Assembly (NCBI RefSeq): GCF_000234355.1
Contig: NZ_AGQV01000005.1
Span: 186,001-250,000 of the forward strand
Length of the DNA stretch: 64,000 nucleotides
Source of the DNA: Gluconobacter morbifer G707
Lineage (GTDB): Bacteria; Pseudomonadota; Alphaproteobacteria; Acetobacterales; Acetobacteraceae
Reading direction: 5' to 3'
Part shown: in pieces, positions 1 to 64,000 of the stretch
How the letters are laid out: each line of letters begins with the position of its first letter
Numbering within the stretch: the stretch's first letter is position 1
Made by a program: the position numbers and the translations under genes
The notes under the pieces: generated by a model
Told to the model about the DNA's origin: nothing
The model's database searches: none
Seen by the model: the letters and a program-made list of their open reading frames with translations, nothing else

Positions 1-1144
1 CAGGCGGCGTGAAACAGTCCCGCCACAGAAGGACGGAACCTGCGAAATCCTTCGTTTCCGGACGCTGCGTCAGGTCAATGGAGAAACCCGTCCCGATGAT
101 GAGATAGTCGAAGCGCATCTCGCCCTGCGGCGTCGTGACGACAACCTCGTTCCCGTCCATGCGCGTCGCCGTCCAAGGCATACCTGGATGGAAAGCAAAA
201 TTCTCATGGCGGCGGCAGCGCCAGAACGTATCCTGCGGCGGAGGCTGGTTCAGGTTGTAGATGCAGCGCATGAAGCGCCAGCGCGTCAGATCCGGCAGTT
301 CGGAGAAATGCGCGAGGAAACCGGCATTCTCCATCCAGCGATATGGGTTGATGGCCGGGATTTTCGCGCGGCGCAGACAGAGATCCACGCGCCCTGCCCC
401 TTTTTCCAGTGCGGTTGCAGCATTGTCGAAGGCGGATGCTCCCGCACCGAGAACACCAATCCGCTTGCCTTTCAGGGCCTCGAAATCAATGTCTTCATGT
501 GTATGGGCATAAACGGATTTCGGCAGCGAACCTGAGACAAAAGATGGAACGTGCCACGTGCCACCGCCCTCGATTCCGGTCGCCAGTACCATACGCCGCG
601 CCCAGCGCCGTGTTTCCTTCCCTGCACTGTCACGGAAGGTCAGGCGCAGAAGACCGTCCTGCCAGTCGGTATGAACCAGTTCCTGATCGTTCGTGACGGG
701 AATCTCCAGAACGTCCCGCAGCCAGTCGAGATAGGCCTGCCAGTCCTGACGGGAAATCTTGTCCAGTTTTTCCCAGGCTTCAGCACCATAACGCGCTTCG
801 TACCAGGATTGCGGCGTCAGGCTGGGAATCCCCAGATCCGGCCCCGTGACATGCTTGGGCGTGCGCAGGGTGATCATACGCGCGAACGTCACCCACGGGC
901 CTTCTCCGCCTCTTTTCGCTTTTTCGAAGACTTCCACATTCGTCACCCCGAGGCGACGCAGGCCGAAACAGGCCGTCTGGCCGCCCTGTCCCGCACCGAT
1001 CACGGCGACATCGAGAACCTTTTCCCCTTCCCGCTCCAGCGGGACAGACCAGTTGCCGGTTGCATAACGGATCCTGGCCAGATCATCCCGCACACGCGCT
1101 GAAAGCGCAGCCAGGGCGTCAGCCGGGGAAGAAGCAGTTGTCAT
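1..1144 (-). CDS. FAD/NAD(P)-binding monooxygenase-like flavoprotein (3' end off window)
   Basis: Reading leftward from the ATG at 1144, the frame stays open to the window edge (381 codons), so the C-terminus is missing. Two Rossmann nucleotide-binding motifs are visible: IGAGQGG at residues 49-55 (FAD) and GVLGAGAS at 230-237 (NAD(P)H), with VLATG at 186-190 between them. This is the layout of flavin-containing and Baeyer-Villiger-type monooxygenases or related NAD(P)/FAD oxidoreductases; the substrate cannot be told from sequence. It diverges from a LysR regulator 175 bp away, a common regulator-target arrangement, so that regulator may control it (inference). Confidence 0.85.
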   Translation of the reverse strand, partial: MTTASSPADALAALSARVRDDLARIRYATGNWSVPLEREGEKVLDVAVIGAGQGGQTACFGLRRLGVTNVEVFEKAKRGGEGPWVTFARMITLRTPKHVTGPDLGIPSLTPQSWYEARYGAEAWEKLDKISRQDWQAYLDWLRDVLEIPVTNDQELVHTDWQDGLLRLTFRDSAGKETRRWARRMVLATGIEGGGTWHVPSFVSGSLPKSVYAHTHEDIDFEALKGKRIGVLGAGASAFDNAATALEKGAGRVDLCLRRAKIPAINPYRWMENAGFLAHFSELPDLTRWRFMRCIYNLNQPPPQDTFWRCRRHENFAFHPGMPWTATRMDGNEVVVTTPQGEMRFDYLIIGTGFSIDLTQRPETKDFAGSVLLWRDCFTPP

Positions 1145-1319
1145 GGTGTCATATCCCAAAGAACCAGCACGGCGTCCCCTCTATCCTGATGGAAATCAAA
1201 GGAACTTCCCGTGTGTAAAAAGATCGCGGTGCGACCGGGCGGGATAGTTTCATAGAGCCCTTTCATCGTATATCCCATAAAAGCGTCTTTTCTGTTCGCA
1301 AAATAAGAGCGGATGACCC

Positions 1320-2225
1320 ATGCCTGTCTTTTCGCGTTTTCTCCGGTACTTTCTCGCAGTGGCCCAGTACGGCTCGATCCGGAAAGCCTCCGAACATCTC
1401 CGGATCGCGGCATCCGCCATCGACCGGCAGATCCTTCACGGCGAGGAAGCCTTCGGCACACCTCTGTTCGAGCGCCTTCCCAGCGGGCTGCGCCTGACCG
1501 CCACAGGGGAGCTGCTCTATACCCACGGCAAACGGTGGCGGCAGGACTTCGGAAACCTGCGCACCCAGATCGAGGACATGCGCGGCCTGCGCCGGGGACA
1601 GGTAGACATCGCGGTCCCTGATGCACTGGCCCGGGGTTTTCTGCCGCGCCTGCTCAAGAATCTTCGCGGCACGCATCCCGGCATCAGCATCTGCACACAT
1701 GTCCTGGAGAACAAGAACATCCTGCATGACCTCATCGCCGGAGATGTGGATGTGGCCCTGCTGCTGAATCCGACCCATGCGCGCGGACTGCTCGTGCGGG
1801 CCCATGCGGAATTTCCACTCGGCTTCGTCTGCCTGCCGGATCATCCGCTCGCAAAAAAAACCAGCGCACGCTTCAGCGCCTGCGTTGAATATCCGATGAT
1901 CATGCCCTCCCCTCCACTGGCCCTGCACCGGCAGATCGAAATCCTCGAGATCGACAGCAACCTCAGCGTTCAGCCCGTGACGTCATCGGACAACATCCAG
2001 ATGATCAAATCCCTCGTCTGTGAGGGAATCGGCGTTGCGATCCTCAGCAAACTGGACGTGATGGATGAGCTAACCCGCAAGGAACTGGCCTTCATTCCGA
2101 TTTCCAATCGCGAACTGTCTCCCCTGACCCTGGCTCTCTGCGTCGATCATTCCCGACAGCTTTCCGGCGCGGCCCGCCTTGTCATTTCCGAAATCGAAAA
2201 GGAATTCCTGGCTCCTCGTTCCTGA
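1320..2225 (+). CDS. LysR-family transcriptional regulator
   Basis: A 301-aa protein of normal LysR length. Residues about 4-63 form the N-terminal winged helix-turn-helix, with the typical pattern FLAVAQYGSIRKASEHL, a PLFERL segment and LTATGELL leading into the linker helix. Residues about 90-290 fit the LysR effector-binding domain. It is divergent from the flavin monooxygenase at 1-1144, so that gene is the most plausible target; the effector is unknown. Confidence 0.9.
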   Translation: MPVFSRFLRYFLAVAQYGSIRKASEHLRIAASAIDRQILHGEEAFGTPLFERLPSGLRLTATGELLYTHGKRWRQDFGNLRTQIEDMRGLRRGQVDIAVPDALARGFLPRLLKNLRGTHPGISICTHVLENKNILHDLIAGDVDVALLLNPTHARGLLVRAHAEFPLGFVCLPDHPLAKKTSARFSACVEYPMIMPSPPLALHRQIEILEIDSNLSVQPVTSSDNIQMIKSLVCEGIGVAILSKLDVMDELTRKELAFIPISNRELSPLTLALCVDHSRQLSGAARLVISEIEKEFLAPRS

Positions 2226-2275
2226 AAAACCGCTTCTTTCCGCGATATGCGTACCCACAGGGAAAGGCCATTCTC

Positions 2276-2302
2276 AAAATAGCAACTCCTGGATGCTATT
2301 TT
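2276..2302 (+). terminator. 9-bp inverted repeat after the LysR gene
   Basis: AAAATAGCA (2276-2284) and TGCTATTTT (2294-2302) are perfect inverted repeats around a 9-nt loop, 50 bp after the LysR stop. The stem is AT-rich and its own T's form the tail, so it may be a weak terminator. It also lies 96 bp upstream of the TonB-receptor start and could instead be an operator. Confidence 0.4.
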
Positions 2303-2397
2303 TATCTTTGGAGCGAATAGGCTCTAGCCATTAGATTTATGTTTCGAATAAATACCATTCCCTGAATGAACCTTTTGCGAAACAGGAACCGGGCAGC

Positions 2398-4734
2398 ATG
2401 AAAGAAAACCGTTGGTACACGGGATATCGGCGTCGCCTTTTTGCAGTTTCATGTCTGGCAGGCAGTGTCTTTGCCGGCCTTTCCACCTCTGCCCGTGCCG
2501 ACGACCACACCCGCCAGGCTTCTTCCCGCCATCACGCCAGACCCTCCCGCTCCGCAACGGCTCTTCCCTCTGCCCGCCCTGCTCTTCCACGGCCCGCTAC
2601 CCGTCGCCCTCATGCCGTTGACAGCCAGGACGACGAGACGGTTTCCGTCCGCTCTTCACGCACCGCCCTGAATGGCGGCGGTGGCATGATGCGCATCGAA
2701 ACCGCGCCACGCACCGTCCAGACCATCGGCAAGCAGTTCATCGACATGCGCAGCCCGACCAGCACGGCGCTTGACCTCGTCCAGAACCTGCCGAGCCTGA
2801 ACGTTACCACTCCGGATTCTTCCGGCATGGAAGGCGGCCAGATCCAGTCCCGTGGCCTGACCGACCTTGACATGGGTCTAATGATGGATGGCGCGCCTGC
2901 TGCAGCGGCGAAATACCTGACCGAAAACGTCGATTCCGAGAACCTCGAAAACGTCAGCGTTACGCCCGGTTCCTCCGCCACGGACCTTCCGGTGATGTCC
3001 GCCGCCGGTGGCGTCATGATGGAAACGACACGCACGCCTTCGAAAAAATTCGGCGGCATGACGGATTTCTCCTACGGCACCAACAACCTGTCGCGTGAGT
3101 TCATCCGCCTTGACTCAGGTGAGATCGGCCATAGCGGCGTGCGCGGTTACTTCTCGTTCTCGAACAGCCATGCACGCTCATGGATGGGCGCGGGCATCAA
3201 CCAGCGCAAACATATTGATTTCGGCCTTCAGAAAGACTGGCAGAACGGCTCGAACGCCAAGTTCTTCCTGTCCTGGAACTCCGAAGATTTCGTCATCGAC
3301 AACTACCCGACATCCGACCAGTTCTTCCGCTACAAAGACACCGGTCAGGGCTATGGCCGCACCAATGACAAAACCAGCAACAACTACTGGAAAAACAACA
3401 ACGACCATTGGAACCAGATCTTCCTGACGGCACCCGTCCATATTGTGCTGCCGGCAAAATTCTCTTTCGACATCCAGCCCTATTTCAACTTCGGGCAGGG
3501 CTGGGACGCTTCCCCGAACGGATACACGACCGACAGCACGGGCACGACGCGCGGCCTGACCAGTTACTTCCTGCAAAACGAATACCGGCAGGTGGGCGCG
3601 GTCACGAAGCTCAACTACCAGATCGATTCCCACAACCTGTTCTCGATCGGGTACTGGTACGAAAACACACGCACCATCCAGTCCTATCCGGAAAGCTACC
3701 AGATGGCGAATGGTGCGGCGGCGAGCCCGAACTGGGCACAGTATCTTATCACTGCGGGCGACCAGCAGAATGCCGGTTACGAGATTCACTCCCTTTTCGT
3801 GCATGACACCGCGAAATACCTGCACGACCATCTGACCGTGGACGCTGGCTTCAAGTTCGTCATGACAAATATCTGGAACAAGGATTATTACGGCCGTCAG
3901 GAAGCGAACAGGACGGCTCCCCTGCCCCAGCTTTCCATCGGCTACCGTTTCGACAACCATCATCAGATCTACCTGAACGTCGAGGGGGACTACCGCCAGC
4001 CCAGCGCCGTCGATCTCGGCTGGCTGTACACCAGCGTCGCCATCCCCAAGAACCAATATTCCATCAAGGAAGAACTCGGTTACCGCTATCATGACGACCA
4101 CATCATCGCAGATGTCTCGTTCTTCAACTATAACGTCACGAACCGCATCGTGGATCAGTATGTCGGCATGAACAGCTACAAGCCGTTCAACATCGGCAAC
4201 CAGCAGATGCGCGGCTTCGACGTCATGGTCGCCGCACGGCCGATCCATGGCTTCAGCCCCTATGCGTCGGTCGAGTACCTGCACGCAACCCAGGACAGCA
4301 ACGTGTTCGATCCCTATCTGAACACAATGATCCACTCCAAGGGTACGCAGGCCATCATGGCCCCGCATGTCATCGCGAATTTCGGTCTGACCTATACCTA
4401 CAAGGGCTTCTTCGCGAACGGCGCCGTCCACTATACCGGCCCGCAGTCAGTCAGCGTGGCAGGAGACCAGCGCATTCCGGGTTACGTCACGAACACACTC
4501 TCCCTCGGGTATCACTTCAAGCCGTTCATGTTCGCCAAGTCCCCGACCTTCAAGCTGAACTTCACGAACCTGACCGGCTCCATCGTGCGGACCGGTGCCA
4601 TGGGCGCAGTTTACAGCGCGAAAGACCCGAGCACCGTCTACAGCGGGAACATGGCGTCCTACACGGGGTACGGAAACTCCTTCATGGTCGCCCCGCGCTT
4701 CACCATGACTGGCACGGTTTCCACCGCTTTCTAA
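2398..4734 (+). CDS. TonB-dependent outer-membrane receptor
   Basis: A 778-aa outer-membrane transporter. Residues 1-34 are a signal peptide ending SARA. After a low-complexity Arg/Pro/Ala linker, DETVSV (79-84) resembles a TonB box. Residues about 100-215 form the plug domain, followed by a beta-barrel rich in alternating aromatic strands and ending in Phe. The plug and barrel identify the family, but the ligand (siderophore, sugar, vitamin or other) cannot be read; the barrel fits receptors often annotated generically in acetic acid bacteria. There is no adjacent FecR/sigma pair or ABC importer, and no Fur box was recognised upstream. Confidence 0.9.
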   Translation: MKENRWYTGYRRRLFAVSCLAGSVFAGLSTSARADDHTRQASSRHHARPSRSATALPSARPALPRPATRRPHAVDSQDDETVSVRSSRTALNGGGGMMRIETAPRTVQTIGKQFIDMRSPTSTALDLVQNLPSLNVTTPDSSGMEGGQIQSRGLTDLDMGLMMDGAPAAAAKYLTENVDSENLENVSVTPGSSATDLPVMSAAGGVMMETTRTPSKKFGGMTDFSYGTNNLSREFIRLDSGEIGHSGVRGYFSFSNSHARSWMGAGINQRKHIDFGLQKDWQNGSNAKFFLSWNSEDFVIDNYPTSDQFFRYKDTGQGYGRTNDKTSNNYWKNNNDHWNQIFLTAPVHIVLPAKFSFDIQPYFNFGQGWDASPNGYTTDSTGTTRGLTSYFLQNEYRQVGAVTKLNYQIDSHNLFSIGYWYENTRTIQSYPESYQMANGAAASPNWAQYLITAGDQQNAGYEIHSLFVHDTAKYLHDHLTVDAGFKFVMTNIWNKDYYGRQEANRTAPLPQLSIGYRFDNHHQIYLNVEGDYRQPSAVDLGWLYTSVAIPKNQYSIKEELGYRYHDDHIIADVSFFNYNVTNRIVDQYVGMNSYKPFNIGNQQMRGFDVMVAARPIHGFSPYASVEYLHATQDSNVFDPYLNTMIHSKGTQAIMAPHVIANFGLTYTYKGFFANGAVHYTGPQSVSVAGDQRIPGYVTNTLSLGYHFKPFMFAKSPTFKLNFTNLTGSIVRTGAMGAVYSAKDPSTVYSGNMASYTGYGNSFMVAPRFTMTGTVSTAF

Positions 4735-4741
4735 GCACCCG

Positions 4742-4780
4742 GACCGATGGAGCGACCCTCCATCGGTCTCATCACTTTTT
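4742..4780 (+). terminator. Rho-independent terminator of the TonB receptor gene
   Basis: A perfect 11-bp stem (4742-4752 with 4758-4768), loop CGACC, then a T-rich tail ending in TTTTT at 4776-4780. It starts 8 bp after the receptor stop codon. Confidence 0.8.
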
Positions 4781-4887
4781 CCACATTCCCTCTTTATATG
4801 CAGGCCAGCGGGCCTATCCTTCCCTGTCAGACCTTCCGGGGATCAGGACCGGGGTCATAACGGCCTTCATGAAGAGGAATCCGCTGC

Positions 4888-5379
4888 ATGTCTTTCCCGA
4901 AAATCCTTTCCGCCGTCACCCTTCTGTCCTGTTGCCTTGCAACGACAGCAGCCCTCGCCCAGACCACGGACAGCTTCGAAGCCTATACCTCTCCCGAAGC
5001 CGTAAGCTGGACGGCACCTCCTTCCATGTTCCCAAAAGGCACGCAGTTTTCCGTTCTAACAGGCGACCCCGCGAAACCGGGCCCTTTCGCCATCCGGGTC
5101 AGAATGGAACCCGGTGTCTACATCGCGCCCCATACACACAACATGGATGAAATGCTGACGGTCATCAGCGGAGACGTCCAGCATCTGGTGGGCAAGACCT
5201 TCAAAGCCTCGCGGGAGCGGGACCTGAAGGCCGGCGGCTTCGTACACCTTCCCGAGGGCGTTCCCCACTCCCTCAAAGCCGGAGCGGAAGGCGCCGTCAT
5301 TCAGGTGACGGGCGTCGGACCATTCAGCATGACCTACGTCAACCCGGCAGATAATCCGGCCAGTATCAACCGGCACTGA
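4888..5379 (+). CDS. Periplasmic cupin-domain protein
   Basis: A 163-aa protein with a signal peptide (residues 1-24, ending AALA). One cupin barrel is present: motif 1 HTHNMDE supplies metal ligands H82, H84 and E88 with the canonical six-residue spacing to Gly; motif 2 LPEGVPH supplies H127. The metal site is therefore intact. The ATG at 4888 was chosen because GAGGAAT lies upstream and the signal peptide starts here. It stands alone between a terminator and a convergent dsbD-like gene. Enzymatic activity is unknown; cupins of this size include isomerases, dioxygenases and sensors. Confidence 0.85.
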   Translation: MSFPKILSAVTLLSCCLATTAALAQTTDSFEAYTSPEAVSWTAPPSMFPKGTQFSVLTGDPAKPGPFAIRVRMEPGVYIAPHTHNMDEMLTVISGDVQHLVGKTFKASRERDLKAGGFVHLPEGVPHSLKAGAEGAVIQVTGVGPFSMTYVNPADNPASINRH

Positions 5380-5700
5380 CCCACAACGCTTTTTCCATGA
5401 CGGAGCCCCTGCGATGGGCCTCCGTCATGCCGGGCCGCCTTCCGTGCAGACACCAGCCCCGCTTCAGGACTGCATTGTCCCGGCCCCCATGATCGACGGG
5501 CCTGTGCCTGCCAGACATCACCCGGCTCTCTACAAAACCTTCGGCAGACGATCTGATCATGACAGACGCTGCCAGTGCCGGACCTTGGTCTTTCCGGATG
5601 TACGTCTTCACCCGGACGAAGCAGAACAGCACAACCATCCGGTAAAGCCTTGCTGCCGATCCGCGCCAGACTCCAGAACCTGTCGCGGATCAGCCTGTCC
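5380..5700. other. 321-bp gap between convergent genes, no gene supported
   Basis: Between the cupin stop and the dsbD-like stop I see only one clear structure, the hairpin at 5396-5429. Short open frames exist (for example 5366-5638 on the minus strand) but overlap the cupin gene and lack family motifs or a good ribosome-binding site. It could be a decayed gene or a long 3' region. Confidence 0.5.
5396..5429. terminator. Hairpin in the convergent cupin/dsbD gap
   Basis: CATGACGGAG-CCC (5396-5408) pairs with GGGCCTCCGTCATG (5416-5429) with one bulge. It has no U-tract on either strand, so it is a terminator-like structure rather than a classical intrinsic terminator. Confidence 0.35.
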
Positions 5701-7857
5701 TCACTGTCCGATAGTCGAAAGAACCAGACCGGGCGTCAGGATCTGAGGCAGGACCTGTTCCGCACCGTTATCGGATGGGTAATACACATACAAAGGAACA
5801 CCATCCCGGCCATGCGCCTTGAGATAGGCGGCAATGGCAGCGTTGCGGTTTGTCCAGTCCCCTTTCAGATAAGCCACATGCCGGGCACTGAAAGCCGCTT
5901 TCACGGACGATACGTCCAGCGCAACGCGCTCATTGACCATGCAGGTGATGCACCAGGATGCCGTCATGTCCACGAAGACGGGGCGGCCCTGACCGCGCAG
6001 TTCCGCCAGCCGGGCCTCGGAAAAGGGCTCGATTCCCGCCTCTGCCGTCTGCGCTGTGGTTTCCGGCTCAGGCAGGGACTGGACGTTATGGGCCAGCGCC
6101 ACGCCGCAGCTGACAACACAGAGCGCCGCCACGAAACGGCAGAACAGGACTTCCCCGAAACCACCGTCACGCATGGCGCGATGCTGGCTGACACCGAAGA
6201 TCCATGCCGCAAAACCCAATAGAACCAGTCCCCCGGCCGTGATCAGAACCAGATCCGCACCACGCTGAATGGCGGCCACCCACAGCAGCCAGACGCAGGT
6301 TGCGAATAGCGGAAACGCCAGAATCTGCTTGAGCATGCCCATCCAGGCGCCCGGCCGCGGCATCCGCGCCGCCAGTCCCGGAATGCCAGCCACCAAAAGA
6401 TAGGGGGCCGCCAGTCCAAGCCCCATGCACAGAAAGACCAGCATCCCCACGACGGGCGGACCGCCCAGCGCTCCGGCGATCGCCACACCCATAAACGGCG
6501 CGGTGCAGGGGGTAGCCACGATCACAGCCAACAGGCCCGTCATCATGTCCCCCAGATGGCCGGTGCCGGTCTGGACCTGTCCCAGCCGTCCGGGCGTGAC
6601 CTCGAAAACACCCAGCAGATTGAGCCCCATCAGGAACAGCAGCCAGCAGACGGACACGACAAATCCCGGGGACTGGAACTGGAAACCCCAGCCGGCAGCC
6701 GAACCCGCCATCCGCAGCCCGATCATGAGAAGCCCCAGAACGGCGAATGCTCCCACTACCCCCAGCGTATAGAACAGGGCACTCTGGATCTGCCGCTGCC
6801 GTCCGCTGCCGCCCATTTTCGCCAGAGACAGGGCCTTCATGGCCAGCACGGGAAACACACAGGGCATCAGGTTCAGGATCAGACCACCGATGAAGGCAAA
6901 AGCCAGAACCCTCAGCCACCCGGCCATCCCGGCAGGGACGTCAGAATTCTGCGGCACGCTGGCGGGTACTGCCTCCGGTCCTGCCTGTGAAGCGGGAACG
7001 GCCGCCGTACCTCCGACCGGTGGCTTCGCCTCGATCTGAAGAGGGCTTTCCTGCCCGGCGGCATCCCGCAGTACGACTATGCCCTTCAGGGGGGCGTCCC
7101 GATGGGCCGTTTTCAGGAATTTCAGTCCAAGAGCAACCCGCCCCTCCGAAACCCGCAACGGCTGATGCGCCACCTGATCGATCACGCCCCCATCCTGCGG
7201 CAGGAACCAGGCATCCTTCACGGCTGACGGCGACAGTCCCTGCCCCTCCAGTGTCAGGGTTCCATCACCTGCGACACTGGCCGCGAAAGGCGAAGGCAGC
7301 GGCATGGCGGCATCCGCCCGGTGAAACAGCTCCGCCTGTGCGCCAGGCGGCGCATCCCCAGAGGACGCAGGGAGCGTCAGGGTGAAGTCCCCGCTTTCAG
7401 GAATGCAGACCTGCGCACAGACGAGCCACTCCGCATGGGCTTTCAGCGTCGTCCCGCCGGAACCCTGACCCGTACTTTTCAGCGCCAGATCCTCGGGGAG
7501 CAGGACATCGTTGACATAGGCATACGACATCAGCCCGCCCTCGCTGATACGCACCGGCACCGGCCAGTGAATGGCGGAGCCCCTGCCCGTCGCCCCGTCC
7601 TGCGCCGTCACGTCCAGCGTCGGCGCATCGCCAGCATCGCCCGGGTTGATCCAGTATGTATGCCAGCCGGGTCTGAGCTGAAGATGCAGGCCGACACGAA
7701 GATGCTGGTCAGGCCCCACGGCGTCACGATCCGTGACGAGGGTGGCCGTATCGTTGGCAGACGTGACGGGGGCGCTTTCCGCTGCATGGGCGGAGACGGA
7801 ACCCAGACCGACAAGCCCTGTCAGAAACAGGGCGGACATGCTGAACACTCGACGCAA
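5701..7857 (-). CDS. DsbD/ScsB-like protein-disulfide reductase (thiol:disulfide interchange)
   Basis: A 718-aa inner-membrane protein that carries electrons from cytoplasmic thioredoxin to periplasmic thiols (family function). Residues 1-25 are a signal peptide; a DsbD-type periplasmic domain (about 30-290) follows; about eight membrane helices include NLMPCVFPV and ATPCTAPF, the paired membrane cysteines; the C-terminal thioredoxin domain has WCITC with C636 and C639. The overall order matches DsbD. The ITC active site and large N-terminal domain resemble the ScsB subfamily more than E. coli DsbD. No scsC or dsbC-type partner is next to it. It diverges from the MscS-type gene. Confidence 0.88.
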   Translation of the reverse strand: MRRVFSMSALFLTGLVGLGSVSAHAAESAPVTSANDTATLVTDRDAVGPDQHLRVGLHLQLRPGWHTYWINPGDAGDAPTLDVTAQDGATGRGSAIHWPVPVRISEGGLMSYAYVNDVLLPEDLALKSTGQGSGGTTLKAHAEWLVCAQVCIPESGDFTLTLPASSGDAPPGAQAELFHRADAAMPLPSPFAASVAGDGTLTLEGQGLSPSAVKDAWFLPQDGGVIDQVAHQPLRVSEGRVALGLKFLKTAHRDAPLKGIVVLRDAAGQESPLQIEAKPPVGGTAAVPASQAGPEAVPASVPQNSDVPAGMAGWLRVLAFAFIGGLILNLMPCVFPVLAMKALSLAKMGGSGRQRQIQSALFYTLGVVGAFAVLGLLMIGLRMAGSAAGWGFQFQSPGFVVSVCWLLFLMGLNLLGVFEVTPGRLGQVQTGTGHLGDMMTGLLAVIVATPCTAPFMGVAIAGALGGPPVVGMLVFLCMGLGLAAPYLLVAGIPGLAARMPRPGAWMGMLKQILAFPLFATCVWLLWVAAIQRGADLVLITAGGLVLLGFAAWIFGVSQHRAMRDGGFGEVLFCRFVAALCVVSCGVALAHNVQSLPEPETTAQTAEAGIEPFSEARLAELRGQGRPVFVDMTASWCITCMVNERVALDVSSVKAAFSARHVAYLKGDWTNRNAAIAAYLKAHGRDGVPLYVYYPSDNGAEQVLPQILTPGLVLSTIGQ

Positions 7858-8162
7858 GACAGTCTCATTCCGCTAATTCAGGACAGAACTGCTCCCATAC
7901 CATCCTCCGCTGCGGAAGACAGGGGGTTTTTCCTTCCCGCACGGAGGGATGATCGTGTCCGGCCTTCCCGCCGGACCACTCCCCTGTGGCCTGCCAGACC
8001 TTTTCCGATGCCGAAGAAGGCGGGACACATCCATCCCCATGTGGCATGTTCAGGAGACAGGACCTGTTAGGTCCGGCCTTCAACTGCTCCTCCAGAACCG
8101 ACAGGGAGGAAACAGGACGGTTCCTGTTCTCCCCCCGAAGCACATAAGGACTCATCAGGAAG
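7858..8162. other. 305-bp divergent promoter region (dsbD-like / mscS-like)
   Basis: This region must hold both divergent promoters. Two small perfect inverted repeats are visible: GTCCGGC (7957-7963) with GCCGGAC (7970-7976), and AACAGGA with TCCTGTT around a CGGT loop near 8113-8130. No convincing gene was found; open frames here are continuations of antisense frames of the neighbours. Confidence 0.5.
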
Positions 8163-10700
8163 ATGTACCCTCCCGCCCTGCCCAGCCGTCCGGTGAACCG
8201 GCCGCGATGGATGTGGCATTCCTGCCTGACAGTTCTCCTGTTCCTGACGCCGGCTCTGCTGGCTTTCCCCGGACAGGCCACCGCAGACGCCTCCTCCTCC
8301 AGTGCGGCCAGCACGACACCAAAACTGGAAAAGCCCCTTTCACGGCAGGAAGCGCAGCAGCTCCTGAATGTGCTCAACAATCCGAAGGAGCGGGAGTCGT
8401 TCACCCATACGCTGTCCCTGATGGCGCGTGGGCTTCCCGTAGAGACGTCATCACCACAACCGGCCGCGACAGTGGCCGTCACTCCGGCCCCCAAGCCGCC
8501 CGCCGCATCCCCGAAGAAGGTTGTGGATGTGGCGCAGGTCTCGCCTGACATCCATAGCGGCCTGTCCAGCATCCGGTCACAGACCCTGACCTATGTGAAC
8601 AATTTCCTGGGTCTTTTCAGCGACCTGCGCTTTGTCGGACATGAAGCCCGCAACCAGCTCAGCAACCCCCAGACTCGCAAGATCATCTTCAATGCCTTTT
8701 CCGCTGCACTGGCGGTCATGATCTGTGGGCTGGTTCTTGAGCGTGTTCTGGTCCTGACCCTTCGGCCCCATGTGGTCCAACTGACGGCGAGCGCCCAGAA
8801 GCGGGAACAGAAACCCCGTTCCGATCCAGGCAAGCTCCCCGCCGGTGCGCCGGCAGACGACACCAGCAAGACCCGCGCGGCCGATCAGAGGCGACAGGTG
8901 GAAACGCTGCGCTTTCTCGTGCGGATTCCCTATGCCCTGGGCCATTTTGCCCTCAAGGCCCTGCCGGTTCTGGCCTTTTACCTGCTGGCATGGCTCTCAA
9001 CACTGATCTTCCCGTGGAGCCAGAAAACGGATGACGTCATCCTGACACTGGCCAACTGCTATGCCGGTGCGCGCTGTCTTTATCTATTCGTCGAGACAGG
9101 CTTCGCCCCCCACTCTCCCACGATCCGCCTGCTGCCTGCGAGCGACCAGACCGCTCTTCTCCTGACACGGTGGTGGAACTTCCTTGTCGCAGCACCTGCG
9201 ATCATCTTCTGCCTGTCCAATCTCGGCTCGCAGTTCAACATCTCGCCCCGCGGCACGGACGCCATGATCCGCGCCATCGTGCTGGTCGAGCATATCATGA
9301 TCGCCGTCTTCATCTGGCGTATCCGGCATATCGTCACGCGGGCACTCCTGCCCAACCGGAATGGCAAGACCACTGCCATGTGGGCCTTTATCGCAGCCGT
9401 GGCACGGTTGTGGTGGGTTCCGGCGATGTTCCTCGACATCTCGCTCTGGGTTGTCTGGGCCGCGCATCTGCCAGGCGGTTATCGCTGGATTCTCAGCACG
9501 ACCGGCATGACAATCGGCATTCTGGTCGTTTCCCGTCTGATCGCCATTCTGGCTTACGGCCTTCAGGACCGTTTCTTCCGCGTCAATCCGGCATTGGTGG
9601 AACGCTTCCCTGAAATCCAGGAACGTGCAGACCGTTACTATCCGGTCGCCCGCGCCGTCCTGACCGGCATCATCGTTTTCCTGACCCTGCTGGCCATGAC
9701 GGAAGCCTGGGGCCTGCCAACGATCAACTTCTTCCTGCACAACGCCATCGGTACCCACCTGCTGGACGCCGTTATCACCATGCTGATCGCCGTGACGGTG
9801 GCCGTGGCGATCTGGGAGACGGTCAACGCCCTGCTGGGCCAGCAGCTGACGCGCTTCGAGAAATCGGGACTGAACTCACGCGCCACGCGGCTGCGAACGG
9901 TCCTGCCCATCATCCGCACGGTGCTGCTGGCTATCATCAGCATCATCGTGACGGTCACGACCCTCTCGCAGATCGGCATCAACGTCACACCGCTGCTGAC
10001 CGGTGCGGGCATCATGGGCGCCGCCATCGCCTTCGGTTCGCAGAGTCTGGTGAAAGACTTCATCACCGGGTTCTTCATGCTGGTCGAAGATGCCATTCAG
10101 GTGGGCGACTGGGTGACGACGGGCGGCGTGTCCGGAACCGTGGAAAACCTGTCCATCCGTACGGTCAAGGTCCGCGACATCAACGGGGACCTGCATATCA
10201 TCCCGTTCTCGTCCGTTTCGTCCATTGCCAACACGGCGCGCGGTTACAATCAGGTGATCGTCAAGCAGCAGCTTGACCTCTCTGAAGACCTGCCGCGCGT
10301 TTCCGCCATCATGGCCAAGGTCGTCAAGGAGCTGCGGGACGACACCGTCTTCGGGCCCATGATCCTCTCCGATTACAACGACCTTGGAGTGGATAACAGC
10401 GACAGCGGCGGCGCCACGCTCCTTGGCAGCATCCGCACAGCCCCCATGATGAAATGGAAGGTCAAGCGGGAGTTCTATCGCCGCGTGGCCAACCGCTTCG
10501 CGGAGGCCAACGTCAAATTCTACACCGGCACGTCCTACTTCACGACGCCGCCGGGCGTGGCAATGCACCTTGTCAACGACAGTGCGCCCGTGCCGCCGGC
10601 CCCTGCCAATGACGTGGACGCTGCTGCACCGCCCGCCGGGAAACCGGATACGAAAAAACCGGATGGAGACTCCCATCCGGATGACAGCAAACCATCCTGA
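8163..10700 (+). CDS. Large MscS-family mechanosensitive channel
   Basis: An 845-aa inner-membrane channel expected to open under membrane tension and release solutes (family function). A signal peptide (about 1-42) precedes a periplasmic region, then many membrane helices. The MscS pore and beta-domain start near residue 603: GAGIMGAAIAFGSQSLVKD is the pore helix and DWVTTGGVSGTVENLSIRTV the beta domain. The C-terminus is a Pro/Asp/Lys-rich tail. The size and multi-helix N-terminus match YbiO/MscM-like members, not the small E. coli MscS. The ATG at 8163 was preferred because it begins the signal peptide. Confidence 0.9.
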   Translation: MYPPALPSRPVNRPRWMWHSCLTVLLFLTPALLAFPGQATADASSSSAASTTPKLEKPLSRQEAQQLLNVLNNPKERESFTHTLSLMARGLPVETSSPQPAATVAVTPAPKPPAASPKKVVDVAQVSPDIHSGLSSIRSQTLTYVNNFLGLFSDLRFVGHEARNQLSNPQTRKIIFNAFSAALAVMICGLVLERVLVLTLRPHVVQLTASAQKREQKPRSDPGKLPAGAPADDTSKTRAADQRRQVETLRFLVRIPYALGHFALKALPVLAFYLLAWLSTLIFPWSQKTDDVILTLANCYAGARCLYLFVETGFAPHSPTIRLLPASDQTALLLTRWWNFLVAAPAIIFCLSNLGSQFNISPRGTDAMIRAIVLVEHIMIAVFIWRIRHIVTRALLPNRNGKTTAMWAFIAAVARLWWVPAMFLDISLWVVWAAHLPGGYRWILSTTGMTIGILVVSRLIAILAYGLQDRFFRVNPALVERFPEIQERADRYYPVARAVLTGIIVFLTLLAMTEAWGLPTINFFLHNAIGTHLLDAVITMLIAVTVAVAIWETVNALLGQQLTRFEKSGLNSRATRLRTVLPIIRTVLLAIISIIVTVTTLSQIGINVTPLLTGAGIMGAAIAFGSQSLVKDFITGFFMLVEDAIQVGDWVTTGGVSGTVENLSIRTVKVRDINGDLHIIPFSSVSSIANTARGYNQVIVKQQLDLSEDLPRVSAIMAKVVKELRDDTVFGPMILSDYNDLGVDNSDSGGATLLGSIRTAPMMKWKVKREFYRRVANRFAEANVKFYTGTSYFTTPPGVAMHLVNDSAPVPPAPANDVDAAAPPAGKPDTKKPDGDSHPDDSKPS

Positions 10701-10706
10701 TCACAC

Positions 10707-10757
10707 CCGGCCCTGAAAGGCCGGAAAACCGGGAGGCTCCGCAAGGAACCTCCCGGT
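10707..10757. terminator. Tandem hairpins between convergent genes
   Basis: CCGGCC/GGCCGG (10707-10712 with 10719-10724) followed by a perfect 9-bp stem ACCGGGAGG/CCTCCCGGT (10728-10736 with 10749-10757). They sit between the mscS-like and beta-propeller stop codons and probably end transcription from both sides; neither has a strong U-tract. Confidence 0.55.
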
Positions 10758-10764
10758 CAGCGCC

Positions 10765-11994
10765 TTACCGCAGGATACCGGTATGGCCCACGCTGTAACG
10801 GCCCGGCTGCGGCCAGACAGTCAGGCCATGCGGCTCGGCACCCACCGGAATCTTCCGCATCGCGCCCGTCGTGGTATCGATGGCATAGACCACATCGTCA
10901 AACCGCCCTGACAGCCAGAGCAGCTTTCCGTCCGCACTGACATTGCCCATGTCCGGGCTGCCACCACCAGGAACCAGCCAGGTCTTGATGACCTTGTCCG
11001 TCGCGAAATCGATGATGGAGACGCTGCCCGGACTGTGACGGGGGCCATGGATCCGGTGTGATCCACGGTTGGCGACATACATCACCTTGCCATCGCGGCT
11101 TGGATAGAGCCCATGTGTGCCGATACCGGTCGGGATGAAGGCGGTTTCCTTGAAGGAATCTCCATCCACCACGAATACGCCATCCGCCATCATGTCCGCG
11201 ATATAGAATTTGTGTCCGTCCGGTGCGGTCAGGATGTCCTGCGGCATGCCACCCTTGGACAGGCGCAGCATGTCGAGCAGCTTCAGATTGACCGTGTCGA
11301 CCTTGGCCAGATAACCGCCAAACTCACAGGTGAAGATAGCGTATCTTCCGTCGATCGAGAAATCGGCGTGGTTGACGCCCTTGCACTGCGGCGTCTCGAC
11401 GGAGCCTTTCAGTTCCATCGTATGCGGATCACGGAAGTCGAGACGCTTGTGGGCCTCCGCCACCGTGATCGCGTATTTTCCGTCCGGCGTGAAATACATG
11501 TTGTAGGGATCGTCCACCTTGATGGGCGGCCCCGGCTTGGCCGTTGCCGGATCAATCGGGGTCAGGGACCCATCGGGGCGGCCTTCACTGTTGTTCGTCA
11601 CCCACAGCATCCGCAGATCCCAGGACGGAACGACATGCTGCGGCGAACGTCCAACTGGGAAGGTATCCACCACCATGAAGGAGGCCGGGTCAATGACGGA
11701 AACGCTGTTTCCACGCAGGTTCGGCACGTAGATCCGGGCCGGATCATGCGCGATGGCTGGCGAAATATGGGACGGCGTCGTCTCACTGTAGATGTTGTGC
11801 GGGTCAATGACCGGCGGCATGCCCGGGATCGTCTGAATGGCTCCGGCGGAAGCTGGCGCCGCTGCGGGCTGCGTTGCATCCGCCGCGATGGGAACCATCG
11901 GAGGGGCGGGTGCGGCTTCCTGAGGCTCATCCGCCCATGCGGTGGAAAGCCCCAGCAGCGCCACGGCGGCCAGAAGAGGAGTCTTGAAGGTCAT
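10765..11994 (-). CDS. Secreted YVTN/YncE-family beta-propeller protein
   Basis: A 409-aa periplasmic protein: signal peptide 1-21 (ending STAWA), an Ala/Pro-rich linker, then about seven repeats of the YVTN type, such as RIYVPNLRGNSVSVIDPAS, KVMYVANRGSHRIHG and VVYAIDTTTG. Such propellers act as binding scaffolds or accompany quinoprotein pathways; no catalytic residues are recognised. Its ATG overlaps the stop of the upstream creatininase-family gene by 4 bp (ATGA), so the two are translationally coupled and probably act together in the periplasm. Confidence 0.85.
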   Translation of the reverse strand: MTFKTPLLAAVALLGLSTAWADEPQEAAPAPPMVPIAADATQPAAAPASAGAIQTIPGMPPVIDPHNIYSETTPSHISPAIAHDPARIYVPNLRGNSVSVIDPASFMVVDTFPVGRSPQHVVPSWDLRMLWVTNNSEGRPDGSLTPIDPATAKPGPPIKVDDPYNMYFTPDGKYAITVAEAHKRLDFRDPHTMELKGSVETPQCKGVNHADFSIDGRYAIFTCEFGGYLAKVDTVNLKLLDMLRLSKGGMPQDILTAPDGHKFYIADMMADGVFVVDGDSFKETAFIPTGIGTHGLYPSRDGKVMYVANRGSHRIHGPRHSPGSVSIIDFATDKVIKTWLVPGGGSPDMGNVSADGKLLWLSGRFDDVVYAIDTTTGAMRKIPVGAEPHGLTVWPQPGRYSVGHTGILR

Positions 11995-12872
11995 GGATGG
12001 CTCCTGTTGAAAGACTGGATGGCCGCGACGGCGGCGCGGATCTGAAGATCCGTTCCGATCTGGCCCAGTTCGGCAGTGGCATGCCGCGGGTCGCCGCCAT
12101 AGACGCCCTCCGACGTGCCGGGTTTCGGGGCTTTGCGCAGCGCATCCTGACGGACCATTGACGGATCAACGGCCAGCATCAGGGACGTATCGCTCAGCTC
12201 CGCATGAAGCCCCACTTCGCTGCCATGTCCCTGCGCACACAGGGTATCGGCATACTGATGGGGAATGACGGTATAGTAATCGTGTAGCCACAGGGCGGCG
12301 GCCTGCCCTTTCCAGCTCCGGTTCAGGTCCTGCACCACCTTGCCCATGAACGTCTGGTATCCGCCGTGATCACCCAGCAGCACGATATGCCGGAACCCCT
12401 GGACACGGAAGCTCTCCGCCGCCCCGCGAAGCAGCCCCTCAAAAACGGCAGGCGGAATGGAAATCGTACCCGGAAAGCGCATGTGGGAGGTGCGCGGCGT
12501 GGTCGAGCCTTCCGGCACATAGGCTATGACGGGCGCCACCAGCGTATGGCCAATCTGTGCGGCAATGATATCGGCCAGAACCTGCGCCCGGACATCATGC
12601 TTGCCAACGGCCATATAAGGCCCGCTCTGCTCTGTGCCGCCGACAGGGATGATGATGGTTGTGGTGCCCTCCCGAATGGCGTTTGCGACCTCCACCCAGC
12701 TCTGGCATGCGAACTCGACCTGTCCCGCCAGCCCCGTGCAGTGCGGCGGCACCTGGGAAGACAGTTGACGATCAACCGGCTTCTGGGCGTGCGCCTGTGA
12801 AAACAGGCAGAGCGCCGCGACCGTAACCGCCAGAACAGCCCTCACACGGCCGGGATGGAACAGACAGGACAT
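11991..12872 (-). CDS. Secreted creatininase-family metallohydrolase-like protein
   Basis: A 293-aa protein with signal peptide 1-29 (ending AHA). Creatininase-fold motifs are GGTEQSGPYMAVGKHD (78-93), HMRFPGT (130-136) and GDHGG (167-171). The metal-binding pattern differs from classical creatininase EQHG...TD: here His at the third position is Ser83, and the Asp position is His92 followed by Asp93. The family is amidohydrolase-like and also includes the peptidase MftE of mycofactocin maturation, so creatinine is not implied. Coupled by ATGA overlap to the beta-propeller gene. Confidence 0.82.
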   Translation of the reverse strand: MSCLFHPGRVRAVLAVTVAALCLFSQAHAQKPVDRQLSSQVPPHCTGLAGQVEFACQSWVEVANAIREGTTTIIIPVGGTEQSGPYMAVGKHDVRAQVLADIIAAQIGHTLVAPVIAYVPEGSTTPRTSHMRFPGTISIPPAVFEGLLRGAAESFRVQGFRHIVLLGDHGGYQTFMGKVVQDLNRSWKGQAAALWLHDYYTVIPHQYADTLCAQGHGSEVGLHAELSDTSLMLAVDPSMVRQDALRKAPKPGTSEGVYGGDPRHATAELGQIGTDLQIRAAVAAIQSFNRSHP

Positions 12873-12982
12873 AATGTTCAGGTCACCCGCTACGAAACGA
12901 GCCTCTCCCTACTCTATAAGAGGCAGTCTTTTCCAGAGTGCGCGGCTTTTCCGACTCTTCCGATCCGGTATAGAAGACTTCC

Positions 12983-13492
12983 ATGTCTCTGCCGTTTCCC
13001 ATTCCAACCGATGCTGACGCTGTCGATAGCGCGGCTCACCTGATCCAGATTGCCCTCACGCCGGTTTTCATGCTGTCCGGCATTGGCACGCTCATCAATG
13101 TCTTCAACACACGTCTGGCGCGTGTGGCCGATCATCTGGAAAGCGTGAACCAGAAACTCGCCACGCCACCCGATCCGGACAGCAAGCCCGACCCGCTTAC
13201 CGACCCGATCCGCCTCCAGCACCAGCAGCTCCGGCTGCATCGGCGAATCTTCGTCCTGGATGCCGCCATCATGCTCAACGCCGTTGGCGGGGCGTCGACC
13301 TGCGGCGCCGCAATGGCGCTTTTTGTCGGATCACTGCGCGATGCAAGCACATCCACATGGCTGCTAGTCCTTTTCGGCATAGCACTGGCCTGCACGATCG
13401 GGGCGCTTTCCTTCTTCCTCGCGGATACACTTCTGAGCTGGCATGGCCTGAAACGGGACAGTTATGACCTGCTCGAGCTCGCGGCGGAGTGA
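12983..13492 (+). CDS. DUF2721 family membrane protein
   Basis: A 169-aa protein of unknown function. The N-terminal segment LIQIALTPVFMLSGIGTL is the hallmark of DUF2721, followed by the family motif NTRLARVADHLE, an Arg/Gln-rich cytoplasmic helix and two more hydrophobic segments (near 92-115 and 125-150). Three membrane spans are predicted by eye. It diverges from the creatininase/propeller pair and is followed by a hidden small membrane protein. Confidence 0.82.
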   Translation: MSLPFPIPTDADAVDSAAHLIQIALTPVFMLSGIGTLINVFNTRLARVADHLESVNQKLATPPDPDSKPDPLTDPIRLQHQQLRLHRRIFVLDAAIMLNAVGGASTCGAAMALFVGSLRDASTSTWLLVLFGIALACTIGALSFFLADTLLSWHGLKRDSYDLLELAAE

Positions 13493-13716
13493 GCGGAAAG
13501 GTAATTTTATTCCAAAAAAAGACCGGGAAAGCCCATTTTCCATCAGGAAATAGCAAGAAAGCCGTCCCATGTATTCTTTCGGGATCAAAGTGTAATCATC
13601 ATTCCAGAAGAACAAAAAACACGCCCGACACAGGATCAAAAAGTTTTACCAAAGATTTATGCAGAAAATGCAGACCTGACCCTGCAACTGCATTTGTTGC
13701 TTTCGACACTGATTCT

Positions 13717-13777
13717 GGAGTTTCTCCCCTCAACACGCCGCAAATGGCATCCAGAACAGAAAAAACGGAGAAACTCC
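13717..13777 (+). promoter_or_regulatory. Leader hairpin that can mask the ribosome-binding site of the 46-aa ORF
   Basis: GGAGTTTCTCC (13717-13727) and GGAGAAACTCC (13767-13777) are perfect 11-bp inverted repeats around a 39-nt loop. The second arm contains the Shine-Dalgarno GGAG (13767-13770), 8 nt before the ATG at 13779. In the folded RNA the ribosome-binding site would be paired, so translation may be switchable by a ligand, an antisense RNA or processing (inference). Confidence 0.6.
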
Positions 13778-13778
13778 C

Positions 13779-13919
13779 ATGACGTCCATGACCCTGATCC
13801 ACCTCATCGGTCTGCCCACCAGCCTTCTGGCCCAGTTCTCGATGATTGCTTTCATCCCGGTGATCGGTGCGCTGATGATCGCAACGGTCGCTGCTGACCG
13901 CGCCTCTTCCGAAGGCTGA
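13779..13919 (+). CDS. Small hydrophobic membrane protein, 46 aa, unknown
   Basis: ATG at 13779 with GGAG 8 nt upstream, stop TGA at 13917-13919. The peptide begins MTSMTLIHLIGLPTSLLAQF, continues through SMIAFIPVIGALMIATVAA as one clear membrane helix, and ends in a short charged tail DRASSEG. Codons are strongly GC-ended like neighbouring genes, whereas the upstream 280 bp are AT-rich, which supports real coding. No family was recognised. A small hydrophobic peptide behind an RBS-masking leader resembles type I toxins or regulated membrane micropeptides, but no antisense RNA could be demonstrated. Confidence 0.6.
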   Translation: MTSMTLIHLIGLPTSLLAQFSMIAFIPVIGALMIATVAADRASSEG

Positions 13920-13928
13920 AACCGGCGA

Positions 13929-13968
13929 GGCCGGGATTGGCCCGGTCACTGCACCGGGTATCCCGCCT
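13929..13968. terminator. GC-rich imperfect hairpin between convergent genes
   Basis: An inner stem CCCGGT/ACCGGG (13941-13946 with 13953-13958) lies inside a longer imperfect stem pairing GGCCGGGAT with ATCCCGCC. It sits 10 bp after the 46-aa ORF and just beyond the end of the minus-strand transporter gene, so it may terminate both. Confidence 0.45.
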
Positions 13969-13978
13969 CCCCGGCCTG

Positions 13979-15223
13979 TCAGTTCCTGACAGACAGATAA
14001 GATTCAGGATCAAGGCGACGACGCCACAGATCGCTGATCCAGCACCCTGTAATTCCGATCATCATCCCCACTGACGTTGATCCCACCCAGTGGACCGGCA
14101 ACAGGGACATGATGACGCCGGCCATTCCCGCGACCGTCCAGTTCAGCGTTCCCATGAGCGCCGAGGCCGAGCCCGCCTGATGGCCATGATGCGTCAGCGC
14201 CAGAATTCCGGCATTCGGGCCGATGAATCCCAGCGAAAACGTCGTGCACCAGATCATCGCGCACAACAGCCACGGGTCCGCCGGCCCGGCCAGCCCTGCG
14301 ATACAGATCAGCAGACCAAGCGTGCTGAATACCAGAACCGCCAGCATTCCGCTTTCCATGAGACGCGTGAACAGGACCCGGTGCGCCAGCCGTGCATTGA
14401 CCTGGGAGCCGATGATAAAGCCGATCCCGTTCAGCCCGAAGAAAATGGCGAACAGATGCGGCGAAAAATGCAGAATTCCCTCGAATAGCGCAGGTGCATT
14501 GGAAAGATAGGCGAACATCGTGAAGGTCCCGAAACTCACGACCATGGCAGATGAACAGAACAGCGGTTCCGAAATCAGATCCCGGTAACGGGCCACAATC
14601 CCGCTGAACGGCAGGGCAAACCTGCGATCCTGCGGCAACGTATCAGGCAGGAGCATGAGCGTCCCGAAGAACAGCAGAACGCCAAACCCGGCATTGGACC
14701 AGAAGATCAGACGCCAGTGCCCAAGATCCAGCAGGAAACTGCCGATGGAGGGCGCCAGAAGCGGCCCCAGCCCGAAGATCAGCATCAGCTGGGACATCAG
14801 CTTCACGCCGGCGGTCCCCGTCGCCACGTCACGCACCATCGCACGGGGCGCTACCGAGCTGGCCGCTCCACCCAGCGCCGCAATGAAACGCAGCAGACAG
14901 AACAGATGGAAATTCGTCGTGACAGCCAGTAGGGCAGACACGATGCTGTAGACCACCAGCCCCAGCAGCAGGGGCAGCCTCCGCCCGAACCGGTCACAGA
15001 ATGGCCCCAGCGCGAACTGCCCGATCGCCAGTCCCGCCAGCCAGCACGTCAGGGTCAACTGTGCCGAACCCGGGCCGTGCCCCAGATCATGCTCCAGCAT
15101 GGGAAAGGCGGGCAGATACATGTCCGTGGAAACAGGACCGAGAATGAAGATCAGGCCGATCAGCAGCCGATGAACGGCATTCAGTTCAAACCGGGGTGTC
15201 TCAGAGGGAGGCGGAACAGGCAC
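13979..15223 (-). CDS. Bcr/CflA-type MFS multidrug exporter
   Basis: A 414-aa, 12-helix major facilitator protein. The first helix contains STDMYLPAFP, typical of the Bcr/CflA (DHA1) drug:H+ antiporters, and loop 2-3 has motif A as DRFGRR. GPLLAPSIG in helix 5 corresponds to antiporter motif C. Length matches the family (about 400 aa). Substrates of this group include bicyclomycin, chloramphenicol and sulfonamides; which applies here is unknown. Confidence 0.88.
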   Translation of the reverse strand: MPVPPPSETPRFELNAVHRLLIGLIFILGPVSTDMYLPAFPMLEHDLGHGPGSAQLTLTCWLAGLAIGQFALGPFCDRFGRRLPLLLGLVVYSIVSALLAVTTNFHLFCLLRFIAALGGAASSVAPRAMVRDVATGTAGVKLMSQLMLIFGLGPLLAPSIGSFLLDLGHWRLIFWSNAGFGVLLFFGTLMLLPDTLPQDRRFALPFSGIVARYRDLISEPLFCSSAMVVSFGTFTMFAYLSNAPALFEGILHFSPHLFAIFFGLNGIGFIIGSQVNARLAHRVLFTRLMESGMLAVLVFSTLGLLICIAGLAGPADPWLLCAMIWCTTFSLGFIGPNAGILALTHHGHQAGSASALMGTLNWTVAGMAGVIMSLLPVHWVGSTSVGMMIGITGCWISDLWRRRLDPESYLSVRN

Positions 15224-15253
15224 ACGGATACCATGTCTGACAGGTCAAAAACA

Positions 15254-15358
15254 CAAAAAGGCCCCCTCGTCTGCAAAGCGGCCCTCGCCCGCACTCAACG
15301 CCTTTTTGCCTGACCTGACCAGCCCTGAGGGACAGGAATATTTTCCCTTGCGGGAAAA
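15254..15358 (-). terminator. Possible pstS terminator region, two inverted repeats
   Basis: Read on the minus strand, pstS is followed by a 7-bp stem TTTTCCC/GGGAAAA (15341-15347 with 15352-15358) and then by CAAAAAGGC ... GCCTTTTTG (15254-15262 with 15300-15308) whose last arm ends in a U-run. The second has a long 37-nt loop. One or both probably end the pstS transcript before the downstream MFS gene. Confidence 0.4.
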
Positions 15359-15367
15359 ATGAGACGT

Positions 15368-16384
15368 TTACCGTGGCCAGTGCGTCAGAATATCGTTCTT
15401 CACCGTTTCGGGTAGCCCCACGTAATCGAGGCGCGCATTATCCGCGTCTCCGTGTGCGAATCCCCATGCGAAGAAGTCATGGACGGCACGGGCAGTTGTC
15501 GCGTCGTGCGTATCCGTCGGGACAAGGACAAATGTTGCAGTGACGATCGGCCATGAGGCTGGACCATTCATGTCCAGCAGACTGATCCCGTAATGATCCG
15601 CTTTCTGCCAGTCCGCGGCTTGAGCCGCTGCCGCGAACCCCGACAGGCTGGGCCTGACAAACGCGCCGGAGCGGTTTTTCAGCTGGACAATGTCGAGATG
15701 ATTCTGCGCAGCGTATGAATATTCAACATATCCCAGGCCACCTGTCGTCTGTTTCACCATCGCGGCGATTCCGTCATTGCCGCGTGCGCCGGCGCCTCCT
15801 GTCCAGGCCACGGCCGTCCCGGCGCCAAACCTGCGTTTCCAGTCCGGAGAAACCTGCGCGAGGTAGGAAGTGAATACGAAAGTCGTCCCGGAGCCATCAG
15901 CACGGTGGACAGGTGCCACTTCCGCATCCGCCAGCGTCAGGCCCGGGTTCAGGGCCTGGATGCGCGGATCATTCCATGACGTGATGCTGCCGTCATACAG
16001 CGCGGCCAGTACAGGCCCATCAAGCCGCAGCTGTCCCGGCGCCAGCCCGGGAACATTCGCCACCACAACGATCCCGCTCATCACCGTCGGAAACTGATAA
16101 AGATGCTCCGCCTCCAGACGTGATCCCGTCAGAGGCTTGTCCGACGCGCCGAAATCGACCGTGCGGGCCATGACCTGATCCTGCCCTGCACCGGAACCCA
16201 CTGTTTGGTAATTGACGGCAATGCCGGTCGCTGCTTTCGCTCCCAGCCCCCAGGCGCCGTAAATGGGAGCGGCAAAGCTTGAGCCGGCGCCCGTGATGTC
16301 CTGTGCCCGTGCGGCCTGTGGCGCCGCCGGGAGAAGAATCCCCATCATCAGAAATCCGAAAAGCGCCAGTCTGCTCATGGTCAT
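15368..16384 (-). CDS. pstS: Periplasmic phosphate-binding protein PstS
   Basis: A 338-aa ABC substrate-binding protein. Signal peptide 1-27 (ending ARA), then DITGAGSSFAAPIY, the conserved PstS start of the mature protein with phosphate-binding Ser residues; SGTTFVF (about 166-172) and the DFGASDKPL segment are further PstS hallmarks. It captures periplasmic phosphate for PstCAB. The permease and ATPase genes are not adjacent; the neighbour across the regulatory region is a divergent phosphate-selective porin, with a Pho box between them. Met3 is an alternative start. Confidence 0.92.
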   Translation of the reverse strand: MTMSRLALFGFLMMGILLPAAPQAARAQDITGAGSSFAAPIYGAWGLGAKAATGIAVNYQTVGSGAGQDQVMARTVDFGASDKPLTGSRLEAEHLYQFPTVMSGIVVVANVPGLAPGQLRLDGPVLAALYDGSITSWNDPRIQALNPGLTLADAEVAPVHRADGSGTTFVFTSYLAQVSPDWKRRFGAGTAVAWTGGAGARGNDGIAAMVKQTTGGLGYVEYSYAAQNHLDIVQLKNRSGAFVRPSLSGFAAAAQAADWQKADHYGISLLDMNGPASWPIVTATFVLVPTDTHDATTARAVHDFFAWGFAHGDADNARLDYVGLPETVKNDILTHWPR

Positions 16385-16470
16385 GCTGATCCCTCACGGG
16401 CTTGGTCAGAAAACTGCCCCTTAGTAGCGGGAGCATGATCGCGGAAACAGGGGAAGAATACAGAATAGTT

Positions 16471-16489
16471 TTCCTGACCGGATCAGGAA
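16471..16489. promoter_or_regulatory. Palindrome in the pstS/porin intergenic region
   Basis: TTCCTGA (16471-16477) and TCAGGAA (16483-16489) are perfect inverted repeats with a 5-bp spacer, 22 bp from the Pho-type repeats. It could be a second operator or the start of a small hairpin. Confidence 0.35.
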
Positions 16490-16510
16490 CTCTTCGGCAA
16501 GGCCGGAGCA

Positions 16511-16550
16511 GTGTCACGAAACTGCAATCATCCTGTCATGAAACCTTCCC
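16511..16550 (+). promoter_or_regulatory. Pho box-like tandem repeats (PhoB binding site)
   Basis: Four consecutive 11-bp units: GTGTCACGAAA, CTGCAATCATC, CTGTCATGAAA and CCTTCCC. The first and third closely match the PhoB half-site pattern CTGTCAT plus a 4-bp A-rich spacer, and the 11-bp phasing is exactly that of a Pho box. The site is 74 bp before the porin ATG and 127 bp from the pstS ATG, so PhoB could activate both under phosphate starvation. Confidence 0.7.
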
Positions 16551-16623
16551 GTTCATTCTGGAACAGACTGGGATAACTCACCTGCCGAACCCCTTCCCGT
16601 CCTCCGAAGGATGCGACCCGGCA

Positions 16624-18318
16624 ATGTCCCCTCCGTTTCCCCGGCTTTCCCTTTTCTCAAGCACGTTTCTCGTGGCTTCCTTCCTGCTGCTTCCGCACAG
16701 CGCGCAGGCCGCGGACCAGATGGAAATCATGGAACGCCAGATCAGGGCCATGCAGTCCCAGCTGGCCGCCATGAAAAAAGAACATGCGGAGGAGGTCCGG
16801 CAGGCTCGGGCCATTCTGGTCAAGCAGCGCGAAGAAGCCGAGAACGCCCCCTATCGCCAGCGCGCGCAGTATCTCGCCCACTCACAGCCCGCCACCAACA
16901 CGCCGCTGATAACTGTCCGCCACGGGACGGGTGGCCCGGAGACTGAGCGTCCGCCATCTGACCGCGGCGACATTTCCTCCTGGGCCGATTTCCAGCGTGC
17001 CTCCGCGCAGGATGAGGAAGTCTCGGTCGGTGGCATGAAGATCGGTTTCCCGCACGGACGCCCCACGATCCAGTCTGCTGACGGGGCCTATGCCCTCTCA
17101 ATCGGGCTTGCCTTCCATGAGGACTTTGGTGGCTTCTTCAATTCCGGTCCACGGTCAGGGGAAACACGCGGCGCCTTCAACAGCTTCACGTCCAACATGC
17201 GGCGCCTGCGCATTCCGTTCACCTTCCGCTACAAGAACTGGGTCGCGGCCATCACTCCGGATTTCGGAGCCAACCACAATGACGGTTATGTCGGACTCTA
17301 TGAAGGCAACCTCAACTATACCGGACTGCACAACACGATCCTGACGGTCGGATACTTCCAGCCCCGCGTGACGGAAGAAGACTCCGAAAGCTCGAACGAC
17401 TTCTTCACGCTGGAGCGCCCGAGCATCACGGACATGGTGCGCAACATCTCTGCCGGTGACGCACGCTTCAGCGTCGGCGGACTGCATTATGACAAGCGCT
17501 GGTGGATCGCCGGGTACTTCACCGGACAGGAATGGGGTCATCGCAACCCCTCCGACAATGGCTCAACCTATTATGGTGGCGGCAGCGGCAACACCGTCGA
17601 CAGTCAGACAGGCGCAACCTTCCGTGTTGCCGGACGGCCGGTGGTCACGAAAGATGTTGACCTGCATGTCGGCGCCTCCGCCGTCTCCGCCTTCAGGGTC
17701 GCCTGCAATACGGGCACCGATGCGAATCACTGCTCCCGTTCCACATCCTTCGGCCAGCGTCCTGAATTCGATATCGGGGAAGCCAATCTGGCCGCCACAG
17801 GCACTATCAGCAACGCGGCCCAGGTCTGGGCAGCCGGTCCGGAACTCGGCGTCCGGTGGCGTCGCCTTCTCATCAAGGGCGAGTATTATCACGTCGGCGT
17901 CCAGCGTTCCGGCGTAGGTCTGAAATCTGCCGGGTTCCAAGGCTGGTACGGCTCTGCCGCCTATACGATCTTTGGTGATCCGCGCATGTACAACATCAAG
18001 GAAGGCGCATTCAGCGCGCCGGGCGTGAAGGCAGACGAGGAATTCAATCCGGCCCTGAACCACTGGGGTGCGCTTGAAGTCGTCGGGCATTACAGCGTGC
18101 TCGATCTCAACAGCGGCCTGAACGATGCCAATTCCAAGAACGTCATCCGGGGTGGCCAGCAGACGGTCTGGACCGGCGGCCTGAACTGGTATCCGAACCG
18201 CCATTTCCGTTTCATGCTGGATTACAGCCACTTCATCGTGTCACGCAGTACCCAGGCCACAAACATCAATGGCCGCACCGGCAATTCCATCGCAGCCCGC
18301 GTCCAAGCGGCCTTCTAG
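16624..18318 (+). CDS. Phosphate-selective porin (OprO/OprP family)
   Basis: A 564-aa outer-membrane porin. The ATG at 16624 is chosen over an in-frame extension to 16402 because it starts a good signal peptide (1-27, ending AQA) with AAGGA upstream, and because the extension would cross the Pho box. After the signal comes a coiled-coil segment (DQMEIMERQIRAMQSQLAAM), as in trimeric OprP-like porins, then a beta-barrel ending in Phe with FRYKNWVAAITPDFG and YFQPRVTEED motifs. It is expected to let phosphate or polyphosphate across the outer membrane and to cooperate with PstS. Confidence 0.85.
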   Translation: MSPPFPRLSLFSSTFLVASFLLLPHSAQAADQMEIMERQIRAMQSQLAAMKKEHAEEVRQARAILVKQREEAENAPYRQRAQYLAHSQPATNTPLITVRHGTGGPETERPPSDRGDISSWADFQRASAQDEEVSVGGMKIGFPHGRPTIQSADGAYALSIGLAFHEDFGGFFNSGPRSGETRGAFNSFTSNMRRLRIPFTFRYKNWVAAITPDFGANHNDGYVGLYEGNLNYTGLHNTILTVGYFQPRVTEEDSESSNDFFTLERPSITDMVRNISAGDARFSVGGLHYDKRWWIAGYFTGQEWGHRNPSDNGSTYYGGGSGNTVDSQTGATFRVAGRPVVTKDVDLHVGASAVSAFRVACNTGTDANHCSRSTSFGQRPEFDIGEANLAATGTISNAAQVWAAGPELGVRWRRLLIKGEYYHVGVQRSGVGLKSAGFQGWYGSAAYTIFGDPRMYNIKEGAFSAPGVKADEEFNPALNHWGALEVVGHYSVLDLNSGLNDANSKNVIRGGQQTVWTGGLNWYPNRHFRFMLDYSHFIVSRSTQATNINGRTGNSIAARVQAAF

Positions 18319-18347
18319 GGTTCAGCGTTTCTTCAGAAACCGCCGCA

Positions 18348-18392
18348 ACAGAAACGGAGGTTCCGGTCGGAACCTCCGTTTCTGTTTATTTA
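18348..18392 (+). terminator. Strong Rho-independent terminator of the porin gene
   Basis: A perfect 17-bp stem (18348-18364 with 18369-18385), tetraloop GGTC, followed by TTATTTA. Confidence 0.85.
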
Positions 18393-18419
18393 CCCTCCCG
18401 AAAACAAACACTTCCCGGT

Positions 18420-20366
18420 ATGGTCCGCCAGTTCTGCGGGCAGCTGGAAAGACAAGACAACGTGTTACGCTGGTTTTCTGGTGCACTCTTTGGCGCCATA
18501 GTCCTGACAGCCCTTGCCCTGTGGGGCGGCTGGACATGGGTCGGTCATCACGATTTCTCCGCGCTGGTCGTGCAGAAACTCTCGAAAGCCACGGGACGTG
18601 CTGTCCGGGTCAGGGCTGTCCATGTGCAGCCGGGTTTGTGGATGGACGTAACGATGGATGACCTCCACATTGCCAACATCCCCGGGGGCACGCGCCCGGA
18701 CATGATGTCCCTGGGTCATCTTCATGCCAAGCTGCGCCTGATGAGTCTGCTGCACGGACCGGCGGAAGTGCGCAACGTCACGATCTCCCGGTATTCCGGC
18801 CTGTTCGAACGCACCCCCGAACATCTTCCGAACTGGCGTTTCGGCGCCACCATGGAAGAACTGCACCACCCGGCCCCTGCCCGCCATCCCGCCCCGAAAC
18901 CGGACATACACTGGATGCCCGGGCTGCGGGACGCCACGATTGACGACAGTGACGTCACCTATCGCACGGCAGGCGGCGCCTCATACCGGGTCGGGCTCCA
19001 GCACGTTACGTTTGCGTCCACCAGTGACAGCGCTCCCCTCATCATGCGCCTCTCTGGCTCCTACAACGACGTACCGGTCGCCATAACGGCCGACATGCAG
19101 TCCATCCGGCATCTGCGGCGTATCCCCGAGCCTTACGGGACGAAAGCGCATGTCACGTCCGGCGACATGACGTCCGATTTTGATGGCACCCTGACTGATC
19201 CCATGAATTTTGACGGCGTTCAGGGTCACGTGACTGTCGCCACGCCGACCTCCGCCACGCTCTTCGCCGTTGCTGGCATGACGGCTCATGCTCCGATGAA
19301 ACTAACGATGACGGGTGACTTCATCCATCAGGGTAATGACTGGCATTTCGCCAACACCCGCGGAACCGTTCAGGACAGCCCCATCCAGAGTGGAATCTTC
19401 GATCTTCTCGAAGGTATGCATGGACATCCCGACATCATCACGGCCGATCTCGGCTTCACGACACTGGACATCAACAGCCTGATGCCGGTTCTGTCGGGCA
19501 GCGGAACGCCCCGGAAAGCCGAGGCATCCCTCAGACCGGAAACCGACCTGCCACTTCTGGCGCCGCTTCATCCCGATCCGATCCTGCACGCCACCCTGAC
19601 GACGGAACAGCTTCTCTATAACAGACTGATTTTTTCCAACCTGAAAATTGAAGCTTCCCAGACACCGGGGCGTGTCGAAATCCCGCTGCTCCGGCTTGAA
19701 TATGTCGGCGCCACGCTGAACGCGAAGGGACGTATTGACGCTGATGGAAATGCAGCCAGCATCAACGCGGAAGTCGCCCTGGCCCATGGTGACATTGACC
19801 ACCTCCGCCGGGTGGCGGAGCTTGCTCCGGTTCCGGTCAACGGCACTCTTGGACTTCGCGTCATCGCGCAGGCCGCTCATGTCCGCACACTGAACGAAGC
19901 CTCTCGCAAGGCGGATGTCATTGCTGCCGTCAGCATGGAGAAGGGTGAGATTGCCCGCGAGATCGTCGAGGCGGCATCCATGGATCTGCGTCTTCTGGTC
20001 CGTCATGCGAAAGGTGTAACACCCATCACCTGCATGCTGGGTGTTCTGCAACTGCATCAGGGCGTTGGTACTGTGGCGCCACTCCGGATCCGGACAGGTG
20101 AGGGTATCGTGGCCGCCAAGGCGGATTTCGACCTCAACAGGCGCTGGCTGGATCTCGTTTTCGCCAGCCGCCCCTTCTCAACCAGTTTCTTTGCCCTTGA
20201 TGTTCCCGTCCGGGTCAGCGGGCGGTTCGACAATCCGGGCCTTTCCCTGGCGTCATGGTCGAAGGAAGGACGCAACCTGCTGGCGGATTCCAATGCCCTG
20301 ACCCGCCTGCCTCCCGCCCTGCGGGGTTTCGCTGCGTCCAACGCCTGCGCGCGGCCCACGCGCTGA
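18420..20366 (+). CDS. AsmA-family inner-membrane-anchored protein
   Basis: A 648-aa protein with one N-terminal membrane helix (about 18-40) and a long periplasmic region of repeating amphipathic beta-strands. The segment after the helix, VVQKLSKATGRAVRVRAVHV, matches the conserved N-terminus of AsmA/TamB-like (RBG bridge) proteins, which take part in lipid transport to the outer membrane. The start is uncertain: ATG 18420 has no clear ribosome-binding site, whereas GTG 18462 has GGAAAG upstream and would still keep the membrane helix. Confidence 0.8.
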   Translation: MVRQFCGQLERQDNVLRWFSGALFGAIVLTALALWGGWTWVGHHDFSALVVQKLSKATGRAVRVRAVHVQPGLWMDVTMDDLHIANIPGGTRPDMMSLGHLHAKLRLMSLLHGPAEVRNVTISRYSGLFERTPEHLPNWRFGATMEELHHPAPARHPAPKPDIHWMPGLRDATIDDSDVTYRTAGGASYRVGLQHVTFASTSDSAPLIMRLSGSYNDVPVAITADMQSIRHLRRIPEPYGTKAHVTSGDMTSDFDGTLTDPMNFDGVQGHVTVATPTSATLFAVAGMTAHAPMKLTMTGDFIHQGNDWHFANTRGTVQDSPIQSGIFDLLEGMHGHPDIITADLGFTTLDINSLMPVLSGSGTPRKAEASLRPETDLPLLAPLHPDPILHATLTTEQLLYNRLIFSNLKIEASQTPGRVEIPLLRLEYVGATLNAKGRIDADGNAASINAEVALAHGDIDHLRRVAELAPVPVNGTLGLRVIAQAAHVRTLNEASRKADVIAAVSMEKGEIAREIVEAASMDLRLLVRHAKGVTPITCMLGVLQLHQGVGTVAPLRIRTGEGIVAAKADFDLNRRWLDLVFASRPFSTSFFALDVPVRVSGRFDNPGLSLASWSKEGRNLLADSNALTRLPPALRGFAASNACARPTR

Positions 20367-20437
20367 GCGCTTCATTTGCTCCTCTCTTCGCCCCCGGCTA
20401 TTCACAGCAGGATCGGCAGGAGAGAGTGCTTTAGCTT

Positions 20438-21763
20438 ATGCGTATCGCGATGATTGGTGGCGGCTATGTCGGGCTGGTGTCCGGCGCCTGCTTTGCCGAA
20501 TTCGGCAGTGATGTCTCCATCGTCGAGCGGGACCCGGCAAAGCTCGCGGCCCTGCGGGAAGGCCGCATCCCCATTTACGAACCCGGGCTGGACGCCATTG
20601 TCGCCAGCAACACCCAGGCCGGACGTCTGACGTTTGGGGACGATCTGGCAGCCGCCATCGCGGGAGCTGACGCGGTGTTCATTGCGGTCGGGACACCGAC
20701 ACGGCGCGGCGAAGGTCACGCCGACCTCACCTATGTCTATGCCGCGACCAAAGAGATCGCCCGCGCGGCCAGCAGGGATCTCGTCGTGGTCACGAAATCC
20801 ACCGTTCCCGTCGGGACAGGACGGGAAGTGGCGCGAATCCTGCGTGAGACCCGCCCGGACCTGACTTTTGACGTGGCTTCCAATCCCGAATTCCTGCGCG
20901 AAGGCAGCGCGATCAGCGATTTCATGCGCCCTGACCGCGTCATCATCGGGATCGACACATCCGGCCCTGATGGCGGAGAGCGCGCCCGGGACATCATGAA
21001 GCAGCTTTACCGTCCGCTTTACCTGATCGAGGCCCCGATCGTCCTGACCGATCTGGAAACGGCGGAGCTGGCCAAATATGCGGCCAACGCCTTCCTTGCG
21101 ATGAAGGTCACATTCATCAACGAGATGGCCGATCTGTGCGAAAAAGTGGGCGGCAACATCCATGACGTTGCCCGTGGCATGGGCCTGGACCAGCGGATCG
21201 GGCGGCGGTTCCTACACCCGGGGCCGGGTTATGGCGGTTCCTGCTTCCCCAAGGACACGCGGGCCCTGACCGCCATCGCGCGGGATGCCGGAGCACCGTG
21301 CCGTCTCGTGGAAGCCACGGTGGCGGTCAACGAAGCCCGCAAGACCCATATGGCCGAGCGGATCATCGCTCAGGCGGGCGGAGACGTCCAGGGCAAGGTC
21401 ATCGCCATCCTCGGGCTGACCTTCAAGCCCGATACGGACGACATGCGCGAAGCAGCCTCCCTGCCGATCCTGACGCGTCTGTACGAGGCCGGTGCGGAAC
21501 TTCAGGTTTTCGACCCCGAAGGCATGACCAGCGCCCGCCCGCTCCTGCCCGGAAACATCCGCTACTGCGATGACGCACTGGATGCCGCCCAGAATGCCGA
21601 TATGCTTGTGGTTCTGACGGAGTGGAACATGTTCCGCGCCCTTGATCCGCAACGCCTGCGCGACGCCATGCGCGGCAACGCCATCGCGGATCTGCGCAAT
21701 ATCTGGAGTCCGGATATCATGCGCGAGGCAGGCTTTGACTACCGCTCCATCGGGAGACCCTGA
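20438..21763 (+). CDS. ugd: UDP-glucose 6-dehydrogenase
   Basis: A 441-aa enzyme that oxidises UDP-glucose to UDP-glucuronate with two NAD+, feeding exopolysaccharide or lipid sugar synthesis. The NAD-binding IGGGYVGLVSG is at 6-16; the catalytic Cys269 lies in GPGYGGSCFPKDT; the C-terminal ILGLTFKPDTDDMREA motif of the family is present. AGGAGAG upstream supports the ATG. No adjacent polysaccharide genes are seen. Confidence 0.95.
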   Translation: MRIAMIGGGYVGLVSGACFAEFGSDVSIVERDPAKLAALREGRIPIYEPGLDAIVASNTQAGRLTFGDDLAAAIAGADAVFIAVGTPTRRGEGHADLTYVYAATKEIARAASRDLVVVTKSTVPVGTGREVARILRETRPDLTFDVASNPEFLREGSAISDFMRPDRVIIGIDTSGPDGGERARDIMKQLYRPLYLIEAPIVLTDLETAELAKYAANAFLAMKVTFINEMADLCEKVGGNIHDVARGMGLDQRIGRRFLHPGPGYGGSCFPKDTRALTAIARDAGAPCRLVEATVAVNEARKTHMAERIIAQAGGDVQGKVIAILGLTFKPDTDDMREAASLPILTRLYEAGAELQVFDPEGMTSARPLLPGNIRYCDDALDAAQNADMLVVLTEWNMFRALDPQRLRDAMRGNAIADLRNIWSPDIMREAGFDYRSIGRP

Positions 21764-21808
21764 TAGCGCCGGATCCGGCCATATCCAGATCCCGAGAATG
21801 GCTGACCG

Positions 21809-22342
21809 TTATCCGGACGTACAAAGCCAGAAATGGCCAATGACACGTCTTCGATCAATGGCGCAGTAATCCGCCTGTGCATGGATGTCGCCATGTCCCA
21901 TTCGCGGCAGGGCATCCCGGGTCCGGGCGCCACGGACCCAGTTCCCGGTTTCATCGAAAATCACACGCTCTTCCGGGGGAGCTAGGCATGACCCACATGT
22001 CACATCCCAGACAGCGAAACGCTTTCCCGGTGGACCAGAGACCGCGATGTCATGCCAGATCGCTTTGTAATTCCAAGCAATATAGAGTGGCCAGTGAAGC
22101 CCGGCCGTCCCCAGAAAAAGCATCGTTCCCAGAGCACCCACTCCCACATATCCGGCCCAGACCAGACGTCCGGGCTGCTTCCAGGTCATGACCACACCGG
22201 ACAGAACCCACGCGGCAAATCCCCCAACCGTCATGACCAGGAAAACCAGAACGCCCGCGCCGGTTGCGCCGATATTCCGGGCCAGAATGGGCCAGATCAC
22301 GCCCAGAAGAATGGCCCAAACCAACACCAGCGCAGTTTTCAT
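21809..22342 (-). CDS. Hypothetical membrane protein, 177 aa
   Basis: Not recognised. Three hydrophobic segments (about 3-21, 30-53, 60-82) are followed by a soluble tail with four cysteines: C116 and C119 in CGSC, then C160 and C174. The CxxC pair could bind metal or be redox active. A perfect 12-bp palindrome GCCGGATCCGGC (21768-21779) lies between its end and the convergent ugd gene. Confidence 0.65.
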   Translation of the reverse strand: MKTALVLVWAILLGVIWPILARNIGATGAGVLVFLVMTVGGFAAWVLSGVVMTWKQPGRLVWAGYVGVGALGTMLFLGTAGLHWPLYIAWNYKAIWHDIAVSGPPGKRFAVWDVTCGSCLAPPEERVIFDETGNWVRGARTRDALPRMGHGDIHAQADYCAIDRRRVIGHFWLCTSG

Positions 22343-22438
22343 CCCGTCTGTCCCGTAATGCTTCCACGACCGTCAAGGCCATGTCTGTACCGGCATTCTT
22401 TTACAGGCCGCGGAACGGAACCAGAAACGGGGTGCCAT

Positions 22439-22470
22439 AAAAAAACCCGGCCGCCATGAGGCGACCGGGC
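22439..22470 (-). terminator. Rho-independent terminator of the sugar transporter gene
   Basis: On the minus strand, GGCGACCGGG / CCCGGCCGCC-type arms (22460-22469 with 22446-22455, one mismatch), loop ATGA, followed by seven T's (A's at 22439-22445). Confidence 0.85.
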
Positions 22471-22497
22471 CGTAAAAGCGCTGCTGTGGCAGAAAAA

Positions 22498-23904
22498 TCA
22501 GGAACGCGCGATGGGCGCGAACGTACCGTTGCGCAGGCGGCGTTCCAGTTCTTCAAGAGACTGCCCCTTGGTCTCTGGCACATAACGCAGGACGAACCAG
22601 AAGGCGAATGCGTTGATCACGGCAAACAGCCAGAACGTCTTGCCCGCGCCCAGCGCCTCCACGAGCGAGAGGGTGGTCAGGGAAATCAGCAGATCAGCCC
22701 CCCAGTGACTGCCCGCGACGAGGCTCATGCCCTTGCCACGGCAGGACAGGGGATAGACTTCCGCGCCCACCAGCCAGATCGCCACGGACAGGCTTCCGGT
22801 ATTGAAAATCGTATATGCCATGATGGCGATGACCGTGATCCACGCGCCTGCACCGCTCGTCAGATGAAGCGAGAACATGGTGCCCAGGACCGCAAGAGAG
22901 ATCACCGCTCCGGGTAGCAGACGCAGCATCAGCGTGCGGCGCCCCCAGTTATCGACGGCCCATCCTCCGAAAATCGTGGCGCAGATCATGCCCAGCCCGA
23001 CAGCCACGGAAGTGAGAAGGGCTGAATCCTGACCGAACCCTGCGTCAGCAAAAATGGACGGAGCATAGTACAGAACGGCATTGATGCCGGTCAACTGACA
23101 CAGTAGGGCGATCCCCACGGACGACACCAGTGCCGGACGGACCCATGGCTTTGCCAGTTCCGACCAAGGCGCCTGCTGGTCATGGTTTTCGAGAATGGCG
23201 TCCAGTTCCGCGCAGGCTTCTTCTTCCGAAGAGCGTACGCGCCGCAGCACGGACAGCGCCTCTTCCTTTTTGTTTTTCAGCGCCAGCCAGCGGGGGCTGT
23301 TGGGCAGGAAGGCCATACCAATGAACAGGATCAGCGCAGGCAGCATGCCGATGCCGAACATGATGCGCCAGCTGCTCTCCCTCAGGAAATACCCGGCAAA
23401 GAAGGAAACCGTGATGCCCGAGACAACGGCCAGCTGGAACCCGACAACGAGACGTCCCCGCCGCGCCGGAGGCGAGATCTCAGCGATATAGATCGGCACG
23501 ATCTGGGACGCTGCACCGATCGCCAGCCCCAGCACCAGGCGCGCCAGGACGAGCATGACAACACTCTGCGCAAAGGACGCCACCAGTGTGCCGCCCAGAA
23601 AAAGGGCAGCAGCGATCATGACCGTCCGGCGACGTCCGAATCTGTCGGATATTCCGCCTGCGCCAAGACAGCCGACCAGAGCACCAAAAATAATGGCGGA
23701 CGTGACGATCTCCGATCCCATCGTGGTCAGATGGAACTGCTCGCGCAGCTGGAGCAGCGCTGCGGAGATGATGCCGGTGTCATAACCGAAGAGCAGCCCT
23801 CCTGTCGCAGAGATAGCCGCAATGAAATTGGTCAGAGCATGTCCGCTCAGCTTGCGGGAAATGTCGAGGGAATTGCTGTCCACGGGGAGGGTCATGTCCT
23901 GCAT
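22498..23904 (-). CDS. Sugar:H+ symporter, MFS sugar-porter family
   Basis: A 468-aa, 12-helix transporter. Sugar-porter signatures: GYDTGIISAAL in helix 1, DRFGRRRT in loop 2-3, PNSPRWL after helix 6, QLTGINAVLYYAP in helix 7, DNWGRRTLM in loop 8-9 and PETKGQSLEELE after helix 12. It resembles bacterial galactose/xylose/arabinose:H+ symporters (GalP, XylE, AraE); the exact sugar is not determinable. Its upstream region has repeated TGTGAAAAT elements. Confidence 0.9.
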   Translation of the reverse strand: MQDMTLPVDSNSLDISRKLSGHALTNFIAAISATGGLLFGYDTGIISAALLQLREQFHLTTMGSEIVTSAIIFGALVGCLGAGGISDRFGRRRTVMIAAALFLGGTLVASFAQSVVMLVLARLVLGLAIGAASQIVPIYIAEISPPARRGRLVVGFQLAVVSGITVSFFAGYFLRESSWRIMFGIGMLPALILFIGMAFLPNSPRWLALKNKKEEALSVLRRVRSSEEEACAELDAILENHDQQAPWSELAKPWVRPALVSSVGIALLCQLTGINAVLYYAPSIFADAGFGQDSALLTSVAVGLGMICATIFGGWAVDNWGRRTLMLRLLPGAVISLAVLGTMFSLHLTSGAGAWITVIAIMAYTIFNTGSLSVAIWLVGAEVYPLSCRGKGMSLVAGSHWGADLLISLTTLSLVEALGAGKTFWLFAVINAFAFWFVLRYVPETKGQSLEELERRLRNGTFAPIARS

Positions 23905-24012
23905 CGGGGTACCTTCTTGCGATGCCGCAGGGCGTATTCAGACGTAACTTCTTTCTTTAACGCTACAGCTTTTAGAAAATCACATCACAAAAGTGAAGGT
24001 TTTCTTTTTTTG

Positions 24013-24053
24013 TGTGAAAATTTAGTGAGGAAAAATTTCAGGAATGTGAAAAT
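24013..24053. promoter_or_regulatory. Direct repeats TGTGAAAAT upstream of the sugar symporter and pabB
   Basis: TGTGAAAAT occurs at 24013-24021 and 24045-24053, 32 bp apart (three helical turns), within an AT-rich divergent promoter region that also has TCACAAAAGTGA nearby. It could be a regulator-binding site; no known consensus was matched. Confidence 0.3.
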
Positions 24054-24142
24054 ACTAGTTTCCCGCTTCGACCGGCGTACTTTGCGGGGAGCATGAGCTT
24101 TCTGGATGCACGGCAAAAGCCGCGATAAACACCCGTTGCGTC

Positions 24143-25516
24143 TTGGATGTTTCACGTCACATTTTGATCCCAGATCAGGAGCCTTTCCCCCTGCCCGTTA
24201 CCGAAATTCCGTGGAGCGCGTCCGATGATCTCCTCCTCCTGCTGGCACAGCAGCCTTGGGGCGTCTGCCTTGATAGCGGCGGCGAGGAAACAGACGCGCG
24301 GGCGCGATGGTCTTTTCTTTGCCTGGATCCGGACGAAACCCTGACAGCTCGGGGGAAAACGTTTCTTCGCAACGGTCGCACCGTTCAGGGAGACCTGTGG
24401 TGGCACCTGCGGGACATGGCCCGACTGGCCTCGCAGTCCTCTTGGCAGACAGCAGCCAGTGCCATCCCGTTTACCGGAGGCATCGTCGGACTGTTTTCTT
24501 ATGAAGCCGGGCTGGCGCTGGAACAGATTTCGTCCCGTCATATTCCTGCAGCGCCGACCCTGCTGGCAGCCTCCTTCAGCACGGTCCTGGCGTTTGACAG
24601 GCTGGAAAGACGCTGCTGGTGGATCTGCGGGGAGGAAAAACCCGCTCCAGCCATTCCACTACGCGGTCATGCCTTATCGGGTCCGTCCGTTCGTTTCCAG
24701 CCAGACCAGTCCCGTGACGCATGGATGGAAGCCGTACGACAGGTCAGAGCATTCATCGCAGCAGGAGACATCTTTCAGGCCAACCTGACCATGCGCTGGA
24801 CAGCACCCTGTCCGCCGGACTTTGACGAACTGACGGCCTATCAGACCCTGCGGATGTGCTCACCCGCACCCTTCGGAGCCTATTTCCGCACACCGGATTT
24901 TTCTCTTCTGAGCGCATCGGTCGAACGCTTCATTTCCCTGTCGGCGCCAGGTCGGATCGAGACACGCCCCATCAAGGGAACCGCCCCTCTCGGCCAGACG
25001 GCGATGGAACAGGCCCGGAATGCCGCGCTTCTGGCGGCCGATGACAAAGAACTGGCCGAGAACCTGATGATCACGGATCTGATGCGCAATGACATCGGAC
25101 GCGTTTCCTGCCTCGATTCCGTCACGGTTCCGCAGCTTTCGACCGTAGAGCGATTCGCCCATGTCCTGCATCTGGTATCCAGCGTGGAGGGGCAGCTTCG
25201 TCCCGGGCTGGATGCTTTTGACCTTTTGCGGGCCACCCTGCCGCCCGGCTCGGTCACGGGCGCGCCCAAGAAGAGAGCCATGGAAATCATCGATCAGCTT
25301 GAAGCCTCCAGTCGGGGAGCCTATTGCGGAAGCCTGTTCCGGATCGGGCATGATGGAGCGATGGACAGTTCCGTCATAATCCGCAGCCTTGAACGACAGG
25401 GCAAACGGCTCTCCATCGGGGCAGGAGGCGGCATTACGTGGCTGTCCGATCCGGCACGGGAGTATGACGAGATGTGCCTCAAAGCAGCACCGCTTCTGAA
25501 AGTCTTTGGCTCATGA
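24143..25516 (+). CDS. pabB: Aminodeoxychorismate synthase component I
   Basis: A 457-aa chorismate-using enzyme that makes 4-amino-4-deoxychorismate for folate synthesis. The catalytic PIKGT lysine is K278, characteristic of PabB rather than anthranilate synthase; LAENLMITDLMRND, PPGSVTGAPK and GAGGGITWLSDP are the other chorismate-binding motifs. Its stop overlaps the next gene start (ATGA), coupling it to pabC. The amidotransferase subunit pabA is not seen here. Confidence 0.93.
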   Translation: MDVSRHILIPDQEPFPLPVTEIPWSASDDLLLLLAQQPWGVCLDSGGEETDARARWSFLCLDPDETLTARGKTFLRNGRTVQGDLWWHLRDMARLASQSSWQTAASAIPFTGGIVGLFSYEAGLALEQISSRHIPAAPTLLAASFSTVLAFDRLERRCWWICGEEKPAPAIPLRGHALSGPSVRFQPDQSRDAWMEAVRQVRAFIAAGDIFQANLTMRWTAPCPPDFDELTAYQTLRMCSPAPFGAYFRTPDFSLLSASVERFISLSAPGRIETRPIKGTAPLGQTAMEQARNAALLAADDKELAENLMITDLMRNDIGRVSCLDSVTVPQLSTVERFAHVLHLVSSVEGQLRPGLDAFDLLRATLPPGSVTGAPKKRAMEIIDQLEASSRGAYCGSLFRIGHDGAMDSSVIIRSLERQGKRLSIGAGGGITWLSDPAREYDEMCLKAAPLLKVFGS

Positions 25517-26316
25517 CCTCTCCCATCTGGCTGAATGGTCAGATCCTGAATCCGGATGATGCCCGGATCTCTCCGATGGACCGCGGTTTTCAGCTTGGAG
25601 ACGGACTGTTTGAAACCATTCGGGTTTCCGAAGGCGCACTCCCCCATTATGACCGCCATCTGGCACGGCTGGAGAAAGGCTGTGCGGTTCTGATGTTTCT
25701 ACCCCCGGACCTTCCAGCCCTGCGACAGGCAGCCCTTGATCTGCTGGCAGCCACGGATCTGCGCGAAGGCGTTCTGCGGTTGACCGTCACGCGAGGACCG
25801 GGAACACGTGGCATCCTGCCTCCTGTCACACCCCGACCGACGGTTCTTCTTCAGACAGCGACCGGACGACCTGCCCCGCCTTCCGTCCGCCTGGGAATCA
25901 GCCGTTATCGCCGGGAGGGTGACTCACCTCTGGGATGTGTCAAATCGCTGGCTTACCTACCCGCCATCATGGCCCGGATGGAGGCGGTTGCCGCCGGATG
26001 GGAGGATGCGCTCCTGCTGGGAACAACGGGCGCCATTGCGGAAACCACCGCTGCCAACCTGCTTTACCGTCAGAAAGGCGCGCTCTTTACGCCTCCCCTG
26101 AAAGACGGTCCACTTCCCGGCACATCCCGGGCGCGGTTGCTGGAATGCGGCTTCTGCCACGAAAAATCCATCCGTCCGGAAGAGCTCTCGGACGTAACGG
26201 AGATGTGGCTGGTCAATGCCCTGTCCCTGATCCCAGTTCGGGCGATCGAGGAAAGGGCGTTTTCCTTGTGCCCGGAAGAGGATCAGCGCCTGCGCCGGTT
26301 CCTGTTCGGAGGCTGA
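25513..26316 (+). CDS. pabC: Aminodeoxychorismate lyase (class IV PLP enzyme)
   Basis: A 267-aa class IV aminotransferase-fold protein. The PLP-binding Lys is K144 in GCVKSLAYLP; DRGFQLGDGLFETIRV near the N-terminus and ETTAANLLY are family motifs. With PabB it releases pyruvate from aminodeoxychorismate to give p-aminobenzoate. An in-frame upstream start at 25474 exists, but ATG 25513 overlaps the pabB stop as ATGA and gives the normal N-terminus. D-amino acid or branched-chain aminotransferase is the alternative family assignment; context favours PabC. Confidence 0.88.
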   Translation: MTSPIWLNGQILNPDDARISPMDRGFQLGDGLFETIRVSEGALPHYDRHLARLEKGCAVLMFLPPDLPALRQAALDLLAATDLREGVLRLTVTRGPGTRGILPPVTPRPTVLLQTATGRPAPPSVRLGISRYRREGDSPLGCVKSLAYLPAIMARMEAVAAGWEDALLLGTTGAIAETTAANLLYRQKGALFTPPLKDGPLPGTSRARLLECGFCHEKSIRPEELSDVTEMWLVNALSLIPVRAIEERAFSLCPEEDQRLRRFLFGG

Positions 26317-26341
26317 CGCTCAGTCCGGAAGGCCCCACATG

Positions 26342-26376
26342 AAAAAAGCCCCCTTTCCGTCAGGAAAGAGGGCTTT
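26342..26376. terminator. Bidirectional terminator between pabC and cysNC
   Basis: Stem AAAGCCCCCTTTCC / GGAAAGAGGGCTTT with one mismatch, loop GTCA. On the minus strand it is followed by a T-run (A's at 26342-26347), so it works best for the cys operon. Confidence 0.85.
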
Positions 26377-26395
26377 CTCAGTAAACGGCGAAACC

Positions 26396-28276
26396 TTACG
26401 GCTGAACCACGCGCAGGATGAAGCCTGTCAGTTCACTGACGGAATTCTTCTCGGACCGGTCAGCCCCAAGCCGCAGTTCCGGAGACAGAGGCGCTTCATA
26501 GGGTGCCGAAACCCCCGTGAATTCCGCGATCTTTCCCGAACGGGCAGCGGCATACAGTCCCTTCGGATCCCGCTTCTCACAGGTTTCCAGCGGCGTATCG
26601 ACATAGACTTCATGGAACGTCTCGCCGATGATCTGGCGCGCCAGATCACGGTCCGCCTGAAGCGGGGACACCAGCGCCACGATCACAGCCTGACCGCTCT
26701 CGACGAGGATCTTCGCGACATGGGCGGCCCGACGGATGTTTTCACGCCGGTCTTCCGGCGAGAAACCCAGATCACTGCACAGACCCGCCCGAAGCGTGTC
26801 CCCGTCCAGCACCGTTGCCTTTACGCCCTGTTCGGCCAGCGCCACCTCGACGGACCGCGACACCGTGCTCTTGCCAGACCCCGGAAGGCCCGTCAGCCAG
26901 AACACCGCGCTCTTATGGCCACGGCTCTGCGCCTGCTGCGCCACGGATACACGGCTTGCCGTCGGGTGAATGGCATGGACGCCATCATCCAGTTCCGCCG
27001 GTCCCAGCAGCGGCGCGCCCCCCACGATGCGCTGGTGCCGATCCACCAGAACCCCGCGACCGTCGCCCAGTCCCGGGACGAACGGGTCAAACAGCACGGC
27101 ATGGGAGGCCGCCAGCGTGATTTCCGCAAATCCGTCAGGCGGCACGCTGTCCCCGGCCCGCAGCGTCAGGTCATCCAGATCAACCACTGCATCGATGGAG
27201 GCAACCGTCACGTCATGCTCGGCCGTCGTCAGCCGCAGCGTGAAGCTCTCACCGACACGCAGCGGTTCGGCGCGCAGCCAGAACAGGCGCGTGCGGATAC
27301 GTGCCGAACGCTCGGGCGCAGCTGCCTGGTCATCGGCGGGAAAGAGCAGATCGCCACGATCGGGCACGAGGTCCGGCTCCAGACGCAGGGCGATGGACTC
27401 GCCCGCACCGGCAACCGGCAGTTCCGGCGCATGCCAGCGGCAGACTTCCGCCACGGTTGCAACCTGCCCCTGCGCGCCAATCACCAAGCGATCACCCGCC
27501 CGGACAGTGCCACGCTCGATCCGGCCCGCAACATAGCGCACGCCGTCAAAACGATAGACATCCTGTACCGGCATCCGGAACGGCAACGCCAGACGAGGAG
27601 ATGGCGGCGGAACGTTGGACAGCGCTTCCAGCAGGGTTGGGCCCTTGTACCAGCCGGACCGTTCCGACCGGCTGGCAATGTTGTCCCCGTCGCGGGCGGA
27701 AGCCGGGATGACAGCTTCGACCTCGATTTCCAGACGCCCGAGAAGCTGACGAACGTCCGACTCGACCTTCACAATCTTCGCTTCGTCAAAATCGACGATA
27801 TCGGCCTTGTTCAGCAGCACGATGACGTGACGGATTCCGATCAGACGCAGCAGCATGGCATGGCGGCGCGTCTGTTCCTGCGCACCTTCCTTGGCGTCCA
27901 CCACCAGAACGGCAGCTTCAGCATCGGCAGCGCCGGTGATCATGTTGCGCAGGAACTGACGATGACCGGGCGCATCAACGATCACGAACTCACGGGAGCC
28001 CAGGCGGAAGGGAATCCGCGTGGAGTCCACCGTAACACCCTGATCGCGTTCGATCTGGAGGGAATCGAGCAGGAAGCTCCATTCCACGGCCAAGCCACGC
28101 TTGCGGCTGCTTTCGACGATCTGGGCCAGCTTTCCGTCCTGAAGGCTGTCCGTATCATACAGCAGACGCCCGATCAGGGTGGATTTTCCATGATCTACAT
28201 GGCCGACGATAACGATCGGCGTCGCGGCGGCGCGATGGGCCGCGGAAAGGGTCTCGCTCACAGTAATATCGCCCAT
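26396..28276 (-). CDS. cysNC: Bifunctional sulfate adenylyltransferase large subunit / APS kinase
   Basis: A 626-aa CysN-CysC fusion (NodQ type). The N-terminal GTPase domain has GHVDHGKST at 25-33, DAPGHRQF (G3) and NKAD (G4); it drives ATP sulfurylase activity with CysD. The C-terminal APS kinase domain begins near residue 455 with GLPGSGKST, followed by [16 protein letters not shown] and the VSPLQADRD segment. Sulfate becomes APS and then PAPS. It starts 2 bp after the cysD stop and is the last gene of cysH-cysD-cysNC. Confidence 0.95.
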
Positions 28277-28278
28277 TT

Positions 28279-29109
28279 TTACAGGTACCCCGCCACGCGC
28301 AGACGCTCGAACGCATCTTCGGATTCATGATCCATGGCCCGGCCGGCGCGTTCGGAGGTTTTGCTGTTTTCCAGTTCGGCAATGACTTCCGCTACGGTGG
28401 CAGCGTTGCTCTCGATGGGGCTGGTGATGTCCTTGTCGCCCAGCGAGCGGTAGCGCTTGCCATCTTTCGCGAAATACAGGTCCACCAGCGGAATGCCCTC
28501 GCGCTCGATGTAGCGCCAGATGTCAATCTCACGCCAGGCCAGGAGCGGATGGACACGAATATGCATGCCGTCCTCATAAGGCGTGGCGTACTGATCCCAG
28601 AATTCGGGCGGCTGGTTACGGACATCCCAGCGATGACCGGCGCCACGCGGGCTGAAAACACGCTCCTTGGCGCGCGTCGCCTGCTCGTCACGGCGGATAC
28701 CCGCAATGACGCCACGAAACTTGTGTTCGTCAATCAGCTTGGCCAGACCTGCCGTCTTGCGCGCGGCAGAGCGGGCAGCCGATGGAAGGGAAGGATCGAT
28801 TTCCTCAACCGGCGGGCAGTATCCCAGCAGCAGGTCGAGGTTCCATTTTTTCGTGTATTCATCCCGGAACGCATACATTTCCGGGAATTTCTTCTCGGTA
28901 TCGACATGCATGACAGGGAACGGCACGCGCCCCATGAACGCCTTGCGCGCCAGCCAGACCATGACATTGCTGTCCTTGCCAAGCGACCACAGCAGGGCCA
29001 GGGGTTTCAGTTTCCGGTAGGCTTCACGCAGGATGAAGATGCTCTGTGCTTCGAGCTGGTCAAGATCATCCATGACGCGCGGTTCCGCCAGGGTTTGTGT
29101 CCGCGTCAT
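28279..29109 (-). CDS. cysD: Sulfate adenylyltransferase small subunit
   Basis: A 276-aa ATP pyrophosphatase (PP-loop SLGKDS at 43-48) that forms APS with CysN. Three N-terminal starts are possible: ATG 29142 overlaps the cysH stop as ATGA, ATG 29127, and ATG 29109. I chose 29109 because GGAG lies 6 nt upstream and the homologous part, [17 protein letters not shown], begins soon after. The frame extends even further to 29241 but that would overlap cysH deeply. Confidence 0.93.
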
Positions 29110-29138
29110 TTTCCGCTCCATAGTCATGTCGGTTCCGT

Positions 29139-29828
29139 TCATGCAGGCCGATGGATACCGCATTCCGTCTTGGAAAGACCGGCCCAGCGACCAGCCCGTC
29201 CGTCTTCCCCATCCTTGACGACCCTTGTACAGGGGGCGCAACCGATGGAGATGTAACCTTTTGCAACCAGAGGATGCCGGGGCAGCGCCCGCTTTCTCAT
29301 GGCTGCTTCAACCTTTTCCGGCCCCCAGCCTGCAAGCGGGTTCAGTTTGACCGTCCCGTCCGGCTGCGGGTCCACGACCGGCAGGGCCGCGCGGGTACTG
29401 GCCTGACTGCGCTTGCGCCCCGTGATCCAGACGTCAAATTCCGGCAGCACGAGGTCCAGCGGCTCCACTTTACGCAGGGCACAGCAGGCATCCGGATCGA
29501 ACGCCGCGAGCTGATCCTGCGGATCGCGCTCTGTCAGTTCTTTCGGAGACGGCGCGAGAGTCCGTGCATCCGTCAGCCCCAGAAAACGCACCAGTTCGTC
29601 ACGATACGCCAGGGTCTCCGGGAAGTGCCGCTTCGTATCGAGAAAGAAGACCGGCACGGATGGTGAAATCTGCGCCACGAGGTCCAGCAGGACCGCCGAT
29701 TCCGCACCAAAGGAAGAAATCACGGCCACACGCCCGGGACACAGATCGAGTGTTTCCCGCAGGACGAGGTCTTCGGGGACATGCTGAAGAAATTTCAGTT
29801 CCGCTGGTGAAAGAGGCATTCCCTGCAT
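29139..29828 (-). CDS. cysH: APS/PAPS reductase, iron-sulfur type
   Basis: A 229-aa assimilatory reductase making sulfite. Cluster ligands CC (C115, C116) in DACCALRK and C197/C200 in GCAPC mark the 4Fe-4S class, which normally accepts APS; the catalytic C223 is in ECGIH. ITGRKRSQ is the substrate loop. The start is uncertain: the frame is open to a TTG at 29897, but ATG 29828 gives the expected N-terminus. First gene of the cysH-D-NC operon. Its co-occurrence with an APS kinase domain leaves open which nucleotide it uses in vivo. Confidence 0.9.
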   Translation of the reverse strand: MQGMPLSPAELKFLQHVPEDLVLRETLDLCPGRVAVISSFGAESAVLLDLVAQISPSVPVFFLDTKRHFPETLAYRDELVRFLGLTDARTLAPSPKELTERDPQDQLAAFDPDACCALRKVEPLDLVLPEFDVWITGRKRSQASTRAALPVVDPQPDGTVKLNPLAGWGPEKVEAAMRKRALPRHPLVAKGYISIGCAPCTRVVKDGEDGRAGRWAGLSKTECGIHRPA

Positions 29829-29897
29829 CCGTATCCACATCAGGCGTGCCAGTGTACGACACGCCAGACACATAGGGAGAGAGAACGAAACATTCAA

Positions 29898-30112
29898 CGA
29901 ATATATTTTGTTGAACTATATTTTATCGTTAATTTCCACTGACCAGACATTGAGAAAAAACGCCATTTTTCATCTTCATATTGTGGTGTTTTAGACCATT
30001 CACTCCAGTCCTCGGCCCCAGAAAAGCCGCACAAACTTCCTTTTTCTTTCCAGGATGCCCTGAAAATATCGTTTGGCATGGTTTCTGCATCCTGATTGGC
30101 ATGACACAGACT
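29898..30112. other. AT-rich gap between pspF and the cys operon
   Basis: On the minus strand, which is the cys sense strand, two AAAATATA direct repeats lie 15 bp apart (plus-strand 29902-29909 and 29917-29924) just upstream of cysH, perhaps an operator or promoter element. A 61-codon frame (29894-30079, minus) is present but has no ribosome-binding site and AT-rich codons, so I do not call it. Confidence 0.4.
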
Positions 30113-31159
30113 TCACTTCTTGCCGAGCGCTTTCCGGGCTTCCTTATCCGAAAGACCATGCACACGCAGGTGATGCCGGAACTGGTAGTAGGTCAGACCC
30201 AGCAGCTCCGCCGCCCGCCTCTGGCTGAACTGTGCGTCACGCAGGGCCCCTTCCAGAAGCAGGCGCTCCTGACCGCGGATCCTGTCCGTGAAATCCAGCG
30301 GGAAGGTCAGCGCGACCTCGCTGTTCGTGACGGTCCTCACGGAAGAAGCGGGGGGGGCGCTGGTCCAGTCCGGCGTGACAAACGGGTCAAGCACGATGTC
30401 GTCCAGCGGACGGTCAGACCGATCCATGCGGTAAACGCTGCGCTCCACCACGTTCCGCAGTTCGCGGACATTGCCCGGCCAGTCATAGTCCCGGAGCCGT
30501 TGCAGGGCATGATCTGTAAAGCCTGCAAAGAGGTCTCGTCCGAGTTCGGAACTCATGCGCGTTGCGAAATGCCCGGCCAGCAGGGGAATATCCTCCGGTC
30601 GCGCTCGAAGAGGCGGGATGGTGATGACGTCGAACGCCAGACGGTCCAGCAGGTCGGGACGGAACCGCCCCTCACGCGCCATGGCGGGAAGATCGGCGTT
30701 CGTGGCGCCAATCAGACGCACATCCACACGGATCGTCTCATTCCCGCCGACACGCTCGAAACTGCCATATTCGATGACCCGCAGCAGTTTTTCCTGCACG
30801 GAGAGCGAAGCCGTTCCGATCTCGTCCAGAAAGAGCGTACCGCCATCCGCCCGCTCGAAACGGGACTGCCGGCGTTTCTGCGCGCCTGTGAAGGCCCCCG
30901 CCTCATGACCGAACAGTTCACTGTCCAGCAGGGCCTCAGGCAGGGCGGCGCAGTTGAGTTTCACCAGCGGCCGGTCCCACCGGTCCGACAGCAGGGCGAG
31001 ACGGGCCGCCACAAGTTCCTTGCCCGTCCCCCGCTCCCCGATCACCAGAACCGGACGGCGCAGCGGTGCCAGACGGGAAACGTGATCCAGCATGGCCAGA
31101 AAGGCCGGATCCTGCCCCAGCGGGGTCGGAACGTCATCCAGTTCAGTCGATCGCACCAT
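30113..31159 (-). CDS. pspF: PspF-type sigma-54 enhancer-binding activator
   Basis: A 348-aa AAA+ activator without a receiver domain, the PspF architecture. Walker A GERGTGKE at 41-48, GAFTGA (sigma-54 contact loop) at 88-93, Walker B GGTLFLDE at 106-113, arginine-finger region RFRPDLLDRL, and a C-terminal Fis-type helix-turn-helix (about 305-335, QRRAAELLGL). It diverges from pspA, as in enterobacteria, and should activate it. In the classical system PspA inhibits PspF by direct binding. Confidence 0.92.
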   Translation of the reverse strand: MVRSTELDDVPTPLGQDPAFLAMLDHVSRLAPLRRPVLVIGERGTGKELVAARLALLSDRWDRPLVKLNCAALPEALLDSELFGHEAGAFTGAQKRRQSRFERADGGTLFLDEIGTASLSVQEKLLRVIEYGSFERVGGNETIRVDVRLIGATNADLPAMAREGRFRPDLLDRLAFDVITIPPLRARPEDIPLLAGHFATRMSSELGRDLFAGFTDHALQRLRDYDWPGNVRELRNVVERSVYRMDRSDRPLDDIVLDPFVTPDWTSAPPASSVRTVTNSEVALTFPLDFTDRIRGQERLLLEGALRDAQFSQRRAAELLGLTYYQFRHHLRVHGLSDKEARKALGKK

Positions 31160-31271
31160 TTACTGGTCTCTTTCGCCACACAATCCTGTCGAAACCATAA
31201 CAGTACCAAAACAGCTCTACTGACAAGACAGCCAGATCTGTCCTAGACCCGAAATCAGGAAGGAAAGCGTC

Positions 31272-31955
31272 ATGGGTATTTTTTCTCGCCTCGCCGACAT
31301 CGTGAACTCCAATCTGAATGCGATCCTCGCCAATGCCGAGGATCCGCAGAAAATGATCCGTCTCGTCATCCAGGAAATGGAAGACACGCTCGTCGAGGTC
31401 CGCAGTCAGGCAGTCCGCACCATTGCCGAGCGCAAGCAGCTCGAGCGGCGTGCCCGCACCATGAGCCATGAGGAAGACGAATGGCATCGCAAGGCTGCCC
31501 TCGCGATCGAGCGGAACAGGGACGATCTTGCCAGGGCAGCCCTCGCCGCCCGCCATACGGTCGGACAGTCGCGCGAAACGCTGGAACAGCAGATCGCGCT
31601 GATTTCCGAAGGGCTGGACCACCAGAATGACGATATCGCCAAGCTTCAGGCCAAGCTGGCCGACGCCAAATCACGGGAAAAAGCCCTCTCCATCCGGACC
31701 CGCACGGCGCAGGGCCGCCTGAAAACCCGCGAGACGCTCCATGACAGCCGCATTGACGACACACTGGGCCGTTTCGCTCAGGTAGAGCGTGCACTGGACG
31801 AACTGGAAGGCAGGGCGGAAGCTTATGATCTCGGGCGGCGTTCAGATCGCCCATCCCTGCATGCCGAACTGGCGGAACTGGAAACGGACGCGGCGGTGGA
31901 AAGCGAGTTCGAGGCTCTCAAACGCAAACTGGCCGGGCAGCCGCGGGAAGCCTGA
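31272..31955 (+). CDS. pspA: Phage shock protein A
   Basis: A 227-aa, almost wholly helical coiled-coil protein with the PspA/IM30 N-terminus MGIFSRLADIVNSNLNAIL and the conserved EDPQKMIRLVIQEME segment. It is a peripheral inner-membrane effector (ESCRT-III superfamily) that stabilises damaged membranes and inhibits PspF. AGGAAGGAAAG lies just upstream. First gene of a run of seven same-strand genes with small or no gaps. Confidence 0.95.
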   Translation: MGIFSRLADIVNSNLNAILANAEDPQKMIRLVIQEMEDTLVEVRSQAVRTIAERKQLERRARTMSHEEDEWHRKAALAIERNRDDLARAALAARHTVGQSRETLEQQIALISEGLDHQNDDIAKLQAKLADAKSREKALSIRTRTAQGRLKTRETLHDSRIDDTLGRFAQVERALDELEGRAEAYDLGRRSDRPSLHAELAELETDAAVESEFEALKRKLAGQPREA

Positions 31956-31981
31956 CGACGCCATGACAGGAGACATCTCTC

Positions 31982-32218
31982 ATGCATGACGATGCGATTC
32001 CCCTTGTGGCGATCGTCCTCTTCTTCGGGACCACCATGTATATCGTGCGCATGATCGCGTATGCTGTCCGTGGCAAACCGCGATCAGATGACCCTGTCCT
32101 TCAGGGTGCCCTGACACAGGCTGAGGCCCATGCGGCCCGTCTCGAAGAAAGGATCGACCAGCTCGAACGGATCCTTGATGAGGATATCCCGGGCTGGAGA
32201 GCAAGGAGTTCTCGATGA
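31982..32218 (+). CDS. pspB: Phage shock protein B
   Basis: A 78-aa protein with one N-terminal membrane helix (about 6-27) and a cytoplasmic helix ending LERILDEDIPGWRAR, which closely follows the PspB C-terminal pattern LE-ILD-E-P-WR. PspB normally forms an inner-membrane complex with PspC that relieves PspA inhibition. The stop overlaps the next gene start (ATGA), so translation is coupled. A canonical pspC is absent next to it. Confidence 0.85.
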   Translation: MHDDAIPLVAIVLFFGTTMYIVRMIAYAVRGKPRSDDPVLQGALTQAEAHAARLEERIDQLERILDEDIPGWRARSSR

Positions 32219-33606
32219 AGTCCCGCACCGTCTTTCGTTCCGCACTCCTGGCTTCGCTGGCCGGGATGGCGTTGATGCATCCCGCACGCGCAGCGCGCGT
32301 CACCCTCTCGGGGGAGGAGCTCGACCTGTCCCTTCCCTGCACGGGAATGGTCAAGGTCATCGTGGATCCGCACATGCAGGACGGTGCGACCCTCGACAGC
32401 AGCAACGCAACGCAGGTGACCATGCACGCCGCGCGGGAGGAAGCGTCCAGCCGCATCACGATCGGCAGCAAGTCTTGCTCGCCGAACGGAAAGGTGACGG
32501 TCAGCATTTCCCCCAATACCGGCCTGTCCATTCATGACAGTCATGACACCCATTTCATCGTGACCGGGGCTCTGGCGTCCCTAGATGCGTCCCTCGATTC
32601 GAACACGATGGAGATCGACGACACCCAGTCCCTCGATCTGAGCATGCGTGGATCTTCCAACGTCTATATCAAGTCGCTTCAGCGGGCCGGGCAGGTCGTG
32701 GCGTCGGGAACATCAAGCTTGACAGCCGATACGGTGCAGCTTGCAGCCTTCTCAGCGCAGCTTTCGCAGAATTCCTCGCTCAGCCTCGGGGGCGGCACGA
32801 TCGACGCCCTCACGCTCATCACCACCAACGAGGCCACCGCCACAATTCTTGGAACGGCCACCGTCGCCACGGTGACGGCCAATGGCAGCGGTGACGTCAA
32901 TATCGACAAGGTCACGGGGCCGATCGTGCGCTCGGGAAGCGGCACCATTCATGTCGGCGCCCAGAACGGCGTGGTGTATCGTCCGACGCCAACCCCGTCG
33001 TCCGCACAGCCACCGGCCGCAACGGCCCCACAGACCACCCCTGTCGCGCCCACGACGCCGGTTCCGGCCGCGCCGTCCCTTCCCGTGCCAACAACCGGAA
33101 GCGCCTCACAGACAGGTCAGGCCCCGGCAGGTCAGCCCCCGGCTTCGCAGGCTCCGGTCACTCCGGCGCCTCCAGCCACGCCAGCAGCTCCGGACGAAAA
33201 CGGAAAAGGCACTACAACATCCGTCACGGCCCCTCCCGCCGAGACGGCACCGACCAGAACGGAACAGGCCCAAACGGGTCAGGCGAGTGCAGGAAATACC
33301 GGGCCGCAGGCGACCCAGGCCGCTCCATCCACAACTTCGCCAGCGACTCCATCAGCGGCCGTCCCAGACACCACGTCCCGCCCCACCACGCCGGCTGGGC
33401 AGTCCACGGAAACCGGGACAAACGGGAACAGGACCAGCGAATCGTCATCGCCGTCACAGGCGCCATCCGCAGAGCAGGCTCCTGAAACGGCTGCGCCGCT
33501 CCCCGGCCAGACCGCGACACCCCCGGCACAGACGCAGACCACCATCCAGCCGGATGGAACCGCTCCTTCCACGCCCCGATCAAGCGCTCCACAGCAAGGG
33601 AACTGA
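32215..33606 (+). CDS. Secreted GIN/DUF2807-like beta-repeat protein with Pro/Thr/Gln-rich tail
   Basis: A 463-aa protein: signal peptide 1-26 (ending ARA); residues about 28-250 form repeating short beta-strands rich in Ser, Thr, Asn and Gly (SSNVYIKSL, SGDVNIDKV, GSGTIHVGA), the pattern of the GIN-domain / DUF2807 beta-solenoid; residues 257-463 are low-complexity Pro/Ala/Thr/Gln, probably disordered and periplasmic. C42 and C88 could form a disulfide. Coupled by ATGA overlap to pspB and 2 bp before a second GIN-like gene. Family assignment is by pattern, not search. Confidence 0.7.
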   Translation: MKSRTVFRSALLASLAGMALMHPARAARVTLSGEELDLSLPCTGMVKVIVDPHMQDGATLDSSNATQVTMHAAREEASSRITIGSKSCSPNGKVTVSISPNTGLSIHDSHDTHFIVTGALASLDASLDSNTMEIDDTQSLDLSMRGSSNVYIKSLQRAGQVVASGTSSLTADTVQLAAFSAQLSQNSSLSLGGGTIDALTLITTNEATATILGTATVATVTANGSGDVNIDKVTGPIVRSGSGTIHVGAQNGVVYRPTPTPSSAQPPAATAPQTTPVAPTTPVPAAPSLPVPTTGSASQTGQAPAGQPPASQAPVTPAPPATPAAPDENGKGTTTSVTAPPAETAPTRTEQAQTGQASAGNTGPQATQAAPSTTSPATPSAAVPDTTSRPTTPAGQSTETGTNGNRTSESSSPSQAPSAEQAPETAAPLPGQTATPPAQTQTTIQPDGTAPSTPRSSAPQQGN

Positions 33607-33608
33607 CA

Positions 33609-34952
33609 ATGATCCCCCGCAGGTTTCTGCCCGCAACGCTGCTTGCCGCAGCCGGCCTTCTGTCTTTCCATCCGGCCGGTGCGGACACGCTGACACTCGG
33701 GCCGACCTGCCTGTCCCGTCTGACCGTTCTTGGGGGTGAGGTGCCACGCGTTATTAGTGGCCCGGAGGACCTGCTCCGGAGCAGGGGGAAAACCACGTCC
33801 TTTCATCTACCGGTTCATGACTGCGGAGATCTGGACAGCGCCACGATCCAGATCCGCCGGGGGACCGACATTCACCTCGCTTCGGGACATGGCCGGACCG
33901 ATTACACCATCAATGGCGTGGATGGAGATCTGAGCGGCACCACGGCAAATGGCGAAGTCGAGGCCGATTCCGTTCGAACGCTGAACCTGAACATTCATGG
34001 ATCGGGGGATATATCCCTCGGCTCTGCAACGGGGCCGGTCACGATCCGGAGTTTTTCTTCGGGAAATTTGACCCTCTCCAGCCTTTCAACGCCCAGTGCC
34101 AGCATCATGGCCATGGGAACCGGGCATATCCGGCTGCTCGGAGGGAATATCGGCAATCTGCGTATCCGGACCTATGGCTCCACAACCATCACCGCTCATG
34201 TCACCGCGCAGGACGCCGATCTCGAAACACTCGGCAGCGGTAATATCATTCTTGATCGCGTGACCGACAACCTGCGAACGGGCGTGTTCGGTTCCGGCAG
34301 CCTGCACGTCCGGAATCAGGAGGGCGCCAGGGCCACAACCACTGCCGCCCCAGAAAAATCGTCGATGTTCTCCGACATCGTTTCGGATGTGATGGACGCC
34401 TTTCAGCCGGATTGGGACGCCACCACCGTCTCCGCGCATGACAGCACACTGCCCGCACCACCAGCGCCGCCTGCCCCGCCCTCTCCTCCCCGTCCCGTCA
34501 CGGTCACCCTGACGGCTTCGGACGACTCCCATCATCCGGTGCTGAAAATTATCCTGGAAGTTCTGCTGATCATCTGGGCGGTCAAGGCATGGCGTCGTTA
34601 CCGGGCGACGGGCGAATACCCTTTCACGAATGCCACCGACCGACTGGCGCGGGGATACGCGCTTTTCCGGCAGCAGTTTCACCAGCAGGGCAGCGAACCC
34701 CGGTCTGTCGGACAGCAGGTCGGCCTCTTCTGGCAGACTCTCCGCACGGCCCTGCGGGAAGACAGGCAATACCGCCAGGCCCAGACAGCAGGCGCTCCCC
34801 TTCCGGCCGGGCATCCGCTGGCGCGCCTCCAGGACCGCCTGAACCGCATGGAGCCACGGATATCACGGATCGAACATTTCGTGACGTCACCCGAATTCGC
34901 GCTGGAACGCCAGTTTCACGACCTTGAGCACCCGCAAAGCCGTCACGGCTGA
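33609..34952 (+). CDS. Membrane-anchored GIN-like protein with PspC-type cytoplasmic tail
   Basis: A 447-aa protein. Signal peptide 1-26; GIN-like beta repeats about 70-235 (LNIHGSGDISLGSATGPV, LETLGSGNIILDRV); Pro-rich linker 281-296; one membrane helix about 309-327; cytoplasmic part 328-447. The end, RISRIEHFVTSPEFALERQF (419-438), lines up with the C-terminus of E. coli PspC as I recall it (REMERYVTSDTFTLRSRF). So a periplasmic domain replaces the usual PspC membrane module while the tail is kept. It follows pspB and a sister GIN-like gene and probably senses envelope stress (inference). Confidence 0.72.
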   Translation: MIPRRFLPATLLAAAGLLSFHPAGADTLTLGPTCLSRLTVLGGEVPRVISGPEDLLRSRGKTTSFHLPVHDCGDLDSATIQIRRGTDIHLASGHGRTDYTINGVDGDLSGTTANGEVEADSVRTLNLNIHGSGDISLGSATGPVTIRSFSSGNLTLSSLSTPSASIMAMGTGHIRLLGGNIGNLRIRTYGSTTITAHVTAQDADLETLGSGNIILDRVTDNLRTGVFGSGSLHVRNQEGARATTTAAPEKSSMFSDIVSDVMDAFQPDWDATTVSAHDSTLPAPPAPPAPPSPPRPVTVTLTASDDSHHPVLKIILEVLLIIWAVKAWRRYRATGEYPFTNATDRLARGYALFRQQFHQQGSEPRSVGQQVGLFWQTLRTALREDRQYRQAQTAGAPLPAGHPLARLQDRLNRMEPRISRIEHFVTSPEFALERQFHDLEHPQSRHG

Positions 34953-34997
34953 GACAATGTTTTGACGTGGGAAGGCAGCACGGCTAGGGACTGAAGG

Positions 34998-35783
34998 GTG
35001 AATGCCGTTCTTGATCCCATTGCAGCCCTTGGCCGCACCGTTCTCAATCTCATCCGGCAGTCGGGGTCCATCGCCCTGTTCGCGCTGGAAGCGGTGTCAC
35101 ATCTTGTGCGGCCGCCGTTCTACGGACGCATCTTCCTTGGCAGCCTGATCGAGATCGGTTTTTTCTCCCTGCCGGTCGTGGCGCTGACGGCCCTGTTCTC
35201 CGGCGCGGTCATCGCACTTCAGTCCTATGTCGGGTTCGGCCAGTATCATGCCCAGAGCGCCATCGCCGGGATCGTGGTGCTGGCTGTCACGCGTGAACTG
35301 GGGCCCGTTCTGGCCGGTCTGATGGTGGCCGGGCGCGTGGGAGCGGCCATGTCCGCGCAGATCGGCACCATGCGCGTGACGGATCAGATCGATGCCCTGA
35401 CCACGCTCTCCACCAATCCGATGAAATATCTGGTCACGCCCCGTCTTCTGGCCGGGACGCTGGCGCTGCCGTTCCTCGTCATGATCGCGGACATCCTTGG
35501 CGTTCTGGGCGGGTTTACGGTCTCGGTTTCCAAGCTCGGCTTCTCTCCGGGGACTTACATCACCGCAACATTCAGTTCGCTGAAAACGATGGATGTGACG
35601 GTGGGGCTCGTCAAAGCGGCCGTTTTCGGTTTCCTGATCGCCCTTCTGGGCTGTTATAACGGTTACAACAGTCGGGGCGGCGCGGAAGGCGTGGGTGCGG
35701 CAACGACATCGGCCGTTGTGGGAGCTTCCATCCTGCTTCTGCTGTTTGATTATCTCCTGACGGACCTGTTCTTTTCGCAATGA
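34998..35783 (+). CDS. mlaE: Phospholipid ABC transporter permease MlaE
   Basis: A 261-aa MlaE/YrbE permease. The GTG at 34998 is the start. Features: FYGRIFLGSLIEIGFFSLPVV, the conserved VTRELGPVLAGLMVAGRVGA and EIGTMRVTDQIDAL-type segment (here QIGTMRVTDQIDAL), and five to six membrane helices. It moves glycerophospholipids between inner and outer membranes to keep outer-leaflet asymmetry. Coupled to mlaF by ATGA overlap and 45 bp behind the PspC-tail gene on the same strand. Confidence 0.92.
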   Translation: MNAVLDPIAALGRTVLNLIRQSGSIALFALEAVSHLVRPPFYGRIFLGSLIEIGFFSLPVVALTALFSGAVIALQSYVGFGQYHAQSAIAGIVVLAVTRELGPVLAGLMVAGRVGAAMSAQIGTMRVTDQIDALTTLSTNPMKYLVTPRLLAGTLALPFLVMIADILGVLGGFTVSVSKLGFSPGTYITATFSSLKTMDVTVGLVKAAVFGFLIALLGCYNGYNSRGGAEGVGAATTSAVVGASILLLLFDYLLTDLFFSQ

Positions 35784-36619
35784 CTCCTTCCCCGAACAGT
35801 ATCCCCGCCAGCGGCGCAGGCACCCCGGCCGACAGGCCTCCGAAAATCCGCATCCGTGGCCTGCACAAGGCGTTCGGGCGCAAGCTGGTGCTGGACAGCA
35901 TTGACCTGGACGTCGAAACCGGCACGTCCATGGTCATCATCGGCGGGTCCGGGTCCGGAAAATCGGTTCTGCTGCGCTGTATTCTCGGCCTGATCGAACC
36001 CGATGCGGGCACCATTGAGATCGACGGCGAAAACCTCCTGACGGCGCCGCGCGCCCGACAGGATGCCCTGCGCAAGCAGATCGGCATGCTGTTCCAGAAT
36101 GCGGCCCTGTTCGACAGCATGAGCGTGGGAGACAACGTGGCCTTCGGTGTCCGCGCCAAGCATTCCAGCCGCAATGGTCCGGCTCCAACTCGCCGGCAGG
36201 CGCTGGAACTGGCAGGCGGTCTTCTGGAACAGGTCGGTCTGGACCCGTCCGTGGGAGATCTCAGCCCCTCGGAGCTTTCCGGCGGCATGCAGAAGCGCGT
36301 CGGACTGGCACGGGCCATCGCCGGAAATCCGGACATCATGTTCTTCGATGAACCCACGACCGGCCTTGATCCGATCATGGGCGCTGTCATTGACGGGCTG
36401 ATCGTGGACTGTGTGCAGAAACTGGGCTCCACCGCCATCGCCATCACCCATGACATGGCCTCCGCACAGCGGATCGGGAACCAGGCAGCCATGCTTTATC
36501 AGGGCAGGCTGATCTGGCAGGGCCCTGCGACCGATCTCATGCATTCCGGCAATGCGATGGTGGACCAGTTCACGCATGGCCGCCGCGAAGGACCGATCAA
36601 GATGGAACTGCGGAAATGA
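35780..36619 (+). CDS. mlaF: Phospholipid ABC transporter ATPase MlaF
   Basis: A 279-aa ABC ATPase. Walker A GGSGSGKS at 55-62, signature LSGGMQKRVGLARAI, Walker B IMFFDEPTTGLDP and the switch His in THDM. It powers MlaE. Its start overlaps the mlaE stop and its stop overlaps the next small gene, both as ATGA. No MCE-domain mlaD or mlaC/mlaB follows, which is unusual for an Mla operon. Confidence 0.92.
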   Translation: MTPSPNSIPASGAGTPADRPPKIRIRGLHKAFGRKLVLDSIDLDVETGTSMVIIGGSGSGKSVLLRCILGLIEPDAGTIEIDGENLLTAPRARQDALRKQIGMLFQNAALFDSMSVGDNVAFGVRAKHSSRNGPAPTRRQALELAGGLLEQVGLDPSVGDLSPSELSGGMQKRVGLARAIAGNPDIMFFDEPTTGLDPIMGAVIDGLIVDCVQKLGSTAIAITHDMASAQRIGNQAAMLYQGRLIWQGPATDLMHSGNAMVDQFTHGRREGPIKMELRK

Positions 36620-36819
36620 TTCCCCGCCAGCGCCCTGCAATCTCGAAGCGGGTCTGGCAGCGGCTGGGCCTGACCTATCTCATCGCCCTGCCGATGGTGT
36701 TCCTGCTGTTCAGCCATCCGCCAAAAACGCACAACCTGCTGCTTCAGGCGCTTTTCCTGCTGCTGATCGTCACAATTTCCCGCGTGATGGCACGCCTCAT
36801 CATCCGGAGTGACGATTGA
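36616..36819 (+). CDS. Small two-helix membrane protein, 67 aa, unknown
   Basis: Not recognised. It starts inside the mlaF stop (ATGA), so it is translated with mlaF. A basic N-terminus (RQRPAISKRVWQR) precedes two hydrophobic segments (about 19-34 and 41-60) separated by HPPKTHN, and the protein ends in RLIIRSDD. It occupies the place where mlaD is usually found but is far too small to be an MCE protein. Confidence 0.65.
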   Translation: MIPRQRPAISKRVWQRLGLTYLIALPMVFLLFSHPPKTHNLLLQALFLLLIVTISRVMARLIIRSDD

Positions 36820-36897
36820 TCTCCCAATGACTGGATCATAACGGGAACACTTCCTATATCGGAAGCAGCCGGATCCGTACAAAGAGAGAACACAGCC

Positions 36898-38301
36898 TTG
36901 GCCAGAAAGCCGACCACGCGATTTGTATGCCAGAACTGTGGCGCTACCTATCCGAAATGGGCAGGCCGCTGCGAAGCATGCGGGGAATGGAACACGCTGG
37001 TCGAGGAAACGGTCGAGCCGACCGCCCGCAAAACGGGCAAGCTGGCTGCAGGTCGCCTTCAGACCGTCCGGCTGGATGGTGAAGCTAAGCCCCCGCCCCG
37101 CATCAATACCAGCATTGCCGAACTGGACCGCGTTCTGGGCGGCGGCCTTGTTCCGGCCTCCGTGGTACTGGTCGGGGGTGATCCGGGGATCGGCAAATCA
37201 ACCCTCATGCTCCAGACGACATGCGCCCTCGCGCGGAGCGGACATCGTGTCCTGTATGTCTCGGGGGAAGAGGCCGTGGACCAAATCCGCATTCGCGCCC
37301 AGCGCCTTGGGCTGGACCGGGACAGCAAGACGCTGGATTCGCTCGATCTCGCGGCGTCCATCAATGTGGGTGAAATCGTCGGATCGCTGGAACATGACCG
37401 GGCGCATACGGTCGTGGTCATCGATTCAATCCAGACAATGTGGCTGGAAAGCGTGGAAAGTTCGCCCGGCTCCATCGCGCAGGTCCGGGCCAGCGCTTTT
37501 GAACTGATCCGTCTGGCAAAAACGCTGGGTTTCGCGCTGATCCTGATCGGCCATGTCACGAAGGAAGGCTCTCTCGCCGGGCCGCGCGTGCTGGAACACA
37601 TGGTCGATGCGGTCATGTATTTCGAAGGTGATCGCGGGCATCAGTTCCGGATTCTGCGCGCCGCCAAGAACCGCTTCGGCGCAACGGACGAGATCGGCGT
37701 TTTCGCCATGACCGACACCGGCCTGACGGAAGTTCCCAACCCCTCTGCCCTCTTTCTCGCCGAGCGACGGGGCAACATCGCGGGATCAGCGGTCTTTGCC
37801 GGAATGGAAGGCACGCGCCCTGTCCTGCTGGAAATCCAGGCTCTGCTTTCGCCAAAAGCGGGAGATGGCGCGCCCCGCCGGGCCGTCGTGGGGTGGGATA
37901 CGTCCCGGCTGAACATGCTGCTGGCGGTTCTGGATGCCCGGTGTGGACTGAAACTCGCGAATATGGACGTGCATCTCAATATTGCCGGTGGCCTTCGGGT
38001 GAATGAACCGGCAGCGGACCTGGCCGTGGCAGCAGCCCTGGTTTCCGCTGCGACCGGCCATCCGACCTCACCCAGCGCCGCGTATTTCGGTGAAGTCGGG
38101 CTTTCGGGAGAAATCCGGCAGGTCAGTCAGGCTGACCTGCGGCTCAAGGAAGTCGCCAAGCTGGGCTTTGGAGAAGCCATCCTGCCACGTCGCGTCTCGG
38201 CCGGATCGGCGCGGGTCAAGCCGCCGCCAGGATTGAAGATGACGGAAATCGGACATCTCACGGATCTGGTCGGCCTGTTCGCGGAACCGGAAAAAGGTTG
38301 A
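36898..38301 (+). CDS. radA: DNA repair protein RadA
   Basis: A 467-aa RecA-like ATPase that promotes branch migration in recombination. An N-terminal zinc finger has C11, C14, C25 and C28; Walker A is GGDPGIGKST; the RadA-specific KNRFG motif occurs in AAKNRFGATDE; a Lon-type C-terminal domain (HLNIAGGLRVNEPAADLA) follows. The start is TTG at 36898, supported by AGAGAG upstream and by the family N-terminus. Confidence 0.95.
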   Translation: MARKPTTRFVCQNCGATYPKWAGRCEACGEWNTLVEETVEPTARKTGKLAAGRLQTVRLDGEAKPPPRINTSIAELDRVLGGGLVPASVVLVGGDPGIGKSTLMLQTTCALARSGHRVLYVSGEEAVDQIRIRAQRLGLDRDSKTLDSLDLAASINVGEIVGSLEHDRAHTVVVIDSIQTMWLESVESSPGSIAQVRASAFELIRLAKTLGFALILIGHVTKEGSLAGPRVLEHMVDAVMYFEGDRGHQFRILRAAKNRFGATDEIGVFAMTDTGLTEVPNPSALFLAERRGNIAGSAVFAGMEGTRPVLLEIQALLSPKAGDGAPRRAVVGWDTSRLNMLLAVLDARCGLKLANMDVHLNIAGGLRVNEPAADLAVAAALVSAATGHPTSPSAAYFGEVGLSGEIRQVSQADLRLKEVAKLGFGEAILPRRVSAGSARVKPPPGLKMTEIGHLTDLVGLFAEPEKG

Positions 38302-38307
38302 TGCCGC

Positions 38308-38333
38308 AGCGGGGACAACAACCGCTCCCCGCT
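38308..38333. terminator. Weak hairpin between convergent radA and porin genes
   Basis: AGCGGGG (38308-38314) pairs with CCCCGCT (38327-38333) around a 12-nt loop; no U-tract. Confidence 0.35.
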
Positions 38334-38350
38334 CGCCGGAAAAGGCTGCG

Positions 38351-40060
38351 TCAGAAACGGAACACTACGTTGGACTGAGCGTAACTCCCGCTTTTTGCGC
38401 CCGCTGCGCGAAGACTGTCCGAAGCGAAGAACCGCGCGCCATAGATCTGCCAGGTCAGATGCCGCTGAAGCTGGATCGTCAGGGATGCCTGCGGTACGAC
38501 GCCGATATAGCCCCCACGATACGTTTTCGCGAAGCTGTAGGGGCCGGATGAACTCCAGATCGCGCCATCACCGTTCTCACGCCACATGAACGGCGCCTTC
38601 AACTGAAGAGACGCAAACCCTTTCCAAGGCGTCAGGCGGAGCACAGGCGAGATGCTGACGAGATTGGACGGCTGGATATATGTCGTGGTGTCGAGATAGT
38701 TCGTCTGGGGATTGAACGGCGCCATGTAGGTACCGATTGTTCCGTTCTTACCATCCGGCCCTCCGGAATAGATGTCCGTCTGAAGCCCGATGAAAGGGTG
38801 AAGGGGAGACGGCGTGTGCCGGTAGCCGGCAATTGCATTGACAGCATAGGCATTCACCCGATTGCTGCCCGCATTCTTCGCCGCCTGAAAACCGCCATAC
38901 TGATATAGTCCGCCGACGGAATATTCGAGATCTGCCGCCGTGCCATACCAGCGGAAGCCTACATTCTCGCGCGAACTGACGCCCTTCACACTACCCGTCG
39001 CCGTGGCAATGACTGAAAGGCCGCTATTGTAATGGTATCCGTAGTAAAACAGGTCCAGAAATGAATGGACCGCCTGGCTCCCGACTGAAAATTTCGGCAC
39101 GACCATGGTGATATCAGCGCCGTAAAGCCGCGTATCGTAATCTTCCTTGTCATGGAACATCCGGTTGTCATTGATGTTCGTGCCAACGAAATCAAACACG
39201 TCGAAGCGGATATTTTTCCAGATGGCATAGGCACGACCGCCGTTCCAGGCCAGTGGCACGTTCGGCGTCTCGCGATTGTAGAGAATATAGGACGGGGCAT
39301 CGAGAAACTGCTGCCGCCCGAACATGAAACCTGTTTTCGCGCCAAGCAGGTTTCCCTTCAACTCGATAAAGGCCTGCTGAAGATCGAGCCGTTTGCGAAA
39401 GGTCGAACCGTAGCTGAAACCTTTCCATCCCCCTGCATCCGCATTGATGAGCTGACCGAAAAGACGGACATGCTCCCCGAGATGCAGATCGGCGCCATAC
39501 AGGTTTCTGACCCCGAAACGCCCTGAATGAACACGCCCGCTCGTGCCGAGAAAAGCGGCCTCGTCATACCAGTTGCGAAGGCGCGTCTCGCCGGAGAAGG
39601 ACAGCCAGATCGTTTTGGAACGGTTCAGAGGAATGAATTTCAGGATGTCGAACGGATCATCCCGCAGTTTTGGATCCTTCAGATAGCTCCAGTCCTCCGC
39701 CCAGGGCGCAACGCCATACCGTCCGACCGGCCCGAACCCGGCTTCCTCGCCGTTTCCGTAATTGAAGGCGCCCCAGTCGCTCTGATGCCCCTTAGGTGAA
39801 CGGTTCTGCTTCGCCGTCACCCGTCGCGGCTGCCCGACGAAACCGGCATGAGGATAGTTCTGGACCGGAGGGCGATCTGTTGAAGGGACGGTGATCCATT
39901 CCTCCTGACTGCTGGAAACCGACGTGGAGGATTGGGCGGAGGATGGTCCATCCGCTGCATGGGCTCCCCCTTTCAGGACAGCCATCATGCAGCAGGACAT
40001 CAAGACCGTGAATCTTACGGAAGATCGCCTTCTGGTACGCGGGAGAAATGGCTGGAACAC
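38351..40060 (-). CDS. Alginate-export (AlgE-like) outer-membrane porin
   Basis: A 569-aa beta-barrel protein. GTG at 40060 starts a basic n-region (RTRRRSSVR) and hydrophobic core, cleaved after GGAHA (residue 35). The part GETRLRNWYDEAAFLG, RLFGQLINADAGG, LQQAFIELKG and FMFGRQQF follows the alginate-export barrel pattern (PF13372-like), and the protein ends in VVFRF, a C-terminal Phe. In acetic acid bacteria such proteins probably admit or export sugars or polysaccharide pieces; alginate itself is not implied. ATG 40000 is an alternative start with a shorter signal. Confidence 0.82.
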   Translation of the reverse strand: MFQPFLPRTRRRSSVRFTVLMSCCMMAVLKGGAHAADGPSSAQSSTSVSSSQEEWITVPSTDRPPVQNYPHAGFVGQPRRVTAKQNRSPKGHQSDWGAFNYGNGEEAGFGPVGRYGVAPWAEDWSYLKDPKLRDDPFDILKFIPLNRSKTIWLSFSGETRLRNWYDEAAFLGTSGRVHSGRFGVRNLYGADLHLGEHVRLFGQLINADAGGWKGFSYGSTFRKRLDLQQAFIELKGNLLGAKTGFMFGRQQFLDAPSYILYNRETPNVPLAWNGGRAYAIWKNIRFDVFDFVGTNINDNRMFHDKEDYDTRLYGADITMVVPKFSVGSQAVHSFLDLFYYGYHYNSGLSVIATATGSVKGVSSRENVGFRWYGTAADLEYSVGGLYQYGGFQAAKNAGSNRVNAYAVNAIAGYRHTPSPLHPFIGLQTDIYSGGPDGKNGTIGTYMAPFNPQTNYLDTTTYIQPSNLVSISPVLRLTPWKGFASLQLKAPFMWRENGDGAIWSSSGPYSFAKTYRGGYIGVVPQASLTIQLQRHLTWQIYGARFFASDSLRAAGAKSGSYAQSNVVFRF

Positions 40061-40163
40061 GGAGTCCGGTCTTTCAAAAGAGATGTCACGAGAATCACTA
40101 CCGATTCCACAAAAAACATCAATTCAGAAAGTTTATATTATTAAATAACTTTTTTATTTAGTG

Positions 40164-40754
40164 TTAAATATCCATGACCTGTACCGCCATCTGTCCACGC
40201 GTCATATCCCGCAGGGCATCAAGGACAGTTTCCAGATTTTCAACCGGCACAGCCAGCGTCATCCAGGCTCCCGTTGCATCAAAATCACATTCGGTCCTGC
40301 TGGCGCCCCAACCCGGATATCGCGCCTCGACCAGTGAATAATCCGAAAACGCACAATGGAATCTGATGCTGCGTGTCTCCACCAGTTCCAGGCGTGCCGC
40401 TTCCCGCAGGCAGGCGCTCGCCGCGCCGCCATAGGCACGCACCAGTCCGCCGGCGCCAAGCTTCACGCCTCCGAACCAGCGGGTGACCACCACCATCACA
40501 TTGTCGAAATCCTGTCCGTCGATTGCTGACAGAATCGGTCGTCCTGCCGTGCCGGAAGGTTCACCATCGTCGCTGGTACGAAAACGCTGTCCTGTCCTGA
40601 ATGCCCAGCAGTTATGTGTTGCATCTGCAACGGTCACCTCCTCCAGGAAGGCGAGAGCGGCAGTTTCGTCAGGGACAGGCGCCGCACGAACACAAAAAAC
40701 ACTGTTACGAATCACACTTTCATGCTCGGCAAAGCCATCCAAAGTCCAGGTCAT
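40164..40754 (-). CDS. YigZ/IMPACT family protein
   Basis: A 196-aa protein with the N-terminal IMPACT domain: ESVIRNSVF, FLEEVTVADATHNCWAFR, SDDGEPSGTAGRPIL and VVVTRWFGGVKLGAGGLVRAYG are all family motifs, followed by a small ferredoxin-like C-terminal domain. The function is unclear; eukaryotic IMPACT regulates translation and YigZ may bind nucleic acid. ATG 40754 was chosen since the family starts here; the frame runs further upstream to 40961 but that would overlap hpnN. Confidence 0.9.
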   Translation of the reverse strand: MTWTLDGFAEHESVIRNSVFCVRAAPVPDETAALAFLEEVTVADATHNCWAFRTGQRFRTSDDGEPSGTAGRPILSAIDGQDFDNVMVVVTRWFGGVKLGAGGLVRAYGGAASACLREAARLELVETRSIRFHCAFSDYSLVEARYPGWGASRTECDFDATGAWMTLAVPVENLETVLDALRDMTRGQMAVQVMDI

Positions 40755-40834
40755 GGCTTCACTTCTGCCGCAGGATAGCTGAAATGTCAGGATGGGGTAG
40801 GGAAACGCTGCCCGTTCTGTTAAGGGTAAGCCCC

Positions 40835-43423
40835 ATGTTTTCGGATCTGATCGGCCGGCTGAACGCCCTGTGCGCCCGGCGTGCGCCCCTCGTTGTCGCC
40901 CTGTTCGTACTTTTATGCGCAGGCTGCATTGCCCTGAGTGCCAAACGTCTGAGCGTGACAACCGACACCGGCAAGATGTTCGCGTCCAGTCTGCCGTGGA
41001 AAAAGCGCAGCGCGGAACTGACGCGCCTTTTCCCGCAGGATTCCAATCAGCTCGTCGCCATCATCGACAGCAACCTCCCCGAACAGGGTCGCGACGCCGC
41101 GCGGCAGCTCGCCTCCGTTCTGAGCCGGGATCATACCCATTTCAAAACCGTCAGCCTCCCCGGTGACAACGCCTTCTACAACAGTCACGGCTTTCTGTTC
41201 CTCGACAAGAAAGACCTTGAACCCCTGCTGGACTCCATCGTCTCCGCCCAGCCTTTCCTCGGGACGCTGGCCGCCGATCCGTCAGCTCGGGGCCTGTTCA
41301 ATGCCCTGGGCCTGATCGAGGAAGGGATCAAGGCCGGCCAGGGTATTCCCAGCGGCTTCAGTGGAACGCTGGACGGGTTTGCCTCTTCCCTGCAGGACGC
41401 AGCAAACGGCCATCCCCATGATCTGTCATGGCAGAACCTTCTGGTCGGAAAACTGGCCGAGATGGGCAGCCATTACGATTTCGTCGTGACGCAGCCGAAC
41501 CTTGACTACAGTTCCCTGCAGCCCGGCGAAGGCGCCACGACCGCCATGCGCACCGCCATCAACAACCTGTCCTTCGTCAAATCGAAGGAAGCCTCCGGCA
41601 TCATCACGGGTGAGGTCAAGCTGGCGGATGAGGAGTTTTCCACCGTCGCGCACGGCATGGTCCTCGGTCTCGTCATTTCCCTCGCCCTCGTGGCCTTGTG
41701 GCTGTGTCTGGCGGTTCATTCTCCGCGCGTCATCGTTCCCATCCTGATCACGCTCGTGACCGGCCTGATCCTGACCACCGGCTTTGCAGCCCTCGCCGTG
41801 CAGGAACTGAACCTGATTTCCATCGCTTTCGCCATCCTCTTCGTCGGCATCGCGGTGGACTTCGCCATCCAGTACAGCGTGCGTCTGCGCGGACAGCGCA
41901 ACCCGGACGGTTCCCATCCCTCCCTGCATGACGCCATTGTCGAGACGGGACGGGAAAGCGGCGCTCAGATCCTTGTCGCCGCACTGGCCACTGCGGCCGG
42001 CTTTCTCGCGTTCTACCCGACCAGCTTCATCGGTGTTGCACAGCTCGGCCTGATTGCCGGCTTCGGCATGCTGATCGCCTTCTTCTGCACCATGACACTT
42101 CTGCCGGCCATGCTGGCGCTGTGTCATGCGAAACTGGGCAATGGCTCACCGGGCTTCGCCTTCATGGCACCGGCAGATCACTTCCTGCGTCACAAGCGCC
42201 GGAAAGTCATCGGCATCTTCGCACTGCTGGGTATCGTCGGCATTGCCCTGATGCCGCTGCTGAAATTCGATGCGGATCCGCTGCACACCAAGGACCCGCA
42301 CACGGAAGGCATGCGCGCGCTTCACCTGCTGGAAGCCAACCCGCTGACCACACCCTATAACGCGCAGGTTCTCGTTCCGAACCTGACGGAAGCCGCGAAG
42401 GAAGCCGCCGCCTTCTCGAAGCTGCCGAGCGTGCATGACGTGCTGTGGCTGGGTGCGCTGGTGCCTGATGACCAGAAAACCAAACTGGACATGATCGCCG
42501 ACACCGCTTCGATCCTGCTGCCGACCATCACTGTTCCCAACCCTCTCCCCGCCCCGGACGCAGCGGCCATCCGCGCCGCCACGGTCGCCGCGGCCCAGAA
42601 GCTGGACAGTGTGAAGGATCAGCTTCCGCCTTCCCTGAACCACATCCGCGAGGCGCTGGAAAAGCTGGCCAAGGCACCGGATCAGACACTGCTGGACACC
42701 AGTCGCGCCTTGACGCGATTCCTGCCGGATGAGCTGTCCATGCTGAAGGCGGCTCTTCAGCCGTCTCCCATCACCCTCGACAGCATCCCGCAGGACATCC
42801 GGCGCGACTATGTCCTGCCGGACGGACGCGCGCGCCTGACGATTCATCCCAATGGCCAGATGTCCGAGACACCGGTCCTGCACCGTTTCGTCAGCCAGCT
42901 TCGCTCCGTCAATCCGGATGTAGCCGGTCCGGCCATGGAGATCACGGAAAGCGCCAACACGATCGTCCATGCCTTCACGGTGGCGGCCATTTCGGCTCTC
43001 ATCATGATCGCTATCATCCTCCTGGTGGTTCTGCGCCGCCTGCTGGATGCGGCCCTGGTCATGGCGCCGCTGCTGATGTCCGCTCTCCTGACGGTGATCC
43101 TGATCGTCACAGTCCCGGAAACTCTGAATTACGCCAACATCATCGCCCTGCCGCTGCTTCTGGGCGTGGGTGTCTCGTTCAATATCTATTTCGTGATGAA
43201 CTGGCGTGAAGGTGTCAAAGGTCCCCTGACGTCTCCGACGGCCCGCGCCGTCCTGTTCTCCGCACTGACCACCGCAACGGCCTTCGGATCTCTCGCCCGT
43301 TCCGGTCATCCCGGTACGGCCAGCATGGGCCGGCTGCTCCTGATGTCGCTCGGCTGCACGCTGGTCTGCACCTTGATCTTCGTGCCGGCCCTCCTGCCGA
43401 AACGCCCGATCGACGACGCCTGA
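40835..43423 (+). CDS. hpnN: Hopanoid transporter HpnN (MMPL/RND family)
   Basis: An 862-aa inner-membrane transporter with two MMPL membrane domains. The start MFSDLIGRLNALCARR, the first periplasmic part with TDTGKMFASSLPWK, and FAILFVGIAVDFAIQYSVRLRG match the hopanoid-biosynthesis-associated RND transporter. HpnN moves hopanoids to the outer membrane in Alphaproteobacteria. ATG 40835 was chosen; an in-frame ATG at 40784 and a longer frame to 40601 would overlap the divergent YigZ-like gene. Other hpn genes are not in the window. Confidence 0.9.
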   Translation: MFSDLIGRLNALCARRAPLVVALFVLLCAGCIALSAKRLSVTTDTGKMFASSLPWKKRSAELTRLFPQDSNQLVAIIDSNLPEQGRDAARQLASVLSRDHTHFKTVSLPGDNAFYNSHGFLFLDKKDLEPLLDSIVSAQPFLGTLAADPSARGLFNALGLIEEGIKAGQGIPSGFSGTLDGFASSLQDAANGHPHDLSWQNLLVGKLAEMGSHYDFVVTQPNLDYSSLQPGEGATTAMRTAINNLSFVKSKEASGIITGEVKLADEEFSTVAHGMVLGLVISLALVALWLCLAVHSPRVIVPILITLVTGLILTTGFAALAVQELNLISIAFAILFVGIAVDFAIQYSVRLRGQRNPDGSHPSLHDAIVETGRESGAQILVAALATAAGFLAFYPTSFIGVAQLGLIAGFGMLIAFFCTMTLLPAMLALCHAKLGNGSPGFAFMAPADHFLRHKRRKVIGIFALLGIVGIALMPLLKFDADPLHTKDPHTEGMRALHLLEANPLTTPYNAQVLVPNLTEAAKEAAAFSKLPSVHDVLWLGALVPDDQKTKLDMIADTASILLPTITVPNPLPAPDAAAIRAATVAAAQKLDSVKDQLPPSLNHIREALEKLAKAPDQTLLDTSRALTRFLPDELSMLKAALQPSPITLDSIPQDIRRDYVLPDGRARLTIHPNGQMSETPVLHRFVSQLRSVNPDVAGPAMEITESANTIVHAFTVAAISALIMIAIILLVVLRRLLDAALVMAPLLMSALLTVILIVTVPETLNYANIIALPLLLGVGVSFNIYFVMNWREGVKGPLTSPTARAVLFSALTTATAFGSLARSGHPGTASMGRLLLMSLGCTLVCTLIFVPALLPKRPIDDA

Positions 43424-43445
43424 TCCCCCCTGATCGGACGTAATC

Positions 43446-43484
43446 TGCCGGAATGTGAATGACCATTCCGGCAACCGTCCTTTT
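43446..43484 (+). terminator. Rho-independent terminator of hpnN
   Basis: Perfect 10-bp stem TGCCGGAATG/CATTCCGGCA (43446-43455 with 43464-43473), 8-nt loop, and TTTT at 43481-43484. It lies directly before the VOC-gene leader hairpin. Confidence 0.75.
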
Positions 43485-43485
43485 C

Positions 43486-43530
43486 CTCAAGGGTTGAACT
43501 CTCCAGCCAAAGGAGGATTCAACCCTTGAG
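43486..43530 (+). promoter_or_regulatory. Leader hairpin enclosing the Shine-Dalgarno and TTG start of the VOC gene
   Basis: CTCAAGGGTTGAA (43486-43498) and TTCAACCCTTGAG (43518-43530) form a perfect 13-bp stem. The start codon TTG (43526-43528) is inside the 3' arm. The loop holds the Shine-Dalgarno AGGAGG (43511-43516), and CTCC (43501-43504) can pair with GGAG (43512-43515), so both initiation signals are sequestered. No U-tract follows, so it is not a terminator. It is likely a translational control element for the VOC-cupin operon. Confidence 0.72.
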
Positions 43531-44077
43531 TACGGATCATTCGGGACTCCCGCGCGGCATTGATCATGTCGGCGTCACGGTCCCTGACATCAATGCCGCC
43601 ATCCGCTTCCTCGAAGTCGCTTTCGGCGGCATTCCCCTCTACCGCAACGTAACGCACGCCGCTCCCCAGCAGGGCCCGGAGACCGAGAAGATCCTCGGGC
43701 TGCCCGTAGGGACGGTCGTGCGGGAAATGTGCATGGTCGCGCTCGGTCATGGGCCGGGAATCGAACTTTTCGAAATGCATGGCCCCGACCAGCGGGATGC
43801 CAGCCGCCCCTGTGACTGGGGACTTCAGCATTTTGCGGTCTATGTCGATGACATTCATGCCGCCTGCCACCGTTTCCGGGAAGCGGGAGGCACCCTTCTG
43901 ACGGAACCACAGAAACAGCCTTCGCTGGAGGCCGGACCAGGAAACATGTTCTGCTATGGCCGTACCCCCTGGGGCATGATCATCGAACTCCTGTCCACCC
44001 CCAGCCAGGAACGGTTCAACGACATTTCCCCTATCGACCGGTACCAGCCGCCCCCACGGACAGGAGAAAACACATGA
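43526..44077 (+). CDS. VOC (glyoxalase/dioxygenase fold) family protein
   Basis: A 183-aa metalloenzyme-fold protein. GIDHVGVTVPDINAAIRFLE starts the first beta-alpha-beta-beta-beta module (His at DHVG), LQHFAVYVDDIHAA the second, and WGMIIELLS supplies the final Glu ligand. It may be a lyase, isomerase or dioxygenase; the reaction is unknown. The TTG start at 43526 is the only usable in-frame start, with AGGAGG 9 nt upstream; both lie in a stable hairpin. Stop overlaps the next gene (ATGA). Confidence 0.85.
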   Translation: MSTDHSGLPRGIDHVGVTVPDINAAIRFLEVAFGGIPLYRNVTHAAPQQGPETEKILGLPVGTVVREMCMVALGHGPGIELFEMHGPDQRDASRPCDWGLQHFAVYVDDIHAACHRFREAGGTLLTEPQKQPSLEAGPGNMFCYGRTPWGMIIELLSTPSQERFNDISPIDRYQPPPRTGENT

Positions 44078-44586
44078 AACGGTTCATCCTGACGGGAGCA
44101 TTCGCCCTCGGGCTTGCTTCCGTCACGGCGCACGCCGCCGATCCCACACCTCCGACCGCCTGGTACTGGCACAACTGGACGGACCATAATGGCGTCAGTC
44201 ACATGACACGCTGTCCGTTCCATAACTACGTTCTGAAAACCATGTCCAAGCCAGCCGGCCCGCAATGGCAGGACCGGCTGAAAGAAGGGAAGGCGCAGGT
44301 CATTTCCACGGTGCAGCCCGCGCACTGGGACGGAAGCTGGCATCCTGACCCCAAGGTCCAGTGGATCATCCCCCTTCAAGGCACATGGTATGTGACAGCC
44401 ATGGACGGCAAGAAAGCCGTCATGGGACCAGGTGAGGTCTCTTTGGGAGAAGATCAGCGCAGCCGCCGGGACGCACAGGGCCACATTGGCCATTTTGCAG
44501 GAAATGTCGGGGACGGGCCCGTCACGCTGATGGTGATCCAGACGGATGAGACGCCCACCGTCGATCAGCCCTGCCGCTTCAAATAA
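44074..44586 (+). CDS. Secreted cupin-like protein
   Basis: A 170-aa protein with signal peptide 1-21 (ending AHA). The mature part has the beta-barrel pattern of cupins: HWDGSWHPDPKVQWIIPLQG (motif 1-like, with His and Gly) and VMGPGEVSLGED (motif 2 region), but only a partial metal motif is evident. The C-terminus has a lone Cys (CRF), and C49 lies in MTRCPFH. Translationally coupled to the VOC gene, suggesting one cytoplasmic and one periplasmic step of the same process. Confidence 0.78.
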   Translation: MKRFILTGAFALGLASVTAHAADPTPPTAWYWHNWTDHNGVSHMTRCPFHNYVLKTMSKPAGPQWQDRLKEGKAQVISTVQPAHWDGSWHPDPKVQWIIPLQGTWYVTAMDGKKAVMGPGEVSLGEDQRSRRDAQGHIGHFAGNVGDGPVTLMVIQTDETPTVDQPCRFK

Positions 44587-44601
44587 GGATCGCCTGACAT
44601 A

Positions 44602-44634
44602 AAAAAAGCCGGGGTGAAACGCCCCGGCTTTTTT
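44602..44634. terminator. Strong bidirectional terminator
   Basis: AAAAAAGCCGGGG (44602-44614) pairs perfectly with CCCCGGCTTTTTT (44622-44634); loop of 7 nt. It serves the secreted cupin gene (plus) and the convergent SQR-like gene (minus). Confidence 0.92.
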
Positions 44635-44656
44635 CGTTCGCAGAACAGGAAGTCGG

Positions 44657-45892
44657 TCAGGCGTCCTTGCGGACCTTGTGCTCGACCTTGATGTTGTATC
44701 CCTTGAGCATGCCGTACCAGTACAGACGCGGGAAGACCTCCGTCTTCAGGAACCAGGCGAAACGGCTCGGCTTGCGCTCATCATAGGGGAAGCTGGGCGC
44801 GACCTTGCCACCGTAAAGGAATTCCGCCAGTATGACCTTTCCGTAGGATACCGTCAGCGGGCAGGCACCATACCCGTCGTAGCTGCCCATCTGTGGCCGG
44901 CCATCTAGAGAGGCCAGGAGATTCTCGACCACAACCGGCGCCTGCTCACGCGCGGCCGCAGCAGTCTTGGCGTTGCTGGTCCCGATGACGTCTCCCGCGC
45001 CAAAGACCGTATCATAGGTCTTGTGACGCAGGGTTGTCGGGTCCACGTCCAGCCAGCCTGCCGGATTGGCCAGCGGGCTTTTCTTCACGAAATCGGGCGC
45101 GCTCTGGGGCGGGACGACATGCAGCATGTCGAATTTGCGCGTCACGGTCTCTTCCGTTCCGACAATCTGGAAAGTGGCCTCGCGTTTTGCGCCGTCCACC
45201 TTGATCAGGTTTTCCTTCTTGTGGACATCCACACCGTAGTAATCCATCTGGCGCTGGAGGGACGGTACGAAATAAGGCACGCCAAACAGGGCGTCTCCGG
45301 CCAGACAGAAATCGACCTTCGTGCGGTGCAGCGAGCCTTCCTTCCGCCAGTGATCACAGGCCAGATAGACGATCTTCTGCGGCGCGCCCGCGCATTTGAT
45401 CGGCATGGGCGGCTGCGTGAACAGGGCCGTCCCGCCATCAAGATGACGGATGCATTCCCATGTATAGGGCGCGGTCTCGCGAGAGTAGTTGGACGTGACG
45501 CCATTGCGGCCGAGCGTCTCGGACAGACCCTCGATCTTGTCCCAGTCAAGCTGGATGCCAGGGGCCACGACCAGGCGGCGATATTCCACCACGCGGCCAC
45601 TATCGAGCGTCACCGTGTTGGCGTCAGGCTGGAAGGACGCCACAGCCGCGCGCAGCCAGGTCACGTTCGGCGGGATCAAACCGCCTTCCTGCCGCAGCGT
45701 TTCAGGCAGCGTCATGACACCGGCGCCCACAAGGGTCCAGCCGGGCTGATATCCATGAACCGTGGACGGCTCAATGATGGCGATGGACAGATTGGCGCGT
45801 TTCCGTCTCAACTGGGCCGCAATGGTAATGCCAGCGGCACCGCCGCCAACGATGACAACGGAGAAGCGATCCTCATAGGTGGGTTCTGCCAT
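44657..45892 (-). CDS. Sulfide:quinone oxidoreductase-like FAD protein
   Basis: A 411-aa pyridine-nucleotide-disulfide-type flavoprotein. FAD motif VVIVGGGAAGI at 12-22, a VFGAGDVIGTSNAKTAAAAR segment that binds FAD, Cys in PIKCAGAPQK, and the C-terminal YGACPLTVSYGKVILAEF with amphipathic helices (FLKTEVFPRLYWYGML) for membrane attachment. These match SQR, probably the type II or a related subfamily. It would oxidise sulfide to polysulfide with quinone reduction. No rhodanese or persulfide dioxygenase is adjacent. Confidence 0.85.
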   Translation of the reverse strand: MAEPTYEDRFSVVIVGGGAAGITIAAQLRRKRANLSIAIIEPSTVHGYQPGWTLVGAGVMTLPETLRQEGGLIPPNVTWLRAAVASFQPDANTVTLDSGRVVEYRRLVVAPGIQLDWDKIEGLSETLGRNGVTSNYSRETAPYTWECIRHLDGGTALFTQPPMPIKCAGAPQKIVYLACDHWRKEGSLHRTKVDFCLAGDALFGVPYFVPSLQRQMDYYGVDVHKKENLIKVDGAKREATFQIVGTEETVTRKFDMLHVVPPQSAPDFVKKSPLANPAGWLDVDPTTLRHKTYDTVFGAGDVIGTSNAKTAAAAREQAPVVVENLLASLDGRPQMGSYDGYGACPLTVSYGKVILAEFLYGGKVAPSFPYDERKPSRFAWFLKTEVFPRLYWYGMLKGYNIKVEHKVRKDA

Positions 45893-45928
45893 GTGTGATG
45901 CTCCAAAGTCATGACCGGCGGAAGAAGG

Positions 45929-46885
45929 CTAGGCCAGACGGGCCAGCCTTTCCGTCAGAAGTGAATAGAATACGTCCGGTTCAACGTCATTGATCCACAA
46001 CGCATTGGGCGTGCGATCGGTTACTTTCCACAGATCAACAACACTCTGCCCCATGCATAGCGGCGCGTCGACCTCGATCTCCACATTACACGCAACCCCA
46101 TGGAAAAGTTCCGGCCACAGCAGCCAGCCGACTGTCAGCGGATCATGAAGAGCGCCGCCTTCCCAGCCGTATTTCAGCTTTTCGAACCGGTCTTCCGCCC
46201 CGATCATCCGCAGGACCATCTCCGAAACAGGCGTTTTCAGATCACGCAGACCAGCCAGACGCGATGGCGTGGCGATGGCACGATGCGTGACATCCAAGGG
46301 CAGGAGCGTCAGGGGGACGCCTGCTTCCATGACGATCTGCGCCGCGTGGGGATCGACGTAGAAATTGAATTCGGCGGTCGGGGTGATGTTGCCCCCTTCC
46401 CGCTGCGCGCCACCCATCGCCACGATATGCCGGATGCGGGGTGCGATGTCGGGGGCATGGGTCAGCGCGGTGGCGATATTGGTCAGGGGACCAAGACAGA
46501 CGAGCGTGATGTCACCTGCCGCCCGGGCGCGCAGCACGTCCACGAGATGCGTTGCGGCGTCCATGGCCTGCGCCCGCAGTTTCGGTGCGGGAAGGTTCGC
46601 CCCTTCCATGCCGCTCTGACCATGCACATGCTCGGCGCTGACAGGCGGACGATGCAGCGGCCGCGCCGCGCCGGGGAAGACGGGAATATCCGCTCGTCCG
46701 GCCAGTTCCAGCAGGGCGCAGGCGTTTTTCGTGGTCTGGGCAACAGGGACATTGCCCGCCACGGTCGTGATGGCTTCGACCTTCAGTTCCGAAGAGGCGA
46801 GCGCCAGCAGGATCGCGACCGCATCATCCTGACCGGGGTCCGTGTCGATGATGATGGATCGGGGTGTGCGGCTGGCGTTCATCAT
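45929..46885 (-). CDS. Inosine/uridine-preferring nucleoside hydrolase family
   Basis: A 318-aa enzyme. IIIDTDPGQDDAVAIL (11-26) is the calcium-binding signature of nucleoside hydrolases; VHGQSGMEGANLP, FNFYVDPHAAQIV and the C-terminal HDPLTVGWLLWPELF are the other active-site segments. It cleaves ribonucleosides to base and ribose. Two bp separate it from the upstream DUF3297 gene, so they form an operon. Confidence 0.92.
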   Translation of the reverse strand: MMNASRTPRSIIIDTDPGQDDAVAILLALASSELKVEAITTVAGNVPVAQTTKNACALLELAGRADIPVFPGAARPLHRPPVSAEHVHGQSGMEGANLPAPKLRAQAMDAATHLVDVLRARAAGDITLVCLGPLTNIATALTHAPDIAPRIRHIVAMGGAQREGGNITPTAEFNFYVDPHAAQIVMEAGVPLTLLPLDVTHRAIATPSRLAGLRDLKTPVSEMVLRMIGAEDRFEKLKYGWEGGALHDPLTVGWLLWPELFHGVACNVEIEVDAPLCMGQSVVDLWKVTDRTPNALWINDVEPDVFYSLLTERLARLA

Positions 46886-46887
46886 CG

Positions 46888-47139
46888 TCAGGCGTCCTTC
46901 TGGTCATCCTTGAACCAGACCTCGACAGGGCCGGAAACCTTCAGCGTCATCGGCCGTCCCTTGCGGTCCAGGGATTTGCCAACCGCCAGACGCACCCATC
47001 CTTCACTGATGCAGTATTCCTCGACGGTGGTCCGTTCCTCTCCCTTGAAGCGAACGCCGATGCCGCGCATCAACGCTTCTTCATTGTAATACGGGCTGGT
47101 CGGGCTGGCGCAGAGGCGGTCGGGAGGAGTATCGCTCAT
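46888..47139 (-). CDS. DUF3297 family protein, 83 aa
   Basis: A small soluble protein of unknown function with the family pattern DRLCASPTSPYYNEEALMRG, GIGVRFKG and TLKVSGPVEVWF. The ATG at 47139 with GGAGGAG upstream is the start; the same frame is open to 47781 but that would run antisense over the esterase gene and lacks family similarity. Co-transcribed with the nucleoside hydrolase. Confidence 0.85.
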   Translation of the reverse strand: MSDTPPDRLCASPTSPYYNEEALMRGIGVRFKGEERTTVEEYCISEGWVRLAVGKSLDRKGRPMTLKVSGPVEVWFKDDQKDA

Positions 47140-47226
47140 GGAATCAGTTCCTTCATCTCGTTTGTGCCCCTTCTGTAGCGCCGGAAGCCCCGCGCTCCAA
47201 GCCATGCCGCCGGAGACAGCCCCCTG

Positions 47227-48408
47227 ATGCGTTCTCTTTCCACCCGCTTTTCGGGCATTGCCCTTCTGGGCCTTTGCGCCCTGACCGTTCTCCTGACAGG
47301 ATGCGCCTCGCAGGATGAGGATGATTCCTGGTCCGTCAGCGCGCCTGTGGCAGCGGGACAGGCCATCCGCCTCGATACGGTACCGTCGCATGAACCGGCC
47401 CGCGTCTATCGCCTGACCTATCGCAGCACGGACGCCCGCAACGCCCATCAGCTCGTGCGTGTCTCGGCGCAGGTTCTGGTCCCGCGCGGACGCGCGCCAG
47501 CCGGGGGCTGGCCGGTCATGGCCTGGGCACACGGGGAAAGCGGCCTTCATCTGACCTGCGCGCCCTCCGTCATGGGCATCGGCACGGTGCAGGCCCGCTT
47601 CTATGATGGCTGGCTGCGGCAGGGCTTCGCCATTGTCGCCACGGACTATCCGGGACTGGGTGAGCCGGGCGCGCCTCTCCAGCTCAATGCCCGTTCGGAA
47701 GGAATGAGTGTTCTGGACGCCGTGCGGGCGGCCCATGAACGCCTGCCCGAACTGTCCGAAACCGTGCTTCTGAACGGCCACTCACAGGGCGCACAGGCCG
47801 TTCTGGCCGCGGCGGGTCTGGCGTCGTCCTACGCACCACAGCTTCATATCATGGGCACGATCGCCGCAGCGCCGCCCTATCTGGACGAAACAGGAATCCA
47901 GACTCTTCTGCACCCCCGCAACCCGCACGTCTTCTCGCCTGCGGTTCCCGAACTGCTGACGCTCGGGGCTTCGCTGGCGACGGCCGATCCCTCCTTCAAT
48001 CCGTCATCCGCCTTCACGCCGCGCGCGCAGAAAATGCTTCAGGACGCCCGCACGAGTTGCAGTTCCGATTTCTTCCCCCTTGTCCGCCGCTCCGGACTGA
48101 CGCCCGCCACCACACTCCAGCCTGATGCGGAAACAGCGCTGGCCCCCGCCCTGGACTGGACCCATTATCCAACCTTTACCCTGCCAGCCCCCGTCCTGAT
48201 CGCGACCAGCGGTCAGGATCTGCATACATCGCCCGCGGAACAGAAGCGCCTGACGGCACAGCTCTGCGCAGCGGGAACGAATGTCACGACGTGCTATTAT
48301 TCCTCCATCTCCCATAACGGAACCCTGACCGCCATGACATCGGACGCCCATGCGTTCGCACAGAAGCTCCTTTCCGGAACCACACCCGTTTCGGAATGCA
48401 ACCGCTGA
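47227..48408 (+). CDS. Alpha/beta-hydrolase lipoprotein (secretory-lipase-like)
   Basis: A 393-aa protein with a lipoprotein signal: LLTGC with lipidated Cys26. The catalytic elbow is GHSQGAQ with Ser186; a late Ser-His segment (SHNGT near 360) may hold the catalytic His. Repeated length and order (YRSTDARN, PVMAWAHGESG, VATDYPGLG) resemble the secretory lipase (LIP) family. It probably cleaves esters in the periplasm; the substrate is unknown. GGAG upstream supports the start. Confidence 0.85.
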   Translation: MRSLSTRFSGIALLGLCALTVLLTGCASQDEDDSWSVSAPVAAGQAIRLDTVPSHEPARVYRLTYRSTDARNAHQLVRVSAQVLVPRGRAPAGGWPVMAWAHGESGLHLTCAPSVMGIGTVQARFYDGWLRQGFAIVATDYPGLGEPGAPLQLNARSEGMSVLDAVRAAHERLPELSETVLLNGHSQGAQAVLAAAGLASSYAPQLHIMGTIAAAPPYLDETGIQTLLHPRNPHVFSPAVPELLTLGASLATADPSFNPSSAFTPRAQKMLQDARTSCSSDFFPLVRRSGLTPATTLQPDAETALAPALDWTHYPTFTLPAPVLIATSGQDLHTSPAEQKRLTAQLCAAGTNVTTCYYSSISHNGTLTAMTSDAHAFAQKLLSGTTPVSECNR

Positions 48409-48410
48409 CA

Positions 48411-48441
48411 GGAAAAATCCCTTGTTTTCAGCGATTTTTCC
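48411..48441 (+). terminator. Hairpin after the esterase gene, with an alternative fold
   Basis: GGAAAAATC (48411-48419) pairs with GATTTTTCC (48433-48441). The same 3' arm can instead use TTTCCC (48437-48442) to pair with GGGAAA (48447-48452). It lies 2 bp after the esterase stop and 32 bp before the SDR start. Confidence 0.5.
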
Positions 48442-48473
48442 CATAGGGGAAACGATCTGATACCGTCCCCGCC

Positions 48474-49280
48474 ATGAAAATCCTCATCACTGGCGCAGCC
48501 TCCGGCATTGGCCGCGGGCTGGCCCTGAAACTGTCACGTTCCGGCGTGACCCTCCATCTCGCTGACCGGCATCAGGACGGACTGACGGAAACCGGACAGC
48601 AGTGCAGGACGCAGGGCGCCACCGTCATGACACGCTGTCTCGACGTGCGTGACCGCGCTGGCATGGCGGACTGGATCGGGGAAGCAGGCTGGGAGCGGCT
48701 GGATCTGGCCTTCCTCTGCGCCGGCATTACCGGCGGTTTGCCCCCTGCCGCCCCGAACGGCACCGCCATCGAACGGGAAGAACACGCCCGCGAGATGATA
48801 GACACAAACCTGATCGGCGCGCTCAACACGCTTTTCCCGCTTCTGCAGGTCATGCGGGATCAGACGCCTAAAGGCCCGGAAAATCTCCGGGGCCGCATCT
48901 GCGCCATCGCATCGGTCGCGGGGTTTGTCTCCTATCCGGGAACCCCGTCCTATTCCGCCTCCAAGGCGGCGCTGGACCGTTTCGTCGTCGCCCATGCCCG
49001 CCAGCTCGAACGCATCGGCATCACCCTGACAAGCGTCTGCTGCGGGTTTGTCGATACGCCCATGGTGCGGGGAAACGGCTTTCCGATGCCGGGGCTGATC
49101 TCCACCGAGGACGCCGTCCGTCGCATCCTGTCAGGCACGCTGCGCGCCCGGCGGCGGGTCATATTCCCGCGCTGGCTGGTCATGGGGTCCCGGATGATGG
49201 ACCTCCTGCCGCCCCGTGTGGCTGAACTCTACTATTGCCGTCAGCCTTCCGCCCAGCCTGCCGGAATGCCGGATTTCTGA
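48474..49280 (+). CDS. Short-chain dehydrogenase/reductase
   Basis: A 268-aa SDR of the classical type: cofactor motif TGAASGIG (6-13), LCAGITG in place of NNAG, and active-site Tyr160 and Lys164 in YSASK. The Asp in ADRHQD after the second strand suggests preference for NAD(H). The C-terminal part (RRRVIFPRWLVMGSRMMDLLP) is hydrophobic and may contact the membrane. Acetic acid bacteria contain many such enzymes acting on polyols and ketones; the substrate is unknown. Confidence 0.88.
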   Translation: MKILITGAASGIGRGLALKLSRSGVTLHLADRHQDGLTETGQQCRTQGATVMTRCLDVRDRAGMADWIGEAGWERLDLAFLCAGITGGLPPAAPNGTAIEREEHAREMIDTNLIGALNTLFPLLQVMRDQTPKGPENLRGRICAIASVAGFVSYPGTPSYSASKAALDRFVVAHARQLERIGITLTSVCCGFVDTPMVRGNGFPMPGLISTEDAVRRILSGTLRARRRVIFPRWLVMGSRMMDLLPPRVAELYYCRQPSAQPAGMPDF

Positions 49281-49299
49281 CGTATCCCGCGGACGGGGC

Positions 49300-49329
49300 A
49301 TGACTTTGCGTGTCATAACGGTAATGACA
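49300..49329 (+). promoter_or_regulatory. Operator-like phased repeats before the RND permease gene
   Basis: TGTCAT (49311-49316) and ATGACA (49324-49329) are perfect inverted repeats with a 7-bp spacer; a further ATGAC at 49300-49304 continues the 12-bp phasing. The palindrome ends 31 bp before the RND start codon, a typical repressor position. Confidence 0.45.
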
Positions 49330-49360
49330 GAAATGGCGAAAAAACGGATAAGCTCGCGTC

Positions 49361-52300
49361 ATGAATTTCTGTCGTCTGTTCATCGACCGCCCCGTTGCAA
49401 CAACACTGATGTCCGTTGCCATCTTCATGGCAGGGGTCATCTGCTACCCGCTGCTGCCGGTGGCCACGATGCCGGACGCCACGACGACAGACATCATGGT
49501 GGTCGCCAGCCAGCCGGGTGCCGATCCACAGCAGATGGCCAGTTCCGTCACGACGCCACTGGAGCGGCGGCTTGGATCCATCGCCGATCTCCAGAGCATT
49601 GAATCCGACACCAGTTCGGGACAGGCGCAGATCTTCATGGAGTTCTCGTCTTCCCGCAATATCGACGGCGCCCTGCGCGATACACAGGCGGCCCTGCGCG
49701 CGGCACGCAGCGACCTGCCGACCGGGACGCTGGATTCCGATCCACAGGCCTTCAAGCTCGATGGGGGTGGTTTTCCGGTCTATCTCATGAGCCTGACCAG
49801 CGATAACGCCTCACAGGCGGAGCTGTATGACGTGGCCAATATCCGCGTCAAACCGCTGCTGGCGCAGGTCAAGGGCGTCGGCCGTGTGGAGGTTGTCGGT
49901 TCCAGCGAGCCGGCCGTCCGGGTAGAGATGAATCCCGGTCCACTCTATAAATGGGGCATCGGCTTCGAGGATATCCGCACGGCGCTGGCTTCTGCCAATG
50001 CGTTCACACCCAAAGGCTTCATCGACAGCCACGGCACGCGGATGATGCTTTCCACCAATGATCAGGCCATCAATGCCGCCCAGTACCGGGACCTGATCGT
50101 CGGATACCGCAACAACATGTATCCCGTCCGCCTCAGTGACGTCGCAACCGTCATCGACAGCGTACAGGACGTTTACCAGACCAGCTACATCAACGGCCAT
50201 CGGGCCATTACGCTCGTCGTCACGGCGCAGCCCCATGCCAATACGGTGGCGATCGTCGATGGCATCAACGCCAATCTGAGCCATCTGCGGGAAGCTCTCC
50301 CCGCCAGAATCAATCTCGTGGTGGGACTCGATACGTCCCGCTCGGTCCGGGCGGCGCTGGAGGATGCGAAGATGACGCTTGTCATTTCCGTCATCCTCGT
50401 CGTCCTCGTGATCCTGATGTTCTTCCGGCGCATGATCACGACCCTCATCCCTGCCGTGACCGTCCCCATCGCCCTGTCCGGCACACTGGCGGCCATGGCG
50501 GCCTTCAATTTCACACTAGACGTCCTGTCCCTGATGTCCCTGACGATCGCGGTGGGGTTCGTGGTCGATGACGCCATCGTGGTTCTTGAAAACATCGCCC
50601 GGCACATCGAGGAAGGCAAAGACCGCTACGAGGCCAGCCTGATCGGATCTGCCGAAATCGGCTTTACGGTCGTGTCCATCAGCGCATCCCTGATCGCGGT
50701 GTTCATTCCGCTCCTGTTCCTGCCCGGAACGGCCGGGTCGATCATGTTCGAATTCTGCATGACGATGATTTCCGCCATCGTCATCTCCATGTGGCTGTCC
50801 CTGACCCTGACACCCATGATGTGCGCACGCCTGCTTGAGGTCGATCACCCGGATGCACCCCGCCGGGGCCTGACCGGGAAAATCGCCAGCCTCACGGAAA
50901 TCATCCTGGACCAGACAGGCGAACTCTATGCCCGCTCCATGCGACACTGTCTGCGCCACCCGATCCTGATGGGCCTGACCCTGCCCCTCAGCTTCGTGGT
51001 GCTGGTCGGGTCCGTTGTGCTGATGCCCAAGGAATTCATTCCCGAACAGGACATTTCCCTGCTGGAAGCACGCGTCAAGGGTGACGCCACGATGTCCTTT
51101 CAGGAAACCGACCGCCGTCTGCGTGAAATCGGTGGGATCGCCCAAACGGACCCGGACGTGATCTCGACCACGATCTTCAGCAATGACAAGCGCTCGGGTC
51201 AGATCTTCCTGCACCTGAAGGACAAGGACCAGCGCCCGGCCGCCAGCGTGATCCTTCAGCGCATCCGCAACCGCCTGCCGCATGAAGCCGGCGCGGACGT
51301 GTCCTTCTGGAGCGTTGGCGGCAACAGCCAGGGCGGCAACAGTTCCAACAATACGGGCAGTTACCGTTACGTCCTGCGTGGTGAGAATATCGAGGACCTC
51401 TACGCCTACATGCCCAGGCTGCTCAGCGCGCTGCGGGCATCGGGAAAGCTGGTGAACATCTCCTCAACGACGGAAGGTCAGTCTCTCGCGGCCTATGTGA
51501 CTGTGCGCCGTGATACCGAAGCACGTTACGGCGTCACGCCGCAGCTGATCCAGAATACCCTGTATGACGCCTACGGACAGGCCATCGCCTCCACCATCCA
51601 CCTTCCCACAACGGATCACCGCGTGGTCATGGTCGTGGCGCCGCAGTATCGTGAAAGCGCGGAAATGCTGAAGCAGATGTGGATTTCCACTGCTGCCGGA
51701 ACCGCCGCTGGCGGTGTGGCCTCCAACCTCATCCGCGCCAGAAGCGATGCCACGACCTCCACCAGTACCTTCACGTCCCTTGCCACGGCATCAATCCAGA
51801 ATTCCCTCGCCAACCAGATTTCTGGCAATACGTCGAGCGGCTCCGCTGTTTCATCCTCGACCGAAACCATGATCCCGCTGGCAAATGTGGCCTCCGTTCT
51901 CTGGAAACCACAGCCGCTCGATATCTCGCATCGCAACGGCTATTATTCTTCCGATATTTCCTTCGATGTCGCCTCGGGCGTGTCTTACAACCAGGCCGTC
52001 CAGCTCATCCAGCAGACCATGGCCGACACCCATCCGCCCGATGGCATTCTGGGCGAATTCACTGGAACAGCCGGTAACACAGCCGAAGTCATGAAGAACG
52101 GTCTGATCGCTTTCGCGGCGGCCATTGCAGTCATGTATATCGTGCTCGGCATCCTCTATGAGAGCCTGATCCACCCGATCACCATTCTCTCCACCCTCCC
52201 GTCCGCCGGGATCGGTGCCGTGCTGGGGCTTTGGATCTGTGGCGAATCCTTCAGCATCATCGCGATCATCGGCATCATCCTGCTGACCGGTATCGTCAAG

Positions 52301-52666
52301 AAAAACGCCATTCTGGTCATTGATTTCGCCATACAGGCCGAACGCGAACTGAGCATGTCCCCAAAAGACGCCGTTTTCCATGCTTCCGTCACCCGTTTCC
52401 GCCCGATCCTGATGACGTCTCTCGCCGCTGCGCTCGGCGCCGTGCCACTCATCTTCAATCACGGTTATGGCAGCGAAATGCGCAAGCCGCTTGGCGTCTC
52501 CATCCTCGGAGGCATGATCGTCAGCCAACTTCTGACTCTTTATACGACGCCCGTCGTCTATCTCTGGATGGATGCCATCGGCGCTTGGACGCGTCGAACC
52601 ATCCAGCGCGCCCTGACGGTCTTCCATCGTCGGGATCGGTCCTCCTCCCTGCCTGAGCAGATCTGA
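49361..52666 (+). CDS. RND-type (HAE1-like) efflux permease
   Basis: A 1101-aa inner-membrane proton antiporter. N-terminal FIDRPVATT, helix-4 FVVDDAIVVLEN with the proton-relay Asp pair (about 402-403) and helix-10 GIVKKNAILVIDFA with the conserved Lys are all present, so it should be active. It pumps small molecules through a tripartite complex. No membrane-fusion or outer-membrane factor gene is adjacent. A Ser/Thr/Ala-rich insertion of about 55 residues lies near 775-835, where relatives have a short link. Confidence 0.9.
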   Translation: MNFCRLFIDRPVATTLMSVAIFMAGVICYPLLPVATMPDATTTDIMVVASQPGADPQQMASSVTTPLERRLGSIADLQSIESDTSSGQAQIFMEFSSSRNIDGALRDTQAALRAARSDLPTGTLDSDPQAFKLDGGGFPVYLMSLTSDNASQAELYDVANIRVKPLLAQVKGVGRVEVVGSSEPAVRVEMNPGPLYKWGIGFEDIRTALASANAFTPKGFIDSHGTRMMLSTNDQAINAAQYRDLIVGYRNNMYPVRLSDVATVIDSVQDVYQTSYINGHRAITLVVTAQPHANTVAIVDGINANLSHLREALPARINLVVGLDTSRSVRAALEDAKMTLVISVILVVLVILMFFRRMITTLIPAVTVPIALSGTLAAMAAFNFTLDVLSLMSLTIAVGFVVDDAIVVLENIARHIEEGKDRYEASLIGSAEIGFTVVSISASLIAVFIPLLFLPGTAGSIMFEFCMTMISAIVISMWLSLTLTPMMCARLLEVDHPDAPRRGLTGKIASLTEIILDQTGELYARSMRHCLRHPILMGLTLPLSFVVLVGSVVLMPKEFIPEQDISLLEARVKGDATMSFQETDRRLREIGGIAQTDPDVISTTIFSNDKRSGQIFLHLKDKDQRPAASVILQRIRNRLPHEAGADVSFWSVGGNSQGGNSSNNTGSYRYVLRGENIEDLYAYMPRLLSALRASGKLVNISSTTEGQSLAAYVTVRRDTEARYGVTPQLIQNTLYDAYGQAIASTIHLPTTDHRVVMVVAPQYRESAEMLKQMWISTAAGTAAGGVASNLIRARSDATTSTSTFTSLATASIQNSLANQISGNTSSGSAVSSSTETMIPLANVASVLWKPQPLDISHRNGYYSSDISFDVASGVSYNQAVQLIQQTMADTHPPDGILGEFTGTAGNTAEVMKNGLIAFAAAIAVMYIVLGILYESLIHPITILSTLPSAGIGAVLGLWICGESFSIIAIIGIILLTGIVKKNAILVIDFAIQAERELSMSPKDAVFHASVTRFRPILMTSLAAALGAVPLIFNHGYGSEMRKPLGVSILGGMIVSQLLTLYTTPVVYLWMDAIGAWTRRTIQRALTVFHRRDRSSSLPEQI

Positions 52667-52692
52667 CGGTTCTGATCCCGCGCCTGAATGAA

Positions 52693-52712
52693 GACGGGAT
52701 GGCTTTCCCGTC
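52693..52712. terminator. Hairpin between convergent RND and flgA genes
   Basis: GACGGGA (52693-52699) pairs with TCCCGTC (52706-52712), loop TGGCTT; its last bases overlap the flgA stop codon. No U-tract. Confidence 0.4.
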
Positions 52713-53706
52713 AGAGCGTGGGCAGACTGGGCGTCGATGGTCGCTGGCGGCTATCGGCGGAGAGCGGCATGATCCCCGGGATGACGTCCACCTCCGTCCG
52801 GTCGAGAACCCGCGCCGTCAGAATCATGCGGCTGTTCGGGTTGTAGACATGCACAGTGTCTCCTTTTCCCGCCGCCTCAAGCACCGTTCCAGACACCGTC
52901 AGATGCAGTCCGCCTGAAGTAAAGGAAGCCACGACGGGGCTTCCGCGATGGACAATCTGCGGGTGAACCAGCATGGACGCACCAAGCGCCTGCCCTTCCA
53001 GCAGGCCCGTCCGGGCTTCCAGACCCACTCCGTCTTCCGGAGACTGAAGAGCATCTTCCGGAAGCTGCGATGCCCGGATCAATCCCGTCGTAATATCATC
53101 CGGCAGGATGAGCTGTCCCGAATGCAGGGCATGACGCAGCACGACGGCACGGACCTCCATCGTCACGGTTCCGTTCACATTGAAAACCGTTGGCTGTCCA
53201 CCATGCGCGGACGGAATTTCGAGCCGCGCACTGAAATGCTCCGCTCCCCGCTTTGGGGCTTCAAGATGTAGCAGCACAGGAGCGGCCCTGTCCTCCAGAG
53301 GAGCGGCAACAGGCCTGAAGCCTGAAAGAGAAATTTCGACATGACCTCCCGGCGGCAGATCCAGCTCCTGCCGGATGACAGGCAGGACATCTTCCTCCGT
53401 CACCAAACGGGTCGCGCGCGTCAGAGTTATGGAAACGAGAGGGGAGGCGTCCGGCCAGTCCACGCCAAACTGGGCAGCGATGGCCGTCAGTTGCGGACCA
53501 CCCACCGCGTAATTTGCGCCCAGCGCCGGGGCATCTCCGATTTCCATATCCTGTCCAGCGCCGAGGCCGGAAAACAGATCGGACAACCGGACGCGGGCAT
53601 GATCGACCGTGACACCAGTGCGCAGTGTTGCCGCATAGGTGAAAACAGGAAGGCCGGACACCGCCAGCAGGACCACCAGCCCCCCTGCTCCCAGAGTCCG
53701 GCGCAT
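52711..53706 (-). CDS. flgA: Flagellar P-ring assembly chaperone FlgA
   Basis: A 331-aa periplasmic protein: signal peptide about 1-25; C-terminal SAF-like domain with RHALHSGQLILPDDI, LEARTGLLEGQALGASML and the final HVYNPNSRMILTARV, the FlgA signature. It helps FlgI form the P-ring. It is longer than enteric FlgA (about 220 aa) because of an extended N-terminal region. It starts 2 bp after flgG; flgH and flgI do not follow in this window. Confidence 0.92.
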   Translation of the reverse strand: MRRTLGAGGLVVLLAVSGLPVFTYAATLRTGVTVDHARVRLSDLFSGLGAGQDMEIGDAPALGANYAVGGPQLTAIAAQFGVDWPDASPLVSITLTRATRLVTEEDVLPVIRQELDLPPGGHVEISLSGFRPVAAPLEDRAAPVLLHLEAPKRGAEHFSARLEIPSAHGGQPTVFNVNGTVTMEVRAVVLRHALHSGQLILPDDITTGLIRASQLPEDALQSPEDGVGLEARTGLLEGQALGASMLVHPQIVHRGSPVVASFTSGGLHLTVSGTVLEAAGKGDTVHVYNPNSRMILTARVLDRTEVDVIPGIMPLSADSRQRPSTPSLPTL

Positions 53707-53708
53707 GT

Positions 53709-54500
53709 TCAGCGGCCTGCCAGATTGGTCAGGGTCTGCATCATGTCGTCAGCCGAAGTGATGACCTTGCTGTTCATCTCATAGGCGCGCTGGGCCGTAA
53801 TGAGGTCGGTGATTTCCGTCACCACATTGACGTTGGAACTCTCGACGAAGCCCTGTTCGATACTGCCATATCCCGTACTCTCCGGCGTGCCCATCATGGC
53901 ATCACCCGATGCAGTCGTCTGGGTGAAGAGATTCTGCCCCATCGCCGCCAGTCCGTTCTCATTGGTGAACGTCGCAAGCTGAAGCTGTCCCACGATGGTT
54001 GAATTGTTCTGCCCCGCGATCGTGACGCTCACCTCTCCGGACTGGTCAATGCTGATGCTCTGGGCGTTGTTGGGGATCGTGATGGTCGGGCTGAGACGAT
54101 AGCCATCCGCCGTAACGAGCGAGCCGTTATTGTCTATGGAAAACGTGCCATCGCGTGTGTAGGCCAGCTGACCGGAAGGAAGCTGGATCTGGAAATACCC
54201 CCGCCCCTGTACGGCGAGATCAAGGGCATTGCTGGTCTGTTCCAGACTGCCCTGCTCGTTGATGCGGTAAATAGCGGCCGTCTTCACACCGAGACCGATC
54301 TGCGCGCCGGATGGAACCGTCGTGCCGGTATCGGATGAACTCGTCCCGACGCGGCGCATGTCCTGATACATCAGGTCCTGGAATTCGGCGCGGGAGCGCT
54401 TGTATCCCGTCGTGCTCATGTTCGCGATGTTGTTGGATATGGTTTCGACGTTGGTCTGCTGGGCCTGCATGCCCGTTCCGGCGATGTCGAGTGCGCGCAT
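53709..54500 (-). CDS. flgG: Flagellar distal rod protein FlgG
   Basis: A 263-aa axial protein. N-terminal MRALDIAGTGMQAQQTNVET and NNIANMSTTGYKR, and C-terminal EITDLITAQRAYEMNSKVI, are the flagellar rod/hook conserved ends; GRGYFQIQLPSG lies in the central domain. Full length for FlgG (260 aa). Second gene of flgF-flgG-flgA. Confidence 0.95.
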   Translation of the reverse strand: MRALDIAGTGMQAQQTNVETISNNIANMSTTGYKRSRAEFQDLMYQDMRRVGTSSSDTGTTVPSGAQIGLGVKTAAIYRINEQGSLEQTSNALDLAVQGRGYFQIQLPSGQLAYTRDGTFSIDNNGSLVTADGYRLSPTITIPNNAQSISIDQSGEVSVTIAGQNNSTIVGQLQLATFTNENGLAAMGQNLFTQTTASGDAMMGTPESTGYGSIEQGFVESSNVNVVTEITDLITAQRAYEMNSKVITSADDMMQTLTNLAGR

Positions 54501-54522
54501 GGGAATTTATCCTTGTGTCCCG

Positions 54523-55263
54523 TCAGGCGGAGACCTGAACGATCTTGTCTATGGCGTTCTGCTGGCGTGTCGCCTCGGCATCGACGAACTGGGCCATGAA
54601 CTGGAAGTTTCTCTGGATATCCAGCATCTTCGTGACCTCGGTCATGGTCTGGACATTGCTGCTTTCGATCATGCCCTGCACGATGTTGGGACGTTCGACC
54701 GCACTGGTGGGCTGATCCGATTTCAGGAGACGGCTGCCCTCGGCGTGCAACTGGTTATCGTCCTGTGCCGTCACGATCCCGATCTGTCCCTGTTCCCCCG
54801 TTTCGGTGGAAATGACGCCATCCGAGGAAATGGTGATCCGGTGATCGTTCGGAGGCAGGACGAGAGGCTGGCCATCCTGCCCCAGAAGCGGGTTTCCGGC
54901 TTCATCGACAATGGTGCCGTCCCGTTCCTCCGCAAAAGTGCCGGCCCGTGTCAGGCGGACACCACCAGCCGTGCGGACCTGAAAATATCCCGCCCCGCCC
55001 AGAGCCAGATCGAGCGGATTGCCCGTCTGCTGCATGTCGCCCTGGTCATAGTTGCGATAGGTGGCACGATCCTGCGTGTAGGATTCCGTCTCCGCCCCAT
55101 CCGGCTGCTGACTGCCATGCTGATGGGACAGATAGTCCGTGAAGAGGACATTCTCGCGCTTGTAACCGGCTGTCGAACTGTTGGCCATGTTGTTGGCCAC
55201 GACGTCCATGGCGCGCTGCTGCGCGTCCATGCGCGAAAGGGCGATATAGGTGCTGTTCTCCAC
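54523..55263 (-). CDS. flgF: Flagellar proximal rod protein FlgF
   Basis: A 246-aa rod protein. N-terminal YIALSRMDAQQRAMDVVANN and NSSTAGYKRENVLF, with C-terminal MTEVTKMLDIQRNFQFMAQF, match FlgF. First gene of the flgF-flgG-flgA run on the minus strand; 22 bp to flgG. Confidence 0.93.
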   Translation of the reverse strand: MENSTYIALSRMDAQQRAMDVVANNMANSSTAGYKRENVLFTDYLSHQHGSQQPDGAETESYTQDRATYRNYDQGDMQQTGNPLDLALGGAGYFQVRTAGGVRLTRAGTFAEERDGTIVDEAGNPLLGQDGQPLVLPPNDHRITISSDGVISTETGEQGQIGIVTAQDDNQLHAEGSRLLKSDQPTSAVERPNIVQGMIESSNVQTMTEVTKMLDIQRNFQFMAQFVDAEATRQQNAIDKIVQVSA

Positions 55264-55356
55264 GGCCAGGGCTCCGGTCCATCCCGATTTCGGATGGCAT
55301 CCTACCCGTTCAACACTTTCCCAATCGTTAACCTGCCCGGATCATACCACTGGCAG

Positions 55357-56541
55357 TCATTCCGATTCATCCCTGCGATAGGGCGACAGGGTGGACAGGG
55401 CGTCCGCTTCCTGTTCCATCGCCCTGCGTTCTTCATCCAGGAAACCGGAGACGGCCCGTCGCAGCCCCGGATCGAGCAGGGCATGGGCCGAATGCGTGAA
55501 GGACGGCAGGTAGCCGCGCTGGATCTTGTGTTCACCCTGCGCGCCCGCCTCCACCCGTGAGAGACCATGCGCAATGGCGAAATCGATGGCCTGATAATAG
55601 CAGAGTTCGAAATGCAGGAAGGGCCAGTTCCCCTCACACCCCCAGTTACGGCCATATAAAGTATCGGCACCCATCAGGTTCAGCGCGCCAGCGACTAACC
55701 TGCCGTCCTGCTCCGCCAGCATCAGGACAACGCGGTCTCCCAGTCTCTCCGAAAGAAGCGGGAAAAAGGCGGGTGTCAGATAGGCGCTGCCCCATTTCCG
55801 GTCCACCGTGGACTGATAGAAACGGTAAAATGCCTCCCAGTCCGCAGCGGAAATATCCCTACCGCGACGAGTCACGAATGACAGCCCACTGTCCTGCGCC
55901 GCGCGGCGTTCCTTTCGGATAGCCTTGCGCTTGCGGGATGCCAGTGCGTTCAGAAAATCATCGAAAGAGCAGTATCCGTGATTGTGCCAGTGGTACTGGA
56001 TGCCCGTGCGGTGCAGATAACCCGCGGCCTCGAAGGCTCTCAGGGACGGTGCGTCACAGAAATTGGCATGGAGGGAAGACAGATCCATCTGGGCAGTGGC
56101 CTGAACCAGTGCCTCCGCTAGAGCCACGGCGGTTGCCGCCGGATCAGGCAGACCGGGCCGCAGCAGGAGACGCGGTCCCGGAACCGGAGAAAACGGAACA
56201 GCACAGACGAATTTGGGATAATACCGTCCGCCTGCCGCCTCATAGGCACGGGCCCAGGACTGATCGAACACGTATTCGCCCCAGGAATGGGCTTTTCCGT
56301 AAAGCGGTGCCAGCGCGGCGATCCGGCCTTCCGGATCGCGCAGGGCGGCGTGGCGGACCAGCCAGCCCGTCCCGTCCGCCACGGAGCCGCTGTCTTCCAG
56401 TGCGGACAGAAACCCGAAGGAGACGAACGGGTTGCCATCTCCCGCGCACTGATCCCATGCCTCAGGTCCGATTTCATGGATCGAGGCATGGAGGGTCAGG
56501 GTCCAGTCGGAAGAGGGCGGGGATGTATCGATCTCTTCCAT
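55357..56541 (-). CDS. FemAB/GNAT-like acyltransferase (peptidogalycan-biosynthesis family)
   Basis: A 394-aa soluble protein of the PF04339-like group: NPFVSFGFLSALEDSGS near the N-terminus, SWARAYEAAGGRYYPKF, KRKAIRKERR, and GAQGEHKIQRGY in the C-terminal GNAT-fold half. Length matches this family. The biochemical function is not established; relatives are annotated as N-acetyltransferases. Ends 8 bp after the RidA stop region and is probably co-transcribed with the downstream RidA-clc genes' strand. Confidence 0.82.
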   Translation of the reverse strand: MEEIDTSPPSSDWTLTLHASIHEIGPEAWDQCAGDGNPFVSFGFLSALEDSGSVADGTGWLVRHAALRDPEGRIAALAPLYGKAHSWGEYVFDQSWARAYEAAGGRYYPKFVCAVPFSPVPGPRLLLRPGLPDPAATAVALAEALVQATAQMDLSSLHANFCDAPSLRAFEAAGYLHRTGIQYHWHNHGYCSFDDFLNALASRKRKAIRKERRAAQDSGLSFVTRRGRDISAADWEAFYRFYQSTVDRKWGSAYLTPAFFPLLSERLGDRVVLMLAEQDGRLVAGALNLMGADTLYGRNWGCEGNWPFLHFELCYYQAIDFAIAHGLSRVEAGAQGEHKIQRGYLPSFTHSAHALLDPGLRRAVSGFLDEERRAMEQEADALSTLSPYRRDESE

Positions 56542-56549
56542 CTGAGTCT

Positions 56550-57017
56550 TTATTCCACTTCGAACAGGGCTTCGACCTCGACCGGCGCATTCACCGGCAG
56601 GCTCGGAACGCCGATCGTGGAGCGGGCATGACGTCCGGCATCACCAAACACCTCGACGGCCAGATCGGATGCGCCGTTCATGACGACGGCATGGTTTGTG
56701 AATTCCGGTGTACAGGCAATGAAGCCCCCAAGACGAACGACACGCCTGATCCGCGACAGATCACCACCCAGAGCGGCCTTTGCCTGTGCCAGCACATTGA
56801 TCAGGCAGGCGCGCGCGCAGGCAACGCCCGCATGTTCGGACACATCTTCACCCAGCTTGCCGCTGATGAGCAGCTTTCCATCCACGAGGGGAAGCTGACC
56901 GGAGACGACAAGCTGGTTTCCAGTACGGACCGTCGTAACGTAATTGGCGACCGGAGCCGCGGCTTCCGGCAGAGTGATTTCAAGCTCGGCAAGACGGGTT
57001 TCGGGGGTATTGGCCAC
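56550..57017 (-). CDS. RidA family protein (enamine/imine deaminase-like)
   Basis: A 155-aa member of the YjgF/YER057c/UK114 family. NQLVVSGQLPL, the AGVACARACLINVLAQ helix and the conserved Arg in GRHARSTIGV followed by VEVEALFEV identify it. RidA hydrolyses reactive 2-aminoacrylate; this longer, N-terminally extended form belongs to the group of RidA-like proteins whose substrate varies. It lies 8 bp upstream of the acyltransferase-like gene. Confidence 0.9.
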   Translation of the reverse strand: MANTPETRLAELEITLPEAAAPVANYVTTVRTGNQLVVSGQLPLVDGKLLISGKLGEDVSEHAGVACARACLINVLAQAKAALGGDLSRIRRVVRLGGFIACTPEFTNHAVVMNGASDLAVEVFGDAGRHARSTIGVPSLPVNAPVEVEALFEVE

Positions 57018-57083
57018 GGAAAATCTCCAGTCACTGAAACGGAAAGGTCAGGAAAGGGACGTTACCGCGCCAGGCGGGGAATG

Positions 57084-58901
57084 TCATGTCGGGAAGCTCT
57101 CCTCACCCGCCAGGGTCCGACGGCTCCGTTCCAGTTCCTCGGCATAGCGCCGGAGGGCATGCTGTTCCGTCAGCGTGCCGACCACCTGCCGGGATTCACG
57201 GTCTTCCACCACCACCAAAGCATCAGCTTCGGCCTTTGCGAACAGTTCGATCGCCTCGCGGATGCTCATGAGCGGGGTCAGCATCGCATTCTGGAAATGG
57301 GCAAGCGCCGTGACCGGCGTTGCCGTGGCGGGAGCGGCATGAAGATCCGCGAGTTGAACCATGCCGGCATAACGCCCGTCACGGTCCAGCAGGACCAGAC
57401 GCTGCGCCGAGCCGAGTGGAAAAAGACGCTGCGCCCGGTTGACCGGCGTGTCGAACGGTAACGTCCGGACCTGTTCGCGCATCATGCGGCGGACATTGAG
57501 GGAGCGCATCCACCCGATATCGACAGCCGACCGGATGGATTCCCCGCGCAGATGGAAACGCCATGTCGCGAAGCTGTATCCGAAGAGACGACGGACCGTC
57601 AGGAGCGACAGAACCGCCGCCGCCAGTGTTGCGCCACTCATGGAAACGCTGCCCGTCAGTTCCAGCAGCAGACAGATCATGGTCATGGGACTGCCGATGA
57701 TGGCGACGGCCATGGCGGTCATGCCGATCAGGGCACAGGCCGTGCTGGAATCCGGCGCAAGGCCCATTGGCTCCAGCATTGCGCCATACAGGATCCCCGC
57801 CAGCGTCCCGAGATAGAGCGAGGCGAAAAAAAGTCCTCCGCGAAACCCTGCCCCGATGGAAACAGTGGAGGCCAGTGCCTTGAGCAGCAACAGCCCGAAG
57901 GCAACGCGGGGCAGGATTTTGCCCGCGAAAACGGCCCGCATGGCGTCATGCCCGGCGGAAAGGGCGGAGGGATGGATCATGGCCAGCCCACCAACCAGCA
58001 GCCCCCCGACAGCGGGCCGGAGCCATGCCGGCCCCGGCAGCCGACGGAAAAGACCTTCTGTCTGGGTGACGGCATACATGAGGCCGATGGCGGTCAGCGC
58101 CGTCAGGATTCCGATAATCATGGCGCCTGCCGTTCCTTCCCAGGACAGCAGACCTGGATTCGGAATCACGAGCGGTATCGGTGCGCATCCCAGAAAGCGC
58201 GTGGTTCCCACCCCTGCCAGCGCCGCCACGGCGACAGGAGAAAGGCTGCACAGCGAGTAGGATCCGATCACCAGTTCGAAGGCATAGAACGCGCCCGCAA
58301 CCGGCGCATCAAAAGCCGCGCCGATGGCTGCACCCGCCGCAGCGCCTACCAGAACCCGCAGGTCTTCCCGCCGGACCCGGAAAGACCGTCCGATCTGCGA
58401 ACCGAAAGCAGAAGCGATCTGCGTGAAACCGGCCTCCAGCCCGATGGAGGCGCCCACGCCATTGGACAGGATATTCTGTGTGACCAGCACCACACTGTCC
58501 GCAACGGACATGCGCCCGCCATGCAGGGCGTTTGCCTCGATCGGATCAACCGGGCGGCGCGGAGACAGTCTGGCCGCCAGTATCCCGAACAATCCGACAG
58601 CCACGCCCCCCAGTGTCAGGACCAGCATGGTCCGGACAGGCGGAAGGGTGGACAGGCCCGAAAGGCGGCCATCGCGTGTGGTTGCCTGCCCGAACAGGAG
58701 AAGATGCAGATCAAGGGTCAGCCAGGTGACCGCCACCACACACAGTCCGGACAGCACACCGACCAGCGCCGCCAGGACCGTCAGCCAGATCTCATCACTC
58801 CGGACCATGGCGCGCAGGCTGCCGGGCGCCTGTCTCCGGTCATGGAACAGACGATTCAGGAACCGGACGGGAGCATCGAAGCGGTCAGGACGGGTGGACA
58901 A
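57084..58901 (-). CDS. CLC-type chloride channel/transporter with CBS domains
   Basis: A 605-aa membrane protein. CLC motifs: GVGASIGLEAGFTQ with gating Glu156 (usual GREGP is here GLEAG), GAGFRGGLFFASLYLG for the GxFxP region, and two cytoplasmic CBS domains at about 485-595 that can bind nucleotides. It should move Cl- (possibly in exchange for H+) across the inner membrane; motif deviations may change selectivity. Divergent from an esterase gene. Confidence 0.88.
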   Translation of the reverse strand: MSTRPDRFDAPVRFLNRLFHDRRQAPGSLRAMVRSDEIWLTVLAALVGVLSGLCVVAVTWLTLDLHLLLFGQATTRDGRLSGLSTLPPVRTMLVLTLGGVAVGLFGILAARLSPRRPVDPIEANALHGGRMSVADSVVLVTQNILSNGVGASIGLEAGFTQIASAFGSQIGRSFRVRREDLRVLVGAAAGAAIGAAFDAPVAGAFYAFELVIGSYSLCSLSPVAVAALAGVGTTRFLGCAPIPLVIPNPGLLSWEGTAGAMIIGILTALTAIGLMYAVTQTEGLFRRLPGPAWLRPAVGGLLVGGLAMIHPSALSAGHDAMRAVFAGKILPRVAFGLLLLKALASTVSIGAGFRGGLFFASLYLGTLAGILYGAMLEPMGLAPDSSTACALIGMTAMAVAIIGSPMTMICLLLELTGSVSMSGATLAAAVLSLLTVRRLFGYSFATWRFHLRGESIRSAVDIGWMRSLNVRRMMREQVRTLPFDTPVNRAQRLFPLGSAQRLVLLDRDGRYAGMVQLADLHAAPATATPVTALAHFQNAMLTPLMSIREAIELFAKAEADALVVVEDRESRQVVGTLTEQHALRRYAEELERSRRTLAGEESFPT

Positions 58902-58982
58902 GTCATCTCCCGGGCACGCAGGTATAGTCCTGTTTGGCGGGAAGACCGCTTCCGATCAACTACCGTCACGGAAGGATCACGC

Positions 58983-59750
58983 ATGAAACTGAACGTCATC
59001 GAGCGCGGACATGGCGCGCAAACCGTCATCTTCCTGCATGGACTGTTCGGACGGGCCCGTAATCTGGGGTTCCTTCAGCGTGAAGCGGCAACCCGGTTCC
59101 ATACCGTGGCGATCGACCTGCGCAACCATGGGGCCAGCCCGCACGGTCCGGTCAGCTATCCCGCCATGACACAGGATGTTCTGGAGACGCTTGACGGACT
59201 GGGGATAAAAAAATTCGCGGTCGTGGGCCATTCCATGGGCGGCAAGGTCGCGATGATGCTGGCGCTCCGTGCACCTGATCGGGTGACGAAGCTTCTCGTG
59301 GCGGACATGGCCCCCGCTGCGATGCAGCATGGACATGCAGACATGATTGCACAGCTTGAAAGCGTTGTTTTTCCACCATCCCTGAACCGTCGGGGTGGAC
59401 TTGACCTGCTGGAGCCGGTGACGAAGAACCGGGCCGTGGCGGAGCTTCTGCTTCAGAATGTCCGGATGGACGGAGTGCCTGGCTGGTCCATCGGACTGGA
59501 ACCGCTCTCACAGGGCATCCGCATGATCGAAGGATGGCCCGACCTTCGGTTTGCCCCCTATGAAGGTCCGGCACTGTTCCTGCGCGGCGGCGATTCTCCC
59601 TATGTGCGACCGGAGCATCATGAGACGATTCGGCGCCTTTTCCCGCAGGCCCGCATCCATGCCCTTCCGGGCGCCGGTCACTGGCTCCATGCCGAACAGC
59701 CAAAACTTTTTCTTTCCGAAATGATGGCGTTTCTCGAAGAAAAACCCTGA
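58983..59750 (+). CDS. Alpha/beta-hydrolase (YbfF-like esterase)
   Basis: A 255-aa soluble hydrolase. FLHGLFGRARN forms the oxyanion region, VGHSMGGKVA carries nucleophile Ser84, and GAGHWLHAE the catalytic His near 232; the Asp is probably in RGGDSPY. This set matches YbfF acyl-CoA/ester hydrolases. GGAAGGA upstream supports the ATG at 58983; the frame extends far upstream antisense to the CLC gene but that part is not real. Confidence 0.9.
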   Translation: MKLNVIERGHGAQTVIFLHGLFGRARNLGFLQREAATRFHTVAIDLRNHGASPHGPVSYPAMTQDVLETLDGLGIKKFAVVGHSMGGKVAMMLALRAPDRVTKLLVADMAPAAMQHGHADMIAQLESVVFPPSLNRRGGLDLLEPVTKNRAVAELLLQNVRMDGVPGWSIGLEPLSQGIRMIEGWPDLRFAPYEGPALFLRGGDSPYVRPEHHETIRRLFPQARIHALPGAGHWLHAEQPKLFLSEMMAFLEEKP

Positions 59751-59942
59751 GATTTCATTTTCACGCAAACCGGTCCGGCGCTTCCGAACTGGAAAGAACT
59801 GTCTTCTTACCCCATAATAATTACGATACAAAAACATAATAAAAACAAACATATTAATATTTCGTTAATATAATAAAACTCAATTATAATTAAAGTAAAA
59901 AGCTTATGTTTCCAAGAATTTAACGAATAAAAAGGAATTGCC
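59751..59942 (+). other. AT-rich leader/promoter region with an inverted repeat
   Basis: From about 59800 to 59940 the sequence is strikingly AT-rich in an otherwise GC-rich window. ATATTAA (59851-59857) and TTAATAT (59865-59871) form a perfect inverted repeat with a 7-bp spacer. It probably holds the promoter and regulator site for the 242-aa gene. Confidence 0.45.
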
Positions 59943-60014
59943 ATGCGGCAAAAACACAAACCAGCCTCAGGATTACGCGAATGTACGCCCTACTTTTTTC
60001 GGAACCACTGGTAA
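59943..60014 (+). CDS. Possible 23-aa leader peptide overlapping the next gene
   Basis: ATG at 59943 has a strong Shine-Dalgarno (AAAGGA, 59931-59936) and reads MRQKHKPASGLRECTPYFFR before ending at TAA 60012-60014, overlapping the first 34 bp of the 242-aa gene in another frame. The ribosome-binding site is better than that of the gene itself, so it may be a translated upstream ORF controlling it. No conservation is known. Confidence 0.3.
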   Translation: MRQKHKPASGLRECTPYFFRNHW

Positions 60015-60709
60015 ACAGATCCGAGATGCGCGTCTTTACACGCGAAAAAATCTATTCTTCAGCATTGGCCCGTGGCGCTGCGCATGGAGACAAGGAGACT
60101 ATTCGTTCCATGATGATCGGATGGTGGCCTTTTATTCAGGCATTTGAACGCGCTATTGACGTGCGCGTCGGTCACCTGCCGATCAAGCCGCTCGTCCAGC
60201 GTTTCGGCCAGAGCCGCGTCAAAGCGTTCTTCTCGGAAGCACGGGAAGCCGTTCGCGAAATGAAGGAAGAGGAAGGATCACACGCCGTTCTGTGGGCCGA
60301 TGGTGCGCGCGAATTCGGTGTGGACCTCTATAAAGACCACTACCCCGTTCTCCCCAGCGTCCAGACCCTGATTGCCAATGCGGACAGCGAAGACCCGGTC
60401 CTGTTCTTCTCTTGGCTGGCAGCCGTGGAATACATTGCAGAAGAACTGGCGGCCTATCTGTGCCATGCGCCGGAATTCACCAGTCTTTTCGCCAAAAAGA
60501 AATGGACCTGGGGTCTGGCGCATGACGAGCATGAGCATGACGGCCCGTCCCATCTGGAAATCGACGAGGATCTGGCCCGCGCCTATTTCCCCTCGACCGA
60601 TCCGGACATCACGCGCGCAGCTCTGACCGCCAACATGCATGAGTGCATCCGGCTTTTCGAGAAAGCCAGTCAGGACATCTACGCCATGACACCCGAAGTC
60701 GCCCACTGA
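59981..60709 (+). CDS. Unknown 242-aa helical His/Glu-rich protein
   Basis: Not recognised. It appears mostly alpha-helical and soluble. Likely metal-binding clusters: E96-E98/H101 (EEEGSH), E150/E154, and H181-H191/E193/D195 (HDEHEHDGPSHLEIDED). This spacing of acids and histidines on helices is reminiscent of heme-oxygenase-like diiron (TenA/CADD-type) proteins, but the exact motif spacing does not match the ones I know, so the link is tentative. AGGA lies 8 nt before the ATG. It stands alone behind an AT-rich leader. Confidence 0.7.
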   Translation: MYALLFSEPLVNRSEMRVFTREKIYSSALARGAAHGDKETIRSMMIGWWPFIQAFERAIDVRVGHLPIKPLVQRFGQSRVKAFFSEAREAVREMKEEEGSHAVLWADGAREFGVDLYKDHYPVLPSVQTLIANADSEDPVLFFSWLAAVEYIAEELAAYLCHAPEFTSLFAKKKWTWGLAHDEHEHDGPSHLEIDEDLARAYFPSTDPDITRAALTANMHECIRLFEKASQDIYAMTPEVAH

Positions 60710-60719
60710 GGGGACGCCA

Positions 60720-60751
60720 CCGCTCCTGAATGCAAAACCATTCGGGAGCGG
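60720..60751 (+). terminator. Hairpin after the 242-aa gene
   Basis: CCGCTCCTGAATG (60720-60732) pairs with CATTCGGGAGCGG (60739-60751) with one G-U wobble; loop CAAAAC. It starts 11 bp after the stop; no U-run directly follows. Confidence 0.5.
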
Positions 60752-60811
60752 CCCCGACCGGTAAACTTTTTATTCTCCGGCAAGAACTGGTTCAGAAAAT
60801 CCTGTCATCGT

Positions 60812-60843
60812 TGAACCCTGATCCTGTATGAGACAAGGGTTCA
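60812..60843 (+). other. Inverted repeat in the leader of the GGDEF-EAL gene
   Basis: TGAACCCT (60812-60819) and AGGGTTCA (60836-60843) are perfect inverted repeats around a 16-nt loop; AGGGTTC occurs again near 60896, close to the start codon, so the first arm could pair with either copy. Confidence 0.3.
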
Positions 60844-60912
60844 TGATCACTTCATCCGTCCCTTCATCCGCATCAGCAGAACAGATCCTTCTGAAGAAGG
60901 GTTCGTGACACG

Positions 60913-63279
60913 ATGCCTCTGACGCGATGGCAGAAACTTCTTCACAGGGTCCGGATGATCCGCCAGGCGGTGTCCAATCAGGATTTCCCGCCGGACGCCC
61001 GGGAGACCATTCAGGCATCCCGCGCACAGGCGCTGCGGTGGCTCAATCTTTTCCATATCGTGGCACAGGGAAGCGCGGCACCGATCGCCCTGCTCTGCCT
61101 CAAGGGCAATTATCCCTTCTATGGTCCCCTGCTAGGCGGCACGGTCCTGTTCCTTCTGGCGGTCTACAACCTTCTTTTCTACAGTATCCCCGCGCAGAAA
61201 CGCATCGTCCGTCCGTATGCCTGTCTCCTCAAAACCCTGAACATCTGTTTCGGACTGTGCTGGAGCAGCCTGCCCATCATCGTTTTCCCGCAGGGTGATG
61301 CGAATGACAGGGTTGTGGTGGCGGGCCTTCTCGTCGGACTGACGTCTACGACGATCACCCTCCTGCCACTGATTGGCGTTGGCGAATTCATCGCCACCAT
61401 GCTGATCGGGTCCTGTTTCGTGGCGCTCTGGATATCATGGAACCAGAATCATGACCTGTTCTATGTCTATGTCGGGCTGGAACTCGCGATCTATCTGTTT
61501 TTTGTCCTGACCCTGTGCCTGACCGTCCGGCTGCTGTTCACGGCCTTCCTTCTGAACCGCCAGTCCCTTGAGCAACGGAACAGCATTGTCAGCCTGCTGC
61601 TGCGCAATGCCGACGATGAAGCCGGTGACTGGCTGTGGGAAACCACCATGGATGGCCGTCTTCAGCATGTTTCAGCCACCCTCGCCTCCGCGCTTGGGCA
61701 GAGCAGGGAACAGCTTGAGCAGAGCCGCCTGACCGATATTCTGTCCGAGCGGTCTTCTTCCCACGGCCTGTCCATCGATGAGGCCGGACTTGACCGCTTG
61801 AGGCAGTGCCTCGATCACCGCATCTTCTTTCGCGATGTCGTGATCCGGGGTGACCTGCATGGTGAGCAGCGCTTCTGGTCCCTGAGCGGACGACCCATTT
61901 TCAGAAACCGGATTTTTATTGGCTACAAGGGCGTCGGGACGGATGTAACCCGCACCCATGAAGCTCAGGAAAGCGCCTCGTTCAGGGCGCGCCACGATCT
62001 CCTGACCAGCCTACCCAACCGGGCAGCTTTTCTGGAGGACATGGAACGCTATCTGATCGAGGCCGAGGAAAAGAGCGAGCCTTTTGCCCTGCTGAATCTC
62101 GATCTTGACGGGTTCAAGCAGATCAATGACCGCTTCGGCCACCATTGTGGCGACCAGATGCTGAAGAAAGTAGCCATTACGCTGAGCCATACGCTGGAAG
62201 CACAGCAGCGGCTCTATCGCTTCGGAGGCGATGAATTCATTCTTCTTGAGCGTGGCGCTTCCATGACGGAAGCCGCCAGAACGGCCGATCATCTGGTCAA
62301 CCTTCTCACACAGGCCCCGATCCGGCTTTCGGAAGGCATGGTCTGCCCGATCGGGCTGAGCGTGGGGATTGTCGTGTCCTGCGGTGGCGTGGAGCGGGTC
62401 AGCAGCCTTCTGGAAGCCAGTGACCTGGCTCTTTACGAAGCCAAGAGCCTCGGGGGCCATACATTCCGTTTCTACAATCCAGAGCTTCTGACCGTCGCCC
62501 GGCGCAACCGCGACCTGATCCGCGCCCTGCCCACGGCCCTTGAGAAAGGCCAGCTGGATATTGTCTATCAGCCTTTCTTCAATGCCCAGAGCCAGAAGCT
62601 CTGCGGGTTCGAAGCGCTGATCCGCTGGACACATCCGGAATATGGCCGCGTTCCGGCCGAGCGGATCATCCAGCTTGCGGAAGAGGCCGGACTGATCCAC
62701 CGGCTGGGAGTGTATGTCATGGAGCGGGCATGCCGGGAAGCGCACGGCTGGGGCGGGGATCTTGTCCTATCCGTCAATGTCTCGGTCGGTCAGCTGGAAG
62801 CGCCGGCGTTCCTTGAAGACACGTTCCGCATTCTCAGGGAGACCGGACTGTCCCCCACCCGTCTTCAGATTGAAATGACGGAAAGCATCTTCATGGAGCC
62901 GGATGCCGCCACGTTCAGTCTGCTGCACAAGCTCCAGACGGCGGGCATTTCCATTGCGCTGGATGATTTCGGAAAGGGCTTTTCCTCCCTAGGCTATCTG
63001 CGCTTCTTTCCCTTCTCCAAAATCAAGCTGGACAGCCTGTTCGTCCGGGACATGCTGCGCGAGCCCCGGGCCGCATCCATCGTGCGCGCCGTCATCGAAC
63101 TGGCCATTGATCTCGGTGTAGCCGTCACGGCAGAAGGGGTGGAAAACAGGGAGCAGCTGGCTTATCTGCGGCGCCTCGGCTGCACGGAAATTCAGGGATA
63201 CCTGCTCTCACGTCCCCTGACACCGGAAGCCACCAGCCATTTCCTGAAGGTGGACCATTCACTCCTGAGCCAGACCTGA
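60913..63279 (+). CDS. Membrane PAS-GGDEF-EAL cyclic-di-GMP protein
   Basis: A 788-aa bifunctional-type signalling protein. About six N-terminal membrane helices (45-215) form a putative sensor, then a PAS-like region (about 235-360), a GGDEF domain with intact RFGGDEF (about 436-442), and an EAL domain with EAL at 567-569, ESIFMEP, DDFGKGFSSL and TAEGVEN, which keep the catalytic and metal residues. It can be a diguanylate cyclase, a phosphodiesterase or both; the net direction is not readable. c-di-GMP controls motility and biofilm, and flagellar genes lie nearby. Confidence 0.92.
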   Translation: MPLTRWQKLLHRVRMIRQAVSNQDFPPDARETIQASRAQALRWLNLFHIVAQGSAAPIALLCLKGNYPFYGPLLGGTVLFLLAVYNLLFYSIPAQKRIVRPYACLLKTLNICFGLCWSSLPIIVFPQGDANDRVVVAGLLVGLTSTTITLLPLIGVGEFIATMLIGSCFVALWISWNQNHDLFYVYVGLELAIYLFFVLTLCLTVRLLFTAFLLNRQSLEQRNSIVSLLLRNADDEAGDWLWETTMDGRLQHVSATLASALGQSREQLEQSRLTDILSERSSSHGLSIDEAGLDRLRQCLDHRIFFRDVVIRGDLHGEQRFWSLSGRPIFRNRIFIGYKGVGTDVTRTHEAQESASFRARHDLLTSLPNRAAFLEDMERYLIEAEEKSEPFALLNLDLDGFKQINDRFGHHCGDQMLKKVAITLSHTLEAQQRLYRFGGDEFILLERGASMTEAARTADHLVNLLTQAPIRLSEGMVCPIGLSVGIVVSCGGVERVSSLLEASDLALYEAKSLGGHTFRFYNPELLTVARRNRDLIRALPTALEKGQLDIVYQPFFNAQSQKLCGFEALIRWTHPEYGRVPAERIIQLAEEAGLIHRLGVYVMERACREAHGWGGDLVLSVNVSVGQLEAPAFLEDTFRILRETGLSPTRLQIEMTESIFMEPDAATFSLLHKLQTAGISIALDDFGKGFSSLGYLRFFPFSKIKLDSLFVRDMLREPRAASIVRAVIELAIDLGVAVTAEGVENREQLAYLRRLGCTEIQGYLLSRPLTPEATSHFLKVDHSLLSQT

Positions 63280-63288
63280 CCGGACCGG

Positions 63289-63942
63289 TCAGCCTGTCAG
63301 CGGATTGGGACCACTCTTCTTCCCTTCTTCGGAAACACGCCAGCAATACCAGGCCAGCGTGGAGCGCCATGGCGCGAAACACTCCGTTTCGGCTTTCAGA
63401 AGCCGTGGTTTCGGCGCATCCACTCGCCCCTTGATCCGCCGCCATCCTTCACGCGCCCCGAAATCATCCACCGGCATGACATCGGGCCGGTTTAGCGTGA
63501 AGATCAGCAGCATTTCCACCGTCCATCGCCCGATCCCGCGCAGGGTGGTCAGACGTGCAATCAGATCCGCATCCGACAGCAGCGCGGCTTCATCCCGGCT
63601 GGGTACAAGGCCGTCCAGACGCGCCCGGGCCACACCGCGCATGGCAGTCTGTTTGCTGGCCGAGAGGCCACAGGCCCGAAGTGTCTCCTCCGGCAGGGCC
63701 AGCAGCGTTTCGGGCGCGGGTGGAGGACCATCCTGCAGGCCCGAGGGACCCAGCGCCCGGACACGGCCGAAGATCTTCCGAGCCGCGGCGCCATGAAGCT
63801 GCTGCCCCGCGATGGCCCGCAACAGAGCATCATAAGGCTCCTGCCCGTCATCGCCACGCAGACCACACGGGCCAATCCGCGCAATGGCAGCGGCAACATC
63901 GGGATCAGCACAAAGACAGGCGGCAGCCTCCCTGCTCACCAT
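63289..63942 (-). CDS. DNA-3-methyladenine glycosylase II-like (HhH-GPD) repair enzyme
   Basis: A 217-aa HhH-GPD glycosylase. The helix-hairpin-helix is LTTLRGIGRWTVEM (131-144), and the catalytic Asp is in MPVDDFG (D160 by alignment with AlkA D238 as I recall it). AIAGQQLHGAAARKIFGR is the conserved first helix region. It removes alkylated purines from DNA. There is no Ada-type regulatory domain. The gene is convergent with the GGDEF-EAL gene, 9 bp apart. Confidence 0.92.
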   Translation of the reverse strand: MVSREAAACLCADPDVAAAIARIGPCGLRGDDGQEPYDALLRAIAGQQLHGAAARKIFGRVRALGPSGLQDGPPPAPETLLALPEETLRACGLSASKQTAMRGVARARLDGLVPSRDEAALLSDADLIARLTTLRGIGRWTVEMLLIFTLNRPDVMPVDDFGAREGWRRIKGRVDAPKPRLLKAETECFAPWRSTLAWYCWRVSEEGKKSGPNPLTG

Positions 63943-64000
63943 CGGGCACTCCGTTCTCTTCTGCCGGCATCGGGAAACATTGCGGTTTTCATCTTTCGTG

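Follow-up and report, generated by a model that had tools for sequence, protein, structure and literature searches.

The window, a 64,000-nucleotide stretch of Gluconobacter morbifer G707, comes from a 2.89 Mb genome that is 99.98% complete (labelled G000). We confirmed that pspA, pspB, and two further genes, X1 and X2, lie at the coordinates originally given, and pspF is on the other strand (Table 1). PspF, PspA, and PspB each score above the cut-off for their family and are encoded at one divergent locus, so this is a Psp system of the pspFAB type. Downstream of pspA-pspB-X1-X2, from which pspF points away, are mlaE and an ABC ATPase (labelled mlaF by eye). The overlap between pspB and X1 is ATGA, as originally described. 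A phage origin for X1 and X2 was considered and rejected: a PHROG search gave no match for either protein.

Table 1. Features of the psp locus of G. morbifer G707, in window coordinates
Feature	Position	Strand	Evidence
pspF, sigma-54 activator	30113..31159	-	TIGR02974 504.5 bits (cut-off 443.55); GAFTGA motif and loop Trp
pspA	31272..31955	+	TIGR02977 279.4 bits (cut-off 242.95)
pspB	31982..32218	+	TIGR02976 57.1 bits (cut-off 51.7); PspB tree
X1, Toastrack-like beta-helix	32215..33606	+	DUF2807 below cut-off; predicted fold
X2, signal peptide, Toastrack beta-helix, one membrane helix, PspC-type tail	33609..34952	+	
X2 predicted signal peptide, residues 1-25	33609..33683	+	by eye; low pLDDT
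X2 exported domain, residues 26-245	33684..34343	+	cysteines C34, C72
X2 membrane helix, residues 307-325	34527..34583	+	hydropathy; model helix 310-334
X2 PspC-type tail, residues 400-440	34806..34928	+	TIGR02978 positions 82-121, E = 1.2e-5
mlaE homologue, then ABC ATPase labelled mlaF by eye	34998..36619	+	PF02405 (MlaE) E = 6e-75

X1 and X2 had been described as two secreted beta-repeat proteins. X2 matches DUF2807 (PF10988) above the Pfam cut-off (38.1 versus 24.2 bits), and its predicted structure is the Toastrack/GIN-like beta-helix on which the original prediction depended. X1 is predicted to have the same beta-helix (at about residues 29-247), but its match to DUF2807 is below the cut-off (16.8 versus 24.2 bits, E = 0.0061). 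Whole-model Foldseek E-values were weak (2.1e-3 at best for X2 and 1.8e-2 for X1), and our fold assignments come instead from a second look with VIA-align. X1 also has a signal peptide (by eye) and a C-terminus that is rich in Pro, Ala, and Thr and is predicted to be disordered. We found neither a membrane helix (by hydropathy) nor a PspC tail (by profile) in X1.

The cytoplasmic end of X2 was thought to follow the C-terminus of PspC, and two comparisons show that it does. First, TIGR02978 (PspC) matches residues 400-439 of X2, at model positions 82-121 only (E = 1.2e-5); the total score of 25.1 bits is under the cut-off of 104. Second, we took the final 45 residues of 15 ordinary PspCs from Acetobacteraceae as the basis of a profile; 4 of 19 were left out because their tails looked degenerate. 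We compared this profile to the 32 aligned X2s out of 37 with tails (those from L038, L046, L075, L078, and L087 were left out), and, as a control, to 21 aligned X1s out of 26. The profile matched all 32 X2s at 35.1-63.0 bits (47.8 bits for the X2 in the window) and none of the 21 X1s. The best score was 7.6 bits among 640 shuffled proteins and 5.9 bits among 1600 tail-shuffled ones. The shuffles and the X1 control rule out a chance coiled-coil resemblance. When all frames of at least 50 amino acids in the fetched stretches were searched, with the database size fixed at 1000, there were 203 matches at E up to 10, and the best 45 of these 203 were all PspCs or X2s. The original prediction had named a lack of similarity between the tail and PspC as grounds to abandon it; the profile comparison upheld the similarity. 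The tail of X2 is homologous to the C-terminus of PspC.

The tail is also the most conserved segment of X2. Its mean pairwise identity is 0.83 among 18 proteins from the genus and 0.52 among 14 from outside the genus, while the corresponding values for the beta-helix are 0.54 and 0.33. R417, E422, T426, F430, and L432 are invariant across the 32 aligned X2s. In enteric bacteria, the C-terminal tail of PspC binds PspA. By analogy with the work on enteric PspC, the tail of X2 would bind PspA as well. Since X2 has the same short tail as the PspA-binding segment of PspC, the shared tail looks like a reusable signaling plug.

Several features bear on the topology of X2. The membrane helix had been placed at residues 309-327; the helix exists, but its limits differ (307-325 by hydropathy, 310-334 in the model). 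The net charge is -1 in the 15 residues before the helix and +3 in the 15 residues after it. In 29 of the 32 aligned X2s, the last helix is followed by a higher net charge than precedes it (the charges are equal in L042, the order is reversed in one copy from L043, and one copy from L044 has no detected helix). The predicted signal peptide is a hydrophobic stretch before AGA/D that was recognized by eye; in this stretch the protein from the window is below the hydropathy threshold. Two cysteines are present in the exported domain, past the signal peptide, in all 32 aligned X2s and all 21 aligned X1s. In the X2 from the window, these are the only cysteines in the protein, and any further cysteines of the X2s and X1s are confined to the membrane helix, the cytoplasmic part, or the stretch at the N-terminus. 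The beta-helix of X2 is probably disulfide-bonded. With a signal peptide ahead of only one helix, the tail of X2 should be cytoplasmic. The hydropathy, the charge bias, and the cysteine pair suggest that the beta-helix lies outside the inner membrane and the tail inside.

As originally described, the ordinary N-terminal module of PspC is absent. PF04024, which represents this domain, has no match in X2 or anywhere in the nearly complete genome, and TIGR02978 finds only the tail of X2, so we rejected the possibility of an ordinary pspC elsewhere. The headline claim was that PspC has been replaced by a GIN-like protein with a PspC tail. The missing module, the fusion, and its conservation all stand, but the replacement is not new: portions of PMC11237479 (2024) describe alphaproteobacterial pspFAB systems in which several Toastrack proteins replace PspC (for instance, ANQ40502.1). 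The locus in the window has pspF, pspA, and pspB, no PspC, and multiple Toastrack proteins instead, so it is very likely of the same kind. Unlike our description, those portions mention no such tail on a Toastrack protein and predict that the Toastrack domain is intracellular in general; “PspC tail” and “leucine zipper” have no occurrence in the main text of PMC11237479. Among the papers listed, titles and opening lines of abstracts on Psp with Toastrack, DUF2807, or DUF4097, on acetic acid bacteria, on C-terminal leucine zippers, or on MlaE did not describe a tail fused to a Toastrack domain either. The replacement of PspC by Toastrack proteins is already known; the PspC-type tail is the new part.

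X2 resembles the enteric PspC (TIGR02978, PF04024) in its C-terminal ~40 residues, its neighbor pspB, and its place in the operon, but it lacks the N-terminal PspC domain, in place of which are a secreted beta-helix and a single membrane helix. LiaG and YvlB of Bacillus subtilis (DUF4097, Toastrack) are also Toastrack-type proteins linked to PspA-like and PspC-like proteins, but the operon and the regulators are different, and the PspC-domain protein YvlC is separate (according to sections of PMC9239133). Within the Acetobacteraceae, five loci (L048, L052, L054, L056, and L060) have a Toastrack gene downstream of pspFAB, as in the window. At these loci, however, an ordinary PspC precedes the Toastrack gene and carries the tail, and the Toastrack protein has no PspC match.

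Among 26 Gluconobacter genomes, 21 encode the tail (in frames of 456-644 amino acids, with E = 1.1e-5 or better). In none of the 26 is PspC matched in full at an E-value of 0.1 or less; a match in G162 (E = 0.087) and a second match in G171 (E = 0.059) were treated as chance. rpoN is present in the same 21 genomes, and the remaining five lack the tail, rpoN, and pspA. The RpoN of the window's genome appears intact and contains RRTVAKYRE, which we take to be the RpoN box. In G022, pspB-X1-X2-mlaEF has been kept, pspA and rpoN are absent, and the end of the X2 tail is changed (RKSRGSD). This one case suggests a role for the tail in serving PspA and some additional role for the exported part.

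A survey of the family had been proposed as a check on the pspF-A-B-GIN-GIN order, and the order is conserved. Besides the window, 20 loci from the genus were fetched, and 17 have the complete pspF-A-B-X1-X2-mlaE order; the other three (L085, L087, and L092) end at contig ends beyond X2. Outside the genus, we found the X1-X2 arrangement at eight loci (L042, L043, L044, L047, L051, L053, L055, and L058). All of these but L042 adjoin pspF and pspA, and L043, L044, and L047 have two tailed X2 genes each. More broadly, pspB was found in 32 of 150 sampled family genomes (E up to 0.001; 21 are above the cut-off, and G028 and G113 are doubtful), and PF04024 was above its cut-off in 18 of the 150.

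At five other loci (L038, L039, L040, L045, and L046), the fetched stretch contains pspB and X2 but neither pspF nor pspA, although L039 is uninformative here because its contig begins only 493 bases ahead of pspB. The PspC tail was matched in the scanned frame for four of these five and in another frame for L046. Three genomes (G043, G049, and G080) have a stand-alone pspB-X2 locus plus a separate pspF-A-B-C locus; two (G128 and G145) have no pspA match, in assemblies that are only 85% and 66% complete. Some genomes retain pspB-X2 as a second pair in addition to an ordinary pspFABC locus, and the PspC tail of that locus looks weakened. The ordinary PspC tails in G043, G080, and G049 score 17.0, 32.3, and 21.8 bits, versus 43.4-73.5 bits for the 15 tails in the profile (leave-one-out); these three and the tail from G096 were excluded from the profile as degenerate-looking. 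The tail in G096 (L057) is also weak, at 22.0 bits, even though this genome has no tailed Toastrack match. Because G096 is weak too, and because four tails were left out of the profile, an association of the stand-alone tailed locus with a decayed tail in the ordinary PspC is suggestive only.

Beyond the family, we searched for tail-only matches to PspC (in frames longer than 350 amino acids, at E up to 0.001) and found none in 372 genomes from the class or 388 from the phylum, other than in G000. Similarly, with the A1 profile, and with up to 4 candidates scored per genome, Toastrack and tail were found in a single match only in G000 among 385 class genomes. The matches listed from the order sample (299 genomes) were from the same family only, so this sample is no test beyond the family. 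(The class, order, and phylum samples overlap.) We rejected the idea that the fusion is widespread in other bacteria, as no genome in the class and phylum samples has it apart from that of the window. Within our samples, the tail fusion is seen in Acetobacteraceae only. Separately, G021 has a PspC match at positions 66-111, in a frame of 1115 amino acids (E = 6.9e-4, locus L137).

In a tree of PspB proteins (48 rows; its detail is weak, as there are only 81 columns; L041 and L057 are absent as they have no PspB match), a branch with support of 96/90 splits the 31 PspBs that are beside a tailed Toastrack from the 17 that are beside an ordinary PspC. The pspB in the window belongs to a lineage apart from those that adjoin ordinary PspC. 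Given this split, it appears that each pspB has moved together with its partner gene. Where ordinary pspBC would be expected, the Gluconobacter group has the tailed pair.

We lean towards the view that X2 is a single-pass analogue of PspC: an exported beta-helix receptor that signals through a PspA-binding tail. The exported Toastrack beta-helix would replace the N-terminal module and the membrane part of PspC, the PspA-binding piece of PspC would be retained as the cytoplasmic tail of X2, and PspB would be the partner of X2 in a one-pass receptor. Under envelope stress, the exported part, perhaps with soluble X1, would alter the state of X2 and PspB; the tail would then bind PspA at the membrane, and PspF would be freed. 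The exported domains are putative sensors, and X1 is a candidate participant. The loop Trp of PspF is kept in all 25 tailed-Toastrack loci and in all 19 other loci. We take this residue to be W56 of the loop that contacts PspA (as numbered in the E. coli sequence). The W56 loop of PspF is covered in part of PMC6003685.

One result against the receptor mechanism comes from the region upstream of pspA, where we found no consensus sigma-54 site, but the genome does have rpoN. We scanned the 220 bases before pspA for -24/-12 elements, and nothing scored above 18.3 in any of the 25 tailed-Toastrack loci, while scores of at least 21.8 were obtained for 12 of the 19 other psp loci. (For 500 shuffles, of the window's region only, the median was 17.3, the 95% point was 20, and the maximum was 23.) In most of the tailed-Toastrack loci, the alignment has a CTGACAAG block in place of the consensus site. 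The missing site is one reason to consider that X2 might instead be an anchor or effector, with a tail that recruits PspA (with PspB) beside envelope or lipid-transport machinery, with X1 and X2 as a scaffold for the envelope, and with no control of transcription. mlaE is consistent with this: it is present in 29 of 29 tailed-Toastrack psp loci, whereas none of the 24 other psp stretches that were fetched has it. The loci with pspB-X2 but no nearby pspF or pspA (L038, L040, L045, and L046, as well as L039, which is cut by its contig) and the genomes with pspB-X2 beside a separate pspF-A-B-C also point this way. Still, pspF and pspA remain neighbors, and loss of the tailed protein coincides with loss of rpoN (21 of 26 Gluconobacter genomes have both and 5 of 26 have neither), which fits control by PspF and sigma-54. 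We consider the anchor role unlikely, but a serious competitor.

It is improbable that the tail merely persists from an ancient gene fusion and does not bind PspA, with X1 and X2 being secreted, adhesin-like beta-helix proteins that are co-transcribed with psp. Pfam does describe DUF2807 as a putative adhesin head domain, and G022 keeps X2, with an altered tail end, despite having no pspA; but no part of X2 is better conserved than the tail, which has five invariant residues. A cytoplasmic Toastrack domain with the tail outside, in line with the general prediction in portions of PMC11237479, is very hard to reconcile with the signal peptides (by eye, and by hydropathy in part of the proteins), the charge bias past the helix in 29 of 32 X2s, the cysteine pair in every aligned X2 and X1, and the DUF4097 domain of LiaG, which is termed extracellular in a section of PMC9239133.

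Returning to X2 as a receptor, the idea can be extended to the family, and here our confidence is evenly balanced: the PspC tail may be a portable PspA-binding module that was moved, in the Acetobacteraceae, onto an exported beta-helix with its own lineage of pspB, yielding a one-pass, outside-in receptor. The X2 family bears on an old dispute about the side of the membrane on which the C-terminus of PspC works, which has been placed on either side (in portions of PMC3068692 and PMC5596341). A natural protein that keeps the PspC tail alone offers a direct test of the proposal that this tail suffices as the PspA switch. X2 shows how a stress system may exchange its sensor yet retain its output.

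The region just before pspA (window positions 31160-31271) does not contain a consensus sigma-54 site, despite the presence of both pspF and rpoN. An alignment of this region shows that the block CTGACAAG is common to most of the related loci.

Another Toastrack-like protein is encoded on the same contig, beyond the window (see the table). Separately from any ordinary pspC, six of the genomes sampled from the class and phylum (G946, G1042, G952, G345, G440, and G184) contain short frames of 79-146 amino acids whose match to PspC is limited to the middle or C-terminal part. The PspC tail may have been reused in other places too.

Features near X2 and elsewhere on the contig
Feature	Location	Strand	Description
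mlaE and mlaF-like ATPase	window 34998-36619		after X2
Toastrack-like protein	L136:3694-4500	-	268 amino acids, exported-looking

The arrangement pspB-X1-X2-mlaEF is still present in G022, a genome outside Gluconobacter that lacks pspA and rpoN and whose X2 has a changed tail end. mlaE follows X2 in all 29 loci of this type, as compared to 0 of the 24 other psp stretches examined, which hints that lipid transport is tied to the Psp variant with X2.
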